This document shows, piece by piece, positions 1 to 56,486 of a stretch of 56,486 bases of DNA (its first letter is position 1; the number at the start of each line of letters is the position of its first letter). The notes beneath the pieces are model-generated. The model searched no databases. It was not told the DNA's origin and saw only the letters and a program-made list of their open reading frames with translations. The stretch covers positions 1 through 56,486 of the forward strand of contig JABLXV010000027.1 of NCBI GenBank assembly GCA_013177895.1, in the 5' to 3' direction. Position numbers and translations under genes: made by a program. Origin of the DNA: Brevinematales bacterium. GTDB taxonomy: Bacteria > Spirochaetota > Brevinematia > Brevinematales > GWF1-51-8.

Positions 1-70
1 AGATCAGTATTCTGATAGCGATCCTCGATAACCAATCTGCGATAATGGTATCGGCTGATTCATAGACTTC

Positions 71-775
71 CTAGGATGTCTGCCCCTTACCAAAGGGGCA
101 GACCGATACGCATATCCCGCATAGGCTGATCTCCTCGTCCAGCCGTTCGCGCGATAGTCTCCGTGCCGTTTCCCGGCATTTGAACGGGTTATAGTATTCG
201 TCGCGGTCGGTATGAATATCCCATAACGCGCCCGTAGCCGCTCCGGCGGGGCATTTCTCCACGCAGAGAATGCATTTTCCGCACCGGCTTTCGTCTATCG
301 GATGCGACGCTATTTCCCCTTTATAACCGAACAGCACTGTCCCCAACCGCACCCTCGGCCCGTACTCCGGGGTTATCAGTAAATCCGTCTTCCCGATCCA
401 TCCCAGCCCCGCGCGCGTCGCGGTCATTTTATGCGACACCTCTACCCGCAGAGTTTTCCAATAATCGTCGTCCAATTCATGGTCGTATACAGTCGGCTTT
501 ACAGCGAACGCGGGAATCCCGTTATCGGTCAATACCATTTCAATACGTGTTACGGTCTCCGCGATCTCGCGATTCACGGTATGGTAATGGTCGAAGTATT
601 CGCGGGTCGGCCCGTCGGAAACTTTATCGATTATCGGGTTATCGAGCCCGCGAAGGAGGGAAACCGCGTAGTTGTACGCGCCGTATTTTTCCGGTAGAAG
701 CCCGGCGATACTGCCGATACCGAAGGTGTAGATGTTTTTATCGAGGAGGGGCGCGATGAGATTTCTAATTTCCAT
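71..775 (-). CDS. QueG-like 4Fe-4S protein (epoxyqueuosine reductase homologue)
   Basis: The 234-residue protein has two ferredoxin-type clusters near its C-terminus: a CGKCILCVEKCP motif, then a lone Cys followed by CGICVSVCP. Before these lies the QueG-like stretch AGLGWIGKTDLLITPEYG. QueG reduces epoxyqueuosine to queuosine in tRNA using cobalamin and Fe-S clusters. True QueG proteins are usually over 300 residues and carry a C-terminal HEAT region that is absent here, so this may be a short paralogue with another substrate. The ATG at 775 is chosen because GGAG lies 5 nt upstream; a longer in-frame start at 802 would overlap the preceding gene. It is the last gene of the minus-strand operon, 2 nt after the phosphatase stop. 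Confidence 0.75.
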   Translation of the reverse strand: MEIRNLIAPLLDKNIYTFGIGSIAGLLPEKYGAYNYAVSLLRGLDNPIIDKVSDGPTREYFDHYHTVNREIAETVTRIEMVLTDNGIPAFAVKPTVYDHELDDDYWKTLRVEVSHKMTATRAGLGWIGKTDLLITPEYGPRVRLGTVLFGYKGEIASHPIDESRCGKCILCVEKCPAGAATGALWDIHTDRDEYYNPFKCRETARRLSRERLDEEISLCGICVSVCPFGKGQTS

Positions 776-777
776 AC

Positions 778-1392
778 TTACTCCAAAACCGTCTCGTTCC
801 ATCTAACACAGCGGTACTCGCCGTTATCCCCGGCGATATGGATGATTCCGCAGTTTGCGGGAACATGGTGATAGGTAAAATCCATGTCGATATTCGGGCA
901 TAGACGCGGAATCATACACATGAACAATCCCGCGTGCGCGACTATTAAGATATTGGAATTCCCATCGTAATTCTCCGATTCCAGCATCTTAATGAAGCCG
1001 CGGAAACGTTTCTCGATATCGAAACAATTCTCTCCGCCGAGAATCCGCTTATCCAATTCCCCGCGGAGCAGCCATGATTCGTACATCTCCATTTCGCGCT
1101 CCATCACGCCCATCCCGTGCCGTCCCTCCAATTCGCCCATGTCGATCTCATGCAGATGGGGATTGTAGATGACAGGCATCTTGACTTCGTTCGACAGTAT
1201 CTGTGAGGTTTCCCTCGCGCGGGGAACCGTGCTCGAATAATGCGCGGTAAACCGGGTCTTCCTGAAGGTTTTCGCCAACGCCTCGGTCTGCGCAACTCCT
1301 TTCCCGGTAAGCCCATAGGGAAGATCGCGGTTCGAGATTAGGTCCATTTTCGCGAGGACGCTTTCCCCGTGACGGACGAAATAAAGATTCAT
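778..1392 (-). CDS. histidine phosphatase family protein
   Basis: This 204-residue protein opens with the FVRHGES motif; the His is the phospho-acceptor of the phosphoglycerate-mutase-like histidine phosphatase superfamily. A second catalytic His sits in the LIVAHAG segment near residue 153, and the acidic partner probably lies in the EIDMGELEG stretch. The superfamily covers cofactor-dependent mutases, alpha-ribazole phosphatases and broad sugar phosphatases. Sequence alone does not settle the substrate. The ATG at 1392 has an AGGA site 6 nt upstream. It lies between pyrF and the QueG-like gene in a tightly packed operon, so a housekeeping metabolite phosphatase is plausible. Confidence 0.8.
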   Translation of the reverse strand: MNLYFVRHGESVLAKMDLISNRDLPYGLTGKGVAQTEALAKTFRKTRFTAHYSSTVPRARETSQILSNEVKMPVIYNPHLHEIDMGELEGRHGMGVMEREMEMYESWLLRGELDKRILGGENCFDIEKRFRGFIKMLESENYDGNSNILIVAHAGLFMCMIPRLCPNIDMDFTYHHVPANCGIIHIAGDNGEYRCVRWNETVLE

Positions 1393-1449
1393 TTTCTATC
1401 CTAAGGTAATAAAAGAGTTTTGTGGTACTTAGAGGGTCAATTTCTCAAC

Positions 1450-2139
1450 CTATCCGATATCCGCCAGTATCCGTTCGACCATACCGGCGGGATCGTCAGC
1501 TTCGGAGATCGGCCGCCCGACTACGATATAGTCCGCGCCCAACTCCGCCGCCATGCGCGGGGTCATCACACGCTTCTGATCGTCTTTCACGCCGGTATCG
1601 GGGCGTATCCCAGGAGTGACCACCTTCGCGTCGGGAAATCTCCGCTTCATCATCGCGATCTCGAGCGGCGAGCAGACAAACCCCCGCAGCCCCTCGGAAT
1701 ACCCGGACTCCGCGAAATACTCCACCATTTCGGCGGCGGTCCTGTCCATACGGAGCTCGTGCTTCAGGATATCGTCGTTCATACTGGTAAGCACCGTCAC
1801 ACCGAGGATCAGCGGCGGTTTTGCCGCGCGCGATACCCCCTCGATAGCGCCGCGAACCATCTCGCGCCCTCCCATCAGGTGGATGGTGAACATGTCCACC
1901 CCGAGCTTCGAGACCGCCTCGCACGCCCCCATGACCTGATTCGGGATATCGAAAAACTTGAGGTCGAGGAAGACGCCCCGCCCTTTATCCTTGATATACT
2001 CGATCACCTGCCGGCCTGCGGACGGGTAAAGCGTCGAGCCTACTTTAAAGAGGACGTCCATCCCGCCGACAAGGTCGATCATTTTCTTTGCTTCGGGAAA
2101 ATCCTGCATATCGAGGACTACGATCAGTTTCGTCGCCAT
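1450..2139 (-). CDS. pyrF: orotidine 5'-phosphate decarboxylase
   Basis: PyrF converts OMP to UMP, the last step of de novo pyrimidine synthesis. The signature DLKFFDIPNQ, with the catalytic Asp-Lys pair, is near residue 60; the phosphate-binding TPGIRP motif and the VVGRPI segment lie near the C-terminus, as in the short bacterial class. Length (229 residues) fits the family. The ATG at 2139 is preferred over an in-frame GTG at 2145 because GAGG sits 5 nt before it; that ribosome site overlaps the stop of the methyltransferase gene. Co-occurrence with pyrE two genes upstream supports the role. Confidence 0.95.
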   Translation of the reverse strand: MATKLIVVLDMQDFPEAKKMIDLVGGMDVLFKVGSTLYPSAGRQVIEYIKDKGRGVFLDLKFFDIPNQVMGACEAVSKLGVDMFTIHLMGGREMVRGAIEGVSRAAKPPLILGVTVLTSMNDDILKHELRMDRTAAEMVEYFAESGYSEGLRGFVCSPLEIAMMKRRFPDAKVVTPGIRPDTGVKDDQKRVMTPRMAAELGADYIVVGRPISEADDPAGMVERILADIG

Positions 2140-2146
2140 TTTCACC

Positions 2147-2776
2147 TCACGGTTTACAGATATATAAAGAAAAACGTTCGTCGTACGGGACTTCGTTAAC
2201 CCAGCGGAACTCCTCGTTCATCTCGGCGGCCCCGTGGCGGATAAAGTCCTCAGGCTCCGATTTCTCGAGCCAGTTATAAAATCTATTCTGAAACGATTTC
2301 TTTCCGGTATAGTCGATGATAATGACCTGTTTCTTCGCGAGACGCCGTGCCTCGCGGAACATCAGACGGCGATGCTCGGAATCCATACTGTGCGCCGTAC
2401 CCGCGATAAATACCGCCTCGAAACTTTTATCGTCGGCGGGCAGTCCCGCGACAATATCGCCCCAAAGGAACTGGATGAGCAGATTGGTGAAGGGATTTTT
2501 CTTCTTGTGGCGGTGGCGGATATCCCGGGCGGTATCGATCATCTTGTGAGACGCTTCCACCCCGTTGACGTCATACCCGCGCTCCGCGAGCGCGAGGCAC
2601 AAGGAGCCGTTACCGCACCCCATATCGAGGACTTTATCCCCCGGGTTAAGCTCCATATGTCCGGCGTTCGCGTCGATCAGGGCGCGGAAATATTCCGTCT
2701 GGCGCTTGAATAAGAGTCTATATATAAATGCCGTCCGGTCGTATCGTTTTACGCGTTCGTCTAAATTCACCCCCAT
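2147..2776 (-). CDS. class I SAM-dependent methyltransferase
   Basis: A 209-residue Rossmann-fold methyltransferase. Motif I is VLDMGCGNGSLCLALAERGY near residue 48, followed by the acidic GVEAS end of strand 2. It resembles the small UbiE/BioC-like group; the methyl acceptor cannot be read from the sequence. AGGAG lies only 1 nt before the ATG at 2776, whereas a GTG two codons later (2770) has about 7 nt spacing and may be the true start. It lies between pyrE and pyrF and ends 7 nt before the pyrF start, so it is probably co-expressed with pyrimidine synthesis without necessarily belonging to it. Confidence 0.8.
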   Translation of the reverse strand: MGVNLDERVKRYDRTAFIYRLLFKRQTEYFRALIDANAGHMELNPGDKVLDMGCGNGSLCLALAERGYDVNGVEASHKMIDTARDIRHRHKKKNPFTNLLIQFLWGDIVAGLPADDKSFEAVFIAGTAHSMDSEHRRLMFREARRLAKKQVIIIDYTGKKSFQNRFYNWLEKSEPEDFIRHGAAEMNEEFRWVNEVPYDERFSLYICKP

Positions 2777-2816
2777 GCTCCTTATATCCCGTTGCGGATA
2801 CCGCCCCGGTTTCCGT

Positions 2817-3416
2817 CTATTTCTGCGACACGCCCCTGCTCCCCGGCTTGACGGCGGGAGACTTTCCCTCGCGGCATAACGGGCATTCTTCCGGTTTGTA
2901 TGAATTCGCCCTGACCGAATGCAGCCATTCCGCTCGGATACCGAGGGACTCCGATTCGGGCATATTCCTGTCGATCAGGCTCGCGACCCCGACAATTTCC
3001 GCGCCGGAACCGGATACCAGCTCCATCACCTCGCGTACCGATTTGCCGGTGGTGATCACGTCCTCGGCGATCAGCACTTTCTCGTCGGGACGGATTTCGA
3101 ACCCGCGCCGGAGTTGGAATACGCCGTCCACACGTTCGGCGAAAATCCCGCGCGCGTGAAGCACCCTCGCGAGCTCGTATGCGATCACTATCCCGCCGAA
3201 CGCCCCGCCGATCACGACATTGATCTTCACATCGGCAAGCATTCGCGCGAGCTTTTTCGCGGCGACGTCGGCCATCTCGGGGTATTGCAGGAACTTCGCG
3301 CATTGGACATACCTGTCGCTATGCAGTCCCGACGAGAGGACGAAATGCCCCGTGAGAAGAGCCTCCGATTGATTGAGAAGGTCTTCTATCCCTTTATCAT
3401 CCCGTATTTCCTTCAT
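2817..3416 (-). CDS. pyrE: orotate phosphoribosyltransferase
   Basis: PyrE joins orotate and PRPP to make OMP, the substrate of the PyrF encoded two genes downstream. The PRPP-binding signature VLIAEDVITTGKS is near residue 117, and the N-terminal region has the FVLSSGLHSDRYVQ motif typical of PyrE. The 199-residue length fits the family. The ATG at 3416 is chosen over an in-frame GTG at 3422 because a GGGGGT site lies about 4 nt upstream. The gene follows the nucleotidyltransferase gene by only about a dozen bases. Confidence 0.95.
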   Translation of the reverse strand: MKEIRDDKGIEDLLNQSEALLTGHFVLSSGLHSDRYVQCAKFLQYPEMADVAAKKLARMLADVKINVVIGGAFGGIVIAYELARVLHARGIFAERVDGVFQLRRGFEIRPDEKVLIAEDVITTGKSVREVMELVSGSGAEIVGVASLIDRNMPESESLGIRAEWLHSVRANSYKPEECPLCREGKSPAVKPGSRGVSQK

Positions 3417-3428
3417 CTGCACCCCCGA

Positions 3429-4133
3429 TTAAATATATTCCTTGAGTTTTTTACGGATTACGTCATAATTCTCCGGCACCTCGATATCGAGGAACATCCC
3501 GTCGCAGACATACCCGTAGAGCTTGCCGAGCTTCGTTAGGAGCGGGAAAATATCCTTTTCCAGCGAGATACTCTCATGGGGCTGGATAAAATTCAGAGTC
3601 TGTTTATTGAAAACATAGATACCGGTATTCACATAGGTCGTGGTGTCGGGATTTCCCCGCTGGAGGAAACGGTGGATCTGCTTATTATCAAGGAGCTCGA
3701 CCGCGCCGTAGCGTTCGGGATGCTCGCTCGATTTGAGCGCCAGCGTCACGAATGCGTCGCGCGATATATGGAACTGGAGCAGGTCGTACACCGGTACGTC
3801 GTGGAACGTATCCCCGTTGACGACAAGGAAGGTATCCTTCTCGATCATTTTTTCCGCGAGCTTGATGCTTCCCGCGGTACCGTGGAGAAATTCCTCTTCG
3901 GTATAACGTATCCTGATGCCCCATGTTTTCCCGTTGGCAAAATAACTTTCTATGACCGGGCGCATATACCCGCATGAAAGGATAATATCGTCAATTCCGT
4001 TTTTTTGTAGAAAAAGGAGCACGAACTCTAAAAACGGCCTCGCATTCACGATCGCCATCGGTTTAGGTGCGTCCCCCAACTGCGCGGACTTCAGATGTCT
4101 GCCCATACCGCCCGCGAGAACTATCGCCTGCAT
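3429..4133 (-). CDS. sugar-phosphate nucleotidyltransferase family protein
   Basis: The 234-residue protein has the GT-A-like nucleotidyltransferase fold: an N-terminal AIVLAGGMG loop, a PKPM motif and a VVNGDTF segment carrying the metal-binding Asp. It is close in size and motif order to the HddC/RfbA-type enzymes that activate sugar phosphates with NTP for surface glycans. The usual GxGTRL signature reads GMGRHL here, so the conserved Thr-Arg is altered and the nucleotide or substrate may differ. AGGAGG precedes the ATG with good spacing. It sits between hisC and pyrE in the same operon. Whether it is a GDP-heptose- or mannose-type enzyme cannot be decided. Confidence 0.8.
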   Translation of the reverse strand: MQAIVLAGGMGRHLKSAQLGDAPKPMAIVNARPFLEFVLLFLQKNGIDDIILSCGYMRPVIESYFANGKTWGIRIRYTEEEFLHGTAGSIKLAEKMIEKDTFLVVNGDTFHDVPVYDLLQFHISRDAFVTLALKSSEHPERYGAVELLDNKQIHRFLQRGNPDTTTYVNTGIYVFNKQTLNFIQPHESISLEKDIFPLLTKLGKLYGYVCDGMFLDIEVPENYDVIRKKLKEYI

Positions 4134-4175
4134 GATTCCTCCTAACAGCTCAAGACTGACAATTATATTACTTTG

Positions 4176-5273
4176 TTATATATTTCTCAACGTTTTAACC
4201 AGATACTCGCATTCTTCCATAGTGCCCGCGGTGATGCGTCCGAAACGGTCGCCGAAGCCGAACTCGCCCAGCGTCCTGATCGAGATACCCGCCGTCTCGA
4301 GCGCGGATAGTGCGCCGGTATAGTTCTCCCCGAGATCGGTAAAGATATAGTTCGCCGACGGTTGGGCGGTTTTATACCCCAATTCCTTCAGCGACTGCAT
4401 CAGGAAATCCCGGCTCTTCACGGTCCCGCTGACCGTCATATCGAGAAACTCGTCGTCCCCGAACGCCGCCGCCGCTCCGCTCTGCTGAACCGTACCCAGA
4501 TTGAACGGGAGACGTATCTTTTCGATCTGCTCGGCGAACTCGGGACGCATGATCCCGTAACCTACCCGCAGCCCGGCCAGCCCGTAACATTTCGAGAACG
4601 TATAGATCAGGACGAGGTTCGGGTATTTATCGAGTAACGGCAGAGCGGAGTTTTCCAGCCCCGCGAAGTGGATATACGCCTCGTCGAGGATCACCGGCAC
4701 TGTCTCCGGGATACGCGACATGAATTCGTCGATTTTATCCGGTTTATGAAAGGTCGATGTCGGATTGTCGGGGTTCGAGAAAATAATCGCGTTCGTCCCG
4801 GCGGAAATCGCCGAGTCCGCGAGCGACTCCAGATCGACCGAATAATCCTCGTTCCGTAATGAAAATACCGGGGCCGCGCCTTTGGGTATCGTCAGCAGAC
4901 GGTAGAGCATGAAACTGCTCGCGGGGATAACCACCCTGCTCCCCTCGGTCACAAACGCGGCGAGAAGCATGTTCAGTATCTCACCCGACCCGTCGCCGAA
5001 AACGAACTGTTCCGGCGCGAGAGTAATCCCTCGGCGTTTCCAGAACGATACGGCCGCATCGCGAAGGTCTTTCAATTTAGAATCGGGGTAGACAGAAAGT
5101 CCCCCCGATACCGCTTCGGCTATCGCGAGCATCGCCTTAGGGGACGAACCCCACCGGTTCTCGTTCGACGCGAGCTTGATCATCCTGCCGGACTTGGATT
5201 TCCCCGGCATCCGTCCCGCCTGATACGTACCGAGCGACAGCACTTCCTTGCGGATCGATTTTATAGCTTCCAT
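4176..5273 (-). CDS. hisC: histidinol-phosphate aminotransferase
   Basis: A fold-type I PLP aminotransferase of 365 residues. HisC converts imidazole-acetol phosphate to histidinol phosphate. Visible motifs are ASNENRWG near the N-terminus, SNPDNPTST, LDEAYIHF with the PLP Asp, the Schiff-base Lys in TFSKCYGLAG about residue 230, and RVGYG. Related aromatic aminotransferases share these motifs, so the substrate is an inference. The ATG at 5273 has AAGGA 7 nt upstream; an in-frame TTG at 5288 lacks a site. It follows purQ by 18 nt, and no other his genes are in the window. Confidence 0.88.
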   Translation of the reverse strand: MEAIKSIRKEVLSLGTYQAGRMPGKSKSGRMIKLASNENRWGSSPKAMLAIAEAVSGGLSVYPDSKLKDLRDAAVSFWKRRGITLAPEQFVFGDGSGEILNMLLAAFVTEGSRVVIPASSFMLYRLLTIPKGAAPVFSLRNEDYSVDLESLADSAISAGTNAIIFSNPDNPTSTFHKPDKIDEFMSRIPETVPVILDEAYIHFAGLENSALPLLDKYPNLVLIYTFSKCYGLAGLRVGYGIMRPEFAEQIEKIRLPFNLGTVQQSGAAAAFGDDEFLDMTVSGTVKSRDFLMQSLKELGYKTAQPSANYIFTDLGENYTGALSALETAGISIRTLGEFGFGDRFGRITAGTMEECEYLVKTLRNI

Positions 5274-5291
5274 ACTATTATCCTTCAATGA

Positions 5292-5990
5292 TTATCCCAC
5301 CCATTCCGCAATCGATTCGAATATCCCCCGCCCGTCGACGGAGCCCATCTCGGACTCGCTCGCGCGTTCGGGATGCGGCATCATACCCAGCACGTTCTTT
5401 TTATCGTTGAATATCCCGGCGATCGAAAGTGTCGCGCCGTTGGGGTTGGTAGTGTCGTCCACATTCCCGCCCGCGTCGCAGTACTGGAACGCGATCAGGT
5501 CGTGATCGAGCGCGTACCGGCGGTCGTCACCCTCGAGGAAGAAATTACCCTCGGCGTGCGCGATGGGGATTTTTACGATCTGCCCCTTATGATACCGCGC
5601 GGTGAACGGAGAATCGGCGGTCGTCACCCTGAGATGCTGGTGACGGCAGAGGAAATGGACGATATTATTCCGCAGGAACGCCCCGCGTATCAATCCCGCC
5701 TCGGCGAGCACCTGAAACCCGTTGCATATCCCCAGCACCGGCTTCCCTGCCGCGGCGTGCTTCACGACCGACTTCATCACCGGCGAGAAACGCGCAACCG
5801 CGCCCGCGCGGAGATGGTCGCCGTAGGAGAATCCCCCCGGGATGATGACCACGTCCAGATCGTCGATATCCGACTCCGTATGCCATACATAGCGGACATC
5901 CTTGTATAACACTTCCTCTACTACCCAGAAGGCGTCACGGTCGCAGTTTGTACCCGGGAACACGATGACACCGAATTTGAGCTTCGGCAT
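5292..5990 (-). CDS. purQ: phosphoribosylformylglycinamidine synthase, glutaminase subunit
   Basis: PurQ releases ammonia from glutamine for FGAM synthase in purine synthesis, working with PurS and the small PurL. The class I amidotransferase nucleophile is Cys89 in the GICNGFQ motif; the partner His and Glu lie in MPHPERA near residue 206. The N-terminal FPGTNCDRD and PGGFSYGDHLRAGA motifs are diagnostic of PurQ. A GAGGAGG site precedes the ATG. It appears to be the first gene of the minus-strand operon. purS and purL are not adjacent, so they must be encoded elsewhere. Confidence 0.95.
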   Translation of the reverse strand: MPKLKFGVIVFPGTNCDRDAFWVVEEVLYKDVRYVWHTESDIDDLDVVIIPGGFSYGDHLRAGAVARFSPVMKSVVKHAAAGKPVLGICNGFQVLAEAGLIRGAFLRNNIVHFLCRHQHLRVTTADSPFTARYHKGQIVKIPIAHAEGNFFLEGDDRRYALDHDLIAFQYCDAGGNVDDTTNPNGATLSIAGIFNDKKNVLGMMPHPERASESEMGSVDGRGIFESIAEWVG

Positions 5991-6291
5991 CCAATCCTCC
6001 TCAAATCAATTCTTACTTAACTATAGAATAATCTCCTGAAGATTATAATGGAAAACGGTGAAAAAATAAAGATTTATCGGACTAGCGAGCGGTTTCTTTT
6101 TCCTTTGCTTACTCTGTGTTCTCCGTGCCTCCGTGGCGCATCTTACAGCCCCGCTTACCCGCGCGAATCCGTCTATGAAATCTTTCCCTCCGTACCCCCT
6201 TGTTTTATTTCGGAGTCTCTCATTATTTGAAATATATTGAAAGAGAAGCTAAAATATGATGCTGACAAACCATATTAAGGCGAGGGATCGT
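5991..6291. other. divergent intergenic region between purQ and dnaN
   Basis: About 300 bases separate the divergent purQ and dnaN starts. I see a TATAAT-like box near 6044-6050 facing purQ but no convincing -35. From 6103 to 6141 there is a pyrimidine-rich stretch of alternating CTCTGTG/CTCCGTG units. It reads as LCSPCLRG when translated and looks like a dispersed intergenic repeat rather than a gene. No riboswitch fold, tRNA or cluster of DnaA boxes was found. Confidence 0.4.
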
Positions 6292-7416
6292 ATGAAGTTT
6301 ACGGTGAACAAGGATGAGTTTATCCGGCATTTGGGTATCGCGGATTCGATTATCAATGTGAAGTCTCCGCTCGCGATCCTGCTGAACGTGTATATCGAGG
6401 CGATTGACGACGGGACGATCATTATCCTGTCCTACAACGGCGAGAACGGCGTAAAAGTCGAATCGACCGGAGTGGTCGAGTCGTCCGGTAAAATCAACCT
6501 GCTCTCCAAGAAACTCCTCGAGGTCATCCGCAAGCTCCCCGGCGAAAAAATCGTGTTCGAGAGCAAGGCCGACAACGAGACCGAGATCGTGATCCACCCG
6601 AACGACAGCGAAAACCCGGTGTTCCACCTCAACGGGGTGGCCGCCGATACGTATCCTACGTTTAACGAATTCAACTGGCAGAACTATATCAAGATCGCGC
6701 AGGAAACCCTCGAAGAGCTCATCAAATCGACCGAGTTCGCCGTATCGACCGATATCGCGAAAAGCGCGTTTACCGGGACCTATATCGAGGAGGCGGTGGA
6801 CGGGCTTCTATCGTTCGTAACCACCGACGGGAAGCGGCTGTCGGTCATCACCCGCGACTATGAGGAAAAGACCGGGACTATCGAGACCGGAGTCATCGTA
6901 CCGCAGAAAATATTCAAGACGATACTCGAATCCCTGGGCACCGGAGACACCCTGTTCTCGGTGCATAACAACCAGGCGTTCTTCAAGATAGGCAATGTTT
7001 ATATCTTCACGAATCTCGTCGAGGGAAAATTCCCGAACTATAAGGACGTGATCCCCGCCGAGAGAATCAACGTCGTGGAGATCGACAGCGGCGCGTTGTC
7101 CTCGGCGATCGACACCGTATCGGTGATGAGCGATCCCGACTCCGGGAAAACCAAGATCGAGGTGGAAGGCGATAATATGACCATCTCCACCCAGCACCCG
7201 CTGTACGGTACGTCTCAGCAATCGGTCAAGATCGAGTACGCAGGCACTCCGATCACTATCGCGATCAGCTACCGTTCCCTGCTCGACTTCCTCAGAGTGG
7301 TGCCGGGAAAAACAATCCAGATGATCATCAACTCGCAGAGCAGCCCGCTGCTCCTGAAGACCGAGAAGGACGAGAATTTCCTGTACATCACCATGCCGAT
7401 GAAAATCAACGAATAA
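6292..7416 (+). CDS. dnaN: DNA polymerase III beta sliding clamp
   Basis: The 374-residue protein has three repeated clamp domains. It starts MKFTVNKDEF and ends with the usual clamp C-terminus (FLYITMPMKINE, in the place of the canonical PMRL), which also forms part of the hydrophobic protein-binding pocket. The clamp encircles DNA and tethers polymerase III. The ATG at 6292 is preferred because GAGGG lies about 5 nt upstream; an in-frame ATG at 6256 adds 12 unlike residues with no ribosome site. The gene stands alone, with no dnaA, recF or gyrB next to it, and is divergent from purQ. Confidence 0.95.
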   Translation: MKFTVNKDEFIRHLGIADSIINVKSPLAILLNVYIEAIDDGTIIILSYNGENGVKVESTGVVESSGKINLLSKKLLEVIRKLPGEKIVFESKADNETEIVIHPNDSENPVFHLNGVAADTYPTFNEFNWQNYIKIAQETLEELIKSTEFAVSTDIAKSAFTGTYIEEAVDGLLSFVTTDGKRLSVITRDYEEKTGTIETGVIVPQKIFKTILESLGTGDTLFSVHNNQAFFKIGNVYIFTNLVEGKFPNYKDVIPAERINVVEIDSGALSSAIDTVSVMSDPDSGKTKIEVEGDNMTISTQHPLYGTSQQSVKIEYAGTPITIAISYRSLLDFLRVVPGKTIQMIINSQSSPLLLKTEKDENFLYITMPMKINE

Positions 7417-7514
7417 TCATACGGCCATTCGGGACTCCCACTCTGTTTAAAAATCATCCTAAAACTTGCGGAAATCTTCGTTTCAGGTTATTTTATCACT
7501 AAGGGGGAATCCTT

Positions 7515-8984
7515 ATGAAAGTTAAAATACTATTTGCGCTGACATTTTTCTGCCTAGTCTCTCAGCCGCTGTTCGCGCAGAATACGAAAAAAATGAAACT
7601 GATTCTGGGGCATCCCATCGACCAGAGCGCGGTGAAAAGTACCGCCGCGGATAAAATCAATATCCTGCTCTACCGCACCGTGTATAATTTTACCGCCATC
7701 GTCCCGTTTTTCGACGTGCTCGACCCGTCGATAGCGACCAACCTGCCGATCATGGATAACAATCTGGAGGCGGTCGCGGTTAGCAATCAGTCCGATTTCA
7801 TCGTTTACTGGAGCTATAAAATAACCGGGCCGCAGAACGCCCCCCAAGCGGAAATCCGCCAGGTCGTCTGGTCGCTCGGCGCGGGGAAAGTCGTGCAGGA
7901 AAAGGGTTATACCACGAAACTGGATATTTCGCTTATCGATACGATCGACCTGATGCTCGAGGATATCCTGAAGCCCGTGCTGAACGTCGGCAGTATCAAG
8001 GTCGCGTTCCTGCAATTTCTGGATTTCCAGATCGGCAAGGAAACCTACGATCTTTGGATCAACTCGAAGTTCATTTCCCGCGTAGAAGGGGACAGTTTCA
8101 GCATGAAAATGAAGGTGCTCGCCGATCAGGACTATAAAATAGAGATGAAGCAGGGATTCAAGGCAATAACGAATTTTACGGTGCATGTCCTCCCCGGCGA
8201 GGCCGCGACTATCAGTTACAAAGCGGCCGCGACCGTCAAACTGCTGCCGTTCGAGGGCAAGGACAGCTTCAAGCAGTACCTCGCCCTGTTCGATAAACAT
8301 GTCCTGCTCGAGGGGGACGTATGGAGCGGGATTCCCGCCGGGAAAGAGTATCTTTTCGAATTGTACGAACTCCCCACGAACCGGATCGCGAAAAAGGCGT
8401 TTTATCTCTCCGACGGGATGATCAAGGAGATCAATGTCAACCTGAAGGCATTCCCGCGTTTCTATATTTCCGCCGGGTTGTCCTACCAGAACGAACACTT
8501 TACCGGTTCGTCGCTCATCCATGAGGACGTCAGTTCGCCGGTATTTAATATTGATTTGTCGTACTTTATCACCCCGGCGTTCTGGACGGGACTATACTTC
8601 AATTACAGCTCTGGAAACGATTTAAGCCTCAGTAATACCACCGATATTCTCGATTCGTCCTATATGCTGGGCGCCGAGGCCGGGTACCTCATTCTCGGCG
8701 ATCAACGGGAGGTGGTAAAATTCGGGGCGGGGATCCATCTGGGATATAGCTTTTTCGATACAAAAATAAATAACATCAATCAGAAACTTTTCGAGAGCCA
8801 GAATATCAATCTGGGATTATTCCTCAATCTGAATATCAGCTGGGTACAAATCAGATTATACGTAATTTCCGCGACGAAAAGTTTCCAACTCCAGTATGTG
8901 AATTACGATCCCGCGAACCAGTCCGATATTTCGTCGGATGTGATACTCCGCTTCAATGCCGCGCTTCAGGTGCCGATCTTTTAA
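7515..8984 (+). CDS. exported protein with probable C-terminal beta-barrel
   Basis: The 489-residue protein has a clear signal peptide of about 21 residues ending before QNTKK. Residues about 25-155 resemble the Rossmann-like periplasmic modules of the TolB-N/CsgG/FlgO type. Residues about 160-320 contain beta-rich PEGA-like segments. The last 170 residues show alternating aromatic/polar strands and end in a hydrophobic-aromatic strand (LQVPIF), as expected of an outer-membrane barrel. No enzyme motif is seen. A GGGGG site precedes the ATG at 7515, and a strong terminator follows. The function is unknown; an outer-membrane assembly or sensing protein is plausible. Confidence 0.65.
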   Translation: MKVKILFALTFFCLVSQPLFAQNTKKMKLILGHPIDQSAVKSTAADKINILLYRTVYNFTAIVPFFDVLDPSIATNLPIMDNNLEAVAVSNQSDFIVYWSYKITGPQNAPQAEIRQVVWSLGAGKVVQEKGYTTKLDISLIDTIDLMLEDILKPVLNVGSIKVAFLQFLDFQIGKETYDLWINSKFISRVEGDSFSMKMKVLADQDYKIEMKQGFKAITNFTVHVLPGEAATISYKAAATVKLLPFEGKDSFKQYLALFDKHVLLEGDVWSGIPAGKEYLFELYELPTNRIAKKAFYLSDGMIKEINVNLKAFPRFYISAGLSYQNEHFTGSSLIHEDVSSPVFNIDLSYFITPAFWTGLYFNYSSGNDLSLSNTTDILDSSYMLGAEAGYLILGDQREVVKFGAGIHLGYSFFDTKINNINQKLFESQNINLGLFLNLNISWVQIRLYVISATKSFQLQYVNYDPANQSDISSDVILRFNAALQVPIF

Positions 8985-9001
8985 CACGCTGAAAATATTA
9001 T

Positions 9002-9040
9002 ACACCCCGTGTCTCCGGCAGATGCGGGGTGTTTTTATTT
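9002..9040 (+). terminator. rho-independent terminator after the exported barrel gene
   Basis: ACACCCCG at 9002-9009 pairs perfectly with CGGGGTGT at 9025-9032, followed by a T-rich run to 9040. It lies 18 nt after the stop of the 7515-8984 gene. Confidence 0.85.
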
Positions 9041-9075
9041 CATTATGGTGTATGCAATAAAATATTATGTTACTC

Positions 9076-9090
9076 TGGCACACATCTTGC
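9076..9090 (+). promoter_or_regulatory. sigma-54 (-24/-12) promoter
   Basis: The sequence TGGCACACATCTTGC matches the RpoN consensus TGGCAC-N5-TTGC exactly, with GG and GC separated by exactly 10 nt. It is 40 nt before the start of the small four-cysteine protein, which places the transcript start near 9102. No upstream activator site was identified. The rpoN gene itself is not in this window. Confidence 0.75.
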
Positions 9091-9130
9091 GTAATATAGT
9101 ATGTGTGATGATTGAAGATGGAGGCGGAAT

Positions 9131-9367
9131 ATGACTCAGTGTACTTTTTTGGATCGATGCCGGAACAGTTTCTTTAGTTCCGAATTGGCGGAAGACGGGA
9201 TTATGAAGACGATTATAACATCGGACTTTTGTATGCGCGCCGCGCACTCCTGCGCACGCTTGAAGCTATATAAAGAACTGGGCGAATCGAAAGTACCGTC
9301 GAATTTTTATCCTTACCAGAAGGAAGACGCGAATAAACTGATAGAAACCGGGAGATTAGTCAAATAG
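9131..9367 (+). CDS. small four-cysteine protein under sigma-54 control
   Basis: This 78-residue soluble protein has cysteines at 4, 10, 34 and 41, the last in a SCARLKLYKELGESKVP segment. It recalls a family of short environmental proteins with a CPFF...C...CARY...KALG.EKVP pattern; this match is from memory and unverified. The four Cys could bind a metal or Fe-S cluster. The start is supported by GGAGG 6 nt before the ATG. The gene is monocistronic, flanked by a sigma-54 promoter and a perfect 11-bp terminator hairpin, which marks it as a real, regulated gene. Its function is unknown. Confidence 0.75.
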   Translation: MTQCTFLDRCRNSFFSSELAEDGIMKTIITSDFCMRAAHSCARLKLYKELGESKVPSNFYPYQKEDANKLIETGRLVK

Positions 9368-9411
9368 CCCAACAAACCTTTCTTATACAACCTTCCAACC
9401 CCCAACCCTAT

Positions 9412-9445
9412 GAAAGCAGGCATCATGCCTGCTTTCTCTATTTTA
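9412..9445 (+). terminator. terminator of the four-cysteine gene
   Basis: GAAAGCAGGCA at 9412-9422 pairs perfectly with the reverse complement at 9426-9436 around a 3-nt loop, followed by the T-rich TCTATTTTAT. Confidence 0.8.
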
Positions 9446-9447
9446 TC

Positions 9448-9600
9448 AGGGCGGTTCCAAAAACTATTAACATTTTTAACAATAGTAATGATATATCTTT
9501 AAAATACGCCCAATGGTCACTTCCTTGCCCTCTTTTCCTTCATATTTCATTGTAGAAAAGAGGGCTTACCGCCGAGAATCGGCGATTATTAGAAGTGCCC
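9448..9600 (+). repeat. MITE-like dispersed repeat, copy 1
   Basis: This roughly 150-bp element recurs in inverted orientation at 31091-31262. The ends are GGGCGGTT and (as the reverse complement of the right end) GGGCACTT, an imperfect terminal inverted repeat. A conserved core at 9473-9524 includes the ATAGTAATGATATATCTTT and ACGCCCAATGGTCACTTC segments. It also contains a hairpin of GCCCTCTTTTC at 9528-9538 with its complement near 9554-9564, and a second small CGCCGA/TCGGCG hairpin that copy 2 lacks. No ORF is seen. Copy 1 lies between the four-cysteine gene and the gene at 9731. Confidence 0.75.
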
Positions 9601-9730
9601 ATCAACCTTTTTCCTGAAAACTTGCGTGTCTCGCGTTTTTGATATATCTTATTAACTGAGGATTTTCTTACTATACGGCCGGGCATTTCACAAGCCGTCA
9701 CAGAATGCTGAAATATCCAGGAGGAATTAT

Positions 9731-10474
9731 ATGAAGAAGGTAATGGGTCTAGCAATTACAGCATTGGCGATTATAGGGCTGAACACTTCGTATGCGGGCG
9801 AGATTTCCGGCGGGCTATTCCGTATCGGCGGGTATTTCGGGTACAACCCCCAAGCCGCGCTGAACACCGCCATTAAAGCGGGCGGCTATCCCGAACTCAG
9901 CGGATTATCCTACGGTATGACTATCGGCGGCGGCGGATTCGGGGGCAACTTCTATTTCGGCGGATGGGGCACTGTCATCAATTCGTCCGAGGTATTAAAA
10001 TCGGCGGCGTCGGAAAGAACGATGACTTACGGCGGCGGTTTCGGCGGATTCGAATTCGGGTATGCCGTGGTCTATTCCGGAGGGTTTATCCTGATGCCCA
10101 CGGTATCCTTCCTATGGGGCGGTTACGGTATGTCTTTCCAGACGAATTTAACGTTCGCGCAATACCTGAATAATCCTGTGGAGTATAGCCCTGAAATAGG
10201 CTCGTCGATTTTCAGTATCTCGGCGGGTATCACCACAGGTATGATGTTCATGGATAAGGTGGGATTCCTTGCGCGTATCAATTATATCTATACCCCGTTT
10301 CTCACATGGGACGGAGCGGTATTGAGCGCTACGCCCGAGTATAATCAGCATTCGCTTTTCGTCACGCTGGAAATGGCGTTCGGCACACTTATCCCGGGTA
10401 AGGATATTTCGCATGAGATAGACGCGGACGAACTGCCCAGCGGTCTTCCCGAAGACGACACCTACGTCCAGTAG
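9731..10474 (+). CDS. exported glycine-rich outer-membrane-like protein
   Basis: The 247-residue protein has a signal peptide of about 22 residues ending at YAGE. The mature part is rich in Gly and aromatic residues in alternating strands (GGGFGGNFYFGGWG and GGGFGGFEFGYAVVYSGGF), which suggests a small beta-barrel or an autotransporter-like surface protein. No Cys in the mature region and no enzyme motif are visible. A GGAGG site precedes the ATG. A strong terminator follows and the next gene is convergent, so it is probably monocistronic. The function cannot be assigned. Confidence 0.65.
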   Translation: MKKVMGLAITALAIIGLNTSYAGEISGGLFRIGGYFGYNPQAALNTAIKAGGYPELSGLSYGMTIGGGGFGGNFYFGGWGTVINSSEVLKSAASERTMTYGGGFGGFEFGYAVVYSGGFILMPTVSFLWGGYGMSFQTNLTFAQYLNNPVEYSPEIGSSIFSISAGITTGMMFMDKVGFLARINYIYTPFLTWDGAVLSATPEYNQHSLFVTLEMAFGTLIPGKDISHEIDADELPSGLPEDDTYVQ

Positions 10475-10505
10475 AAGCAAGACAAGTTAATTATTTTCCA
10501 AATTG

Positions 10506-10532
10506 AAGGGGAGCTAGACTCCCCTTTTTTTT
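10506..10532 (+). terminator. terminator between convergent genes
   Basis: AAGGGGAG at 10506-10513 pairs with CTCCCCTT at 10519-10526 around a 5-nt loop and is followed by eight T residues. It ends the plus-strand gene at 10474. Confidence 0.85.
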
Positions 10533-10558
10533 ATTGGGGGATGGATTTTCCCGGCGGT

Positions 10559-11302
10559 TTACTCGTAGAGCTTATCCGTGCCCTTGGGGTGCGAGTAGAA
10601 CGGGCAATTATTCTTCTGGCAGTAGGGATTCATCGCAGAAAACACGCAGTCCACGCCTCCGTGGGTAATGATCACTTTCAGGTAATCCCGCATAAACTCG
10701 ACGGCGTTGATGATGGAAAGGAAAAGATTCCGTTTACAGCATCGCGGGATACCCTGGTACGCGATGGCATTCAGGGTGGTGGAGGTAAGCAGATTTGCGA
10801 GCTTCCATTCCTCCGCCGCGAGTTCGGTATCGGGGAGAACCATATTGAGGAATAGGGAATTTCCCAACGCAGCCCCGCATATCCCGTACTGGTTGCAGAA
10901 TCCTTCGGTCAGACGCCGCGCCCTATCCTTCGCGAGATGCAGTTTCGTTTTCTTTATTTCGTACTCTTTACGCTTATTATAGTAGCAGGTCAGCATCGCC
11001 GCGGTAACCAGATAATGATGCACCGGCGAATTGATCTCGATACGGGGGTTCCGCATCAGGGTCATGGCGATCTGTATCGGATCCTCCGACGGCGAGGAGA
11101 GGCAAAACTGCTCGATCAGTTCGAGCGCGGAAAGATTAAAACAACCGGTGCAGACAAAATGACCTTTCTCGCACGCCTGTATCGTATCGAAAATCCCGCC
11201 GCACACCGCGCAGACCATTTTCTGGTGCGATGTCAGCCTGAGAAGTTTTTTATCGCAGATGACGCAGCTCTCAGAATGTTCGGAATGTTTATGCTGTCCC
11301 AT
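10559..11302 (-). CDS. DUF5714-type cysteine-rich protein
   Basis: The 247-residue protein has an N-terminal zinc-ribbon-like region with CVIC, CAVC and CTGC pairs (residues about 10-50), then an alpha-helical part with CNQYGICGAALG, IPRCCKRN and a C-terminal CQKNNCPF. The arrangement matches what I recall of DUF5714, a family of unknown function sometimes found with methyltransferases or radical-SAM proteins. Many Cys residues suggest metal or cluster binding. The ATG at 11302 has GGGGAG 7 nt upstream; the longer frame from 11350 lacks a site. It is convergent with the glycine-rich protein gene. Confidence 0.65.
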   Translation of the reverse strand: MGQHKHSEHSESCVICDKKLLRLTSHQKMVCAVCGGIFDTIQACEKGHFVCTGCFNLSALELIEQFCLSSPSEDPIQIAMTLMRNPRIEINSPVHHYLVTAAMLTCYYNKRKEYEIKKTKLHLAKDRARRLTEGFCNQYGICGAALGNSLFLNMVLPDTELAAEEWKLANLLTSTTLNAIAYQGIPRCCKRNLFLSIINAVEFMRDYLKVIITHGGVDCVFSAMNPYCQKNNCPFYSHPKGTDKLYE

Positions 11303-11447
11303 TTTTATTCTCCCCGCTATCATTATAATTCCGCGCGGAAAAAAAATCAATCTCCCGGATAATGCCCGATTTATCCACGTTAAAAACCCGTGAATGTTAA
11401 AAATTATATATTTTTGATAATTATAGCAAAAAAAAACGGATTATCCG

Positions 11448-11476
11448 TTGACATTATACAATATGAAGTATAAAAT
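11448..11476 (+). promoter_or_regulatory. sigma-70 promoter of the partner-switching pair
   Basis: A perfect TTGACA at 11448-11453 and TAAAAT at 11471-11476 are separated by 17 nt, 35 nt before the kinase start. Confidence 0.7.
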
Positions 11477-11511
11477 TGAATCTGAATATCTTTTTGAAAA
11501 GAAGAGGATGT

Positions 11512-12027
11512 ATGTTCGACTCAAAACTCATTTCGGCAATCCTGAAGGACTATATTTCTAAATTTCCGGCAAAGGATAAAGAAAGCCTCACCCTTGAAAT
11601 TGACGACAGTTCTATCGTTATTTCACTTGTCGGAGATATCCATTCGCTACGTATCATCAACGTTCTGATTAACGTTATTTTTAAAAATGTGGACATTCAG
11701 AATACCGATCAATTTCTGGTGTTTGATCTATGTCTGGCTATCGAAGAATCCCTGATTAACATATTCAAGCATTCCTATCCGGACAACCGGGGTCAGGTCG
11801 AGCTGAGGGTAAAATTCGAACCGGATAAAATTGTCATCAGGGTCTCCGATTACGGAGCGAAGGGACGCAGTTTTAATTACGATGAACAGCTTAAAAAGAC
11901 CCCCGAAAGCGAATTCTCGGAAAGTGGGCGCGGGATGATGATTATTAAAAAAATTATCGATGATATCAAGTATTCGACCGATAACGACCGGAATACTCTT
12001 CTTCTGATAAAAAAATGGAAGGGCTAA
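11512..12027 (+). CDS. RsbW/SpoIIAB-like anti-sigma serine kinase (HATPase)
   Basis: The 171-residue protein has a GHKL ATPase domain: an N-box with EESLINIFKHSY, a G1-like SDYGAKG and a G2-like ESGRGMMIIKKI. This is the layout of anti-sigma factor kinases that phosphorylate a STAS antagonist; the next gene, 4 nt away, encodes just such a STAS protein. Such pairs control an alternative sigma factor or an output enzyme by partner switching. No sigma gene is adjacent, so the target is unknown. The ATG at 11512 follows a GAGGA site by 5 nt; an upstream TTG-started extension is unlikely. Confidence 0.85.
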   Translation: MFDSKLISAILKDYISKFPAKDKESLTLEIDDSSIVISLVGDIHSLRIINVLINVIFKNVDIQNTDQFLVFDLCLAIEESLINIFKHSYPDNRGQVELRVKFEPDKIVIRVSDYGAKGRSFNYDEQLKKTPESEFSESGRGMMIIKKIIDDIKYSTDNDRNTLLLIKKWKG

Positions 12028-12031
12028 TTAA

Positions 12032-12391
12032 ATGGAAAAAATGGACGATCTTCAGATTTTTCAGGAAAAAAAGGGAAACGTATTTATTCTACGTTTAAAG
12101 GGTATTATGGATAGCTCGACCTGTATGCAATTCGGGATTCTTTTTAAAGAGATCGCCGACCGGCCGGGGATGCACCTGATACTCAATTTAAAAGAACTCA
12201 CTTATATCAACAGTATCGGTATCGGGACAATAGTCAGCAATGTCAGAAAAATCCAGAACACCGACGGAATGGCATGTTTCTATCAGGTCTCCGATGAGGT
12301 CAAGCACGTCTTCGACCTCACGGGATTGTCGAATATCTTTTATTTCTTTGACGATGAGGATGCCGCGTTTAAATTCCTTGCGGAGAATTGA
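12032..12391 (+). CDS. STAS-domain anti-sigma factor antagonist
   Basis: The 119-residue single STAS domain resembles SpoIIAA/RsbV. The phosphorylatable Ser lies in the conserved loop ELTYINSIGIGTIVSN near residue 58, after the LILNLKEL strand. When unphosphorylated it would bind the kinase encoded just upstream and release the kinase's other target. The two genes are 4 nt apart and share a promoter at 11448. The stop codon of this gene lies inside the -35 box of the following trp promoter. Confidence 0.88.
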   Translation: MEKMDDLQIFQEKKGNVFILRLKGIMDSSTCMQFGILFKEIADRPGMHLILNLKELTYINSIGIGTIVSNVRKIQNTDGMACFYQVSDEVKHVFDLTGLSNIFYFFDDEDAAFKFLAEN

Positions 12392-12416
12392 CAAATTTCC
12401 CGAATTCTATTACCAT
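12388..12416 (+). promoter_or_regulatory. trp operon promoter
   Basis: TTGACA at 12388-12393 overlaps the STAS gene stop codon. A 17-nt spacer leads to TACCAT at 12411-12416. The expected transcript start near 12423 is just upstream of the leader peptide ribosome site GAGGAA. Confidence 0.65.
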
Positions 12417-12441
12417 TATTTATCGAAATGAGGAATATACT

Positions 12442-12504
12442 ATGATTATTCTGACCGTCTCTTCCAATCTCAACTGGTGGCGCAACATATCTCTGTCGAG
12501 TTAG
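12442..12504 (+). CDS. trpL: trp operon leader peptide with tandem Trp codons
   Basis: A 20-residue ORF (MIILTVSSNLNWWRNISLSS) starts with ATG after a GAGGAATATACT site and carries two adjacent TGG codons at 12475-12480. It is followed 34 nt later by a rho-independent hairpin and then the operon that includes trpE, trpGD and trpC. In trp attenuation, scarce Trp-tRNA stalls the ribosome at the tandem Trp codons and prevents terminator formation. A weak pairing of the CTCAACT segment (12469-12475) with AGTTAG (12499-12504) could be the 1:2 stem; I could not identify a convincing antiterminator by eye. The ORF is too short for usual gene callers. Confidence 0.82.
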   Translation: MIILTVSSNLNWWRNISLSS

Positions 12505-12538
12505 GATGACCTTTGGGGCAATCGTATTATTTTTATAT

Positions 12539-12571
12539 CCCGCGGGTTCATGCCTGCGGGTTTTTCTTTTT
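12539..12571 (+). terminator. trp attenuator hairpin
   Basis: CCCGCGGG at 12539-12546 pairs with CCTGCGGG at 12553-12560 (one G-T pair) around a 6-nt loop, followed by TTTTTCTTTTT. It sits between the leader peptide and the first structural gene, whose AGGAGG site begins right after the T tract. Confidence 0.8.
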
Positions 12572-12581
12572 AGGAGGCACC

Positions 12582-13382
12582 ATGAAAAAGCTGTTAGTCC
12601 TGTTCCTGTTCGTACTTGCGGCGTTCCTTCCCGCGTATCCCGCGAATAAAACCGCCGAACAATCATTCTATTTCGTGCAGGTCACCGACACCCATTGGGG
12701 CCCCGACCTTCATACGGCGCGCCTGAAGAAGATCGTCGACGCTATCAACGCGCTCCCGATGAAGATCGAGTTTGTCGCGCATACCGGCGATATCGCGAGC
12801 GACGACCTTGACAATATGGCGAACCTGTCCAACGCGCTGAAAATATATTCCCAGTTGAAAGCGCCTCTTTATTTCGTACCCGGCAACCACGATATCGTAA
12901 AGTATAAATACGATAAATGCATCGCTATCTATACGAATTATTTCTCGCCCCTCAACTATACGGTCGAGGTCAAGGGAGTCGTCATGCTCTTCACGTTCCT
13001 CGAACCCCTGCGCGAGAATTATACTATTCCCGGGTACGACCCGTATAAATGGGTCGAGAGCGCGCTGAAGGCGAACAAGAAGAAGCCCGTGCTGGTCTTC
13101 CATCATTCGCCGGTCATCCCGGACTTCTATAATAACGAGATGCATTACCCCTACGACCAGAAAGAAACCGCCGACTGGAGCGCGATCGTCAATAAGTATA
13201 AAAACGTGAAGGGCATCTTCTGCGGGCATTTCCACCGCGGCGAGATGTACTGGATCGGGGACGTCCCGTGCTATATCGCCCCGTCGGTCGCGGCGTACTG
13301 GGAACGCCAGGCGACGTTCAGGGTATACGAGTACGACAACGGCAAGCTGAATTATTTCACAGTCTACATAGAAGATAAATAA
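12582..13382 (+). CDS. secreted metallophosphoesterase, first gene of the trp operon
   Basis: The 266-residue protein has a signal peptide (about 21 residues) and the full calcineurin-like phosphoesterase set: DTHWG with Asp36 and His38, HTGD at 67-70, GNHD at 101-104, a HHSP segment and GHFHRG near residue 212. It should be a periplasmic two-metal phosphatase or phosphodiesterase; the substrate is unknown. The ATG at 12582 follows AGGAGG directly after the attenuator T tract. The stop is 9 nt before trpE. It therefore appears to be transcribed under Trp control, an unusual partner for tryptophan synthesis. Confidence 0.85.
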   Translation: MKKLLVLFLFVLAAFLPAYPANKTAEQSFYFVQVTDTHWGPDLHTARLKKIVDAINALPMKIEFVAHTGDIASDDLDNMANLSNALKIYSQLKAPLYFVPGNHDIVKYKYDKCIAIYTNYFSPLNYTVEVKGVVMLFTFLEPLRENYTIPGYDPYKWVESALKANKKKPVLVFHHSPVIPDFYNNEMHYPYDQKETADWSAIVNKYKNVKGIFCGHFHRGEMYWIGDVPCYIAPSVAAYWERQATFRVYEYDNGKLNYFTVYIEDK

Positions 13383-13391
13383 GAGGCCGAT

Positions 13392-14813
13392 ATGGATGCG
13401 AATAATGTACTTTATCCCGTACACCGGGAAATCGCCGCGGATATAGAAACCCCTGTTTCCGCGTTCCTCGCGCTCAAGGAGGAAGGCAAGATGGGGTTCC
13501 TGCTGGAAAGCGTGGAGATGGGTGAAAAGCTGGGACGGTACTCGTTCCTCGGGTTCGACCCGGAGCTCATCTTCACCGCGAAGAAAAATAAAGTTCGGAT
13601 AACTTTCAACGGCGAGACGGAGGAAATGGAGTCCGCCGATCCGATCGCGGAAATCAAACGGGTCGTATCGTCGTTCCGCGAGGAGCCTGTCGAGGGTTTG
13701 CCGCCGTTCACAGCGGGCCTCGTGGGGTACTTCTCCTACGACTCCGTGCGCTACTTCGAGAAACTCCCCGACGTCAAGCCCGATAAGCTCGACCTCCCGG
13801 ATATCTTTCTCGTCCTGCCGAGAGTGCTGATCGCGTTCGACCACATCCGGCAAAAACTCATCCTGATCGGGCACGCCTACTCGCCGGACAAGAAGGACGA
13901 GGTGATGCAGACATTACTGGAATACGAGACGCGTCTCTTCTCGGCGAAACCTCCGGCGCGTATCAGGGAATCGGCGAAGAATAAAATCGACCTGATCTCC
14001 AATTTCCGCAAAGCGGACTTTATTGCTGCGGTGGAGAAAGCGAAACGGCACATTGTCGCGGGCGACATCTTTCAGGTCGTCCTTTCCCAGCGCCTCCGCA
14101 CTACCATCGATATCGGTCCGTTCGATATCTACCGCAAACTCCGCATGATCAATCCGTCCCCGTACATGTTCTTCATCGATCTCGCGGATTTCCAGCTGGT
14201 GGGCTCGTCCCCGGAAGTGATGGTGCGCCGCACGAAGTCCGGGGATAAGGACGAACTGATCGTCCGCCCTATCGCGGGTACGCGCCCGCGCGGGAAGAAT
14301 AAGAAGGACGACGAGGCTGTCGAACGCGACCTCCTCAGCGACGTGAAGGAGCTCGCCGAGCACACGATGCTCCTCGACCTCGCGCGGAACGACGTCGGGC
14401 GCATCTCCGAGTTCAATTCCGTCCGGGTCGAGGCCCCCTATCATATCGAACGGTATTCGCACGTGATGCATATCGTTTCCGACGTGTTCGGCAGGCCAAA
14501 TCCGCGGTATGACGCGGTCGACGTGATCGGCGCGACATTCCCCGCCGGCACGGTCAGCGGCTCGCCCAAGGTACGCGCGATGGAGATTATCGAGGACCTC
14601 GAGCCGGAGAAACGCGGAGTTTACGCCGGCGCTATCGGCTATATCGACTTCTCCGGCAACACCGACACCTGTATCGCTATCCGCACCATCGTGCATCAGG
14701 ACGGGACGGCATACTTACAGGCGGGCGCGGGCATCGTCTACGATTCCGTCCCGGAGCGGGAGTACGAGGAGACTATCAATAAGGCCAAAGCGCTGATGAA
14801 AGCGATTATTTAG
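13392..14813 (+). CDS. trpE: anthranilate synthase component I
   Basis: TrpE makes anthranilate from chorismate using ammonia from TrpG. The 473-residue protein has the chorismate-binding motifs GSSPEVMVRR, RPIAGTRPRG, DLARNDVGRIS and FPAGTVSGSPKVRAME. The N-terminal LLES motif near residue 38 and NPSPYMFF are the known tryptophan-feedback site, so allosteric inhibition by Trp is expected. It is followed 8 nt later by the trpG-trpD fusion. The start ATG has a GAGG site upstream, right after the phosphoesterase stop. Confidence 0.95.
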   Translation: MDANNVLYPVHREIAADIETPVSAFLALKEEGKMGFLLESVEMGEKLGRYSFLGFDPELIFTAKKNKVRITFNGETEEMESADPIAEIKRVVSSFREEPVEGLPPFTAGLVGYFSYDSVRYFEKLPDVKPDKLDLPDIFLVLPRVLIAFDHIRQKLILIGHAYSPDKKDEVMQTLLEYETRLFSAKPPARIRESAKNKIDLISNFRKADFIAAVEKAKRHIVAGDIFQVVLSQRLRTTIDIGPFDIYRKLRMINPSPYMFFIDLADFQLVGSSPEVMVRRTKSGDKDELIVRPIAGTRPRGKNKKDDEAVERDLLSDVKELAEHTMLLDLARNDVGRISEFNSVRVEAPYHIERYSHVMHIVSDVFGRPNPRYDAVDVIGATFPAGTVSGSPKVRAMEIIEDLEPEKRGVYAGAIGYIDFSGNTDTCIAIRTIVHQDGTAYLQAGAGIVYDSVPEREYEETINKAKALMKAII

Positions 14814-14821
14814 GAGGGCGT

Positions 14822-16423
14822 ATGATATTAGTCATCGATAACTACGATTCGTTTATATACAACATCGTGCAGTACATCGGGGAGTTTTACCCCGACGTGA
14901 GGGTATTCCGTAACGATAAGCTCACGGTCGACGAGGCGCTCGCGATGGAGCCCGACGGGATAGTCATATCCCCCGGCCCGGGGCGTCCGTCCGACGCGGG
15001 CATCTCCGAGGAACTGATCCGCCGTTCTGGGGATATCCCCGTCTTCGGGGTGTGCCTCGGGCATCAGGGCATCACCGAAGTATTCGGCGGCGAGGTCATA
15101 TCCGCGTCGCGTATCATACACGGGAAAAGCTCGAACATGAGCCATAACGGTACGGGCATATTCGCGGGACTGCCGTCGCCGATCAAGGGTATCCGTTATC
15201 ATTCCCTCGCCGCAAACCGCGCGAACCTTCCCGATACCCTCGAGATCACCTGCGAGAGCGACGACGGCGAGATTATGGGTCTTCACGCGAAGGGGCGGAA
15301 CATCCACGGTATCCAGTTCCATCCCGAATCGTTCCTCACCCAGTACGGTAAGCAGATCATCAGGAACTTCGTCGATATGGTGGTGGAGCGCAAGAAAGCG
15401 AAAATATCCGACCGGTTGAAGACGCTCGTCCAGCGGATCTGCGCGAAGGAAGACCTGACCCGGGACGAGGCCGCCGAGATGATGGATAATATAATGAACG
15501 GGGACGCCACTCCCGCGCAGATCGCGGCGTACCTGACCTCCCTGCACCTCAAGGGCGAATCGGCCGACGAGATCACCGGGAGCGCGCAGTCGATGTTCCG
15601 CGCGGCGTTGAAAGTAAATACGAACGTCGCGCCGCTGATCGACACCTGCGGCACGGGCGGCGACCATTGCGGCACGTTTAATATATCGACCGCGGCGGCG
15701 TTTGTCGCGGCGGGAGCGGGTATTTTTATCGCGAAGCACGGCAACCGTTCCATCACGAGTAAAAGCGGTTCCGCGGACGTGCTCCAGTCGCTCGGCGTGA
15801 GGATCGACCTGACCCCCGAGCAGGCAGTCCGTTCTATCGAGACCGCCGGGTTCGCGTTCCTGTTCGCGCCCTCGTACCACCCCGCGATGAAGCACGTGAT
15901 GCCCGTCCGCCGCGAGATCGGTATCCGCACCGTGTTCAATATCCTCGGCCCGATTGTCAATCCCGCCGGGGTGAAACGCCACGTCATGGGGGTCGCGTCC
16001 CCCGCCCTGCTCGAGATGATTCCCGGGGTGTTCGCGAAGCTGGGGCATATCCATTCGGTCGTGGTGCACGGCGAGACCGGTATCGACGAGGCGTCGATCG
16101 AGGGATTGTCGCAGGTGCGGGAAATCGTTAACGGCGAGGTTACCGCGTGGACGCTCGACCCCTCGAAGTACGGCCTCGACGGGCTGATCGAGGAACTCCG
16201 CGTAGCCGGCGCGGAGGAAAGCGCCCAACTGATACTCGATATTTTCGCGGGAACCGAGAAGGGCGACCCTTATAAGGCGGTCGTGCTGAACTCCGCGCTT
16301 GCCGTGATGGTCGCGCGGGATATCCCGTTCGACGAGGCAGTCGTTATTGCGCGGGAGAGCGTCGATTCGGGCAAGGCGATGCGCGCGCTCGAAGCCGCCC
16401 GGAATTTTCCCTCGGGGGTTTGA
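14822..16423 (+). CDS. trpGD: TrpG-TrpD fusion: anthranilate synthase glutaminase and phosphoribosyltransferase
   Basis: The 533-residue protein is a natural fusion. Residues 1-195 form a class I glutamine amidotransferase with VIDNYDSF at the start, the nucleophile Cys in FGVCLGHQG about residue 79, and FHPESFLTQYGK carrying His and Glu. Residues about 205-533 are anthranilate phosphoribosyltransferase, with DTCGTGGD, KHGNRSITSKSGSADVLQSL and NILGPIVNPA motifs. The fusion supplies ammonia to TrpE and then attaches PRPP to anthranilate. The same fusion is well known in enteric bacteria. It lies 6 nt before trpC. Confidence 0.95.
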   Translation: MILVIDNYDSFIYNIVQYIGEFYPDVRVFRNDKLTVDEALAMEPDGIVISPGPGRPSDAGISEELIRRSGDIPVFGVCLGHQGITEVFGGEVISASRIIHGKSSNMSHNGTGIFAGLPSPIKGIRYHSLAANRANLPDTLEITCESDDGEIMGLHAKGRNIHGIQFHPESFLTQYGKQIIRNFVDMVVERKKAKISDRLKTLVQRICAKEDLTRDEAAEMMDNIMNGDATPAQIAAYLTSLHLKGESADEITGSAQSMFRAALKVNTNVAPLIDTCGTGGDHCGTFNISTAAAFVAAGAGIFIAKHGNRSITSKSGSADVLQSLGVRIDLTPEQAVRSIETAGFAFLFAPSYHPAMKHVMPVRREIGIRTVFNILGPIVNPAGVKRHVMGVASPALLEMIPGVFAKLGHIHSVVVHGETGIDEASIEGLSQVREIVNGEVTAWTLDPSKYGLDGLIEELRVAGAEESAQLILDIFAGTEKGDPYKAVVLNSALAVMVARDIPFDEAVVIARESVDSGKAMRALEAARNFPSGV

Positions 16424-16429
16424 CGGAGA

Positions 16430-17224
16430 ATGAATAAACTTCTGGAAATCATAGAAGCGAAGAAATCCGAGGTGGAGGAACTCCATCGCGCGTATGATAT
16501 CGGTATTCCCGCCGACAATACGCCGTTACGCCCGTCGTTCCGCGACGCGCTCGCGGGGGGAGGCTTCCTCAAGCTGATCGCCGAGGTCAAGCGAAGCTCG
16601 CCGTCAATGGGGGATATCAACTCCGCCGCCGATCCCGTGGATACCGCTCGGGTGTATTCCGAAAACGGGGCGTCCGCGATATCGGTGCTGACCGACAGGG
16701 GATACTTCGGCGGGAGCTGGGAATTCCTGCGGGACATCTCCGCGATATCCGGCCTGCCCCTCCTGTGCAAGGACTTCATCATCGACGCCCTCCAGATCGA
16801 CCTTGCCCGCGCGTACGGCGCGAGCGCGGTGCTCCTGATTACCGAGGCGCTTGACGATAGCGAACTCGCGCGCCTGTACCGTTATACCGAAGAATGCGGG
16901 CTGGACGCGCTTGTCGAGGCGCATTTCCCGGAGAATATCGAACGCGCGGCCGCGCTCGGCGCGCCGGTCATCGGGATCAACAACCGCGACCTCGCGACAT
17001 TCGAGCTCGACCCGGACTACGCGCTGAAATATAAGGGGATGATACCCGGTAACAGGATACGTCTCGCGCTTTCGGGGGTGGAAACTCCCGCGGACGCGTT
17101 GAAATTCGCGCGCGCGGGTTTCGACGGGATACTGGTCGGAACGTCCCTCATGCGGGCGAAAAATCCCGCTGACGCGGTACGCGCGCTCGCGGGTATCGAA
17201 CGAAATCAACCTATCAACAAATAA
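16430..17224 (+). CDS. trpC: indole-3-glycerol phosphate synthase
   Basis: The 264-residue TIM barrel has the family motifs EVKRSSPSMGDI (the catalytic Lys strand), LCKDFIIDALQI, LVEAHFPENI, GINNRDLATFELD and a C-terminal phosphate-binding GILVGTSLM. It closes the indole ring from CdRP. It is monofunctional: no TrpF domain is fused. trpF, trpB and trpA do not follow, since a hairpin terminator and a convergent gene come next, so the rest of the pathway must be elsewhere. Confidence 0.95.
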   Translation: MNKLLEIIEAKKSEVEELHRAYDIGIPADNTPLRPSFRDALAGGGFLKLIAEVKRSSPSMGDINSAADPVDTARVYSENGASAISVLTDRGYFGGSWEFLRDISAISGLPLLCKDFIIDALQIDLARAYGASAVLLITEALDDSELARLYRYTEECGLDALVEAHFPENIERAAALGAPVIGINNRDLATFELDPDYALKYKGMIPGNRIRLALSGVETPADALKFARAGFDGILVGTSLMRAKNPADAVRALAGIERNQPINK

Positions 17225-17225
17225 G

Positions 17226-17249
17226 TTAGCCCCGCCGAAGCGGGGCTAA
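17226..17249 (+). terminator. hairpin between trpC and the convergent Spy-like gene
   Basis: TTAGCCCCGC pairs with GCGGGGCTAA around a CGAA tetraloop, a perfect 10-bp stem just after the trpC stop. The T tract is poor on both strands, so it could serve either direction or protect the RNA end. Confidence 0.65.
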
Positions 17250-17284
17250 GCTGAAAAATCTATCGTTTATCGGGGGATACGAGT

Positions 17285-17905
17285 TTATTTACCCGGTCCC
17301 TTAGGGCCTTTTTCGGAACCCATACCAGGTCCCATTCCGGGTCCTTTAGCCTTCATGGTATTCACCGCGTCGACAAGTTCCTGCATCTTAGCGGGATCGG
17401 AGCCGACGGTGTTGAGCCATTTCGCGATTGCGGCGTCGGTTTCCTTCTTGCGCTGGTCGTTCAGCGCCTTGATCTTTTCCATTCCGGCTTCGCGGTTATC
17501 CTGAATCTTCGCCTGAACATCGACCATTTCCTTCAGAACCTTGGAAATCTCTTTCCCGTTCTTCCCGGGGTCTTTCGAATAGTCGGCGGAAAGTTTAACA
17601 AGCGCGTCGCGGAGTTCCATCAGACGTGTATGAAGGTCAAGGTTTTTTTCCTTGGTTTCAAGGAACACTTTCTGGATCTGGATATTGTACTTCTCCATAA
17701 TCGGATGTATGCCGCTGAGCTTTGCGAATACCATCATGCCATGCATCATACCGCCGTCCATATCCATATCCATGCCCATACCGGGATGGTTGTCCTTCAT
17801 CATACCCTTACCGTCGCCGGGACCCATGTCGCCGCCTTTTTTTGCATACGCGGTCATCGTGCCAAGGACTAAAACTGCCGTCAATACTAAAACTTTTCTG
17901 ATCAT
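17285..17905 (-). CDS. periplasmic Spy/CpxP-like protein with Met/His-rich N-terminus
   Basis: A signal peptide of 21 residues is followed by a Met/Gly/Asp/His-rich segment (residues about 24-58, with GMGMDMDMDGGMMHGMM), a helical region with LHTRLMELRDALVKLS, and a second Met/Gly/Pro-rich tail. This resembles small periplasmic metal-resistance or envelope-stress proteins of the LTXXQ/Spy/CnrX type. The Met and His clusters suggest copper or other soft-metal binding; this is inference. It is the last gene after an ECF sigma factor and a zinc-finger anti-sigma factor, 18 nt downstream, and so may be the sensor or the target of that pair. Confidence 0.65.
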   Translation of the reverse strand: MIRKVLVLTAVLVLGTMTAYAKKGGDMGPGDGKGMMKDNHPGMGMDMDMDGGMMHGMMVFAKLSGIHPIMEKYNIQIQKVFLETKEKNLDLHTRLMELRDALVKLSADYSKDPGKNGKEISKVLKEMVDVQAKIQDNREAGMEKIKALNDQRKKETDAAIAKWLNTVGSDPAKMQELVDAVNTMKAKGPGMGPGMGSEKGPKGPGK

Positions 17906-17923
17906 AAAATCCTCCTGAAAAAA

Positions 17924-18361
17924 TTAATACACTGCCAGACTATAATAATAGTCGATGGCGTTATAGTTCGTATCGCTTTCCGTTTCGTAAATTGCCAATT
18001 TATAGTAGCTTTCGAGCGAATCGAAATCCTCGTTATAGACAAGCTCTTCCGCCTGAGTACTTACCGGCTCGGCCGTAAACGGGTTAAAGATTACCCCGGC
18101 GGCAATCAGGAGAGCCGCGAACGATCCCGCGAGCCCTGCAAAACGCCATCTCGCCGTCCGCGCACGCTTCGGCTCGGCCGCCAGCTTCGCCTGAAACTTC
18201 GCGGCCAGATCGGGAGTATCCATCACGGTATTCCCCGCGCGCAATCGCTCGGATATGCGGTAGTAAGCCCTGCATTCGCGGCAGCTTTCCAGATGCCCGT
18301 CCAGTTCGGAATTCCCGCTCTCACCCACGTCTATCAAATCCTTCGCTTCGTTACATTGCAT
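17924..18361 (-). CDS. zinc-finger anti-sigma factor
   Basis: The 145-residue protein begins with an anti-sigma zinc-binding domain showing the HxxxCxxC signature (His23, Cys27, Cys30) in HLESCRECRAYY. A single membrane helix (about residues 77-95) leads to a short periplasmic tail. It should hold the ECF sigma factor encoded just upstream at the inner membrane. It overlaps the end of the sigma gene by 11 nt, which implies translational coupling and balanced amounts. Confidence 0.85.
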   Translation of the reverse strand: MQCNEAKDLIDVGESGNSELDGHLESCRECRAYYRISERLRAGNTVMDTPDLAAKFQAKLAAEPKRARTARWRFAGLAGSFAALLIAAGVIFNPFTAEPVSTQAEELVYNEDFDSLESYYKLAIYETESDTNYNAIDYYYSLAVY

Positions 18362-18863
18362 CCTGTTCCTCCAGTCTTTTCGCGAGCTTCAGCTTTCCCC
18401 GTCGGTAAAATGATTTTATTGTCGGGAGCTTCTGCCCTAAAATCCCGGCCACCTCTTCGAGCTTCTTCCCGTCGATATCCTTCATAATAATCACATTCCG
18501 CTCTTCTTCACGGAGCCCCATCAGTTCCTGCTCCATCAAACGGTTCTCCTCGCCGATAAAAAACGATTCCTCCGTCTGCTTCCGCGACCCGATGTCTTCC
18601 GCCTTATCGAGGCTCATCCATCCCATAAACTTATCGCGCACCAGCCGGGTCTTTGCCAGATTGATGCCCGTCCTGATGAGATACCCCGTGGGGTTCTCCA
18701 TCTGCCGGACGCGTTCCCAATGCCCGTAAATCTTGATAAACGCTTCGGAGGCGATGTCCTCAGCCGTACCGTTTGAACGCACATATCCGCGTACAATCCG
18801 GTATACCGAGGGTTGGTTTTTTTTGAAAAACTCCGTAAATTCGCGTTCCAACTCTGTGTTCAT
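18351..18863 (-). CDS. ECF RNA polymerase sigma factor
   Basis: The 170-residue sigma-70 family protein has region 2 (QPSVYRIVRGYVRSNGTAEDIASEAFIKIY) and region 4 (LREEERNVIIMKDIDGKKLEEVAGILG), with a helix-turn-helix, and no sigma1 or sigma3. The ATG at 18863 has GGAGAG 6 nt upstream; a frame extending to 18971 adds residues unlike any sigma factor. Its operon partners are a zinc-finger anti-sigma factor and a Met/His-rich periplasmic protein. This order recalls CnrH/CnrY/CnrX-type metal sensing and points to an envelope or metal-stress response. Confidence 0.9.
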   Translation of the reverse strand: MNTELEREFTEFFKKNQPSVYRIVRGYVRSNGTAEDIASEAFIKIYGHWERVRQMENPTGYLIRTGINLAKTRLVRDKFMGWMSLDKAEDIGSRKQTEESFFIGEENRLMEQELMGLREEERNVIIMKDIDGKKLEEVAGILGQKLPTIKSFYRRGKLKLAKRLEEQDAM

Positions 18864-19000
18864 TCTACTCTCCGCGTCTAATAGGATGACTCCATTCCTA
18901 CAAAAAAGATGCAATTTTCTAAAAAATACTTCCACACCTATTCTAAAATCCCAAAGTGCCGATATAAACAATAGTAAATGGTATCATAAAAGGCAAGCAG

Positions 19001-19975
19001 ATGATTCGATTAATAGACGCGAAAATAGCAGAGGTTCGCGGGCTACCGTCCGAAAGGATTGTGAATGTCAGGGTAATAGAACAAAACGGCGAGCGTGCGA
19101 TAACGGATATTAACGGGCAACGGGTGGAGGCGAAGATCGAGGGGCAGATACCCCGGAGCTTCCTGGCGTTTGTGGAACGCAGCCCCGACGGAATGAAGCT
19201 CCGCGTACTGAGCGGTATCAAGGACAGCCCGTTATTCACCCATATCGCGCGGGATAGGCTCCTGAATAATCTCAGGATTTTCCTGCTGCAGAACGGGTTC
19301 CCATTGGAGGAACGCCACCTCAATACGGCGCTGCTCCTCACAGAACGGGGCATCCGGCTCGCGAGGGAGAACTTCAAGCTGCTGCTGATGGCGGGAGCGC
19401 GATACGGCGATAAATTCGCCGAAACGGTCGCGGATTTTATGGGGAAGGGGGTTGCCGCGGACGAGGGGTTCCCGGAATTCCTGTTCCGGTTGCGGGATAT
19501 CCTGCGGGAAATCCTCGATACGGGATTACCCCCGGAGGACAAGGCCGCCGCGAACGACGCCGCGGATAAGCTGAAAGCGTTTTTCAGCGCGGTGTACGGC
19601 GAAAAATACGACGCGCGGATGGTCAGACAGGGCGGCAGGGAATTACTCGTACAATCGCGGGTAAAGGTGAAGAACGATATCCGGCGTTACATTTTCGATA
19701 TCTCGGATAACGAGACGGGAAATCTGACAGTCGCCGCGGAAAGCGGGAACGAGGGATACCGTATCACGGTATATATTAATAAGGAGCTATACGGCCGTAT
19801 CGGCGGGAAGCTCGATAACGAAGGAAATACTTTTTACGAGGGCTTGCGGAAGAAACTCCCCCATTTCGGGTTCGCGCTGTTTTTCCGCGAGACAAGCGAC
19901 GAGTTTTTATTTTACCGGGCGGACGAGAACGAAGAAGGCTCGGCCCATATCCCGGACTTGGATATTTTTGTTTAA
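19001..19975 (+). CDS. FliK-like / YlqG-like protein of the flagellar-type cluster
   Basis: The 324-residue soluble protein has no signal peptide. The middle is helical and Leu-rich; the C-terminal 120 residues are beta-rich and end with a segment (GLRKKLPHFGFALFFRE) compatible with the C-terminal domain of hook-length control (FliK-like) proteins. I base the assignment mainly on context: the next gene, 15 nt on, encodes an isolated FlhB C-terminal domain. The same neighbour pair occurs as ylqG-ylqH in Bacillus. An AAAGG site precedes the ATG. The gene is divergent from the ECF operon. Specific function unproven. Confidence 0.5.
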   Translation: MIRLIDAKIAEVRGLPSERIVNVRVIEQNGERAITDINGQRVEAKIEGQIPRSFLAFVERSPDGMKLRVLSGIKDSPLFTHIARDRLLNNLRIFLLQNGFPLEERHLNTALLLTERGIRLARENFKLLLMAGARYGDKFAETVADFMGKGVAADEGFPEFLFRLRDILREILDTGLPPEDKAAANDAADKLKAFFSAVYGEKYDARMVRQGGRELLVQSRVKVKNDIRRYIFDISDNETGNLTVAAESGNEGYRITVYINKELYGRIGGKLDNEGNTFYEGLRKKLPHFGFALFFRETSDEFLFYRADENEEGSAHIPDLDIFV

Positions 19976-19990
19976 TCACAGGAGGTGAAA

Positions 19991-20251
19991 ATGAGTACGA
20001 AAGCCACGGCATTAAAATACGATCACGATACGGACAACGCCCCCCGGCTTCTGGCGCGGGGAATAGGCGCGGTCGGGGATTATATTGTCACGCTCGCGAA
20101 GAAAAGCAATATTCCCGTATACCGCAACGAAAAACTTGCCGAATCGCTCGTGCGCCTGAAAGATAATGATGAAATACCGATGGAACTGTATACAATAGTT
20201 GCGGAAATCTTCGCTTTCGTATATTCTTTAAAGAGCAGTATAGCCAGCTAA
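19991..20251 (+). CDS. FlhB C-terminal-domain protein (EscU/YscU/HrcU switch family)
   Basis: This 86-residue protein matches the cytoplasmic domain of FlhB: ATALKYDHDTDNAPRLLARG, then IPVYRNEKLAESL and IPMELYTIVAEIFAFVYSL. FlhB switches flagellar export from rod/hook to filament substrates after self-cleavage at NPTH. Here the membrane part and the NPTH motif are both missing (the region reads MSTKATALKY), so it looks like the already cleaved CC domain made as a separate protein, like YlqH. AGGAGG precedes the ATG at 19991; an upstream GTG at 19985 is less likely. Confidence 0.85.
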   Translation: MSTKATALKYDHDTDNAPRLLARGIGAVGDYIVTLAKKSNIPVYRNEKLAESLVRLKDNDEIPMELYTIVAEIFAFVYSLKSSIAS

Positions 20252-20282
20252 CGGCGAATTAAAAATTCCGAGGAGCGCAGTA

Positions 20283-21446
20283 ATGCCGATGAAGAAAATC
20301 CCCCTCGAGCAGCTTAAGCCGGGGATGAAATTCACAAAATCACTATTCGATAAAAATCTGAATATCGTACTACCGGCGGGAAAACCGCTCGACGATATAT
20401 CGATAAAAAATCTCAAACTGCGCAGTCTGGATTTTGTCGAAACTGCGGGTGAGCTGGTCGACGAGACGCTTCAAACTAAAGCCGCCGAAGGAAGGGAACT
20501 CGCCGATAAGAAAAAGATAAAAGTCGACAAAGATACCGCGCGTTATCTCGAAATCTATAAAGAGTCGGTCACTACCATCAACGCACTGTACGGCCGTTAC
20601 CGTTCCAGACAGGGCTTCAATGTGGACGAAGTACAGAAGCTCGCGAATAAACTGGTCAACACGGTTATGATGGAAAAGAACCCCAACGTATTTATCAATC
20701 TGGTGAATATCACCGGGCGCGGCGAGTACCTTTTCCATCATATCGTCAACGTCACCCTGCTGGGCATCCTGCTCGGTCAGAGAATCGGTTACTCGATGGT
20801 CAAGCTGGTCAGTCTGGCGATGGCGGGGCTTCTCTACGATATAGGGATGACGAAAATCCCCGCGTACATAGTCGAGAAGGAAGGGAAACTCTCCCCCGAA
20901 GAACGGAACCAGATCAATACTCACCCTATTCATAGTTACCAGACCATCTCCCGCGAATTCAATCTCCCGACTGAAATAGCCCGCGTCGGCCTCGAGCACC
21001 ATGAGAAATGGGACGGGACGGGATACCCGCGCAAGATAAAAGGCAATGAAATTTCGGAAATGAGCAGAATGCTGGCGATTGTCGACACTTATGAAGCGTT
21101 GATAAAAAGCCGTGTCTATAGAGAAAAGAACGAATCGTACGACGCCATGAAGCTGGTGGTAAGCGAAGGCTCGAAACGGTTCGATCCCGATTTGCTGAAG
21201 GTATTCCTGAACATGATGTCGATCTACCCGGTCGGCGGATTTGTGCGGCTGAACAACAACGCGATAGCGAAGGTCATTTCGGCCGACGCGGTATCGCCGT
21301 TCCGCCCGACGGTGAAGATTGTTTACGACGAGTTCGGGGACAAGATCGAGGACGGCGAAGTCATCCGCCTGTCCAAGGAAAAGGATATTTACATAGTGGG
21401 CGCGGTGAAAACCTCCCAACTGAACGACAGTGACGAGCGGCAATAA
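20283..21446 (+). CDS. HD-GYP-domain protein with altered HD motif
   Basis: The 387-residue protein has an N-terminal small domain (residues 1-100) and an HD-GYP domain: HHIVNVTLLG for helix 1, LLYDIGMTKIP where the family has LHDIGK, then INTHPIHSY, LEHHEKWDGTGYP and IVDTYEAL. HD-GYP enzymes degrade cyclic di-GMP. The metal-binding His of the HD pair is Tyr and the Lys of DIGK is Met, so activity is doubtful; it may act as a c-di-GMP receptor or bind another ligand. A C-terminal 60-residue extension follows. The gene lies in the flagellar-type cluster and overlaps the yraN start by 17 nt. Confidence 0.85.
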   Translation: MPMKKIPLEQLKPGMKFTKSLFDKNLNIVLPAGKPLDDISIKNLKLRSLDFVETAGELVDETLQTKAAEGRELADKKKIKVDKDTARYLEIYKESVTTINALYGRYRSRQGFNVDEVQKLANKLVNTVMMEKNPNVFINLVNITGRGEYLFHHIVNVTLLGILLGQRIGYSMVKLVSLAMAGLLYDIGMTKIPAYIVEKEGKLSPEERNQINTHPIHSYQTISREFNLPTEIARVGLEHHEKWDGTGYPRKIKGNEISEMSRMLAIVDTYEALIKSRVYREKNESYDAMKLVVSEGSKRFDPDLLKVFLNMMSIYPVGGFVRLNNNAIAKVISADAVSPFRPTVKIVYDEFGDKIEDGEVIRLSKEKDIYIVGAVKTSQLNDSDERQ

Positions 21447-21786
21447 GGGTTTCGGGAACTACGGGGAAACTTTAGCCAAAATATTCTTAGAGGGATTAGG
21501 CTATCGTTTTATCGCCCAGAACTACCGGAACAGATTTGGGGAAATCGACCTGATTTTTCTCGACGGGGACGTGCTGGTCCTGGCCGAGGTGAAAATCCGC
21601 CGGAAAGAATCGGCGGCCACACTGGAAGATACGATTCCCTTATCGAAAATTAAAAAAATCCTGAAATGTGCCGAAATATTTATTGAGGGCAGCGTGGTCG
21701 GATACAAGGAGATGAGAATCGATGCGGTACTGATTTTAGAGGGCAGTGGCGCGCAGCGAATAGACCATTATAAGGATATCTACTAA
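21430..21786 (+). CDS. YraN family (UPF0102) endonuclease-like protein
   Basis: The 118-residue protein has the YraN pattern: GNYGETLAKIFLEGLGYRFIAQNYRN, then FGEIDLIFLDGDVLVLAEVKIR, which preserves the Asp and the ExK of the restriction-endonuclease-like core. YraN is widespread, often near rnhB, and thought to act on DNA, but its job is not settled. The start is GTG at 21430, overlapping the HD-GYP gene; the following small gene overlaps its stop by a TAATG junction. The position in a flagellar cluster is probably only genomic habit. Confidence 0.88.
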   Translation: MTSGNKGFGNYGETLAKIFLEGLGYRFIAQNYRNRFGEIDLIFLDGDVLVLAEVKIRRKESAATLEDTIPLSKIKKILKCAEIFIEGSVVGYKEMRIDAVLILEGSGAQRIDHYKDIY

Positions 21787-22010
21787 TGGAAACAAACATG
21801 CCCGATTCGGCCACCGAAAGACTGAGGAAAAAGCGGAACTTTCACCGCATCATTGTGAAAACGAATTCCAGTTCGCTTTCCAAGGAACGGATGGATGTCC
21901 TGCGCAAGAAGATTTATGATCCCGCGTATATCAATCACGCGATCGAGAAGCTTGCCGATAATATCAGCAAAGCGATGCTGGAAGGGTATATCGATCAGAA
22001 GAACCTTTAA
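21786..22010 (+). CDS. small hypothetical protein, weakly FlgM-like
   Basis: This 74-residue charged protein is translationally coupled to yraN (TAATG). The C-terminal part, LSKERMDVLRKKIYDPAYINHAIEKLADNISKAML, resembles the C-terminal helix region of FlgM anti-sigma-28 factors (pattern V..L+..I..G.Y.v....IA..I), but the match is weak and based on pattern memory. Its place at the end of the FliK-FlhB-type cluster makes a flagellar regulator possible. A bidirectional terminator follows 105 nt later. Confidence 0.5.
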   Translation: METNMPDSATERLRKKRNFHRIIVKTNSSSLSKERMDVLRKKIYDPAYINHAIEKLADNISKAMLEGYIDQKNL

Positions 22011-22115
22011 CTGCAAGCGGGGTGTGCTGCATATCGATAATCGCTCGATAATCAGGGCTATTGCCGGTATGCGGGTAAAATCAAGTGTTATCATCGTCCC
22101 GCGATGGAACACGTA

Positions 22116-22145
22116 AAAAGGGGCTATCCTAAAATAGCCCCTTTT
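22116..22145 (+). terminator. terminator between convergent operons
   Basis: AAAAGGGGCTAT at 22116-22127 pairs perfectly with ATAGCCCCTTTT at 22134-22145 around a 6-nt loop, with a T run on one strand and an A run on the other. It can terminate both the flagellar-type cluster and the lipoprotein gene transcribed toward it. Confidence 0.85.
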
Positions 22146-22161
22146 ATTATTGCCGGGTCGA

Positions 22162-23157
22162 TTATTCCGTCAAACCCAGCGATGAGATATCCACCTCCCA
22201 AAGACCGCCTTCTTCAATATCTGTACGCCCATCATCTAAATGATAAGCGACTGGATAGCTTGCGGTTCTCCCCTGAAGCACATAGATTTTTGTTAGATTA
22301 GAATTAATCCCCATCACGCAATCCGACCAGCTTTTCTGATATAACGTACTTTTACCACTATCTATATCATATTGTAAATTACCGATATACAAATTCGTAT
22401 TATTCTGTATATCATAATAAGCTAATATTCCCTGATTATGAAGGGGACTCATAGGATAATTAAACCCTGAATAACTATATAGTATTCCCGAAAAATAATT
22501 AAAAAATAAATATCTGTTTTTCGGACTGAACCCGAGGATATCGTATCCTTTCGGGAGATCGATCTTCCGGTTCGATAGAAAATCGATAATAGCTAAATTA
22601 TACTCGCTATACCGGTTTGGACTCCCAATAATATCCGTTTCGACCCATTTCCCCAGACATAAAAGCGATGATTCTCCTTTACCGATCTCGGCTATAAAAG
22701 TCCCGCTTCCGAGATTTGTCTGGTAGATCAAGGGATAATTCGTTTGCGATGAATTCGTTCCCATCACCTTCAGGACGTTGTTCGTAATAAACACTACGTA
22801 TTTATCGTTCGCGCAGAGATATTTGACACCCGCTTTTTCCGGGAAGAAAAACCACGTGTCGTCCAGATTATTTGACGATTTAAATACTACGGCGTAATTC
22901 GTACCTGAATCCCAGTACCAAAAATAACAGTTATTTGAAATGATTCCCTGCCGGGATAACAATTCTGCTTTCATATCGTAATATTTTGATAATGGTTCTG
23001 ACGCATAATTCATCTCGTGAATTTTTATTGCGGGAAAGGCTAAATATTTGTACATCGGAGCATAGGGATCATTACCGTCTCCCGGAGCGTCTATAGCCGA
23101 ACAACCGGCTAAAATACCGAATAAACAAACGGATAATAGAATATTATTTCTTTTCAT
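22162..23157 (-). CDS. hypothetical lipoprotein
   Basis: The 331-residue protein has a typical lipoprotein signal peptide with lipobox LAGC (Cys about residue 19). The mature part is rich in Asn, Tyr and Ser with beta-strand-like repeats, perhaps a beta-propeller (segments such as SGTNYAVVFKSSNN and NRYLFFNYFSG), but no known domain is recognised. GGAGG precedes the ATG. It follows the larger lipoprotein gene by 13 nt and shares its low G+C. The two are probably one operon of surface or periplasmic lipoproteins. Confidence 0.7.
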   Translation of the reverse strand: MKRNNILLSVCLFGILAGCSAIDAPGDGNDPYAPMYKYLAFPAIKIHEMNYASEPLSKYYDMKAELLSRQGIISNNCYFWYWDSGTNYAVVFKSSNNLDDTWFFFPEKAGVKYLCANDKYVVFITNNVLKVMGTNSSQTNYPLIYQTNLGSGTFIAEIGKGESSLLCLGKWVETDIIGSPNRYSEYNLAIIDFLSNRKIDLPKGYDILGFSPKNRYLFFNYFSGILYSYSGFNYPMSPLHNQGILAYYDIQNNTNLYIGNLQYDIDSGKSTLYQKSWSDCVMGINSNLTKIYVLQGRTASYPVAYHLDDGRTDIEEGGLWEVDISSLGLTE

Positions 23158-23170
23158 TTTTTTCCTCCGG

Positions 23171-25078
23171 TTACTTTTTGTAAGGGAAACAGCATCTAGT
23201 AATTGAATAACCCCAATCCATATATTTTTCCCAAAACAGATAGTGATTTAAATAACTTCGCATGGTCAAACTTGCTTCATTTTGCGCTGGGTCTAAGGGA
23301 TTTGGATAATAGCCTGCTTCGGCGCCGTTTCCGTCCGTCAGAAGCATCCAGTTTTGATACCTCGTTTCCGTCCATTTATTAATCAGAATTTTAAACCAAA
23401 GAATATTCAGCCATTGATAACATGTTACATTATAGGAAGTTATCCTATATCCTATTCCAACCCGCCAATGACCGGCGTCTTCCTTCGGATCGAAATTCCC
23501 GACTTTTACCCATTTCGAACGGGCGATAAAAAACGGGTTGTCTTTCTCGATTGAATTCTTCATAACCACGAAAGTCGCCTCTTTATTTTGCGTTCCTCCC
23601 CAAATATTACATCCGACCCTATCGTCCGTAACCCATTTTATTCCTTTATCGACATCCCAAGAACCCCCATTGTTCCAATCGGTTATTCCCATTACCTTAC
23701 CGAGATTATAATATCCGTCCTGAGTAGTAGTATATGTTATTTTAATGTCGTATCCCACCCTTTTAGTTTCAGTAAATATCGTATTAGGTTTTTTTATAAT
23801 AATATCCGCCGTTCTTTCCATTGGGTCTAAAAAGTATAACCTCGCGCTAATCGAGAATTTAGCCGTACTATAACTTCCGAACATACTTATTTTTATTTTT
23901 ACACCGTTGGAAAGAGTGGTCAGTTGAGTGGATACTAGCTGTGTTTTTAAATCGATATTACTGACGCTTAAATTACTGATATAGGCTTTGTTCTGTAAAT
24001 CGTGGTAAACGGTAAATTCGTATGATACTGATCCCACGCCTGTTATAAAGTTGCTATAGATACATAAAGCGAGATTTGTCGACATTAAGTTTGTCGAAAT
24101 GTGATGGTCGTTTGTAATGGTATTCGTCTGAATCTTAACCTTGAGTTTTTCATAGTCGTTATAGTACATCGCGACAGTCGCCACAGCCGACGGCCCGCAC
24201 CATATTTTATCTTCATAGTTATATACATACTGAGAATTTTTCCAACTCAACTTATGTAAATTGTACTCCGGATTCCACCAGCTATCCTCGTTCCATAAGA
24301 AAAAGTTCTGCACCACCCGTCCGTCGTTTAACGGCTTTGCCTTCGTCTGTCCCGTATCCATCATTTCCTTGACTACATCGTCGTTCGTGGATAAATCTAC
24401 CAGATTGGTAAAGTACTGCTGGGTAAACTCCCAAAGGTCGAGGTTGACCTGAATATTCGATGTAACCGTTTCAATAATATCCGACGTATCCATCCCGTCG
24501 TTCGTGAAGTACTCCGGGTGTTCGAGCGCAAGTTCCGCCGGGTCGAGTTCCCCCTCCGTCTCCCCGCCGTCCGCGTCCATCGTACGGTATACAGCGCCGC
24601 CCGGCTGGCTCGCCGCGCCGTAGCACACCGACGGGTATCCGTTAGCGACCACCTTACTCCCGGAAATCCCCTTCAACGCGGCGGGCTGGGTATAATCCGG
24701 CGCGTAACGTAAAACGTACTGTACCGGGCCGCCGTCCTTTTTCTGCGCGACTGCGGTCACAGTCCCGGCTTCCACGCCGCCGAGGATGACCCGGAATTCG
24801 TAATACTTCGGGCGCGACTTGGCATCGTAAATCAGCACTGGGGTCAGCGATAATTCCGCGTCTTCCCACCCGTTGTCCACGCGGAACCCCTCGATCTCGA
24901 CCAACGCGAACGCGCGCGCGACCCTCCAATAGACGTACTCGTTTCCCAGATTGGTGATAGCGTCGAGTTCCGCGATAGTTGCATAAGGAGTATCGGATTG
25001 ATAATTTACCAGCGAAACAGGCTGCGCCTGATTCGGCTCGAACGAGCATCCCATAACCGCGACCGCGATTATGCCCAA
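23171..25078 (-). CDS. C39/papain-fold peptidase-like lipoprotein with a frameshifting repeat at its natural start
   Basis: The 635-residue frame has a lipobox (VMGC), an N-terminal region of about 180 residues that could be a propeptide-like PepSY/Spi module, and a C-terminal cysteine-peptidase-like domain: WCGPSAVATVAMYY with the candidate Cys, AGHWRVGIGY with His and NWMLLTDGNG with Asp/Asn. The frame as it stands can only start at TTG 25078, giving a signal peptide without basic residues. A much better start, ATG at 25125 with a GGAAGGG site and an MRK leader, is one AC unit out of frame because of an (AC)8A tract at 25094-25110. Removing one AC unit restores a full lipoprotein signal. 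This suggests phase variation or a sequencing error. Confidence 0.7.
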   Translation of the reverse strand: MGIIAVAVMGCSFEPNQAQPVSLVNYQSDTPYATIAELDAITNLGNEYVYWRVARAFALVEIEGFRVDNGWEDAELSLTPVLIYDAKSRPKYYEFRVILGGVEAGTVTAVAQKKDGGPVQYVLRYAPDYTQPAALKGISGSKVVANGYPSVCYGAASQPGGAVYRTMDADGGETEGELDPAELALEHPEYFTNDGMDTSDIIETVTSNIQVNLDLWEFTQQYFTNLVDLSTNDDVVKEMMDTGQTKAKPLNDGRVVQNFFLWNEDSWWNPEYNLHKLSWKNSQYVYNYEDKIWCGPSAVATVAMYYNDYEKLKVKIQTNTITNDHHISTNLMSTNLALCIYSNFITGVGSVSYEFTVYHDLQNKAYISNLSVSNIDLKTQLVSTQLTTLSNGVKIKISMFGSYSTAKFSISARLYFLDPMERTADIIIKKPNTIFTETKRVGYDIKITYTTTQDGYYNLGKVMGITDWNNGGSWDVDKGIKWVTDDRVGCNIWGGTQNKEATFVVMKNSIEKDNPFFIARSKWVKVGNFDPKEDAGHWRVGIGYRITSYNVTCYQWLNILWFKILINKWTETRYQNWMLLTDGNGAEAGYYPNPLDPAQNEASLTMRSYLNHYLFWEKYMDWGYSITRCCFPYKK

Positions 25079-25093
25079 CAGCGCGCTAAGTGC

Positions 25094-25110
25094 TGTGTGT
25101 GTGTGTGTGT
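25094..25110 (-). repeat. AC dinucleotide microsatellite in a signal-peptide coding region
   Basis: Read on the minus strand, 17 bases of pure AC repeat follow codon 5 after the ATG at 25125. In its present length the ATG frame stops after 18 codons; a tract of 15 or 21 would join it to the lipoprotein frame. Confidence 0.85.
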
Positions 25111-25309
25111 TACGACCTTTCTCATTTTATCCCTTCCTTCTTAAATATTCCCCTAGATATTGACTGAAGAGAGTATATCACGATGATTTAAAATTGTCAA
25201 GCGGATACGCTGTATTGAAGTGTATTTTTCTATGATATGTAGTAAATGTTTATTTCACGGTACATCACAGGCTAGCGACCTCATCCTTATCTCAGTTTAA
25301 AGCCCGCCC

Positions 25310-26020
25310 TCAGGGCGCCCATACCCGCCCGATATTCGTCATCGCTGTCCACCCCTCTTTCCCGTCTATCGTCGTGATATAGTAATATGTATCCAGTTCC
25401 TTTTCGATCCTGCACTCGATGCCGGGGGTGAGGGATTTTTTCTCGACAGCGGTATTGTCGGGACGGTCGGAGATTTCCCCGCCGGTTAATACCACTCCCA
25501 ACGTTTTATCGAACGTGCTCTCGTAACGGAGCCATAGCCCGGCGATATAGACGATCCCGGTGATGATCGCGATAATCGACGTCACCCGCACCCATCGTTT
25601 ATCAAGCCCTGCGGCGATACCACTCAGGACGAGGCTCAGGACGGTACTCCCGATGATAAACAGGCTCAGCCCGAATATGAGCATCCCCGTGAAATTGAAC
25701 ACGGTGAACGGGAACAGCAATACCCCCTCGAGCGGGGTAGCCTCGAAAAAGTACCCGGGTATCCCGATAGTCTCGCGTGCGGAGGTCAACGCTTCCTTGA
25801 TATCGGGGTCGTAGGGGTTGAGGAGTTCGGCGCGTTTGAGGTTCAGTATCGCGCGCCCGATATCGTTCTGCTTGAGGTACCCGATACCGAGATTGTAATA
25901 GATATTTTCGTTCCTTATTTTCGACGCGGCGTCTTCCAGTTCCGCGATGGTGTTGGTCTGCGGGTATGCCGCGGGCGCGGTCAGGAGAAGGAGCGCTATT
26001 AATACGGGCATACGGGTCAT
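25310..26020 (-). CDS. BatE-like TPR and SH3 membrane protein
   Basis: The 236-residue protein has a signal peptide (about 20 residues), one or two TPR units (IYYNLGIGYLKQNDIGRAILNLKRAELLNPYDPDI), two membrane helices at about 107-165, and a C-terminal SH3-like domain ending in GWTAMTNIGRVW. TPR, two membrane spans and SH3 is the order seen in BatE of Bacteroidetes and spirochaetes, but batA-D are not adjacent. Its start overlaps the stop of the MBL hydrolase gene by one base (TGATG), so translation is coupled. Confidence 0.65.
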   Translation of the reverse strand: MTRMPVLIALLLLTAPAAYPQTNTIAELEDAASKIRNENIYYNLGIGYLKQNDIGRAILNLKRAELLNPYDPDIKEALTSARETIGIPGYFFEATPLEGVLLFPFTVFNFTGMLIFGLSLFIIGSTVLSLVLSGIAAGLDKRWVRVTSIIAIITGIVYIAGLWLRYESTFDKTLGVVLTGGEISDRPDNTAVEKKSLTPGIECRIEKELDTYYYITTIDGKEGWTAMTNIGRVWAP

Positions 26021-26760
26021 CAGTCTTTTCCTTCGATACGTTTATCTTTCAGATCCTTCAGCATCTGGTTTTTCAGTTCCTCGAACTTCTGCCGGGACGA
26101 ACGGATTCCGATGCTGATCGCATCTTCGGGTTTTTCGCAGATCGAACCGTGCCCGGGGAATATTTTTTTCATCTTCAGCGTATTGATACGTTCGAGCGAG
26201 TTGATATAGTCTCCCCAGCTTCCAGAATCGGAGATTTTGGAAATCATCCCTTTATCGAACAGGGTGTCGCCGGTGAACATGAAGTGCCGGAACGGTTCGT
26301 AGATACAGATGCATCCCGACGTATGCCCCGGGGTATGGAAAATTTTCAGCTTACAGCTCCCGATATCGAACAGCAGGCGGTCCTCCATCCAGATATGCGA
26401 CTTGACCTTGAGAATCTCCTCGCCGTGGATCGCGGAATGCATGACATACTCGTCCTGGAGCTCGATTTTCGTGGCGGCGAAACGGTGCGCCGCGAGGAAC
26501 GCGGTCTCGTGAAAGAAGATATTCCCGCCGACATGGTCGAAATGCTCGTGGGTATTGATGACCAGATGGATATCGCTGACCTTCAGCCCGACCTTCGTGA
26601 GGCCTTCCACCACGCGGGGAAAGTTGCCCTTGATTCCGGTGTCGATCAGGACATTCTTATTCGTCCCCTTCAGGACATACACGTGACAGCTCGGCTTTTT
26701 CCCATAGATAATATAGATATTATCTTCGACTTCTTCGATTAATAGATCATTCTGCGGCAT
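26020..26760 (-). CDS. MBL-fold metallohydrolase
   Basis: The 246-residue metallo-beta-lactamase-fold protein has the zinc motif NTHEHFDHVGG (HxHxDH), a HTPGHTSG second His site near residue 138, TGDTLFD with the bridging Asp, and PGHGS for the last His. This is the glyoxalase II-like group, which acts on thioesters or small metabolites; the substrate is unknown. It overlaps the end of the Maf gene by 14 nt and is coupled to the BatE-like gene, so the three are co-translated. Confidence 0.88.
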   Translation of the reverse strand: MPQNDLLIEEVEDNIYIIYGKKPSCHVYVLKGTNKNVLIDTGIKGNFPRVVEGLTKVGLKVSDIHLVINTHEHFDHVGGNIFFHETAFLAAHRFAATKIELQDEYVMHSAIHGEEILKVKSHIWMEDRLLFDIGSCKLKIFHTPGHTSGCICIYEPFRHFMFTGDTLFDKGMISKISDSGSWGDYINSLERINTLKMKKIFPGHGSICEKPEDAISIGIRSSRQKFEELKNQMLKDLKDKRIEGKD

Positions 26761-28441
26761 GAAAAATCCCTTCGAGATTTTTTATCAGTCTGTATAATTT
26801 CCGTTCCATATGAAACTTCTCAAAATTCCCGTATCGCTCGAAAATTACTTTTTCTCTCATTAAATAACGGTTCAGGAAGCCGAAATCTGAAGTCCTGACC
26901 GTCTCGAACACGGTTTCGTCGCAGGAAAGCCCCGCCGCGAACCCCTTTAGCCCTTCCAGTCCCTCTAATATTTTACCAATACTTTTGCTATCTATCAAGT
27001 TCAGGGATTTCAGGAAATCCGTTTTATTTACTTTATCGCCCTTTTTCAGCTGTCTGATCAGTTCACCCTGCTCCACCCGGAGGAAACCGTTAATGATGAC
27101 TCCGTTCGCGGTGGCGTTGATCAACGGGAAGCCCGGGTAATTCTTCAGAATGGATTTCGCGGACTCCTCGAACCATCCCTTATAGTTATTCAGCAGGAAA
27201 TCGGTGTAAACCTTCCCGTTCGTGCCCGGCGCGAGAAATACCTCGCGGCTTTTCATCACCTTGAGGAATGTGCTCATTATCGGGACGAGCCGGTTATTCA
27301 TCCTGCCGATCCGGTAAAAATGCGGGGTCGAGGAGCAATGCGACGCATAGTAGGAGTACGCCAAGTCCTGTCCGGTAATCAGTATCGGAGCCGCCCCGGC
27401 GAGGAACGCGAAATGGAACGCCGATGTCGCCACCGAACCGCCGGTCTCGATATCCCCGAACGCGATACCCCCTGTATTTTCCATCCAATGCACGAGCTCG
27501 TTCTTCTGCAGGAACGGTTTCCCGTCGGGGTCGTAGTCGAGATGCGCGGTATTCGCGGCGATCAGCCTGCCGGGGAAAAACTCCGGCAGAGCGGAATTCG
27601 CCACCAGATCGTACACAAGCCCGATATTCTCCATATAGCTTCGCGGTATCATCAGGAAATCCCCCAGATTGTGCACCTGCGAATCGAGGGTGTACACCAG
27701 ATCGGGGGCAATTCCCGCCTCGTACAGCGCGAGAAGCGCCGTATCGACCGCGATCATAAATACATAGTCGCGTATTTCGCGGAGCATCGGCATCGAATCC
27801 CTCAGCGACGGACCCGCCGAAACGATCACAATCGGGGCGCCGATATGTTTCGCGGTCAATTCTCCCACCCGCGCGGATTTCCCGAGATGATTGATATTAC
27901 GGAGAATATTGATAAACCAGTTTTCCTCGAATTTCAGACGGGTCGCGAAATCCCCCAACCTCACCTTCAATAACCGTTCGATACGGTTCTCGAAACGCGA
28001 GTAACTTTCCTTATCGTACCCGCCCCGCAGGACAAGGGTCTTGATATGCTTGAATTGTTCGATCTGAAGCGCGGTGAAGTAACTGTCGAGCTTCTCGACA
28101 GGATCGTCGGGCGCGATAATCCCTGGGACAAACCCGAACTCGTAAACATCCTTGAATATCCCGTAGATTTCCGGGCTGCGCTCGATCACGATGATATTTT
28201 TAAAACCGTTCTGCTCTAAAAGTTCGATATGATACCCCAGACCCGCGCCCAGTACAATGACCAGCGTGCTGTCTTTCTCGAGCGGAAGGATTTCCTCGAT
28301 CAGCCTCGCGGCCTCCTTCTCCGGGGAGTACAGGCTATGCACCGAAAGCCCGCCGATTTCCAGCGAATAACCCCCGTCGCGGGTACGGACTATCGCCCGA
28401 TTACGGCGGGAAAGCATTTCGAGCTTTATCCGGTTAATCAT
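26747..28441 (-). CDS. motility-associated factor (Maf, DUF115) glycosyltransferase-like protein
   Basis: The 564-residue protein has an N-terminal Rossmann-like part (VIVLGAGLGYHIELLEQNGFKN), then the DUF115/MptE-like core with GAPIVIVSAGPSLRDSMPML, DLVYTLDSQ and ITGQDLAYSYYASH. Maf proteins add nonulosonic acids (pseudaminic or legionaminic) to flagellin in Campylobacter, Aeromonas and relatives. That supports a flagellated organism. No flagellin or sugar-synthesis gene is next to it. It heads a coupled run with the MBL hydrolase and the BatE-like gene and follows the PAP2 gene by 9 nt. Confidence 0.8.
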   Translation of the reverse strand: MINRIKLEMLSRRNRAIVRTRDGGYSLEIGGLSVHSLYSPEKEAARLIEEILPLEKDSTLVIVLGAGLGYHIELLEQNGFKNIIVIERSPEIYGIFKDVYEFGFVPGIIAPDDPVEKLDSYFTALQIEQFKHIKTLVLRGGYDKESYSRFENRIERLLKVRLGDFATRLKFEENWFINILRNINHLGKSARVGELTAKHIGAPIVIVSAGPSLRDSMPMLREIRDYVFMIAVDTALLALYEAGIAPDLVYTLDSQVHNLGDFLMIPRSYMENIGLVYDLVANSALPEFFPGRLIAANTAHLDYDPDGKPFLQKNELVHWMENTGGIAFGDIETGGSVATSAFHFAFLAGAAPILITGQDLAYSYYASHCSSTPHFYRIGRMNNRLVPIMSTFLKVMKSREVFLAPGTNGKVYTDFLLNNYKGWFEESAKSILKNYPGFPLINATANGVIINGFLRVEQGELIRQLKKGDKVNKTDFLKSLNLIDSKSIGKILEGLEGLKGFAAGLSCDETVFETVRTSDFGFLNRYLMREKVIFERYGNFEKFHMERKLYRLIKNLEGIFHAAE

Positions 28442-28450
28442 GGCGGGCCC

Positions 28451-28999
28451 CTATATATCCAGCAGGAGGACGAAATACACGCTCAGCCTCGCGGCAAGGA
28501 AACCGAGCACACCCCCGGCGAATACGTCGGACGGATAATGCATACCCAGATAGATGCGCGAGAACGCGATCAGCGATGCGATCGCGAGCATCGGGATAAA
28601 CATCACGGGATAAAAATAGAGGAATACGAACGCCACCGCGAACGCCGCGGCGGTATGTCCCGACGGGAAAGAGAAACGGTCGGGGGGTATGGCGAGATTG
28701 GTGATATCGTTATGCTTGATAAACGGACGCTCGCGGGTAAAGAGACGTTTCAGCACCACATGAAGCGCGAGCTGCAATAGCGACGCGAAGCATAGCGCCA
28801 ACCCCGCGCTGATATTCACGAGCAGGAACGAGATATCCATCAGGAACCAGAGCCATCCGTCCCCGATGCGGGTCATAAAGCGCATGAACGCGGTCAGCTT
28901 GTTCCGGCGGATACGGAAAATAAAAAGCATGATATACTTTTCCGTCTGCTTCCAATCCCGTTTTTTCTTGACGACCGCTTTTTTTTCTTTCTTTTTCAA
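28451..28999 (-). CDS. PAP2-family membrane phosphatase
   Basis: The 182-residue protein has several membrane helices and the full PAP2 signature: KRLFTRERP, FPSGHTAAAF and SRIYLGMHYPSDV, giving the conserved Lys/Arg, the Ser-Gly-His nucleophile loop and the second His/Asp. Members dephosphorylate undecaprenyl pyrophosphate or phosphatidic acid. The start is TTG at 28999 with a GGAGAGGG site; the N-terminus is very Lys-rich, and the next Met is well inside the first helix. It is in line with Maf and a CsgG-like gene. Confidence 0.88.
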   Translation of the reverse strand: MKKKEKKAVVKKKRDWKQTEKYIMLFIFRIRRNKLTAFMRFMTRIGDGWLWFLMDISFLLVNISAGLALCFASLLQLALHVVLKRLFTRERPFIKHNDITNLAIPPDRFSFPSGHTAAAFAVAFVFLYFYPVMFIPMLAIASLIAFSRIYLGMHYPSDVFAGGVLGFLAARLSVYFVLLLDI

Positions 29000-29021
29000 A
29001 ACCCTCTCCGCCGGTTTCTTA

Positions 29022-30101
29022 CTATTCCGAAATCGCCGCGGTAGAGGAATATCCTCCTATCCCGAGACTGAACTGCGCATATATGGTCCACTGACTTTTA
29101 AAGTTATATGAGACCGTATGGGATGAATAAAGGAAACCGAGCGACACCGCAAGCGGCATCGAAACACTGCCGATCTTGAACTTCGAACGGAAGTCCACTG
29201 ATACGTCGATGTACTCGTCCCCGTCCGTATCGCCTCTGTCCGGGCCTTCGTTAAAAAGTATGCCCCCTACCTCTGCTTTGAGATAGACGTCCGTCCTGTT
29301 ATACTGATCGGGATTGATATATATCGGGAAGAGCAGTTTGAGCGGGAAGAGCGACGCCAATACACCCGCGCCGCTGGTATTCGGTACGAACCACATATCG
29401 GTGAGATAGGCCTTAGCGAGACTGAACCCGAACCCGATACCCAGCCTCCACTGCGGCGAAAAGAACACCACGTTAAAATCGACAATTTCCGCGCCCGCGA
29501 GCACGGGATAGTTCAGCATGAGATTCGCCCATGAGAACCAAATGAGCGACGTGGGGGTATTTTTCAGGACATACGGGTCGACCGGATCGGGCTGCTTCGG
29601 GGGCTCCTTTTTCTCGATCTCGGCGAGATTCATCGAGGCCTCCGCCGCGGAGACCACCATCCGGGTAGATATATCGACGAGACGGGCGTTGATAAACACC
29701 TCGTCCTTCACCATCGACACGCTGCCCAGAAGGATATATCCCGCCCCGGTCATCGCGCCGACCTGCGCGGCGGTATCGCTGTCGACCAGCCCCGCCATCG
29801 CGAGCTTTTTCTCCTGCACCAGCTGGTTCAGCTGGGCGTTCTCGACCACCTGAATGCCCTTATCGTGCAGTTTGGTAACCAGCAACTCGGAGATAGTTTT
29901 CGCTATCGCCTTCAGTTTTTCCGTTTTCTGCTCGGGCACTAAATCCGCGACGGCGATAACCATTGTTTTAGAATCGATTTTCGACGATATTTTCCATGCG
30001 ATATCGTCCACCGCCTTCTCGGTCTGCTGTTTGACCGAATGCTGCGACCCGCAGGCCGTAATGAGAATAAAAAACGTCAACACCCCGATAATCCGTTTCA
30101 T
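29022..30101 (-). CDS. CsgG/FlgO-like lipoprotein with C-terminal barrel-like domain
   Basis: The 359-residue protein has a lipoprotein signal with ITAC. Residues about 40-165 match the CsgG/FlgO/LpoB-type domain: MVIAVADLVP, VTKLHDKGIQVVENAQLNQLVQEK, GAGYILLGSVSMV and ARLVDISTRMVV. The last 170 residues are aromatic-rich beta strands resembling an outer-membrane barrel. Related proteins assist export or outer-membrane assembly. A GGAG site precedes the ATG. A Pro-rich linker (EKKEPPKQPDPVDP) joins the two halves. Confidence 0.75.
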   Translation of the reverse strand: MKRIIGVLTFFILITACGSQHSVKQQTEKAVDDIAWKISSKIDSKTMVIAVADLVPEQKTEKLKAIAKTISELLVTKLHDKGIQVVENAQLNQLVQEKKLAMAGLVDSDTAAQVGAMTGAGYILLGSVSMVKDEVFINARLVDISTRMVVSAAEASMNLAEIEKKEPPKQPDPVDPYVLKNTPTSLIWFSWANLMLNYPVLAGAEIVDFNVVFFSPQWRLGIGFGFSLAKAYLTDMWFVPNTSGAGVLASLFPLKLLFPIYINPDQYNRTDVYLKAEVGGILFNEGPDRGDTDGDEYIDVSVDFRSKFKIGSVSMPLAVSLGFLYSSHTVSYNFKSQWTIYAQFSLGIGGYSSTAAISE

Positions 30102-30238
30102 CCGTCACGCTCCATGTTTTTTTATAGGCGTATCACTCCGGGACTTACGGGAACCATGAAATTCATTCCGGTTTTCGACCCGCCTGTAATATTATAACCT
30201 AAAAGGAAAAAAATAAAAAGTTTGACAGGCATTCGGGA

Positions 30239-31060
30239 TTAGGCGAAAACCCCGCGGGTGAGGACGATGAGGAGGAAAATAGTCAGATCGGCGAAAAAGT
30301 GCGCGAGTAAGGGCGCCAGCATGCCGCCGGAGCGCTCGCGTATCCACCCGAGCATGAGCCCCCACACCCATACGAGCGCCATCCCGCTCACCCCGCCGGG
30401 AAAGCCGTTAAAATGCCACACGCCGAACAGCAGCGCTTGGATAGCGATCACTGCCGGGCGGGATGAGATAACGCTATTCAGCCCTTCCTGAAGAATCCCC
30501 CGGAACATGAACTCCTCGCCGATCGCGTTGAATACGGAGAACGCGAGCATGATGCCGATCACCTTGAGCGGGGAATACAGCGGAACCAGCGAAAGGAATC
30601 CCGTCATATCCGGCTTCGCGAGGTAAGTCCATAAGACCAGCGCCCCCGATGCGACTACGACTGTCAGAACCAGAAGAAGCGCGGTGACTTTATCGATCTT
30701 TCCCGCCCTGATCCAATCTCTGCCCGGACGGAGCGAAGGAACGATCAGTATCAGGATGAGGTAAGGGACGATGGAGTAGAAGTTGACGGCTACGAAAAAC
30801 TTGTACTGCGGGGGAATAAATACGCCCGCGCTCAGGATCAGGAAATATACCGCCGCGGGAACGAACTCTCTCACGAATCGGAGTATGAGGATAAAAAGCG
30901 CGATCTGTAAGGTAAAGAAAACGAGGGTAATACCCAGATACTGCGGCGATAACGGGTTATATCCCGGGATAATCCAATTAAGCGGGATAAGCGAAAATAT
31001 CGCAAGCAGAACGCAAATGAACGGTTTGAATATCCCGGTAATGCGCGACCTATCCGGCAT
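30239..31060 (-). CDS. CPBP (CAAX-protease-like) intramembrane glutamic peptidase
   Basis: The protein is about 273 residues with some eight membrane helices and the CPBP catalytic motifs: GEEFMFRG (the EExxxR glutamates), FGVWHF and LAHFFADL. Such proteins (type II CAAX/Abi) cleave within membranes and are often linked to bacteriocin immunity or protein processing. The ATG at 31060 has an AGGAG site 6 nt upstream; a longer frame from a TTG at 31120 would begin inside a dispersed repeat. The repeat ends about 30 bp before this start, so it may shape the promoter. Confidence 0.88.
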   Translation of the reverse strand: MPDRSRITGIFKPFICVLLAIFSLIPLNWIIPGYNPLSPQYLGITLVFFTLQIALFILILRFVREFVPAAVYFLILSAGVFIPPQYKFFVAVNFYSIVPYLILILIVPSLRPGRDWIRAGKIDKVTALLLVLTVVVASGALVLWTYLAKPDMTGFLSLVPLYSPLKVIGIMLAFSVFNAIGEEFMFRGILQEGLNSVISSRPAVIAIQALLFGVWHFNGFPGGVSGMALVWVWGLMLGWIRERSGGMLAPLLAHFFADLTIFLLIVLTRGVFA

Positions 31061-31090
31061 AGAATCTCCTGAGGAAGCGGACTGACTTAT

Positions 31091-31262
31091 GGGCACTCTA
31101 ATAATCCTCTTTTCTATCAAATTATAAAGGAAAAGAGGGCAAGCCTCCGCACTTCGCGCGAAGATAAAGAAGTGACCATTGGGCGTATCTTAAAGATATA
31201 TCATTACTATTACTAAAAATGCTCATAGTTTTTGCGTCAGTCCCCGCAAGGGGGAACCGCCC
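31091..31262 (-). repeat. MITE-like dispersed repeat, copy 2
   Basis: The reverse complement of this element matches copy 1 at 9448-9600: the ends GGGCGGTTCC and GTGCCC, the core ATAGTAATGATATATCTTT, and the GCCCTCTTTTCCTT segment. It differs by small insertions that are themselves hairpin-like: one around the perfect palindrome CTTCGCGCGAAG at 31152-31163 and one near 31235-31253. It lacks the CGCCGA hairpin of copy 1. Confidence 0.75.
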
Positions 31263-31309
31263 TAATCCTAACATAAGGCGCCGGAGAAATCAAGCGGGCG
31301 ATAAATGAA

Positions 31310-31618
31310 TTATTCCCCGAGCGCGGCTTGGGGAGATTCGATATGGATGACCATCGTATCCTCATCAGGGTCGAGTATCCGCCGTAGGTCTCCGGTCAGC
31401 TTTACAAGCGATACGGGATTCCTTTTCGCCTTAACCACATAAATACCGTCCGACGTGTGTTTCGCGTTGAGGGAAAATGTCAGGTAGTATAAAAGTAAGT
31501 GCTTCTTTTCGATATTCTTTACATCGAACGCCAGCGATAGCTGCTTTACCGAATCCTGCTGTGGTATATTGATAGGAAACGAAACAAATAACCCTCTCTT
31601 CACACCCGCACCATTCAT
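31310..31618 (-). CDS. small hypothetical cytoplasmic protein
   Basis: This 102-residue protein has no signal peptide or membrane helix. It looks like a compact alpha/beta domain with LLLYYLTFSLNAKHTSDGIYVVKAKRNPVSLVKLTGDLRRIL in the centre and an acidic DPDEDTMVIH stretch. No family is recognised. The ATG at 31618 is chosen because AGGAGG lies about 5 nt upstream; two earlier candidates lack sites. It stands alone between the dispersed repeat and an AT-rich region. Confidence 0.6.
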   Translation of the reverse strand: MNGAGVKRGLFVSFPINIPQQDSVKQLSLAFDVKNIEKKHLLLYYLTFSLNAKHTSDGIYVVKAKRNPVSLVKLTGDLRRILDPDEDTMVIHIESPQAALGE

Positions 31619-31904
31619 TTTCCCTCCTACCATATTAGACAACCAAACCCTCTCTGCTAAAGGAAGGCGGTTTATCCGTATTGTACCATGGTTATTAATA
31701 ATACACTAATATATTACATTTATCAATATATAATGGTATAATACATATTATTATACTTTCCGCCATATATTTATATTGTTATCGAATATTAATCGTGAAA
31801 TGATACTCATTTTAATATAATACCGGAAAAATCAGCGGAACAGGAAATGGATGATAGAATTATTTTTTACATGCGATAGAATAAAAAATTACTACTCGGG
31901 ATAT
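31619..31904. other. AT-rich intergenic region
   Basis: About 290 bases, very rich in A+T between 31680 and 31900 (many TATA/ATTA runs), with no ORF that looks real. It separates the 5' end of the 102-residue gene from the terminator of the propeller lipoprotein gene and probably holds the promoter of the small gene. No repeat of the other families was found here. Confidence 0.4.
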
Positions 31905-31938
31905 AAAAAAAGGCGCCATTTTCACGGCGCCTTTTTTT
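31905..31938 (-). terminator. terminator of the propeller lipoprotein gene
   Basis: GGCGCC arms at 31912-31917 and 31926-31931 with an 8-nt loop, extended by seven A:T pairs; the minus strand ends with a T run. The loop and stem closely match a second terminator at 34466-34496. Confidence 0.85.
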
Positions 31939-31952
31939 AAGTTGATGGTGTA

Positions 31953-34292
31953 TTACCACGGGAATACATACACAGAACCGGATATACTCCCCATATCGTC
32001 ATCACCATATGATCCCACAACCACCGTACCTCCGTCACCGGAAAGGGAAACCGATGCTCCGAAATAGTCGTTTACCGCCCCGTCATACGCAATATATTTA
32101 TTGGTAAGCCAATCCGAGCCGCTCTTTATAAATAAATATACCGACCCTTTCGAGTCGTCACCCGTCGAGCTGGCGGCTATCTTATTCCCATCCGCGGAAA
32201 TGGATACCGATGTTCCGAAACAATCATACGCCGCTTCATCAAAAGCATAAAACTTGTTCGTAATCCAGTCCGATCCGCTTTTCGTGAAAAGATACACCGC
32301 TCCCGAACCGTCTCCCTTATCCTGATCGTTCCATGCCCCGACTATTAGGGATGTCCCGTCCGCGGAAACCGAAACGGATTCCCCGAAACGCTGGTAAGCA
32401 AATTGATTATTTGGGACAAACTTATTAGTAAGCCAAACCGACCCGCTCTTCGTAAACAAATAGACCGAGCCGGAATTGGTTCCTTTATCGTCATCTTGCC
32501 ACGCGCTCACGGCGAATGCGTTCCCATCGGCGGACACGGAAACACTATACCCGAACAAATCGTCCGCCGCCCCGTCCAACGGGACAAACTTATTAGTCAG
32601 CCAGACCGACCCGCTTTTCGTAAATAAATAGGCCGAGCCGGAATCGGTTCCTTTATCGTCATCTTTCCTGCTTCCGACTACCATCACGGTTCCATCAGCC
32701 GAGAGGGAAACAGCACGCCCGAACCAATCGCTGGCCGCTCCGTCGAGAGCAACAAACTTATTGGTCAACCAGACCGACCCGCTTTTCGTAAAAAGATACA
32801 CCGAACCGGAATCGGCTCCTTTATCGTCGTCCCTCTGCGATCCTACCGCGAGAATCGTCCCATCCGCGGATAAGGATACGATACCAAACAGGTCGCCTGC
32901 CGCCCCATCGGATGCGATAAACTTATTGGTCAGCCAGACCGAGCCGCTTTTTGAGTAGAGATAGACTGACCCCGAATCGGCGCCTTTATCGTCATCCTTA
33001 TGCGAGCCTACTGCAAACGCGCTTCCATCGCCGGAAACCGAGATATATATCCCGTATTCGTCATTTGCCACCCCGTCGCACGCAGTAAATTTATTATCCT
33101 TGATAATCAACCAATTATCGAGCGTGTTTGTCACCCCGCTGTCGGTAATCGCGCGGAACGAGAAGGTGTTCGTACCGATAGGCAGGTAAACCGGGGCAGT
33201 CCATGAAACAGTACCCGATACGTTCGTCCATACTCCGGCGTTCATCCGGTATTGCACCTTTACTACACTATACGGCGCGAGAACGCTTGACGTCCCGGAA
33301 ATCGTTATTTCCGGATTCTTTAGAAATGTCCCGTTGGTGGGAGTCGTTACATTAATAACCGGCGCGGATACCTTGATAATTTTCCACACTGGGGTAGTAT
33401 TCGTCCGGTTGTTATCGGCGATAACCCGTGCGTAAACCGAGTTCGTACCTTCCGCAAGTGTAAAGGTATTCGACCACGAGAGAGCGCCGGACGCGTCCGC
33501 CCATCCCCCCGCGTTCAGCATTACCTGTACTTTTTCGATAGAATAAGGAGCGTCGATACCCGCCGTACCAGTGAATTTGATTTGCGGCGTCAGGCACTTC
33601 GTCCCGTTCGCGGGCAGGGAAATCGTGATAGCGGGTTCAGGCATGATAAAGACTATCGTCCATCCGGCGCTGAAATTGGTCTTCCCGTTATCGGCGATAA
33701 CCCTTGCGCTGATAGTATTAGTCCCCTCGTCAAGCATCAGGATATTCGTCCATGAGACCGTACCGGACGCATTAATCCATGTCCCCGAGTTCAGACATAG
33801 CTGGACCGCCAGCACGTTCACAGGCGAATCCACCCCGGCGGTTCCGGTAATCGTAACGTTCGATACGTTAACAGTCGACCCGTTGGCAGGAGAGTCGATG
33901 GTCACAAACGGGATAATATCTCGCTCGACCCACACGGACGCCTCGCCGGACATATTTCCCGCGTTATCACGGGCGTAAACTGTATTGGAATGAATTCCAT
34001 CGTTGGATACGCTGATATTTGCCGTCCAGATACCGTTGACGGGAATTACCCCTGTAAACTCTCCGCCGTCCGTCCTGATATATACCTTCTCGACACCGGA
34101 ACCCCCGCTGTCGCTGACAGTCCCTGTAATCTGGTAGCTTCCGCCGACCTTCTGACCGTTAGTCGGCGATGTTATCGTAAACACCGGCGGTATAGTCTCG
34201 GTGTTATCTCCGGTGCTTCCATCGGGGGTCTGAACCGAACACCCCATACTCAATAGAAAATATGCAAATAGAACCCACACCATTCTTTTCAT
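31953..34292 (-). CDS. lipoprotein with four Ig-like domains and a seven-bladed FG-GAP-like propeller
   Basis: About 779 residues. The lipobox is SMGC. Four Ig-like repeats follow (each about 90 residues, opening FTITSP, VTIDSP, ITISLP and INVTTP, with ARVIADN or RAITDS turns). Then come exactly seven repeats of about 56 residues with the pattern FG.SVS.S.DG...V.S..DDDKG..SGSVYLF.KSGS.WLTNKF. The DDDKG loops could bind calcium as in FG-GAP repeats. It should be a surface-exposed adhesion or binding protein; the ligand is unknown. The ATG at 34292 has an AGGAGG site. Blades 1-4 are nearly identical in places, which suggests recent duplication. Confidence 0.8.
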   Translation of the reverse strand: MKRMVWVLFAYFLLSMGCSVQTPDGSTGDNTETIPPVFTITSPTNGQKVGGSYQITGTVSDSGGSGVEKVYIRTDGGEFTGVIPVNGIWTANISVSNDGIHSNTVYARDNAGNMSGEASVWVERDIIPFVTIDSPANGSTVNVSNVTITGTAGVDSPVNVLAVQLCLNSGTWINASGTVSWTNILMLDEGTNTISARVIADNGKTNFSAGWTIVFIMPEPAITISLPANGTKCLTPQIKFTGTAGIDAPYSIEKVQVMLNAGGWADASGALSWSNTFTLAEGTNSVYARVIADNNRTNTTPVWKIIKVSAPVINVTTPTNGTFLKNPEITISGTSSVLAPYSVVKVQYRMNAGVWTNVSGTVSWTAPVYLPIGTNTFSFRAITDSGVTNTLDNWLIIKDNKFTACDGVANDEYGIYISVSGDGSAFAVGSHKDDDKGADSGSVYLYSKSGSVWLTNKFIASDGAAGDLFGIVSLSADGTILAVGSQRDDDKGADSGSVYLFTKSGSVWLTNKFVALDGAASDWFGRAVSLSADGTVMVVGSRKDDDKGTDSGSAYLFTKSGSVWLTNKFVPLDGAADDLFGYSVSVSADGNAFAVSAWQDDDKGTNSGSVYLFTKSGSVWLTNKFVPNNQFAYQRFGESVSVSADGTSLIVGAWNDQDKGDGSGAVYLFTKSGSDWITNKFYAFDEAAYDCFGTSVSISADGNKIAASSTGDDSKGSVYLFIKSGSDWLTNKYIAYDGAVNDYFGASVSLSGDGGTVVVGSYGDDDMGSISGSVYVFPW

Positions 34293-34465
34293 AAACACCT
34301 CCTATAAAATATACATTCTTATTATACGCATACTCCATGCATAGTATAGCATGATACTATGAAGTTATTATCAGAGATATATTTTATTATTGTGGTGTTT
34401 TCAGGTATTTGATTCACAGGTGATTATGCTTTTATATATTATACTTAGAGTTAACAATTAAATAA

Positions 34466-34496
34466 AAGAAAGGCGCCGTTTTCACGACGCCCTTTT
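34466..34496 (-). terminator. terminator of the 34527 gene
   Basis: A 7-bp stem (GGCGCCG with CGACGCC, one mismatch) and a TTTTCA loop, with a T run on the minus strand. It is near-identical to the terminator at 31905. Confidence 0.75.
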
Positions 34497-34526
34497 TATT
34501 GAAAATTTTACCGGTTTAGTGAACAG

Positions 34527-35231
34527 CTATTTTTTTACTTTCTTACCGAATTCGAATTTACCCTTCTGCTTGTTCCACGCAAGTTCCAGCCACAAATACG
34601 GCATTGTTGCCATAATATCCTCATAGGTATATTGTTCATCCTCGCTCTCGAATAAATATGTCGGAATACCCTTGGGATATACCTTAGCGACAGTCCCGAA
34701 TTGGGGGAGTTCGGTCTCGACTACAAACTGGGTATATATCCCCGATGTGACCAGTTTTTTATACGCATCGGCGACGAATAAATCGAGCGTGATTTTCGGG
34801 AAGATATGCTTGGTAATATCGGTAAAATTACCGTCCTTCAGCTCGTAAAATCCGCATACCCTGACAAACTCCCAGTGCGAATCCGGCTCCGTCCTGCTGA
34901 CCGCGATCACCTTGGTTTTATCCGCACGGACAAAATAGGTGACTACCATTTCGATAGCGGTATCGTTATAGGGCCCTTTCACTGAAATATAGGCGTTCTT
35001 CATATCGACAGTCAATTCCAGCGAATCGTTATTCTCGAGGAAATACAACCGCTCCTCAAAGCCCATATCCGCGAAATAAGGATCGAGGTATTCGCCGGGA
35101 AGAATCAGAAAATAATCGACGATATCCTTGGGGTTCTTGCGCACCCCTTCCTCATCCTTATCATATTTGCCGTACAGGCCGTTTGCCGCCGTCAATAATA
35201 ATGCGATGAGAACAACACGCATTCGAAGCAT
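34527..35231 (-). CDS. exported hypothetical protein, paralogue A of a tandem pair
   Basis: The 234-residue protein has a signal peptide of about 20 residues (LLLTAANGLYGKY). The mature part shares with the next gene upstream the motifs KNPKDIVDYF, VDMKNAYI, YFVRADKTKVIAVS, YELKDGNF and the end WLELAWNKQKGKFEFGKK. No known domain is recognised. GGAG precedes the ATG at 35231. It lies about 100 nt downstream of its paralogue and has its own terminator. A periplasmic role is likely but the function is unknown. Confidence 0.65.
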   Translation of the reverse strand: MLRMRVVLIALLLTAANGLYGKYDKDEEGVRKNPKDIVDYFLILPGEYLDPYFADMGFEERLYFLENNDSLELTVDMKNAYISVKGPYNDTAIEMVVTYFVRADKTKVIAVSRTEPDSHWEFVRVCGFYELKDGNFTDITKHIFPKITLDLFVADAYKKLVTSGIYTQFVVETELPQFGTVAKVYPKGIPTYLFESEDEQYTYEDIMATMPYLWLELAWNKQKGKFEFGKKVKK

Positions 35232-35331
35232 AGTTATCTCCTATGAATATACTGCCGATAATCTAAGGGAGTGAGTGAAAAATGTCAAAAATCGGCGCAA
35301 TGCAACAAGATATGATCTTATCCGGCGGCCG

Positions 35332-36036
35332 CTATTTATACTTTTTGCCGAATTCGAACTTTCCCTTACTTTTATTCCATTTCAGTTCGAGGTAGGAATA
35401 AGCGAAGTTGCTCTCAATTTCCAGGTACCGGTTATATTCGTCTGCGCCGAGGCTATTATCTATCTCGCATATCCCCACCGGGTAAACCCTGCAGGTCGTT
35501 CCGTTCTGCGGGAGCTCAATTTTATAGACCATCGCCTTGTTCATTTTGGAGGTAATCGACTTCTTATCCGCGCTCGCCGCGAACAGATCGATACTCAGTT
35601 TGGGAATCACCTTATCGGTGACAAAGTTGAATTTACCGTTCTTGTACTCGTAGAAATTATATATCGAGTACTCGCCGCATTCCCCGGATTCGCCTGTCGT
35701 ACTGACCGCGATAATCTTCGTCTTATCGGACTTCACGAAATACACGATGGTCTGGTTTACCGAAAAATCTCCCGGAATAGAGGAAACATAGATATAAGCG
35801 TTTTTAACATCGACGATCACTTTTTTATTCGGGCCTTTCTCGAGGTAATCCAGCCGCTCCTGAAAGCTGAGCGATCCGATAGACGAATCGATATAGTTCC
35901 CGGGGATGATCGCATAGAAATCGACGATATCCTTCGGATTCTTCTTCACATCGGATTCCTTCTTATTGTACTTCCCGTACGCGGAATTCGATAGAACCGC
36001 TAAAACCATCAACAAAACGGGGAAAAGTTTTTTCAT
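35332..36036 (-). CDS. exported hypothetical protein, paralogue B of a tandem pair
   Basis: The 234-residue protein has a signal peptide (MKKLFPVLLMVLAVLSNSAYG) and the same domain as the downstream gene: KNPKDIVDFY, VDVKNAYIYV, YFVKSDKTKIIAVS, YEYKNGKF and YLELKWNKSKGKFEFGKK. The two proteins are the same length and collinear, so they arose by tandem duplication and then diverged widely (by eye under half identical). The ATG at 36036 has GGAGGG with good spacing; an upstream extension is rejected. Confidence 0.65.
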   Translation of the reverse strand: MKKLFPVLLMVLAVLSNSAYGKYNKKESDVKKNPKDIVDFYAIIPGNYIDSSIGSLSFQERLDYLEKGPNKKVIVDVKNAYIYVSSIPGDFSVNQTIVYFVKSDKTKIIAVSTTGESGECGEYSIYNFYEYKNGKFNFVTDKVIPKLSIDLFAASADKKSITSKMNKAMVYKIELPQNGTTCRVYPVGICEIDNSLGADEYNRYLEIESNFAYSYLELKWNKSKGKFEFGKKYK

Positions 36037-36168
36037 ACATCCCTCCGGCATCCTTTTTCTAAAGCTCATTCTAACAGGGTGTGATGAAAAATCAAGGATT
36101 CGACACGTATTATTTCGCAGTTCATACCCCGAGCGTTGAGCGAAGCCGAAACGCCGGATTCCATACCG

Positions 36169-37524
36169 CTATTTCGCCGCTTTAACCAGAGTCGTCTTGA
36201 TCCTTCGGAAACGGATATAGTTCAGCACGCCTCTCCACAGCTCGTCGAAAAACACGCTGAAAAGAAGCCCCGCCAACCCCCACTCCAGTACGAATATCGT
36301 CACATAGACCATCGGTATGATGATGATCGTCCCCGCGATCTGGTTGTACATCTTCCAACGCGTATCGCCGGTGCCCTGGATCGCGCAGCCGCCCACCACG
36401 TTCATACTTTTCGGCAAAAGGATGAGGATACACCAGAACAGGTACGGCGCGAGAAGATGGACGACATTCCCGTCCTTCGAGAACATACTGATGACCTCGT
36501 TGGGAATCAGAAGGAAAAGCAGTCCCACCGCGCCGCAGATGATAAACGTATACAGGAGGGCGTAGTTCCCGATCCGGTAGGCTTCCTTCGGGTCGCGCGC
36601 GCCTGTCGCCCGTCCTATCAGCGAAATCGATGCGTCACCGATACCCATGTATAGATGAAGCGATAAATTGATGATCACATTAAAAATCCCGAAATACCCC
36701 GCCGCGAGCCTGTCCCAACGGTTCAGCATAGCGATAATGACCGTCTGCCCGACAGTCCAGAGGATAAAATCGATACCGGCGGGCAGCCCGAGCGTAAATA
36801 TCCTCCGGTAGACACGCCCCACCGGACGGAGTATCCCCGCCAGCTTGATCTTGAATATTTTGCCTCGGAGCGCCATGACGATAAATACGGCGTTCCCGAT
36901 ATAGATACTCAGGACCGTCCCGAGCGCGGCGCCTTTCACACCCATTTCGGGGAATCCGAGGTTTCCGAAGATCAGCACCCAGTCGAAAAAGATATTGAGC
37001 GCCGACTTGATGATGGACGCCACCATGATCGGGAATGTTTTCCCGAGCGCGGAGAACGCCGACCCGAGGGTCATCGCGAACCCGTATGACAGGAACGCCC
37101 ACGATAGGATGGAGACATAATCCACCGCGCCGTCGAGAATGCTCCCTTCCGCACCGAGCATAGTCAGGAACGGACGCGCGGCGAATTGCCAGAATATGAA
37201 GTAACCGATAGCGATAATCTGGTTGAAAAATATCGCGATCTCAGTGGTACGCTGAGCCTGCAGGCGGCATCCCGCGCCCATCTGGTGGGCGATCATAATA
37301 CTGATGCCGATACCGAGCGCCTCGAAGAACGACTGCATCATAAAGAACGGGGTCACCGCGTTATTGACCGCAGAAAGACTCTCGAGCTTATAATGCCCGA
37401 GGAACGCCGTGTCGATAAAGACCAGCGCGTAGCTGACTATTCCCTGTAAAATCATCGGCAGGGCTATTCTGAATATCATCCTGAAATACGACTTGCGCGG
37501 CGCTTCCATATTTGTCATCCTCAT
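36169..37524 (-). CDS. MATE family efflux transporter
   Basis: The 451-residue protein has about 12 membrane helices in two homologous halves. It matches the MATE family (for example IALPMILQGIVSYALVFIDTAFLG near the N-terminus, GIGISIMIAHQMGAG, and ASISLIGRATGARDPKEAYRIG). MATE proteins export drugs or metabolites with Na+ or H+. The frame opens with an ATGA overlap with the stop of the GH13 gene; ATGs at 37515 and 37509 are also possible, and the last is best placed for GAGG. Coupling puts it under the TrmB-type operator promoter. Confidence 0.9.
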   Translation of the reverse strand: MRMTNMEAPRKSYFRMIFRIALPMILQGIVSYALVFIDTAFLGHYKLESLSAVNNAVTPFFMMQSFFEALGIGISIMIAHQMGAGCRLQAQRTTEIAIFFNQIIAIGYFIFWQFAARPFLTMLGAEGSILDGAVDYVSILSWAFLSYGFAMTLGSAFSALGKTFPIMVASIIKSALNIFFDWVLIFGNLGFPEMGVKGAALGTVLSIYIGNAVFIVMALRGKIFKIKLAGILRPVGRVYRRIFTLGLPAGIDFILWTVGQTVIIAMLNRWDRLAAGYFGIFNVIINLSLHLYMGIGDASISLIGRATGARDPKEAYRIGNYALLYTFIICGAVGLLFLLIPNEVISMFSKDGNVVHLLAPYLFWCILILLPKSMNVVGGCAIQGTGDTRWKMYNQIAGTIIIIPMVYVTIFVLEWGLAGLLFSVFFDELWRGVLNYIRFRRIKTTLVKAAK

Positions 37525-39263
37525 ACAGAAAGAATCACCCCTTCCTTCGGCGCAACCGTGACCACAATCACGCCGTTGTCAGAACGGTACTCCTTCTCAT
37601 TCCAATAGTCGTACGCTTTGTCCGCCCGGATCGTTATCTCACGGGGAATTTCGCTGTTATTGATATAAATTTCCAATTTGTTTCCGTTATATGCGCGCGA
37701 GAAACCGTAAATATTCCGTTCGTCGTCGGCGATAATCGTCCTCGTGTCGCCGAGCCGGAGGGGTTCGAGCTTCTTCCGAAGCGCGATCGCCTTCCGGTAA
37801 TGCTCATACAGGCCGCCGTTCCGCTTGCCGTCATCCCATACCATGCCGAGCCGGCAGAACTCGTGGTCGCCGTTCATCCCCGCCTCGTCGCCGTAAAGGA
37901 TCATCGGCACCCCGGTGTACGTCATCTGGAAGAACACCGCCGCCTTCATCTTCGCGGGGTCGTTCCCGCAGATATGCATGAACCGCGCGGTATCGTGGCT
38001 GCCTATCAGGTTCCACAGGTTATCGTAGACCTCCTGACGGTACCATCCCCGCACCTGCCCGAGCTGGATATCCAGCATCGACGGGGGAGTCGTTCCCAGC
38101 CCGAAAAAGCCGCTCATCGCGCCGAGGAACGGGTAGTTCATATTGGTGTCGAACTGGTCGCCCTCGAGCCACATGGACGCGTTATGCCAGACCTCGCCGA
38201 TAATCAGCGCATCGGGTTTCGCGCTCTTGACCGCGTCGCGGAATCCCCGCCAGAACCGGCGGTCGATCTCCGGCGCGACATCCAGCCGCCATCCGTCGAT
38301 ATCCGCCGTGCGTATCCAGAAACGCCCCACCTCGTAGAAATACTCCCGCACGTCGGGATTCCATGTCGCGAGCTTCGGCATCTTACCCATGAACGCGTAG
38401 GATTTATAGTCCGGGAAGTTCTTCACCTCGACCGGAAATTTTTTTATATCGAACCATTTTTTATACAGCGAGGCCTCGCCCTTCTTGACCACGTCCCGGA
38501 ACGCGAAAAACTCCGTGCCGCAATGGTTGAAAACGGCGTCGAGGATGACCCGGATACCGCGGGAATGCGCCTCGCGCACCATCTCCGCGAGGTCGTCGTT
38601 GGTGCCGAAATGCGGGTCTACCCGGAAGTAATCGAATGTATCGTACTTGTGGGTCGAGTCGGAATAGAATACCGGCGTCAGGTAAATCGTGTTGATGCCG
38701 AGGTCCCTGAGGTAATCGAGCTTCCCGGTGATGCCGGGAATATTCCCGCCGATGAACTGCTTATAGTTGACCTTCGCGTACCACGGGCTGATCTTGGGGG
38801 GATGGAGCGCGGGATTCCCGTCGGCGAAACGCTCGGGGAAAATCTCGTACACAATCGCCTCGCGCGCCCATGCCGGGATATCGATACCCTCGTTCTTCAG
38901 CAGTACGGGCGTTTCGAACATCGAGATGGTATCCTCGGGACGAAGCGGGTGGAAGTGATAGTTGCCGTAGTAGACGGTTTCCGTATGGTTCTGGAGGATA
39001 AAATAATACGATATACTGATCATCCCGTCCACCGGGACAATTCCCTCGTAGTAGTCGAAGTACCTATCGGTCGCGACCCGTTCCATCTCGATCTCGCGGA
39101 TGTCCTTGATGCTGTGGTAATGATTCTTATAGATATCGCGGTAGTTCATCGCCACCCGCGAGCAATCCCCTCGTTTGACCCTGATCTTACAGCGCATCTC
39201 GGAATCCGAGACGGCGTAGAAGTAATCGGGATGAATCCTGTGAAACACCGCTTCACGTGTCAT
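37521..39263 (-). CDS. GH13 neopullulanase/cyclomaltodextrinase-like enzyme
   Basis: The 580-residue protein has an N-terminal CBM34-like domain (about 1-110) and a GH13 catalytic barrel: YEIFPERFADG, DAVFNHCG (region I), GWRLDVAPE with the nucleophile Asp (region II), GEVWH with the acid Glu (region III) and LIGSHDTAR (region IV). This layout is that of neopullulanase, maltogenic amylase and cyclodextrinase, which hydrolyse maltodextrins. There is no signal peptide, so it is cytoplasmic. AGGAG precedes the ATG at 39263. A consensus promoter with two palindromic operators lies directly upstream. Confidence 0.9.
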   Translation of the reverse strand: MTREAVFHRIHPDYFYAVSDSEMRCKIRVKRGDCSRVAMNYRDIYKNHYHSIKDIREIEMERVATDRYFDYYEGIVPVDGMISISYYFILQNHTETVYYGNYHFHPLRPEDTISMFETPVLLKNEGIDIPAWAREAIVYEIFPERFADGNPALHPPKISPWYAKVNYKQFIGGNIPGITGKLDYLRDLGINTIYLTPVFYSDSTHKYDTFDYFRVDPHFGTNDDLAEMVREAHSRGIRVILDAVFNHCGTEFFAFRDVVKKGEASLYKKWFDIKKFPVEVKNFPDYKSYAFMGKMPKLATWNPDVREYFYEVGRFWIRTADIDGWRLDVAPEIDRRFWRGFRDAVKSAKPDALIIGEVWHNASMWLEGDQFDTNMNYPFLGAMSGFFGLGTTPPSMLDIQLGQVRGWYRQEVYDNLWNLIGSHDTARFMHICGNDPAKMKAAVFFQMTYTGVPMILYGDEAGMNGDHEFCRLGMVWDDGKRNGGLYEHYRKAIALRKKLEPLRLGDTRTIIADDERNIYGFSRAYNGNKLEIYINNSEIPREITIRADKAYDYWNEKEYRSDNGVIVVTVAPKEGVILSV

Positions 39264-39277
39264 AAGCGCTCCTTATG

Positions 39278-39337
39278 TTGTATATATTATACAACCTATA
39301 ACCCCGCGTGTCAATATCTGTTGTATAAATATTACAA
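39278..39337 (-). promoter_or_regulatory. GH13-MATE promoter flanked by two TTGTA-N7-TACAA operators
   Basis: On the minus strand, TTGACA (39309-39314) and TATAAT (39286-39291) are a perfect sigma-70 promoter with 17-nt spacing. A 17-bp palindrome TTGTATATATTATACAA (39278-39294) covers the -10 box. A second, TTGTATAAATATTACAA (39321-39337), lies just upstream of the -35. The same palindrome type overlaps the trmB-like promoter at 42849. Confidence 0.85.
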
Positions 39338-39342
39338 CAACC

Positions 39343-40590
39343 CTACTCCTTAAAGTCTTCCCCGTTGGACTTGGGCTTCCCGATCTTCTTCGATTCCAGG
39401 TATTTCTCGAACGATTTCTTCAGGCCAGGTTTATTCCCCTTCTGGATTTCCCGTTTCCAGAAATCCATCCACTCCATATAAAAATCCGGGAATGGGATAT
39501 CGGTCGATAGTTTTTTGTATATCTTCTGCGCGGGCGCGAACCAGTCGTCGTACCATTTCCCGGCGAGCTCGTCCATCTTGGGATTTTTCCCGTGCTTTTT
39601 CCTATGGTGATAACGGTAGTATCCGAGCAGGTGATGCGTAAGGAAGTTATACCATCGCTTGCCGCCCTCCGGCAGTACCGCGTTGGGGCGTTTGTCCAAT
39701 AGGCGGGTAATCCACAGGAAGCGGTATTTCTCCTCGTCGGCGGTCTTCCGCAGGAACGTGAAGAATTTCACGATCCGGTACCATATCAGCCTGAGCGGCC
39801 TCTGCCGCTGAACCTCGCCCATCAGCTCGCGGTTCGCCTCGCTCGCCCATTCGGGATTGTCCTCCCAGTAGTCCATCAGTTCGCAGAACATATCCGTTAT
39901 CCCCAGCTTGGGGTATAACTGGGACAGCTTGTTCCGGCTGATCTCGGCTACCGCGTCCTCGTAAACCTCCATATTCCAGTCGAGGATGAGCTGGGTCTTC
40001 CCCGGCGCCTTACCGTCGCGCTCGATCATCCACTCCTTATGCATGCGGAATATATTGAATTTCAGTTTATCCCAGTTTTCGGGTATCCTCACGTCGAAGT
40101 TCTTTTCCGGGAGCACGTCGAAAAGCTCGGTATCCTTCTGGAATTTATACTTTTTCACGAACGCGGGAATCAGTTGGCGGTTCATGTCGCGGTTCAGCTT
40201 GATGGAAATTTTATGCTCGATCACACCGGCGTAGACCGTCTGCATCTGCTCGGCCTTGGCGATCGATACCCTGTGATGCCCGTCGCGGACGAAATAATAC
40301 CCGCCGTACTCGATCAGCACGATAGGATCCATTTTTTCCCCGGACGACCATACCTCTTTTACATGCAGCCACCGTTCGTCCATCCACGCCGCGAGCGGGA
40401 GGAAATCCTCGCCGAAATCCTCGCTCCGGTTCTCGGTGCCGATAATTTTATCCACAGGTACGTTTTTCCATTTCATCTTGCCGATAGCCTGCGGTTTCAC
40501 TTCCCTCTCGAGTTCGTCAAGCGCCAGAAGTCTCTGGTACTTCCTCCGCATCCTGCTATGCGGAACTTTTTCCTCATAACCATATGCCAT
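39343..40590 (-). CDS. ParB/sulfiredoxin-fold protein, paralogue 2
   Basis: The 415-residue protein has an N-terminal ParB/Srx-like module with IIGTENRSEDFGEDFLPL and EYGGYYFVRDGHHRVSIAK, the box II-like motif of ParB-fold proteins. A long basic C-terminal region shares FCELMDYW, RWYNFLTHHLL, PKMDELAGKWYDDW and PFPDFYMEWMDFW with the gene at 40765. The ParB fold includes DNA-binding CTPases and the free-serine kinases SerK and SbnI, so DNA binding or phosphotransfer are both possible; neither is shown. The ATG at 40590 has GGGGAG upstream. It lies between its paralogue and the GH13 gene. Confidence 0.7.
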   Translation of the reverse strand: MAYGYEEKVPHSRMRRKYQRLLALDELEREVKPQAIGKMKWKNVPVDKIIGTENRSEDFGEDFLPLAAWMDERWLHVKEVWSSGEKMDPIVLIEYGGYYFVRDGHHRVSIAKAEQMQTVYAGVIEHKISIKLNRDMNRQLIPAFVKKYKFQKDTELFDVLPEKNFDVRIPENWDKLKFNIFRMHKEWMIERDGKAPGKTQLILDWNMEVYEDAVAEISRNKLSQLYPKLGITDMFCELMDYWEDNPEWASEANRELMGEVQRQRPLRLIWYRIVKFFTFLRKTADEEKYRFLWITRLLDKRPNAVLPEGGKRWYNFLTHHLLGYYRYHHRKKHGKNPKMDELAGKWYDDWFAPAQKIYKKLSTDIPFPDFYMEWMDFWKREIQKGNKPGLKKSFEKYLESKKIGKPKSNGEDFKE

Positions 40591-40658
40591 TTCCGCTCCC
40601 CTCCCCCGCTTTGCGAGGACAAGCCCCAATCTCTATACTGGTGTTATGACAAACATAC

Positions 40659-40719
40659 TTTTTCACTGCGAGCCCCGCGCTTCAAAATGTTTTGTAGCGC
40701 GGCATCGCAATGACAAAAA
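40659..40719 (-). repeat. TIR element copy A (short form)
   Basis: The ends are TTTTTCACTGCGA and the inverted TCGCAATGACAAAAA. The interior is a hairpin with CCGCGCT/AGCGCGG arms around a TCAAAATGTTTTGT centre. The right part is nearly identical to that of copy C at 47058-47165. It lies in the gap between the two ParB-like genes. Confidence 0.7.
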
Positions 40720-40764
40720 ATACTTCGTTAACATACTCTTAATAGGGCGCTTTTATAAATCATC

Positions 40765-42006
40765 CTATAATACCTGAATTCTTTTCTTTCGCATGAGCGA
40801 TTCCAGCGACTCCCGAAGCCCGGCAGGCTTCCGCCTGCGAATCAGCTTTTTCCATTCGCGCATCCATTCCATATAGAACTCCGGGAACGGCTCGCTAATC
40901 CCCATATAACGGTACAGTCCGCACGCCGGAAGGAACAGGTCGTCGTACCAGCTCCCGGCAAGCTCGTCCATCCGCGGCTCTTTCCCGAATTTCCCGCGCA
41001 GGTATTCGAAGTGCTCCTTGAACATCTGGCGGGTCAGGAAACGGTACCAATGCTTTTTCCCGGCGGGAATCCTCGCCTGCGGCTTGAAGAACATCAGCCT
41101 CGACAGTCCGAAGAAACGTTCCGCTTCCTCCTTGTCGGTGCGGCGAAGCCATCCGATCAGCCTCTCCCAGAAGTACTTGACCCGCTGGAACGGTTTCCGC
41201 TGTTTCCGTTCACGTACCATCGAGTCGTACACCTCCGCGAGCCATCCCGGATGCGTATGCCAGTAATCCATCAGCTCGCAGAATATGTCGGTAGTCCCGT
41301 AGCCGGGGAAGAGGTCTGCCAGCCGGTTCCGTTTTATCTCCAGTACCGTATTTTCGTAGATTTCGATATTCCAGTCGATGAACAATGTCTGGTCGTCGGG
41401 CTCATTCCCGTCGCGCTTCATCATCCATTCGCGGTGCCCGATATAAATATGATACTTCAGCCTGTCCCATGTGCCGGGCATCCGCACCTCGAACAACTCC
41501 TGCGGGAGAGTATCGAAAAGGCGCGTACCGGAATAAAAATCGTGCTTCTCGGCGAACATCGGCAGGGTCTTCCGGGTCAGCCCCTCGGGGAGTGTCACTG
41601 GGATCACCATGCGGGTCACCTGCGCGGTGAGGAACCCCACACCCTCGACCTTCGCCACCGATACCCGGTGATTGCCGTCGCGGACGAAATAATACCCGCC
41701 GTATTCGAAAAGTTCGACCGGCTCGGTAATCTTCTGCGCGAGCATCAACTCCCGCACCTTCCGCCATCGCTCGTCCGAGCTCGTCTGTAACGGGAGGAAA
41801 TCCTCCCCGAAGTACTCCGAACGGTTCTCGGTGCCGATGATCTTCGATACCTCGACATCCTGAATGCCCGCGGACGAGGTTACCGACGGTTTCACGAGCG
41901 CGGTAAGTTCGTGCAGGGACAACAGGCGTTCGTCCGGCCTGCGTTTCCTGCTATGCGGGACCTCGAATTGTCCCTCGTCGAACGGCGTCACGCTATCGTA
42001 ACTCAT
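40765..42006 (-). CDS. ParB/sulfiredoxin-fold protein, paralogue 1, co-transcribed with trmB-like gene
   Basis: The 413-residue protein is collinear with the 39343 gene: VPHSRKRRP near the N-terminus, IIGTENRSEYFGEDFLPL, EYGGYYFVRDGNHRVSVAK, FCELMDYW, HWYRFLTRQMF and PRMDELAGSWYDDLF. Its start at 42006 overlaps the end of the trmB-like gene by 14 nt and has a GGAGGG site, so it is translated with the regulator and sits behind the autoregulated promoter. The DGxHRVSxAK segment may be the nucleotide- or DNA-contacting loop. Function unknown; context suggests a role in sugar sensing or glucan metabolism. Confidence 0.7.
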   Translation of the reverse strand: MSYDSVTPFDEGQFEVPHSRKRRPDERLLSLHELTALVKPSVTSSAGIQDVEVSKIIGTENRSEYFGEDFLPLQTSSDERWRKVRELMLAQKITEPVELFEYGGYYFVRDGNHRVSVAKVEGVGFLTAQVTRMVIPVTLPEGLTRKTLPMFAEKHDFYSGTRLFDTLPQELFEVRMPGTWDRLKYHIYIGHREWMMKRDGNEPDDQTLFIDWNIEIYENTVLEIKRNRLADLFPGYGTTDIFCELMDYWHTHPGWLAEVYDSMVRERKQRKPFQRVKYFWERLIGWLRRTDKEEAERFFGLSRLMFFKPQARIPAGKKHWYRFLTRQMFKEHFEYLRGKFGKEPRMDELAGSWYDDLFLPACGLYRYMGISEPFPEFYMEWMREWKKLIRRRKPAGLRESLESLMRKKRIQVL

Positions 42007-42835
42007 CGCCGCCCTCCGTAGCGGTTCTATTTACCCTGTTACTGAATTCCTTCTCCTGCAACGTATGAATTTTCATTTCCTCGGTGAAAAAGTCCCGCCC
42101 GAGGATTTTCTCGAGCTTGAGGAGATAGATATCGTGATGGATATGCTCGGAGACGATATCCACCAGCAGGCGGTTATCGGTGAATGTACCGAGGAAGTCG
42201 CCGCTGTTTTTCGCGCTCGCGATCAGGACATGCTGAAAATCCGCGACGATCATCATGCGCTTGAACCGTTTATCCCTCACCCCCGGCTTCTCGGCGATCT
42301 TGGGACTATAGTACACCTCGATATTTAATCCTTCCGTATCGAATTTCTGGAACGTGAACAGGATAATCCGCACGCCCTTCTTCCCGAGGGCCGCGAGCTC
42401 CCCGCGGAATTCCTCCATATCGCAGTTGGTATTCATATAGATTTCTTTTTTCGCCTGCATGAGGAGTTCTTTCACGCGCCGGACAAAGTTGTCGTACCCG
42501 CTGAAATTCCAGTACTCCTCGCTGCCGTGGAAAACCTCGAACTTCGAGATCTCTTCGATCAGCGTATCCGCCGACGCGGAGTATTCTTCCTTGAGACGTT
42601 TCAGCAGTTTGACGGGATTTTGCGCCATATAGAGTTTGGTATCGCCGGGGAGGGCATGCACCGCGCCCTTCTGGTAAAGGCTTTCCAGCGCGGAATAGAC
42701 AGACGTACGGGGAACGTTAAGGATTTTCGCGATCTGCGACCCGTTCATTTCATGGTGCTTGACAAGCATGAGATAAACCGATGCTTCCATCGCCGTGAAC
42801 TGGAATTTTACCAATTCGCGGATCAGCGCTTCCAT
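41993..42835 (-). CDS. TrmB-family sugar-responsive transcription regulator
   Basis: The 280-residue protein has an N-terminal TrmB winged helix (FTAMEASVYLMLVKHHEMNGSQIAKILNVPRTSVYSALESLYQKGAV, about residues 13-58), a coiled linker and a C-terminal effector domain (about 110-240). TrmB proteins bind maltose, glucose or sucrose and repress sugar genes. The ATG at 42835 has AAGGGAGG upstream; a frame from 42901 would run across the promoter. The promoter at 42849 carries the same palindrome seen twice before the GH13 gene, so auto-regulation and control of the GH13-MATE operon are likely. Confidence 0.88.
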   Translation of the reverse strand: MEALIRELVKFQFTAMEASVYLMLVKHHEMNGSQIAKILNVPRTSVYSALESLYQKGAVHALPGDTKLYMAQNPVKLLKRLKEEYSASADTLIEEISKFEVFHGSEEYWNFSGYDNFVRRVKELLMQAKKEIYMNTNCDMEEFRGELAALGKKGVRIILFTFQKFDTEGLNIEVYYSPKIAEKPGVRDKRFKRMMIVADFQHVLIASAKNSGDFLGTFTDNRLLVDIVSEHIHHDIYLLKLEKILGRDFFTEEMKIHTLQEKEFSNRVNRTATEGGDELR

Positions 42836-42848
42836 TTTCCCTCCCTTG

Positions 42849-42885
42849 TTGTAAATAATATACAACAGAAAAGGGTAATTGTCAA
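42849..42885 (-). promoter_or_regulatory. trmB-like gene promoter with overlapping operator
   Basis: On the minus strand, TTGACA at 42880-42885 and TATATT at 42857-42862 have 17-nt spacing. The 17-bp palindrome TTGTAAATAATATACAA at 42849-42865 covers the -10 box, so bound repressor would block RNA polymerase. Confidence 0.82.
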
Positions 42886-42955
42886 GAATTCCATCTGACA
42901 TTGAGGATTTTAGTCACATAAATCCTGCGGCAATAATAATATCCGCGCCCGCGAT

Positions 42956-43384
42956 TCAGATGTCGTTGACCATATCCTCGGCGTCGGCGGGAATTATCAC
43001 AGCGTTACGCAGGAACTCCGGGGCGCGCAGGATTTTCCGGGTATGGCTGTCGATCACGGCGTGCTCGGTATATCCGAGGCAGACCAGTTCCGTCTTATTG
43101 CGGTAAATTTTGTAATCGATGCGCATCTTCACATTGGTCATCCGGGTGCATGTGGAGTGGATGGATATTTCGTCGTCATAGTAGGTGGACGCGAGGTACT
43201 TGACCCCGAGCTTCACGACCGGCAGCATGATACCGTCCTCCTCGAGCTTCCGGTACGGCAGTCCCGCCTCCCGCAGGAGATTGGTGCGCCCGAGCTCCAT
43301 CCATAGCAGGTACGTCCCGTGATGCGTAATCCCCATCGCGTCTGTCTCCGCATACCGCACGCGTTCCCCGGTAATATTCGTCAT
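42956..43384 (-). CDS. acyl-CoA thioesterase, YbgC/4-HBA type hotdog fold
   Basis: The 142-residue single hotdog-fold protein has the YbgC-type active-site segment RYAETDAMGITHHGTYLLWMELGR with the catalytic Asp about residue 15. Members hydrolyse acyl-CoA thioesters, and YbgC associates with the Tol-Pal system in many diderms, though no tol genes are here. GGAGG precedes the ATG at 43384. It lies 12 nt after the GH3 gene stop, so the two are probably co-transcribed. Confidence 0.88.
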   Translation of the reverse strand: MTNITGERVRYAETDAMGITHHGTYLLWMELGRTNLLREAGLPYRKLEEDGIMLPVVKLGVKYLASTYYDDEISIHSTCTRMTNVKMRIDYKIYRNKTELVCLGYTEHAVIDSHTRKILRAPEFLRNAVIIPADAEDMVNDI

Positions 43385-43396
43385 ACCCGCCTCCGT

Positions 43397-44599
43397 TTAT
43401 TCCGACGGAAATAGTTTTTTATATTCGTCCAGTTCCGTTTTATCTAAAATACCCCATTTCCCATCCGTGAGCGACGAGAGCTTCAGCCGAAGGATCCGCG
43501 CGACCTTCTCGTCGATCTCCGCATCGGATAGAACTCCGTTCGTATAGCCCGTCATCAGGAAATCGATCATCGTATCGGCGTTCTTTTTCCAGCTCTCCAG
43601 CCCCGGGGTAATCAGCAGGATCGCGTCGCACCCGGCCTTGAGCGCTAAAAGCGCGGCGTCACGGTACCCGTGCAGCGCAGTGATCGACCCCATCCTCAGG
43701 TCGTCCGTTATGATCACCCCCTGGAACGTCTCCCGCAGGAGAGCGAGTACCGCAGGCGACAAGGTCGCGGGCTCGTTATCGTACAGGCTGAATATCACAT
43801 GGGAGGTCATAATCATCCGGCAGTTCGTCATCGCGAAGAACGGGAAACCCACTTCCTCGATCTTCCCGGAGGCGTCCTTGCAGGTGAAATAATGCGGATC
43901 GACCCCTACGGTCCCGTACCCGGGGTAATGCTTTGCGGCGGCGATCATCCCGTACTTATCGAACGTCTCGATAAAAATATTCCCGAGCATCGCGTTGGTC
44001 GCCCCGTCCTTAGTGAACGTGCGTTTTACGACTACCGATGCGTTATTATTAATTGAATCGACTACCGGGGCGAAATCGACCTGTATTCCGAGGCCGGAGA
44101 GTTTCTGCGCGAACTCCTCCGCGAGCTGGCGTATTCCATCCGCGCCCTTGGTCTCGTAGGTCTTCGCGGGGGACGGGTAATTCCCGATAATCGTCTTGAG
44201 GCGCTGAACCAGACCGCCCTCCTGGTCGACGCATACCAGCACGGGGATTTTCGGCGACAACCCCTGAAGCTTCGCAAGGTTCGCTTTCAGCTTCTGATAA
44301 TCGCATCCCTTGATATACGCTCCCATCAGAATCATCCCGCCGAGCGGGTTTGTCCCGAGGTACTCCTCCAGCTCCGCCCATCTCCACCCGCCGAAATCGG
44401 TAAAGATCATCTGCGCGATTTTCTCCCGCATCGTCATTTTCCCGATAATCGCGCCGATCAGCGCTTCGGTTCGGTAGAATTTCAGGCATTCGTCCGCAAT
44501 CCCGGGGGTAATAGGATAGCCCGGCGATTTTGCCTCCGCCGCGGGGAACGGTATCCCGGTAATGAGCATCGCGAATATCAGACGATATAGCTTCTTCAC
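43397..44599 (-). CDS. GH3 beta-N-acetylhexosaminidase (NagZ-like), exported
   Basis: The 400-residue protein has a signal peptide (about 22 residues) and a GH3 barrel: CVDQEGGLVQRL, VDFAPVVDSINN, AAAKHYPGYGTVGVDPH (the KH(F/Y)PG motif holding the loop His of NagZ enzymes) and IITDDLRMGSI with the nucleophile Asp. NagZ enzymes trim GlcNAc-anhydroMurNAc in wall recycling and are usually cytoplasmic in Gram-negatives, so an exported form suggests action on periplasmic or external glycans. The start is GTG at 44599 with a GAGGGG site about 12 nt away, a slightly long spacing. Confidence 0.88.
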   Translation of the reverse strand: MKKLYRLIFAMLITGIPFPAAEAKSPGYPITPGIADECLKFYRTEALIGAIIGKMTMREKIAQMIFTDFGGWRWAELEEYLGTNPLGGMILMGAYIKGCDYQKLKANLAKLQGLSPKIPVLVCVDQEGGLVQRLKTIIGNYPSPAKTYETKGADGIRQLAEEFAQKLSGLGIQVDFAPVVDSINNNASVVVKRTFTKDGATNAMLGNIFIETFDKYGMIAAAKHYPGYGTVGVDPHYFTCKDASGKIEEVGFPFFAMTNCRMIMTSHVIFSLYDNEPATLSPAVLALLRETFQGVIITDDLRMGSITALHGYRDAALLALKAGCDAILLITPGLESWKKNADTMIDFLMTGYTNGVLSDAEIDEKVARILRLKLSSLTDGKWGILDKTELDEYKKLFPSE

Positions 44600-44680
44600 A
44601 ATTATTACTTACCCCTCGGGAAGGAATTCATAGATATGAGTATAACTGTTCCCTCCAAAAATCTCAACCCATTGCATGGG

Positions 44681-44879
44681 GGCTAAACCCGATATCAACA
44701 GAATAGAAAATATCTATCGCCAGCCCATGGTCAAGCTAGCGCTAATATGTAAAAATAATGGCGCAGGCTAGACCCGATATCGATAGAATAGAAAATATCT
44801 ATCGCCAGCCCGTGGTCAAGCTAGCGCTAATATGTAAAAATAATGGCGCAGGCTAAACCCGATATCGATAGAATTAAGG
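44681..44879 (+). repeat. 85-bp tandem repeat, 2.3 copies
   Basis: Unit 1 spans 44681-44765, unit 2 44766-44850, and a partial third 44851-44879. Units 1 and 2 differ at about four positions. Each holds an inverted repeat of CGATAGA/TCTATCG type (best in unit 2) and GCGC pairs around a TAATATGTAAAAATAAT centre, so each could fold into two hairpins. It lies in the 726-bp gap before the DUF624-like gene and contains no credible ORF. Confidence 0.85.
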
Positions 44880-45053
44880 TATCAGCATATCGCCCGTGAT
44901 GATAACATATTGTCATAGTAATCCAGTCAACGTCATAGTGAGCACTTGTCCTCGCGCAGCGGGGAAGCCGACCTATGACGGAGTAGCGGGAAACCTCGAT
45001 ATACGCCGCGATCAACGCGGGGGCTGTCCCAAAAGTCCTATATTTGAGAAGGC

Positions 45054-45159
45054 TTGTCATTGCTTCACGAATTTTAAAAATTCGTGAAGCAATCTATTTA
45101 GAGAACCAATAAAGCATTAAACAGACTGCTTCGTCTCCTCGTTCCTCGCAGTGACAAAA
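45054..45159 (+). repeat. TIR element copy B
   Basis: The ends are TTGTCATTGC and the inverted GCAGTGACAAAA. Inside is a perfect 17-bp palindrome arm pair around one base (ATTGCTTCACGAATTTT, 45059-45093). The middle shares the GTGAAGCARTCT...AGAYTGCTTC pattern with copy C. Confidence 0.75.
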
Positions 45160-45270
45160 CATTACAGGTAAAAATACATTTTAAGACAACCCCGAGATAT
45201 CCCGCGAGTATCCCGGACGCCGAGTAACGAAGTGTATCGAGGCATAGCTATAATCCCTTCACCGGAAATA

Positions 45271-45299
45271 TTGACAGACCCGTGACATACGGCTACAAT
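45271..45299 (+). promoter_or_regulatory. sigma-70 promoter of the DUF624-like gene
   Basis: TTGACA at 45271-45276 and TACAAT at 45294-45299 are separated by 17 nt, 26 nt before the ATG at 45326. Confidence 0.75.
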
Positions 45300-45325
45300 A
45301 TTCGAAACGTAATTCGGGGAGACAG

Positions 45326-46150
45326 ATGCTAATTCAAAGTGTTAAGACCGCGTTCCAGAGATGGTGGGATAAAATGGGATTCAGTTCCCTCAGTTCGTTC
45401 ATGGGCGCGCTCAACCCCATCTATCTCTTTACCGTGGTATTATTTACATGGGCGCTGATAGAGAAGGACAAGGCGATTGTGTTCGCGAATTTCGAATCCA
45501 TCGCGTTCTGGCTCCCGATACAGTTCGCTACTGTGGCGGTATTTCCGCTGACCTACGCGATCATCGGGGTGCAGAAGGAGGTGTTCGAATCGGACGTCAT
45601 TTACTTCAAGGACTATTTCAAGTCGTACTGGAAGAATCTGAAGGCGACCTTCCTCCGTTCGGGCCTGCTTTTCCTGATCTTCGGAGCGGCGTCGTTCCTC
45701 ATCAGTTTCGCGGCGAACTATTACCTGCGTGTGTTTACCATACCCGCCGTACAAATCGGCGCGGGAATTTTCCTATTCTGGGTATACCTCTTTGTGATCT
45801 TCTCCCAGTTCGTGCTGATCCCGATTATGCTCTACAATCCCGAATTCAAGATACGCGAGGCGATCCGGTATTCGTTCCGTTTCATTATGGCGGAAGGGTT
45901 CACCATTCTGGTGGTGGTACTGGTCGATTTCCTGATATTCCTGTTCTGCACCGTCACCATCGTGTTCAGCGTCGTGTTCTATCTCGGAATCTCCTCGGCT
46001 CTGAGGATTTACCTGCATAAGGCGATAGTGAAGAAATACTCCGGGCAGAAGCCCTCCGAGGACGAAAGCCCGTCGGAAGAATCGATGACGCAGGCATGGG
46101 CGGAGATTATGAGGAAGGGGCGCGACAGGGACGATACGGAAGAAAAATAA
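45326..46150 (+). CDS. DUF624 (YesL)-like integral membrane protein
   Basis: The 274-residue protein has about six membrane helices, an N-terminal amphipathic segment (SVKTAFQRWWDKMGFSS) and a charged C-terminal tail (KKYSGQKPSEDESPSEE). The layout and the early W...G...N motif resemble YesL/DUF624 proteins, which often neighbour carbohydrate-uptake genes. The function is unknown. It has its own consensus promoter and a GGGGAG ribosome site, and is followed by a hairpin. Placing it near glucan enzymes (glgX, GH13, GH3) fits the family habit but proves nothing. Confidence 0.65.
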   Translation: MLIQSVKTAFQRWWDKMGFSSLSSFMGALNPIYLFTVVLFTWALIEKDKAIVFANFESIAFWLPIQFATVAVFPLTYAIIGVQKEVFESDVIYFKDYFKSYWKNLKATFLRSGLLFLIFGAASFLISFAANYYLRVFTIPAVQIGAGIFLFWVYLFVIFSQFVLIPIMLYNPEFKIREAIRYSFRFIMAEGFTILVVVLVDFLIFLFCTVTIVFSVVFYLGISSALRIYLHKAIVKKYSGQKPSEDESPSEESMTQAWAEIMRKGRDRDDTEEK

Positions 46151-46165
46151 TCCCGTAAATAGGTA

Positions 46166-46189
46166 CGGGAGACCTGTTAGGGTCTCCCG
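46166..46189 (+). terminator. hairpin after the DUF624-like gene
   Basis: CGGGAGACC at 46166-46174 pairs with GGTCTCCCG at 46181-46189 around a 6-nt loop. There is no clear T tract, so termination is uncertain. Confidence 0.5.
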
Positions 46190-46331
46190 CGGAGGTGCGC
46201 TATAAACTAATGATTGAGGCCGAAACCTCAATGGAGATTACGAATATTATATCCCGAATCTTTTCTAAAATCAAGTCTGATAACAGTTTTTTAAATAAAA
46301 TAGGCCGTCCCTGAGGACAGCCTTCGATGGT

Positions 46332-46404
46332 TAGCGGGAGAGGGACTTGAACCCCCGGCCAAGTGATTATGATTCACCTGCTCTACCAACTGAGCCATCC
46401 CGCC
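46332..46404 (-). tRNA. tRNA with CAU anticodon (elongator Met, or Ile2)
   Basis: A full 73-nt cloverleaf on the minus strand: 7-bp acceptor GGCGGGA (G1-U72 pair), D arm GCTCAGTTGGTAGAGC, anticodon loop ATCATAA with CAT, T loop TTCAAGT. It lacks the initiator features of its neighbour. The anticodon arm (AGGTGA...TCACTTGG) resembles some tRNA-Ile2 molecules in which C34 becomes lysidine, so Met or Ile cannot be separated by eye. CCA is not encoded. Confidence 0.85.
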
Positions 46405-46413
46405 GGAATTGAT

Positions 46414-46487
<74 letters not shown>

Positions 46488-46644
46488 ACGCTGTATTTCT
46501 GTACCAAATAGTATACACTTTCCGGACGGAATAGTCAAATTAAACCGCCGGATTTTTTTATCTTCCGCCAGACGGGTAGATTTGTTTATTTTAATAGTAG
46601 GATTATTTTTTCCCAGCGCTATAATAGTATTATAGGAGTTCACT

Positions 46645-47010
46645 ATGCCTAAGCATATCAAAGAACCGTCGTTCATTCAGGCGGCGGGTAACATGACGAA
46701 ACTGATCAGCGAATATGTAGGAAAGGCTAATTCCGGAAATACCGGCGTCAGTATCGCGCTGATGAAAAGCCCGGAGGGCTGGGAAGAACCGGGACAGACC
46801 CCGGAATTCACCGAGTATTCGGTCGTTCTGAAGGGAATCCTGCGCGCGGAGTGCGATGACGGGGAATATGAGATCGCGGCCGGACAGGCGTTCAGCATCG
46901 GCCCGGACGAATGGGTTCGTTATAGCACGCCCCAGCCGGGCGGCGCGGAATATATCGCGGTCTGCATCCCCGCGTTCTCGCCCGAGACCGTTCATCGCGA
47001 CGAATCCTGA
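46645..47010 (+). CDS. small cupin-domain protein
   Basis: This 121-residue protein has a single cupin barrel: TEYSVVLKGILRAECDDGEYEIAAGQAFSIGPDEWVRYSTPQPGGAEYIAVCIPAF. The metal-binding His residues of motif 1 are replaced (TEYSVVLKG), so it may not bind a metal and could be a binding or structural cupin. A TAGGAG site lies before the ATG, and a TATAAT box lies at about 46620. It is divergent from the tRNA pair. No ligand can be assigned. Confidence 0.75.
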   Translation: MPKHIKEPSFIQAAGNMTKLISEYVGKANSGNTGVSIALMKSPEGWEEPGQTPEFTEYSVVLKGILRAECDDGEYEIAAGQAFSIGPDEWVRYSTPQPGGAEYIAVCIPAFSPETVHRDES

Positions 47011-47057
47011 CGGGCATCCCTCGCGCGCTTGTTGACGAACAAAGAAATTCAATCATT

Positions 47058-47165
47058 TCCTGTCACCGCGTGAAGCAGTCTGGTTTATTCCTTAGATGGT
47101 ATTAAAATAGATTGCTTCTACCGCGCTTCAAAATATTTTATAGCGCGGCATCGCACTGACAAAAC
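47058..47165 (+). repeat. TIR element copy C
   Basis: The ends are CCTGTCACCGCG and the inverted CGCACTGACAAAA. The interior carries GTGAAGCAGTCT...AGATTGCTTC as in copy B and then the CCGCGCT/AGCGCGG hairpin as in copy A, so it looks like the full element from which A and B derive. It lies between the cupin gene and glgX. Confidence 0.75.
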
Positions 47166-47211
47166 CAGTTTGTCAACACACCTCCGTGCGACAGACCTTA
47201 TCGAACAAAGT

Positions 47212-49314
47212 TTATTTCTTCCGTTCCAGAATCACGATGCTCCTCGCGCGGACATTGTAAGAACCCATCACCGTTGCGCCGTTGAACTCGTTTCCGTCAG
47301 GCTGAGACGTATCCATCACAGTCGTCCAATCGTCGTCCTTCGGGCATGGCGGTATGACGAACGGGATATCGCCCCAGAACATGTTGATCATCACGAATAC
47401 GTCGATACTCTCCCTACCTCCGGTGATCTCCTCACCCTCGATCAGGAACGCGATAGTCCGCGCCGCCCCGTCGTTCCAATTGGGCGCATTCAGGTTGACA
47501 TCGTACCAGTTGATATCGCCCAATCGCGAACCGTCGGTATCCAGCCCCGTAAAGAAAGCCTGATTGCGGAAATGGGGGCGCTTATGGCGATACGCGATCA
47601 GTTTCTTCGTGAAATCGACCAGTTTCCGGTTCTTCGCCATCAAATCCCAGTCGAGGTAATTGATATCGTTATCCTGACAGTAAGAGTTGTTATTCCCGCG
47701 CTGAGTCCGCATAAATTCGTCCCCGCCGAGGAGCATCGGCGTCCCCTGCGATATAAGCAGGAATGCGATATAGTTCTTCATCATCCGGCGCCGCAGGCGG
47801 TTAATCTCCGGGTCGGCGGTCTCGCCCTCGTATCCGCAGTTCCATGAGTTGTTATCGTTAGTACCATCGCGGTTATCCTCGCCGTTCGCCTCGTTATGCT
47901 TGCCGTTGTAGGCAACCAGGTCGTAGAGCGAAAACCCGTCGTGGCAGGTAATAAAGTTGATACTGTGATAAGGCGTACGCCCGTCGTCGCTGTAAAGGTC
48001 GGGGCTTCCGGTTAACCGAGCGCCGATTTCGCCTAGGAGGCCGCTGTCCCCCTTCATAAAACGCCGTACCGTGTCGCGGTAACGCCCGTTCCATTCGGCC
48101 CAGTCCACCGGAAAATTACCCACCTGATAGGAATCCCACGCGATATCCCACGGTTCCGCGATCAGTTTGACCGGCGAGAGTACGGGATCCTGGTGTATAG
48201 CGGTGAAAAACGCCGACACCTGATCGAAACTCCCCTGCTCACGGCCCAGCACCGAGGCGAGGTCGAAACGGAAACCGTCTACATGCATCTCCTGCACCCA
48301 ATACCGCAGGGAGTCCATTACCAGCTTGATGACCTGCGGCTCGCCGAAGTTGAGGCTGTTCCCGCAGCCGGTAAAATCGGTGTAGTACCGTTTGTTCTGC
48401 GCGAGCTTATAATAGCTCTGATTATCGATTCCCTTGAATGAGTAGGTATTTCCTTTCTCGTTACCCTCGCAGGTATGGTTATAAACCACATCGAGAATCA
48501 CCTCGAGTCCCGCGGCATGCATCGCCCTGACCATCTCCTTGAACTCGCGCACCTGACTGCCGGGCGCGCTTCCCGTACTGTAACGGCTATCCGGGGCGAA
48601 ATACCCGAGGGTATTATACCCCCAGTAATTCGTCATTCCCTTCGAGAGCAGGAAATCCTCCTCCTGGCAATGATGCACCGGGAGAAGTTCCACCGACGTC
48701 ACGCCTAAGTCCTTCAGGTATGGGATGGCGTCAATCGCTCCGGCGTAGGTTCCGGGAAACTTGCTCTTGGAGCTTCTATGCATCGTAAGCCCTTTGACAT
48801 GCGCCTCGTAGAGGATAGTCTCATTCATCGGTATATACGGGTGACGGTCCCCGTCCCATTCGAACGAATCGTCGATGACGACGGATTTGGGCGCGCCTTT
48901 GAAGTTCGGATTACTATTAAACGAAAGATCGGCTTCATGCGAATTCGGGTCGTATCCCAGATGGCATATCTCCCGCGCAAAATGCCCGTCGATCGCCTTC
49001 GCATACGGATCGACCAGCAGACGGTTCGGATTGAAACGATACCCCTCCTCAGGGGCATACCGTCCGAACACGCGGTATCCGTAGAGCTGGCCGGGCTTCA
49101 TTCCCTCGACGAATACGTGCCAGACGAAACGCGTCCGGTTCCTGATAGGGATTACCGCCGACGGGACATCGTCGCCGGATTTATCGAATAACAGGAGCTC
49201 CACCCCTGTGGCGTTACGTGAAAAGAGGGCGAAATTTACCCCCTTCCCGCTATAGGTCGCGCCTAACGGAAAGAACTCCCCTGCGCTGGTTTTCACTTCG
49301 GTTTTATTGTTCAT
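47212..49314 (-). CDS. glgX: glycogen debranching enzyme
   Basis: The 700-residue GH13 isoamylase-type protein has an N-terminal CBM48-like domain (PLGATYSGKGVNFALFSRNATGVELLLFD), then the barrel with LDVVYNHTCEGN (region I), VDGFRFDLASVLGRE with the nucleophile Asp (II), KLIAEPWDI with the acid Glu (III) and FITCHDGFSL (IV). GlgX removes alpha-1,6 branches left by glycogen phosphorylase. The length fits. No glgA/B/C/P is adjacent. A GGGGGTG site precedes the ATG at 49314. No TTGTA-N7-TACAA operator was found upstream, so it is probably outside the TrmB circuit. Confidence 0.93.
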   Translation of the reverse strand: MNNKTEVKTSAGEFFPLGATYSGKGVNFALFSRNATGVELLLFDKSGDDVPSAVIPIRNRTRFVWHVFVEGMKPGQLYGYRVFGRYAPEEGYRFNPNRLLVDPYAKAIDGHFAREICHLGYDPNSHEADLSFNSNPNFKGAPKSVVIDDSFEWDGDRHPYIPMNETILYEAHVKGLTMHRSSKSKFPGTYAGAIDAIPYLKDLGVTSVELLPVHHCQEEDFLLSKGMTNYWGYNTLGYFAPDSRYSTGSAPGSQVREFKEMVRAMHAAGLEVILDVVYNHTCEGNEKGNTYSFKGIDNQSYYKLAQNKRYYTDFTGCGNSLNFGEPQVIKLVMDSLRYWVQEMHVDGFRFDLASVLGREQGSFDQVSAFFTAIHQDPVLSPVKLIAEPWDIAWDSYQVGNFPVDWAEWNGRYRDTVRRFMKGDSGLLGEIGARLTGSPDLYSDDGRTPYHSINFITCHDGFSLYDLVAYNGKHNEANGEDNRDGTNDNNSWNCGYEGETADPEINRLRRRMMKNYIAFLLISQGTPMLLGGDEFMRTQRGNNNSYCQDNDINYLDWDLMAKNRKLVDFTKKLIAYRHKRPHFRNQAFFTGLDTDGSRLGDINWYDVNLNAPNWNDGAARTIAFLIEGEEITGGRESIDVFVMINMFWGDIPFVIPPCPKDDDWTTVMDTSQPDGNEFNGATVMGSYNVRARSIVILERKK

Positions 49315-49385
49315 GGAACACCCCCATTTTTCTATTATTATGACACTTGCTGTAAAAAATGCAATAGTGCAAATGATTTTTCCGA

Positions 49386-49414
49386 TTGCGCGGATTTTTA
49401 TTCTATGCTATACT
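49386..49414 (+). promoter_or_regulatory. sigma-70-like promoter of the DUF2207 gene
   Basis: TTGCGC at 49386-49391 and TATACT at 49409-49414 with a 17-nt spacer, 24 nt before the ATG at 49438. Confidence 0.55.
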
Positions 49415-49437
49415 CGTTCTTAGCAGAGGGGGTACTT

Positions 49438-51372
49438 ATGAAGAAAATCCTGATTGCCCTGTTTCTAGTGTTTCCCATAATCGCGACAGCGCAGGAATCC
49501 ACCGATATCGACTACTCCAAACCCGAGAAAATTCTCGATTATCAGGTGATTATCACCGTACAGACCGACGCGTCCATCCTGATCGAAGAAAATATCAAGG
49601 TATTCGCGAATAATCTTTATATCAATCATGGTATCTATAGGGACATCCCCCTCCAGAAGCAAACATCATCGGGTTTTATGAAAATATACCCGCTCACCGT
49701 GCTCGAAGTCTGGAGGGATGGGGAAACCGAACCGTTCTCCATCGATGACAATATGGGGAAAAAACGTATCTATATCGGTGACGCGGAATTGATACTCACC
49801 CCGGGCGATTATCAGTACAAGATTTTATACCGCATCGACCGCGCCCTGAATTTCGGCACGAATTACACCGAGCTCTATTGGAACGCCATCGGGCAGGAAT
49901 GGGCTTTCCCGATAGAGAAGTCCGCGGTCACGATTAAATTCCCCGAGGGAGTGGGGCAGGATATATTTTTTCAGGAGGCTTATACCGGGATATACGGGGA
50001 AACCAATACGGATGTGGTGTTCACGGAAAAGGACGGTATCCTGAAGTACACCCTGACCCGGATTCTTAATCCCGGAGCGGGTATTACCGTACTGATCCGT
50101 TGGAAAAACGGTATTATACCACACCCCTCGTCCGCCGAGGCGTTTCAGGCGTTTGTGACGGATAATAAGGGTATCTTTATCATGCTGGGGGGTATCCTTA
50201 TCGTATTCTTTTATTATCTGGTTACATGGGTATTGGTAGGGCGCGACCCGAAGAAAGGTTCGATCATGACCTATTTCGATCCGCCGGAAAACCTTTCGCC
50301 CGCCGCCATGCGTTTTATCCGAAACATGAAATATGATGAAAAAATCCTCTCCGCCGCGTTAGTCAATATGGCAGTCAAGGGTCATATCTCGATCAAAGAG
50401 AAGGACGACTCCTATACCCTCACCCGCGTCACCGATACGTTAGCGGGGCTTTCCGACGAGGAGAAGCTGATTTCCAACGCGCTGTTTTCCGGCAGTAAAA
50501 ATATAGACATAACGAGTACCCATCATGCTGAGTTCTCGGACGCTATCGATAAATGCAGAAAGTCCCTGAAATCGAGGTTCGAGATCACCTATTTTATCCT
50601 GAACCTGAAAATATTTATCCCTGGCCTGATATTCTGCGTCCTCGTTTTATTCGCGGGGATATTCGCCGATTCGTTGAACTTTATCGCGGGTTTCCTGACA
50701 CTATGGCTCAGCCTGTGGTCGGTGGGAGTTTTTGCGATACTCAAGGCTATGGTAGGATTCTGGATATCGGCATTCACCGCTGTAAAAAAGAAAGCCTCCA
50801 AGTTCGCAGGCGCGATCGGATTTACGTTGTTCGGATCGGTCTTCGTTTTCGCCGAGGTCGCGGGGTTCTACATATTCTTCATGTTTTGTGCCGCTTCGAT
50901 GTGGATTATCCCGTTAGCGGGGTTCGCGATCCTGCTGAACTACGTGTTTTACAGACTCCTTCGCGCCCCTACACTTGCCGGACGTGTGGTGATGGATAAG
51001 ATCGAAGGATTTCGTATGTTTCTCGATGTCGCTGAAAAGCACCGGATGGAGGTGCTGAATCCCCCTGTGAAGGATATCACGACGTTCGAGAAATTCCTCC
51101 CGTATGCGCTCGCGTTCGGTATCGAGGAAAACTGGGCGGGGTATTTTAACGACATCCTCACTGCATCGCGGCAGGGGCAGGGAGGCTACTCTCCGTCATG
51201 GTATAGCGGCTCCACATTCAGCGCATCGAATATCGGGCAGTTCACCGGCTCGCTCAGTTCGGGGCTGTCGAGCGCGTTCAGTTCAGCGTCCGTATCGCCC
51301 AGTTCGGGCGGCAGCGGCGGAGGTGGCTTCTCCGGCGGCGGCGGCGGTGGAGGCGGCGGCGGGGGATGGTAG
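49438..51372 (+). CDS. DUF2207 membrane protein with glycine-rich tail
   Basis: The protein is about 644 residues with a signal peptide (about 17 residues), a long extracytoplasmic beta-rich domain (ILDYQVIITVQTDASILIEENIKV, then GIYRDIP), one membrane helix near residue 255, a cytoplasmic winged-helix-like region (DEKILSAALVNMAVKGHISIKEKDD), two further helices near 410-490, and a low-complexity Ser/Gly C-terminus with a run of 11 glycines before a final Trp. This order matches DUF2207 proteins, which are widespread and uncharacterised. GAGGGGG precedes the ATG at 49438. The GGGGGW end is typical of the family in my memory. Confidence 0.85.
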   Translation: MKKILIALFLVFPIIATAQESTDIDYSKPEKILDYQVIITVQTDASILIEENIKVFANNLYINHGIYRDIPLQKQTSSGFMKIYPLTVLEVWRDGETEPFSIDDNMGKKRIYIGDAELILTPGDYQYKILYRIDRALNFGTNYTELYWNAIGQEWAFPIEKSAVTIKFPEGVGQDIFFQEAYTGIYGETNTDVVFTEKDGILKYTLTRILNPGAGITVLIRWKNGIIPHPSSAEAFQAFVTDNKGIFIMLGGILIVFFYYLVTWVLVGRDPKKGSIMTYFDPPENLSPAAMRFIRNMKYDEKILSAALVNMAVKGHISIKEKDDSYTLTRVTDTLAGLSDEEKLISNALFSGSKNIDITSTHHAEFSDAIDKCRKSLKSRFEITYFILNLKIFIPGLIFCVLVLFAGIFADSLNFIAGFLTLWLSLWSVGVFAILKAMVGFWISAFTAVKKKASKFAGAIGFTLFGSVFVFAEVAGFYIFFMFCAASMWIIPLAGFAILLNYVFYRLLRAPTLAGRVVMDKIEGFRMFLDVAEKHRMEVLNPPVKDITTFEKFLPYALAFGIEENWAGYFNDILTASRQGQGGYSPSWYSGSTFSASNIGQFTGSLSSGLSSAFSSASVSPSSGGSGGGGFSGGGGGGGGGGGW

Positions 51373-51451
51373 AAATTCCAATCCGTCAGCGGATATGCTG
51401 ATTTCTAGTGATATTGTTTGTAAATTATGCTAATGGTGTACCGGTAGAAGG

Positions 51452-53623
51452 TTAATCCCTGTTCTCATAGAGGATATTCATCTGGATACCGGGGTTCTCG
51501 TCGAGGAATGACAGGAAGTCTTCCATCTTCATCATATACAGTTCGCATTTGACCGAGGCACGGTAGTCGCGTTCCGGCGCGCCGCCGTTCTCGAACGGCA
51601 GGTGATACCACATCAGGTCGCCGACCCCTACTTTTTTCGTCTGCTGTCCGTACTCGTATGCCACGAGCGAACCCTTTGCGACCAGATAAACATAATCCTT
51701 CTCCGCGTCGGTTTTGAACAGGAACTCATCCTTCTGCAGATTGACCGGCATGAGTATCCCCTCGAGATGGGTCACCTGCGATGAGGAAAGGTGCTTGAAG
51801 AACTTATTCGCGCGGATAACATTCCACGTCTTCCCGTTGCGGATGACCGCGACCTTCATAATATCCTCGGCGACCGGAGTGCCGCGTATCAGGCGGAGAA
51901 AATCGTCCTTCGCGATCGAGTACGCCTGAACATGGGTGGCGGCGATCACGTCCGCGGTACGAAGCCCGCCGAGTACGAGCGACGCCTCGCCGAAATACTC
52001 GAACGTCCCGTACACCTTATCCTCGACATCCTCGATACCGCCGATGGAGACATTCCCCGCGACGATGACATAGAACTTATCGCCGGGCGTATCCTTCTCG
52101 ATAATCTTGTCGCCCTTCTCGAACTCCTCCTCGTTGACAACCAGCAGGAGGTCTTTTATTTTATCGCGCGGGAGGTCGGAGAATATATCGATACGGCAGA
52201 ACACGTCCATAATCCGGTAAGCGTTCTCATATTGATGCTTTTTAATATCGGGATACACGGTCTCGCCGATACCGAACTTCGCGAGAGTCAGATGGGTATC
52301 CTTAGGAAAATCCTTTTCGGCGATATGGTACACGGTGATCTTTTTCCTGACATCGTCGGGCAGGGAATTCAGGTACGAAATCTGCGTATGCAGCGGCGGA
52401 ACTCCCGCTTCGTGGTAGATTATATCCGCGTCCCACGGGTAATTCAGGAGGTGGTCGCGCCGCCCTTTCGACAGGATATTCATTTTGTAGAGCTCCTGTA
52501 TCTTCTCGGGCGAATTGAGATGGTCGGAGCTATAGAGGAAAGTCTTATTCCGGTACGACACCTGAAACCCGATAGTCGGGATAGAGTGCAGCGAATAATT
52601 GAACCGGAAGAACGCCCCGTGTATATTAATCTCGCTATCGAGCTTGATAGGGATAAAGTCGAACATTTTAACCAGCGTGGACGCGGGCATACGTGTCAAC
52701 GCGGAGTATTTGCGGATAAAGCCCTGCAAGATAGTCGGGGTTGTATAGACCTTGATACGGCCCTCTTCGAGGATTTTCTGGAACGTCCCCGAGTCGTGGT
52801 CGGCATGACAGTGAGTCAGTATCAGGCAATCGATCAGCTTGGGGTTGACGTTAGAATCGCGGAGCCACGCGGTGGAGTTCACCGGCGGGTCGATCATCAC
52901 CCCGATGCGGTTGATCCAGAGGATGAATCCCGACGTGTTCTGCTCATGGTCGAACCCGTGCGACGGCCCGAGGCATGTGATACCGAACTCAGGGGGCTCG
53001 AACGGTTCGGAAAGGGTAGTCCCCAAGTCGAACTGTATCTGGAATTTCATCTCGGCGGGTACTTCGGCGATCAGTTCGCCCTTATCGTGCACATTGAACC
53101 CGAGGTCGGGACGCTGCACGATTTTCACGTCGCCGATAACGATCCCCGCTGGGTCGATGGGCAGAAATTCCACCATATTGGAAAGCTGGTTCTTACCCCG
53201 GAAGTAACTCATCTCGCTCTTCAGGTTGGGGATGATCGCTTCGGAACCCTTCTCGTACTCGTTGGCTATATCGAGCTTTTCCGGGCCGAAGTTGGCCTCG
53301 GTCAGCACTGTTTTCATGTTCTCTATATGGTTCGGATTGACATAGACTGTGGTTTTTTTCTGGCGGATATAGAAATTAAAATACAGCGGGAATTCCACTT
53401 CCGCCATACTGATACCCTGTTCGGGGTGAAAATGATTATGAGGCAGAATATAAATAGTAGGAATCCCCAAAGGAAGGAGTTTCGTATCCTTCAGGGTTTC
53501 CGGCGGCGCGCCGAATTGAATATATCCCGCGGAAGTGTTCACAAGGTATCCCCCGCGCGGTAGCGCGGTGATAACACCCGTCAGCTCGGTAAGACTCTTA
53601 ATGCGTTTAATAGTTACCCCCAA
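51452..53623 (-). CDS. MBL-fold hydrolase fused to two cyclic-nucleotide-binding domains
   Basis: The 723-residue protein has an N-terminal domain of about 200 residues, an MBL core with LTHCHADHDSG (HxHxDH), FLYSSDHLNSP and IIYHEAGVPPLHTQ, then two CNMP-binding domains. The first (about 475-585) has a good phosphate-binding cassette, YFGEASLVLGGLRTADVIA; the second (about 600-720) is degenerate. This suggests a cyclic-nucleotide-regulated phosphodiesterase, perhaps of cAMP or cGMP. The start is unclear: TTG at 53623, or the ATT codon at 53611, which has a GGGGGT site 4 nt upstream. It stands alone, convergent with the DUF2207 gene. Confidence 0.8.
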   Translation of the reverse strand: MGVTIKRIKSLTELTGVITALPRGGYLVNTSAGYIQFGAPPETLKDTKLLPLGIPTIYILPHNHFHPEQGISMAEVEFPLYFNFYIRQKKTTVYVNPNHIENMKTVLTEANFGPEKLDIANEYEKGSEAIIPNLKSEMSYFRGKNQLSNMVEFLPIDPAGIVIGDVKIVQRPDLGFNVHDKGELIAEVPAEMKFQIQFDLGTTLSEPFEPPEFGITCLGPSHGFDHEQNTSGFILWINRIGVMIDPPVNSTAWLRDSNVNPKLIDCLILTHCHADHDSGTFQKILEEGRIKVYTTPTILQGFIRKYSALTRMPASTLVKMFDFIPIKLDSEINIHGAFFRFNYSLHSIPTIGFQVSYRNKTFLYSSDHLNSPEKIQELYKMNILSKGRRDHLLNYPWDADIIYHEAGVPPLHTQISYLNSLPDDVRKKITVYHIAEKDFPKDTHLTLAKFGIGETVYPDIKKHQYENAYRIMDVFCRIDIFSDLPRDKIKDLLLVVNEEEFEKGDKIIEKDTPGDKFYVIVAGNVSIGGIEDVEDKVYGTFEYFGEASLVLGGLRTADVIAATHVQAYSIAKDDFLRLIRGTPVAEDIMKVAVIRNGKTWNVIRANKFFKHLSSSQVTHLEGILMPVNLQKDEFLFKTDAEKDYVYLVAKGSLVAYEYGQQTKKVGVGDLMWYHLPFENGGAPERDYRASVKCELYMMKMEDFLSFLDENPGIQMNILYENRD

Positions 53624-53809
53624 TACCTATTAATATTACCATCTAAACGGGAATATTTCAAAATAATAGGAAAGGTTTTATCGCCCCTTCTCTTTTCGGA
53701 GTTTTACCCACGGAATTTCAATATTTTCAGCAAATTCGGCGATTTTTCAGCATTTGATTGCGAATGTTATCGAATAATGTTAAGATTATCGTACCCAGCG
53801 AGGTAACCC

Positions 53810-54472
53810 ATGGAAAAACCTAAGAAAGCGCCTGTTAAAAAACCGTCCGCTCAATCGAAAAAAAACTCCCATACAGAGGTGAAGGAACCTGCGAAAAAGA
53901 AGCCCGACAACCCCATCAGGAGTATCATAAAAAGCGCGCTCCTATTCCTCGCGGAGAGCGGGGGCTACCTCAAGAATAAGTCGGTCACTATCGGGCTTCC
54001 CCCTGAACTCGCGGGCTGGGCCGACACGTTACGCGCGATCGGGTTCGGCAGGCAGATCGACGAGATGATGGAATCGGTGAACCGCGCCGCGACCGGGGCG
54101 GTGGACGAGGCGATGGATACGATCATCGACGCGATGAGCGAAATATCAATCGAGGATATGGGGAAGCTCCTGTTCGGGCCGGAGGACGCCGGCGCGAAAT
54201 ATCTCGAGAGCAAGACGCGGAAGAAGCTGTCCAAACAATTCGCGCCCATCATAAAAAAGACGATGAACGAGATCGGCATTATGAAGCTCTTCGATAAGCT
54301 GGTCGCGGCCTATAACGCTATCCCGCTCATGCCCAATATCAAGTTCGACCTTCAGGCATACGCCAACGAGCGCGCGCTCGACGGAATCTATGTCATGATC
54401 GCGGAGGAGGAACGCAAAATCCGCCGCGATCCGTTCGCATTGATGAGCAAGCTGATGGGCGGCAAAAGCTAA
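53810..54472 (+). CDS. DUF4197 protein without signal peptide
   Basis: The 220-residue protein starts with a Lys/Pro-rich segment (about 45 residues) and then a helical DUF4197 domain: LRAIGFGRQIDEMMESVNRAA, FAPIIKKTMNEIG and ALDGIYVMIAEEERKIRRDP. The following gene encodes the same domain as a lipoprotein. DUF4197 is common in diderms and usually exported; a version without a visible signal is unusual. GAGG precedes the ATG at 53810. The function is unknown. Confidence 0.75.
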   Translation: MEKPKKAPVKKPSAQSKKNSHTEVKEPAKKKPDNPIRSIIKSALLFLAESGGYLKNKSVTIGLPPELAGWADTLRAIGFGRQIDEMMESVNRAATGAVDEAMDTIIDAMSEISIEDMGKLLFGPEDAGAKYLESKTRKKLSKQFAPIIKKTMNEIGIMKLFDKLVAAYNAIPLMPNIKFDLQAYANERALDGIYVMIAEEERKIRRDPFALMSKLMGGKS

Positions 54473-54536
54473 GCCCCGCAAAATTGCGCATCTCTCAGTA
54501 AAATGATATGATATGATACATTCACAGGAGGTTCCG

Positions 54537-55244
54537 ATGAAAAAGTATAGTATGATCATGGTATTATTTATCCTGGCATCGTGCCAGCAGGCGGGAAATC
54601 TGACGTCGCTCGTGAAGCCCGCGGACAAGCCCGCGCAGCTCGACGAGAAGACGATTATCGCCGGGCTCAAGGAAGCGCTGCAGGTCGGTATCAAGAACGC
54701 GGTCGCGTTCGCGTCCAAATCCGACGGCTACCTGAAGAACGCGAAGATCACGATCCCCCTGCCCGCGCAGCTCAAGGACTGGGCGGATAAGCTCCGTTCG
54801 ATAGGCCTCGGCTCGCAGGTCGACGAGTTTATCACATCGATGAACCGCGCCGCCGAGAAGGCGTCCGCCAAGGCGGTGGATATATTCCTCGAAGCGATCT
54901 CCAAGATGACGGTCGAGGACGCGAACAATATCCTCAAGGGCGCGGATAACGCGGCGACCAAGTTCTTCGAGAAGGTCACCCGCAAGGCGCTCTACGGCGT
55001 GTTCGCCCCGGTCATCAAGCAGGCGATGGACGATGTGGGTATCACCAAGCTCTACAAAACGCTGATCGACAAGTACAACTCCATCCCGCTCGTGCAGAAG
55101 GTCAGTTTCGACCTGCCGGACTATGTGAACAATAAGGCGCTCGACGGGCTATTCTTTATGCTCGCGCAGGAAGAGGCGAAGATACGGAAAGACCCCGCCG
55201 CGCGTGTGACCGACCTGCTGAAGCAGGTATTCGGTGTGAAATAG
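54537..55244 (+). CDS. DUF4197 lipoprotein
   Basis: The 235-residue protein has a lipoprotein signal (VLFILASC, Cys about residue 15), then the same helical domain as the gene upstream: LRSIGLGSQVDEFITSMNRAA, FAPVIKQAMDDVG and ALDGLFFMLAQEEAKIRKDP. The pair is a tandem duplication with different addresses. The ATG at 54537 has AGGAGG 5 nt upstream; the frame from 54513 is rejected. A perfect terminator follows. Confidence 0.8.
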   Translation: MKKYSMIMVLFILASCQQAGNLTSLVKPADKPAQLDEKTIIAGLKEALQVGIKNAVAFASKSDGYLKNAKITIPLPAQLKDWADKLRSIGLGSQVDEFITSMNRAAEKASAKAVDIFLEAISKMTVEDANNILKGADNAATKFFEKVTRKALYGVFAPVIKQAMDDVGITKLYKTLIDKYNSIPLVQKVSFDLPDYVNNKALDGLFFMLAQEEAKIRKDPAARVTDLLKQVFGVK

Positions 55245-55267
55245 ATACTGATAAAGGTAACCTATCG

Positions 55268-55297
55268 TCCGCGGGGCATATCCCCGCGGATTTTTTT
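55268..55297 (+). terminator. terminator of the DUF4197 pair
   Basis: TCCGCGGGG at 55268-55276 pairs perfectly with CCCCGCGGA at 55282-55290 around a 5-nt loop, followed by seven T residues. Confidence 0.9.
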
Positions 55298-55340
55298 ATG
55301 CGCGGGAGGGGGGGACGACATCATTACTTTATTAATTAGT

Positions 55341-55369
55341 TTGACAATAAGAACCGAAAATATTATACT
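55341..55369 (+). promoter_or_regulatory. promoter of the AT-rich two-gene island
   Basis: A perfect TTGACA at 55341-55346, a 17-nt spacer and TATACT at 55364-55369, 18 nt before the ATG at 55388. Confidence 0.75.
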
Positions 55370-55387
55370 TACTAAAAGGAGATACTA

Positions 55388-55660
55388 ATGGATAAAAAGG
55401 GGAATTTACATATGTCTGAACTTAAGCAATACTTCGCAGGTATTGAGAAAATTCGGTTTTTCCCTTTTTTTGAAAAAAAGGAGTATCCAGATATTCTTGT
55501 TGGTTTTATTGATGATAAAAAGAATTTACAAAACGATTGGTATTATGTAATAAAGGACGTTAATCAGGTTTTCAAGAAAATAGAAAATGAGGAAGAAATA
55601 TTCTATGGAAAAGAAATCAGAAAAAAGCGAAAAAAGCAAAGCGACTTTGCAGAGTTCTGA
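55388..55660 (+). CDS. small hypothetical protein of AT-rich island
   Basis: This 90-residue basic protein has no signal peptide or membrane helix. Motifs visible are FFPFFEKKEYPDILVGFIDDKKNLQNDWYYVIKDV, which looks like a compact beta/alpha fold, and a very basic C-terminus (EIRKKRKKQ). No family is recognised. AAGGAG precedes the ATG, behind a consensus promoter. The G+C is far below that of the window, pointing to recent acquisition. Its end overlaps the next gene by about 56 nt in another frame, if that gene starts at 55605. Confidence 0.6.
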   Translation: MDKKGNLHMSELKQYFAGIEKIRFFPFFEKKEYPDILVGFIDDKKNLQNDWYYVIKDVNQVFKKIENEEEIFYGKEIRKKRKKQSDFAEF

Positions 55661-56090
55661 TCCTGTAAAAGATGCTATACCAATAGAACAAATTAGTAAT
55701 TTAATTCAAAAAACTCTTCAAGCAACTATAAAGACTACTTTACAAGCATCAATTAAGCAAACCATTCATTCAGGACCACTACCAACACCCCGTGATTTAG
55801 CTGCATATAAAAAGGTTCTTCCTAACTTAGCCGAAAAAATAGTTACAATGGCAGAAAAAGAACAAGATTTTCGACATTCAAGAATAGACAAAGATAATGA
55901 TGCCGAAATTAAAAACAATAAAGCCGGATTAATTGGTACTATTATTATAACAACATCAGGTTTAATACTAGGTTTTATTTTAGCTATTTTAGGTCATACT
56001 GGAGAAGCAATAGCAGCAATTGGTTTTGGAAGTTCCCCAGGAATTGCATCAATTGTTTCTGAAATACTAAAAAAAAGAAAAGATAATTAA
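55605..56090 (+). CDS. DUF2335 membrane protein
   Basis: The 161-residue protein has a DUF2335 core: SGPLPTPRDLAAYKKVLPNLAEKIVTMAEKEQDFRHSRIDKD, then two close membrane helices (about 115-153) and a basic tail. DUF2335 members are short membrane proteins, frequent in mobile regions, of unknown function. Starting at 55605, the N-terminal Ser/Lys-rich part overlaps the previous gene; a later TTG near 55648 would avoid most of this. It shares the promoter and low G+C of the upstream gene. Confidence 0.65.
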   Translation: MEKKSEKSEKSKATLQSSDPVKDAIPIEQISNLIQKTLQATIKTTLQASIKQTIHSGPLPTPRDLAAYKKVLPNLAEKIVTMAEKEQDFRHSRIDKDNDAEIKNNKAGLIGTIIITTSGLILGFILAILGHTGEAIAAIGFGSSPGIASIVSEILKKRKDN

Positions 56091-56486
56091 TGACGTTTTT
56101 ACAATAATCCCTCATTGCATCAAGTAAAATTAAAACACCTTTAAAGAAAATATCTTCAACGTTTTGAGTATTATTATATTTTTAAAACTATTCTAAAATA
56201 TCTTTCTCTGTTTTCCCTCCTTTATATCAAATGTTTTGGCGACCTTTGATTTTTTTGCTATTTGTCTCCCATCAGGTCTCATATATCTTCAACTGAGGGT
56301 AAATAAATAATGTCGTTCACTTACCCCCCAGATTGCTTCCCCCGCATCTCGGCTACGCCTCCCGCATACGCGGAAGACAGGCTCGATGACCGTACCGCCA
56401 GCCGTTCTCTTACCCAGCCCTCATCACGGGCTATATCTGCCTATTTGTACAAAATTTAAAATCGGGGTTAGCCGTACGCAGTTTCT
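56091..56486. other. 3' end: AT-rich spacer, then GC-rich structured segment
   Basis: About 396 bases with no credible ORF. Up to about 56300 it is AT-rich. Near 56300-56455 the composition jumps, with hairpin-prone pieces such as AGCCC...GGGCT around 56415-56432 and CCGCATACGCGG near 56361-56372. This may be the edge of a mobile element or structured RNA that continues past the window. I could not identify it. Confidence 0.35.

Follow-up and report, generated by a model that had tools for sequence, protein, structure and literature searches.

Phase variation driven by simple repeats is known mostly from host-associated pathogens. In Treponema pallidum, tpr and other genes carry homopolymeric (poly-G) contingency tracts whose length controls genes for outer-envelope proteins, and in Helicobacter pylori the sabA and babB genes contain CT dinucleotide repeats in the region that codes for the signal peptide. 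CT dinucleotide repeats likewise occupy the signal-peptide region of H. pylori oipA (hopH) (PMC10564699). We found no literature report of phase variation in the Brevinematales (GWF1-51-8 group). The DNA analysed here, referred to as the window, is a stretch of 56,486 nucleotides from a bacterium of this group, and it contains a gene with an AC dinucleotide repeat close to its 5' end. Judged from the sequences of this gene and its relatives, it probably belongs (probability about 0.83) to a family of phase-variable surface lipoproteins governed by slipped-strand, simple-sequence contingency loci, with the window copy in the OFF state.

The ATG at 25125 is followed by codons for MRKVV and then by the repeat, and the resulting short open frame closes with a stop codon that ends at 25069 on the minus strand (Table 1). 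The original prediction had the tract follow directly upon MRK; the (AC)8A itself is present as described, preceded however by MRKVV, so that it starts at codon 6. The predicted termination after 18 codons was confirmed by translation. A shift of one dinucleotide separates the frame of this ATG from the 635-codon lipoprotein frame, and removal of a single AC unit (n = 7) joins MRKVVTHTHTALSALLGIIAVAVMGC to the 635-residue frame, again as predicted; n = 10 does the same. At either length the ATG frame reads MRKVVTHTHT(HT)ALSALLGIIAVAVMGC, a convincing lipoprotein leader, in which a positive n-region, a hydrophobic stretch and a lipobox ending in Cys can be recognised by eye at n = 7. All four genes of this type that we found (see below) behave alike when one unit is gained or lost: n = 7 and n = 10 are open and give the full-length product, and adjacent values of n stop early. 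Of the two OFF frames, one is closed at once by a TAG inside the conserved 3' flank of the tract (AGCAYTTAG).

Table 1. Features of the tract gene and its surroundings (window coordinates)
Feature	Position	Strand	Remark
Promoter-like TTGACA-17-TATACT, with TG ahead of the second hexamer	25172..25200	-	11/12 consensus match; consensus match only
Shine-Dalgarno-like GAAGGAAGGG, 5' of ATG 25125	25131..25140	-	-9.8 kcal/mol against the 16S tail
OFF-phase ORF of 18 codons, MRKVVTHTHTQHLARCWA followed by a stop	25069..25125	-	translation from ATG 25125
(AC)8A tract, proposed switch, from codon 6	25094..25110	-	17 bases; counterpart at codon 6 of three sister genes
Conserved 3' flank GCACTTAGCG (GCATTTAGCG in the sister genes)	25084..25093	-	alignment of four 5' regions
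Main frame, 635 codons counted from TTG 25078	23171..25078	-	predicted lipoprotein: N-terminal family domain and C-terminal cysteine-peptidase-like domain
Lipobox VMGC	25046..25057	-	joined to MRKVV...ALSALLGIIAVA only if n = 1 modulo 3
Cys294 of WCGPS, candidate catalytic cysteine	24197..24199	-	no substitution among 11 homologues; numbered C276 in the aligned fragment
His537 of HWRVGIGY, candidate catalytic histidine	23468..23470	-	conservation of at least 90%; numbered H519 in the aligned fragment
Second lipoprotein gene, MKRNNILLSVCLFGILAGC...VDISSLGLTE	22162..23157	-	13 bases downstream of the main frame

The signals for expression point to the ATG in front of the tract as the start. Its ribosome site pairs at -9.8 kcal/mol, as against +1.2 kcal/mol at TTG 25078, the likely choice of a gene caller, which has no ribosome site; the 5% quantile of random positions, which served as a yardstick, is -8.5 kcal/mol. 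In the three sister genes the corresponding pairing is stronger still (-11.9 to -12.6 kcal/mol). The TTGACA-17-TATACT element is the best consensus match of the region, and CGCTTGACA is common to all four tract genes. The claim that ATG 25125 is the start with a good ribosome site is thus upheld. No start upstream of it can serve the lipoprotein frame, which is closed by a stop codon 4 nt 5' of the ATG, and a scan of all four tract genes yielded no credible alternative start. In the (AC)9 gene of a related species, for example, a stop interrupts the lipoprotein frame immediately 5' of the tract, and the first ATG, GTG or TTG to follow is an ATG inside the hydrophobic stretch. With n = 8 out of frame and no credible alternative start, the window gene is assembled in the OFF state, as had been proposed.

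Repeats of this kind are not expected by chance: (AC)6 appeared in none of 100 shuffles of the window, and the 3.6 Mb genome has two (AC)8 tracts where a dinucleotide model predicts 2e-5. These two are the only places in the genome with at least six AC units, and both lie at codon 6 of family genes, namely the window gene and a paralogue; two further AC places stop at (AC)5. The earlier suggestion to look for AC tracts in other lipoprotein genes of the genome (G000) therefore led to one more (AC)8, which is located at the 5' end of the paralogue on contig C25 (G000:C25:42227-42243; (AC)8A at codon 6, after MKNLV) and shows the same frame offset as that of the window gene. The sole place with at least six units in the congeneric genome G002 is an (AC)9 after MKSPV (C16:12918-12936), and that in the congener G003 is a (CA)8 after MKKGL (C17:151-166), each again placed at codon 6 in a member of the family, while G001, the only congener with no family homologue, has no such place. 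The G002 gene is the orthologue of the C25 paralogue, a flagellin gene adjoining each, and the orthologues of the two species differ in repeat number (8 vs 9). The G003 tract lies at a contig end, and the terminal bases there are identical to the beginning of C31, a further family gene. Within the genus, every family member with a readable 5' end carries its own tract of 8 or 9 units. Beyond it, those homologues whose 5' end could be read, from DeMMO3_10, Treponema and further MAGs, are tract-free and in frame, and have ordinary lipoprotein leaders that are hydrophobic and end in Cys. When the 5' regions of the four tract genes are aligned, the block CACACACACACACACAGCAYTTAGCG stands out against diverged flanks, and the 15-mer ACAGCAYTTAGCGYT of the sister genes is almost confined to the genus. 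The pattern ATGA, then 4-30 nt, then at least seven AC units matched only the four tract genes and two others across 247 Spirochaetota genomes; in those two, a short open frame rather than a long coding frame contains the tract.

Several further members and repeats were encountered in this survey. One family gene in G003 (C3) has 104 Ns directly 3' of ATGAAA, and its tract may for this reason have been lost in scaffolding. The C25 paralogue is truncated by an insertion sequence, whose end (G000:C25:42736-42911) occurs 15 times in the genome (C25 and 14 identical copies, many of them at contig ends), and G000:C86 may be the remainder of the C25 gene. In G002:C16 homology is lost near the contig end. 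AC tracts of 14-18 bases occur in short open frames of G021 and G031, in the latter directly upstream of a lipoprotein-like frame, and are perhaps 5' untranslated repeats. Poly-C is represented in the window's genome by one C11 with no evident gene switch, and AG tracts were not found in the genus. The 1.5 Mb genome G009, from another family of the same order, is extremely rich in long repeats, with 229 matches to (AG)6 (tracts of up to 52 bases) and 63 to C10, and one of its gene starts consists of ATGAAAAAT followed by C14 and (AC)6; a repertoire of many phase-variable loci is possible there. Elsewhere in the window, a tandem repeat with a period of 168/333 bases and approximately 75% identity (32413-33033) perhaps encodes a repeat protein, and 2.3 copies of an 85-base unit with 95% identity are present at 44681-44874.

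The four tracts have n = 8, 8, 9 and 8, all out of frame given that n = 7 or 10 corresponds to ON; with equally frequent phases, four OFF copies have a chance of (2/3)^4 = 0.20. Of the two outcomes that the original prediction named as refuting it, a fixed tract with a conserved alternative start and a tract length that is in frame throughout, neither is seen in the relatives, and its phase-variable reading is supported. Downstream of the tract the orthologues G000:C25 and G002:C16 are 90% identical in DNA, and in the post-tract frame they differ by 38 synonymous and 9 non-synonymous changes over 162 codons (dN/dS 0.055). This frame is under strong purifying selection though both orthologues are assembled OFF. 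Such a ratio indicates that it is translated and selected despite the OFF copies, and it therefore fits a reversible switch rather than fixed decay.

The predicted product combines a conserved N-terminal region characteristic of the family (PKYYEFRV...GAI) with a C-terminal domain in which, beside the candidate cysteine, the Gly-Pro and the His-x-Arg motif (HWR/HYR) are nearly invariant among 11 homologues. We infer from this conservation that the Cys and His may act in catalysis. The only recurring Pfam match, Peptidase_C39_2 (PF13529), reaches 16.7 bits against a gathering cut-off of 24 and is thus below cut-off, and searches of Pfam, NCBIfam and PDB sequences with family members or profiles gave nothing above threshold. 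The model of the window protein was poor (pLDDT 42) and was left out of the fold search. A compact Treponema homologue was modelled better (pLDDT 77, pTM 0.81), and its top PDB matches, weak at E-values of 0.04-0.07, were T. denticola TDE0362 and staphopain; these are papain-type cysteine peptidases, the structure of TDE0362 having been solved with E-64 bound. As the Pfam match is sub-threshold and the fold E-values are of this order, the term peptidase-like is to be taken as a lead, weakly supported by the conserved Cys-Gly-Pro and His, the C39_2 match and the weak papain-type fold matches. The best reading of the sequence is that of a putative surface lipoprotein with weak papain/C39-like features.

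The second lipoprotein gene, which follows the main frame closely, has a ribosome site of its own (-9.5 kcal/mol), and relatives of it that end in ISSLGLSE come after a family gene in G000:C86, G003:C31 and G003:C39. It is likely co-transcribed with the tract gene, and because of its proximity and the recurrence of this gene order the OFF phase may lower its expression by polarity. All four congeners retain the upstream neighbour at 25310-26020 but differ in what comes after it. Comparison of window positions 21783-25310 with G001:C8, G002:C131 and C92, and G003:C51 reveals an accessory slot that lies between conserved neighbours and is filled differently from one congener to another; in G002 one contig breaks off within the partner gene, and that from the opposite side has a different gene.

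Other explanations of the tract have to be weighed against a switch. One is programmed recoding, in which RNA polymerase or the ribosome slips on the AC tract, so that an OFF gene still yields lipoprotein at a low and constant level; the tract would then be kept for that purpose and not for heritable switching. It would account for a downstream frame that is under purifying selection with all four tracts OFF, and for a tract and 3' flank that are conserved where the other flanks have diverged. However, the frame would have to be corrected in one direction at n = 8 and in the other at n = 9, which disfavours any single programmed frameshift, and AC repeats are not known to serve as a standard slippery site for ribosomes. 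Moreover, an AC tract would slip in replication too, so that recoding may add to the switch rather than replace it; we regard it as unlikely to be the explanation. The family might instead consist of pseudogenes, with the tracts as fixed frameshifts in decaying genes. The four-of-four OFF count, the multi-copy insertion sequence that cuts one copy, and the accessory nature of the window slot, which has no homologue in G001, are in line with this. Decay is nevertheless hard to reconcile with the 635 codons that are still open in the window gene, with the low dN/dS after the tract between G000:C25 and G002, and with an intact promoter-like box and ribosome site; four genes decaying independently would also not all end up with this repeat at codon 6, and we consider decay very unlikely.

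An error of assembly or sequencing that conceals a true (AC)7, always in frame, has in its favour that repeat tracts are error-prone and that these are draft assemblies, in which family genes are often at contig ends. Nevertheless, four separate tracts in three assemblies have lengths of 8, 8, 9 and 8 with none in frame, and 17-19 bases fit well within a short read. Two tracts in one genome and two in other species share the same codon, which makes a local error unlikely, and the in-frame length that such an error presupposes is not borne out by any of the four; this explanation has a very slim chance. Finally, the short ORF might be a Thr/His-rich, amino-acid-sensing leader peptide, with the lipoprotein starting at TTG 25078. 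MRKVVTHTHT... does superficially resemble attenuation leaders, and the TTG is in frame; but this codon, lacking a ribosome site, would yield a signal with no positive n-region, the G002 lipoprotein frame has no usual start codon ahead of its hydrophobic stretch, and the leader encoded by (AC)9 stops elsewhere. The probability of a leader peptide is accordingly close to nil.

With a phase-variable lipoprotein family as the preferred reading, replication slippage would add or remove AC units in the region coding for the signal peptide. At n = 7 or 10 (1 modulo 3) the ATG frame would pass through the tract into the lipoprotein signal and the surface lipoprotein would be made, and at other values of n translation would end after roughly 11-22 codons with no lipoprotein formed. 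We infer both slippage within the population and the surface location of the product. As each readable member has its own tract, family members could switch independently. Two points speak against a switch: the four assembled tracts are all OFF, and with 8-9 units they are rather short for a fast one. Some members may in addition be decaying, since an insertion sequence cuts G000:C25 and the homology of G002:C16 fades near a contig end. A more specific but less likely picture is that, in a genus whose sampled genomes are otherwise almost free of AC repeats, gene duplication and speciation have left one AC repeat in place at an unchanged codon, making a family of peptidase-like surface lipoproteins into independent random switches; the sampled populations might be mainly OFF, with leaky expression possible via polymerase slippage. 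A conserved switch in uncultured Brevinematales would point to strong fluctuating selection on surface proteins, be it by phage, grazers, a host or neighbours. If annotated from one assembly only, such genes would be called 'frameshifted' or be given a false start.

In its mechanism the proposed switch corresponds to dinucleotide contingency genes that are already known; what is new, so far as we searched, is the bearer, the repeat and the family-wide conserved placement. As regards the product, the family shares the Cys-Gly-Pro and His-x-Arg motifs with papain-like peptidases (Peptidase_C39_2, staphopain, TDE0362), to which it shows weak profile and fold matches, and differs from them in an extra N-terminal domain of approximately 150 residues and in long insertions. 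The tpr genes of T. pallidum belong to the same phylum and also depend on repeat length for control, but they have a homopolymer in place of an AC tract in the signal peptide, and the proteins are unrelated. The nearest described system is Helicobacter oipA, which together with sabA and babB has a 5' dinucleotide tract in the signal-peptide region, a unit number that sets the frame, and a paralogue family with tracts. The present locus departs from oipA in that its repeat is AC and not CT, that its product is a predicted lipoprotein and not a Hop outer-membrane protein, and that it comes from a spirochaete, thus from another phylum.
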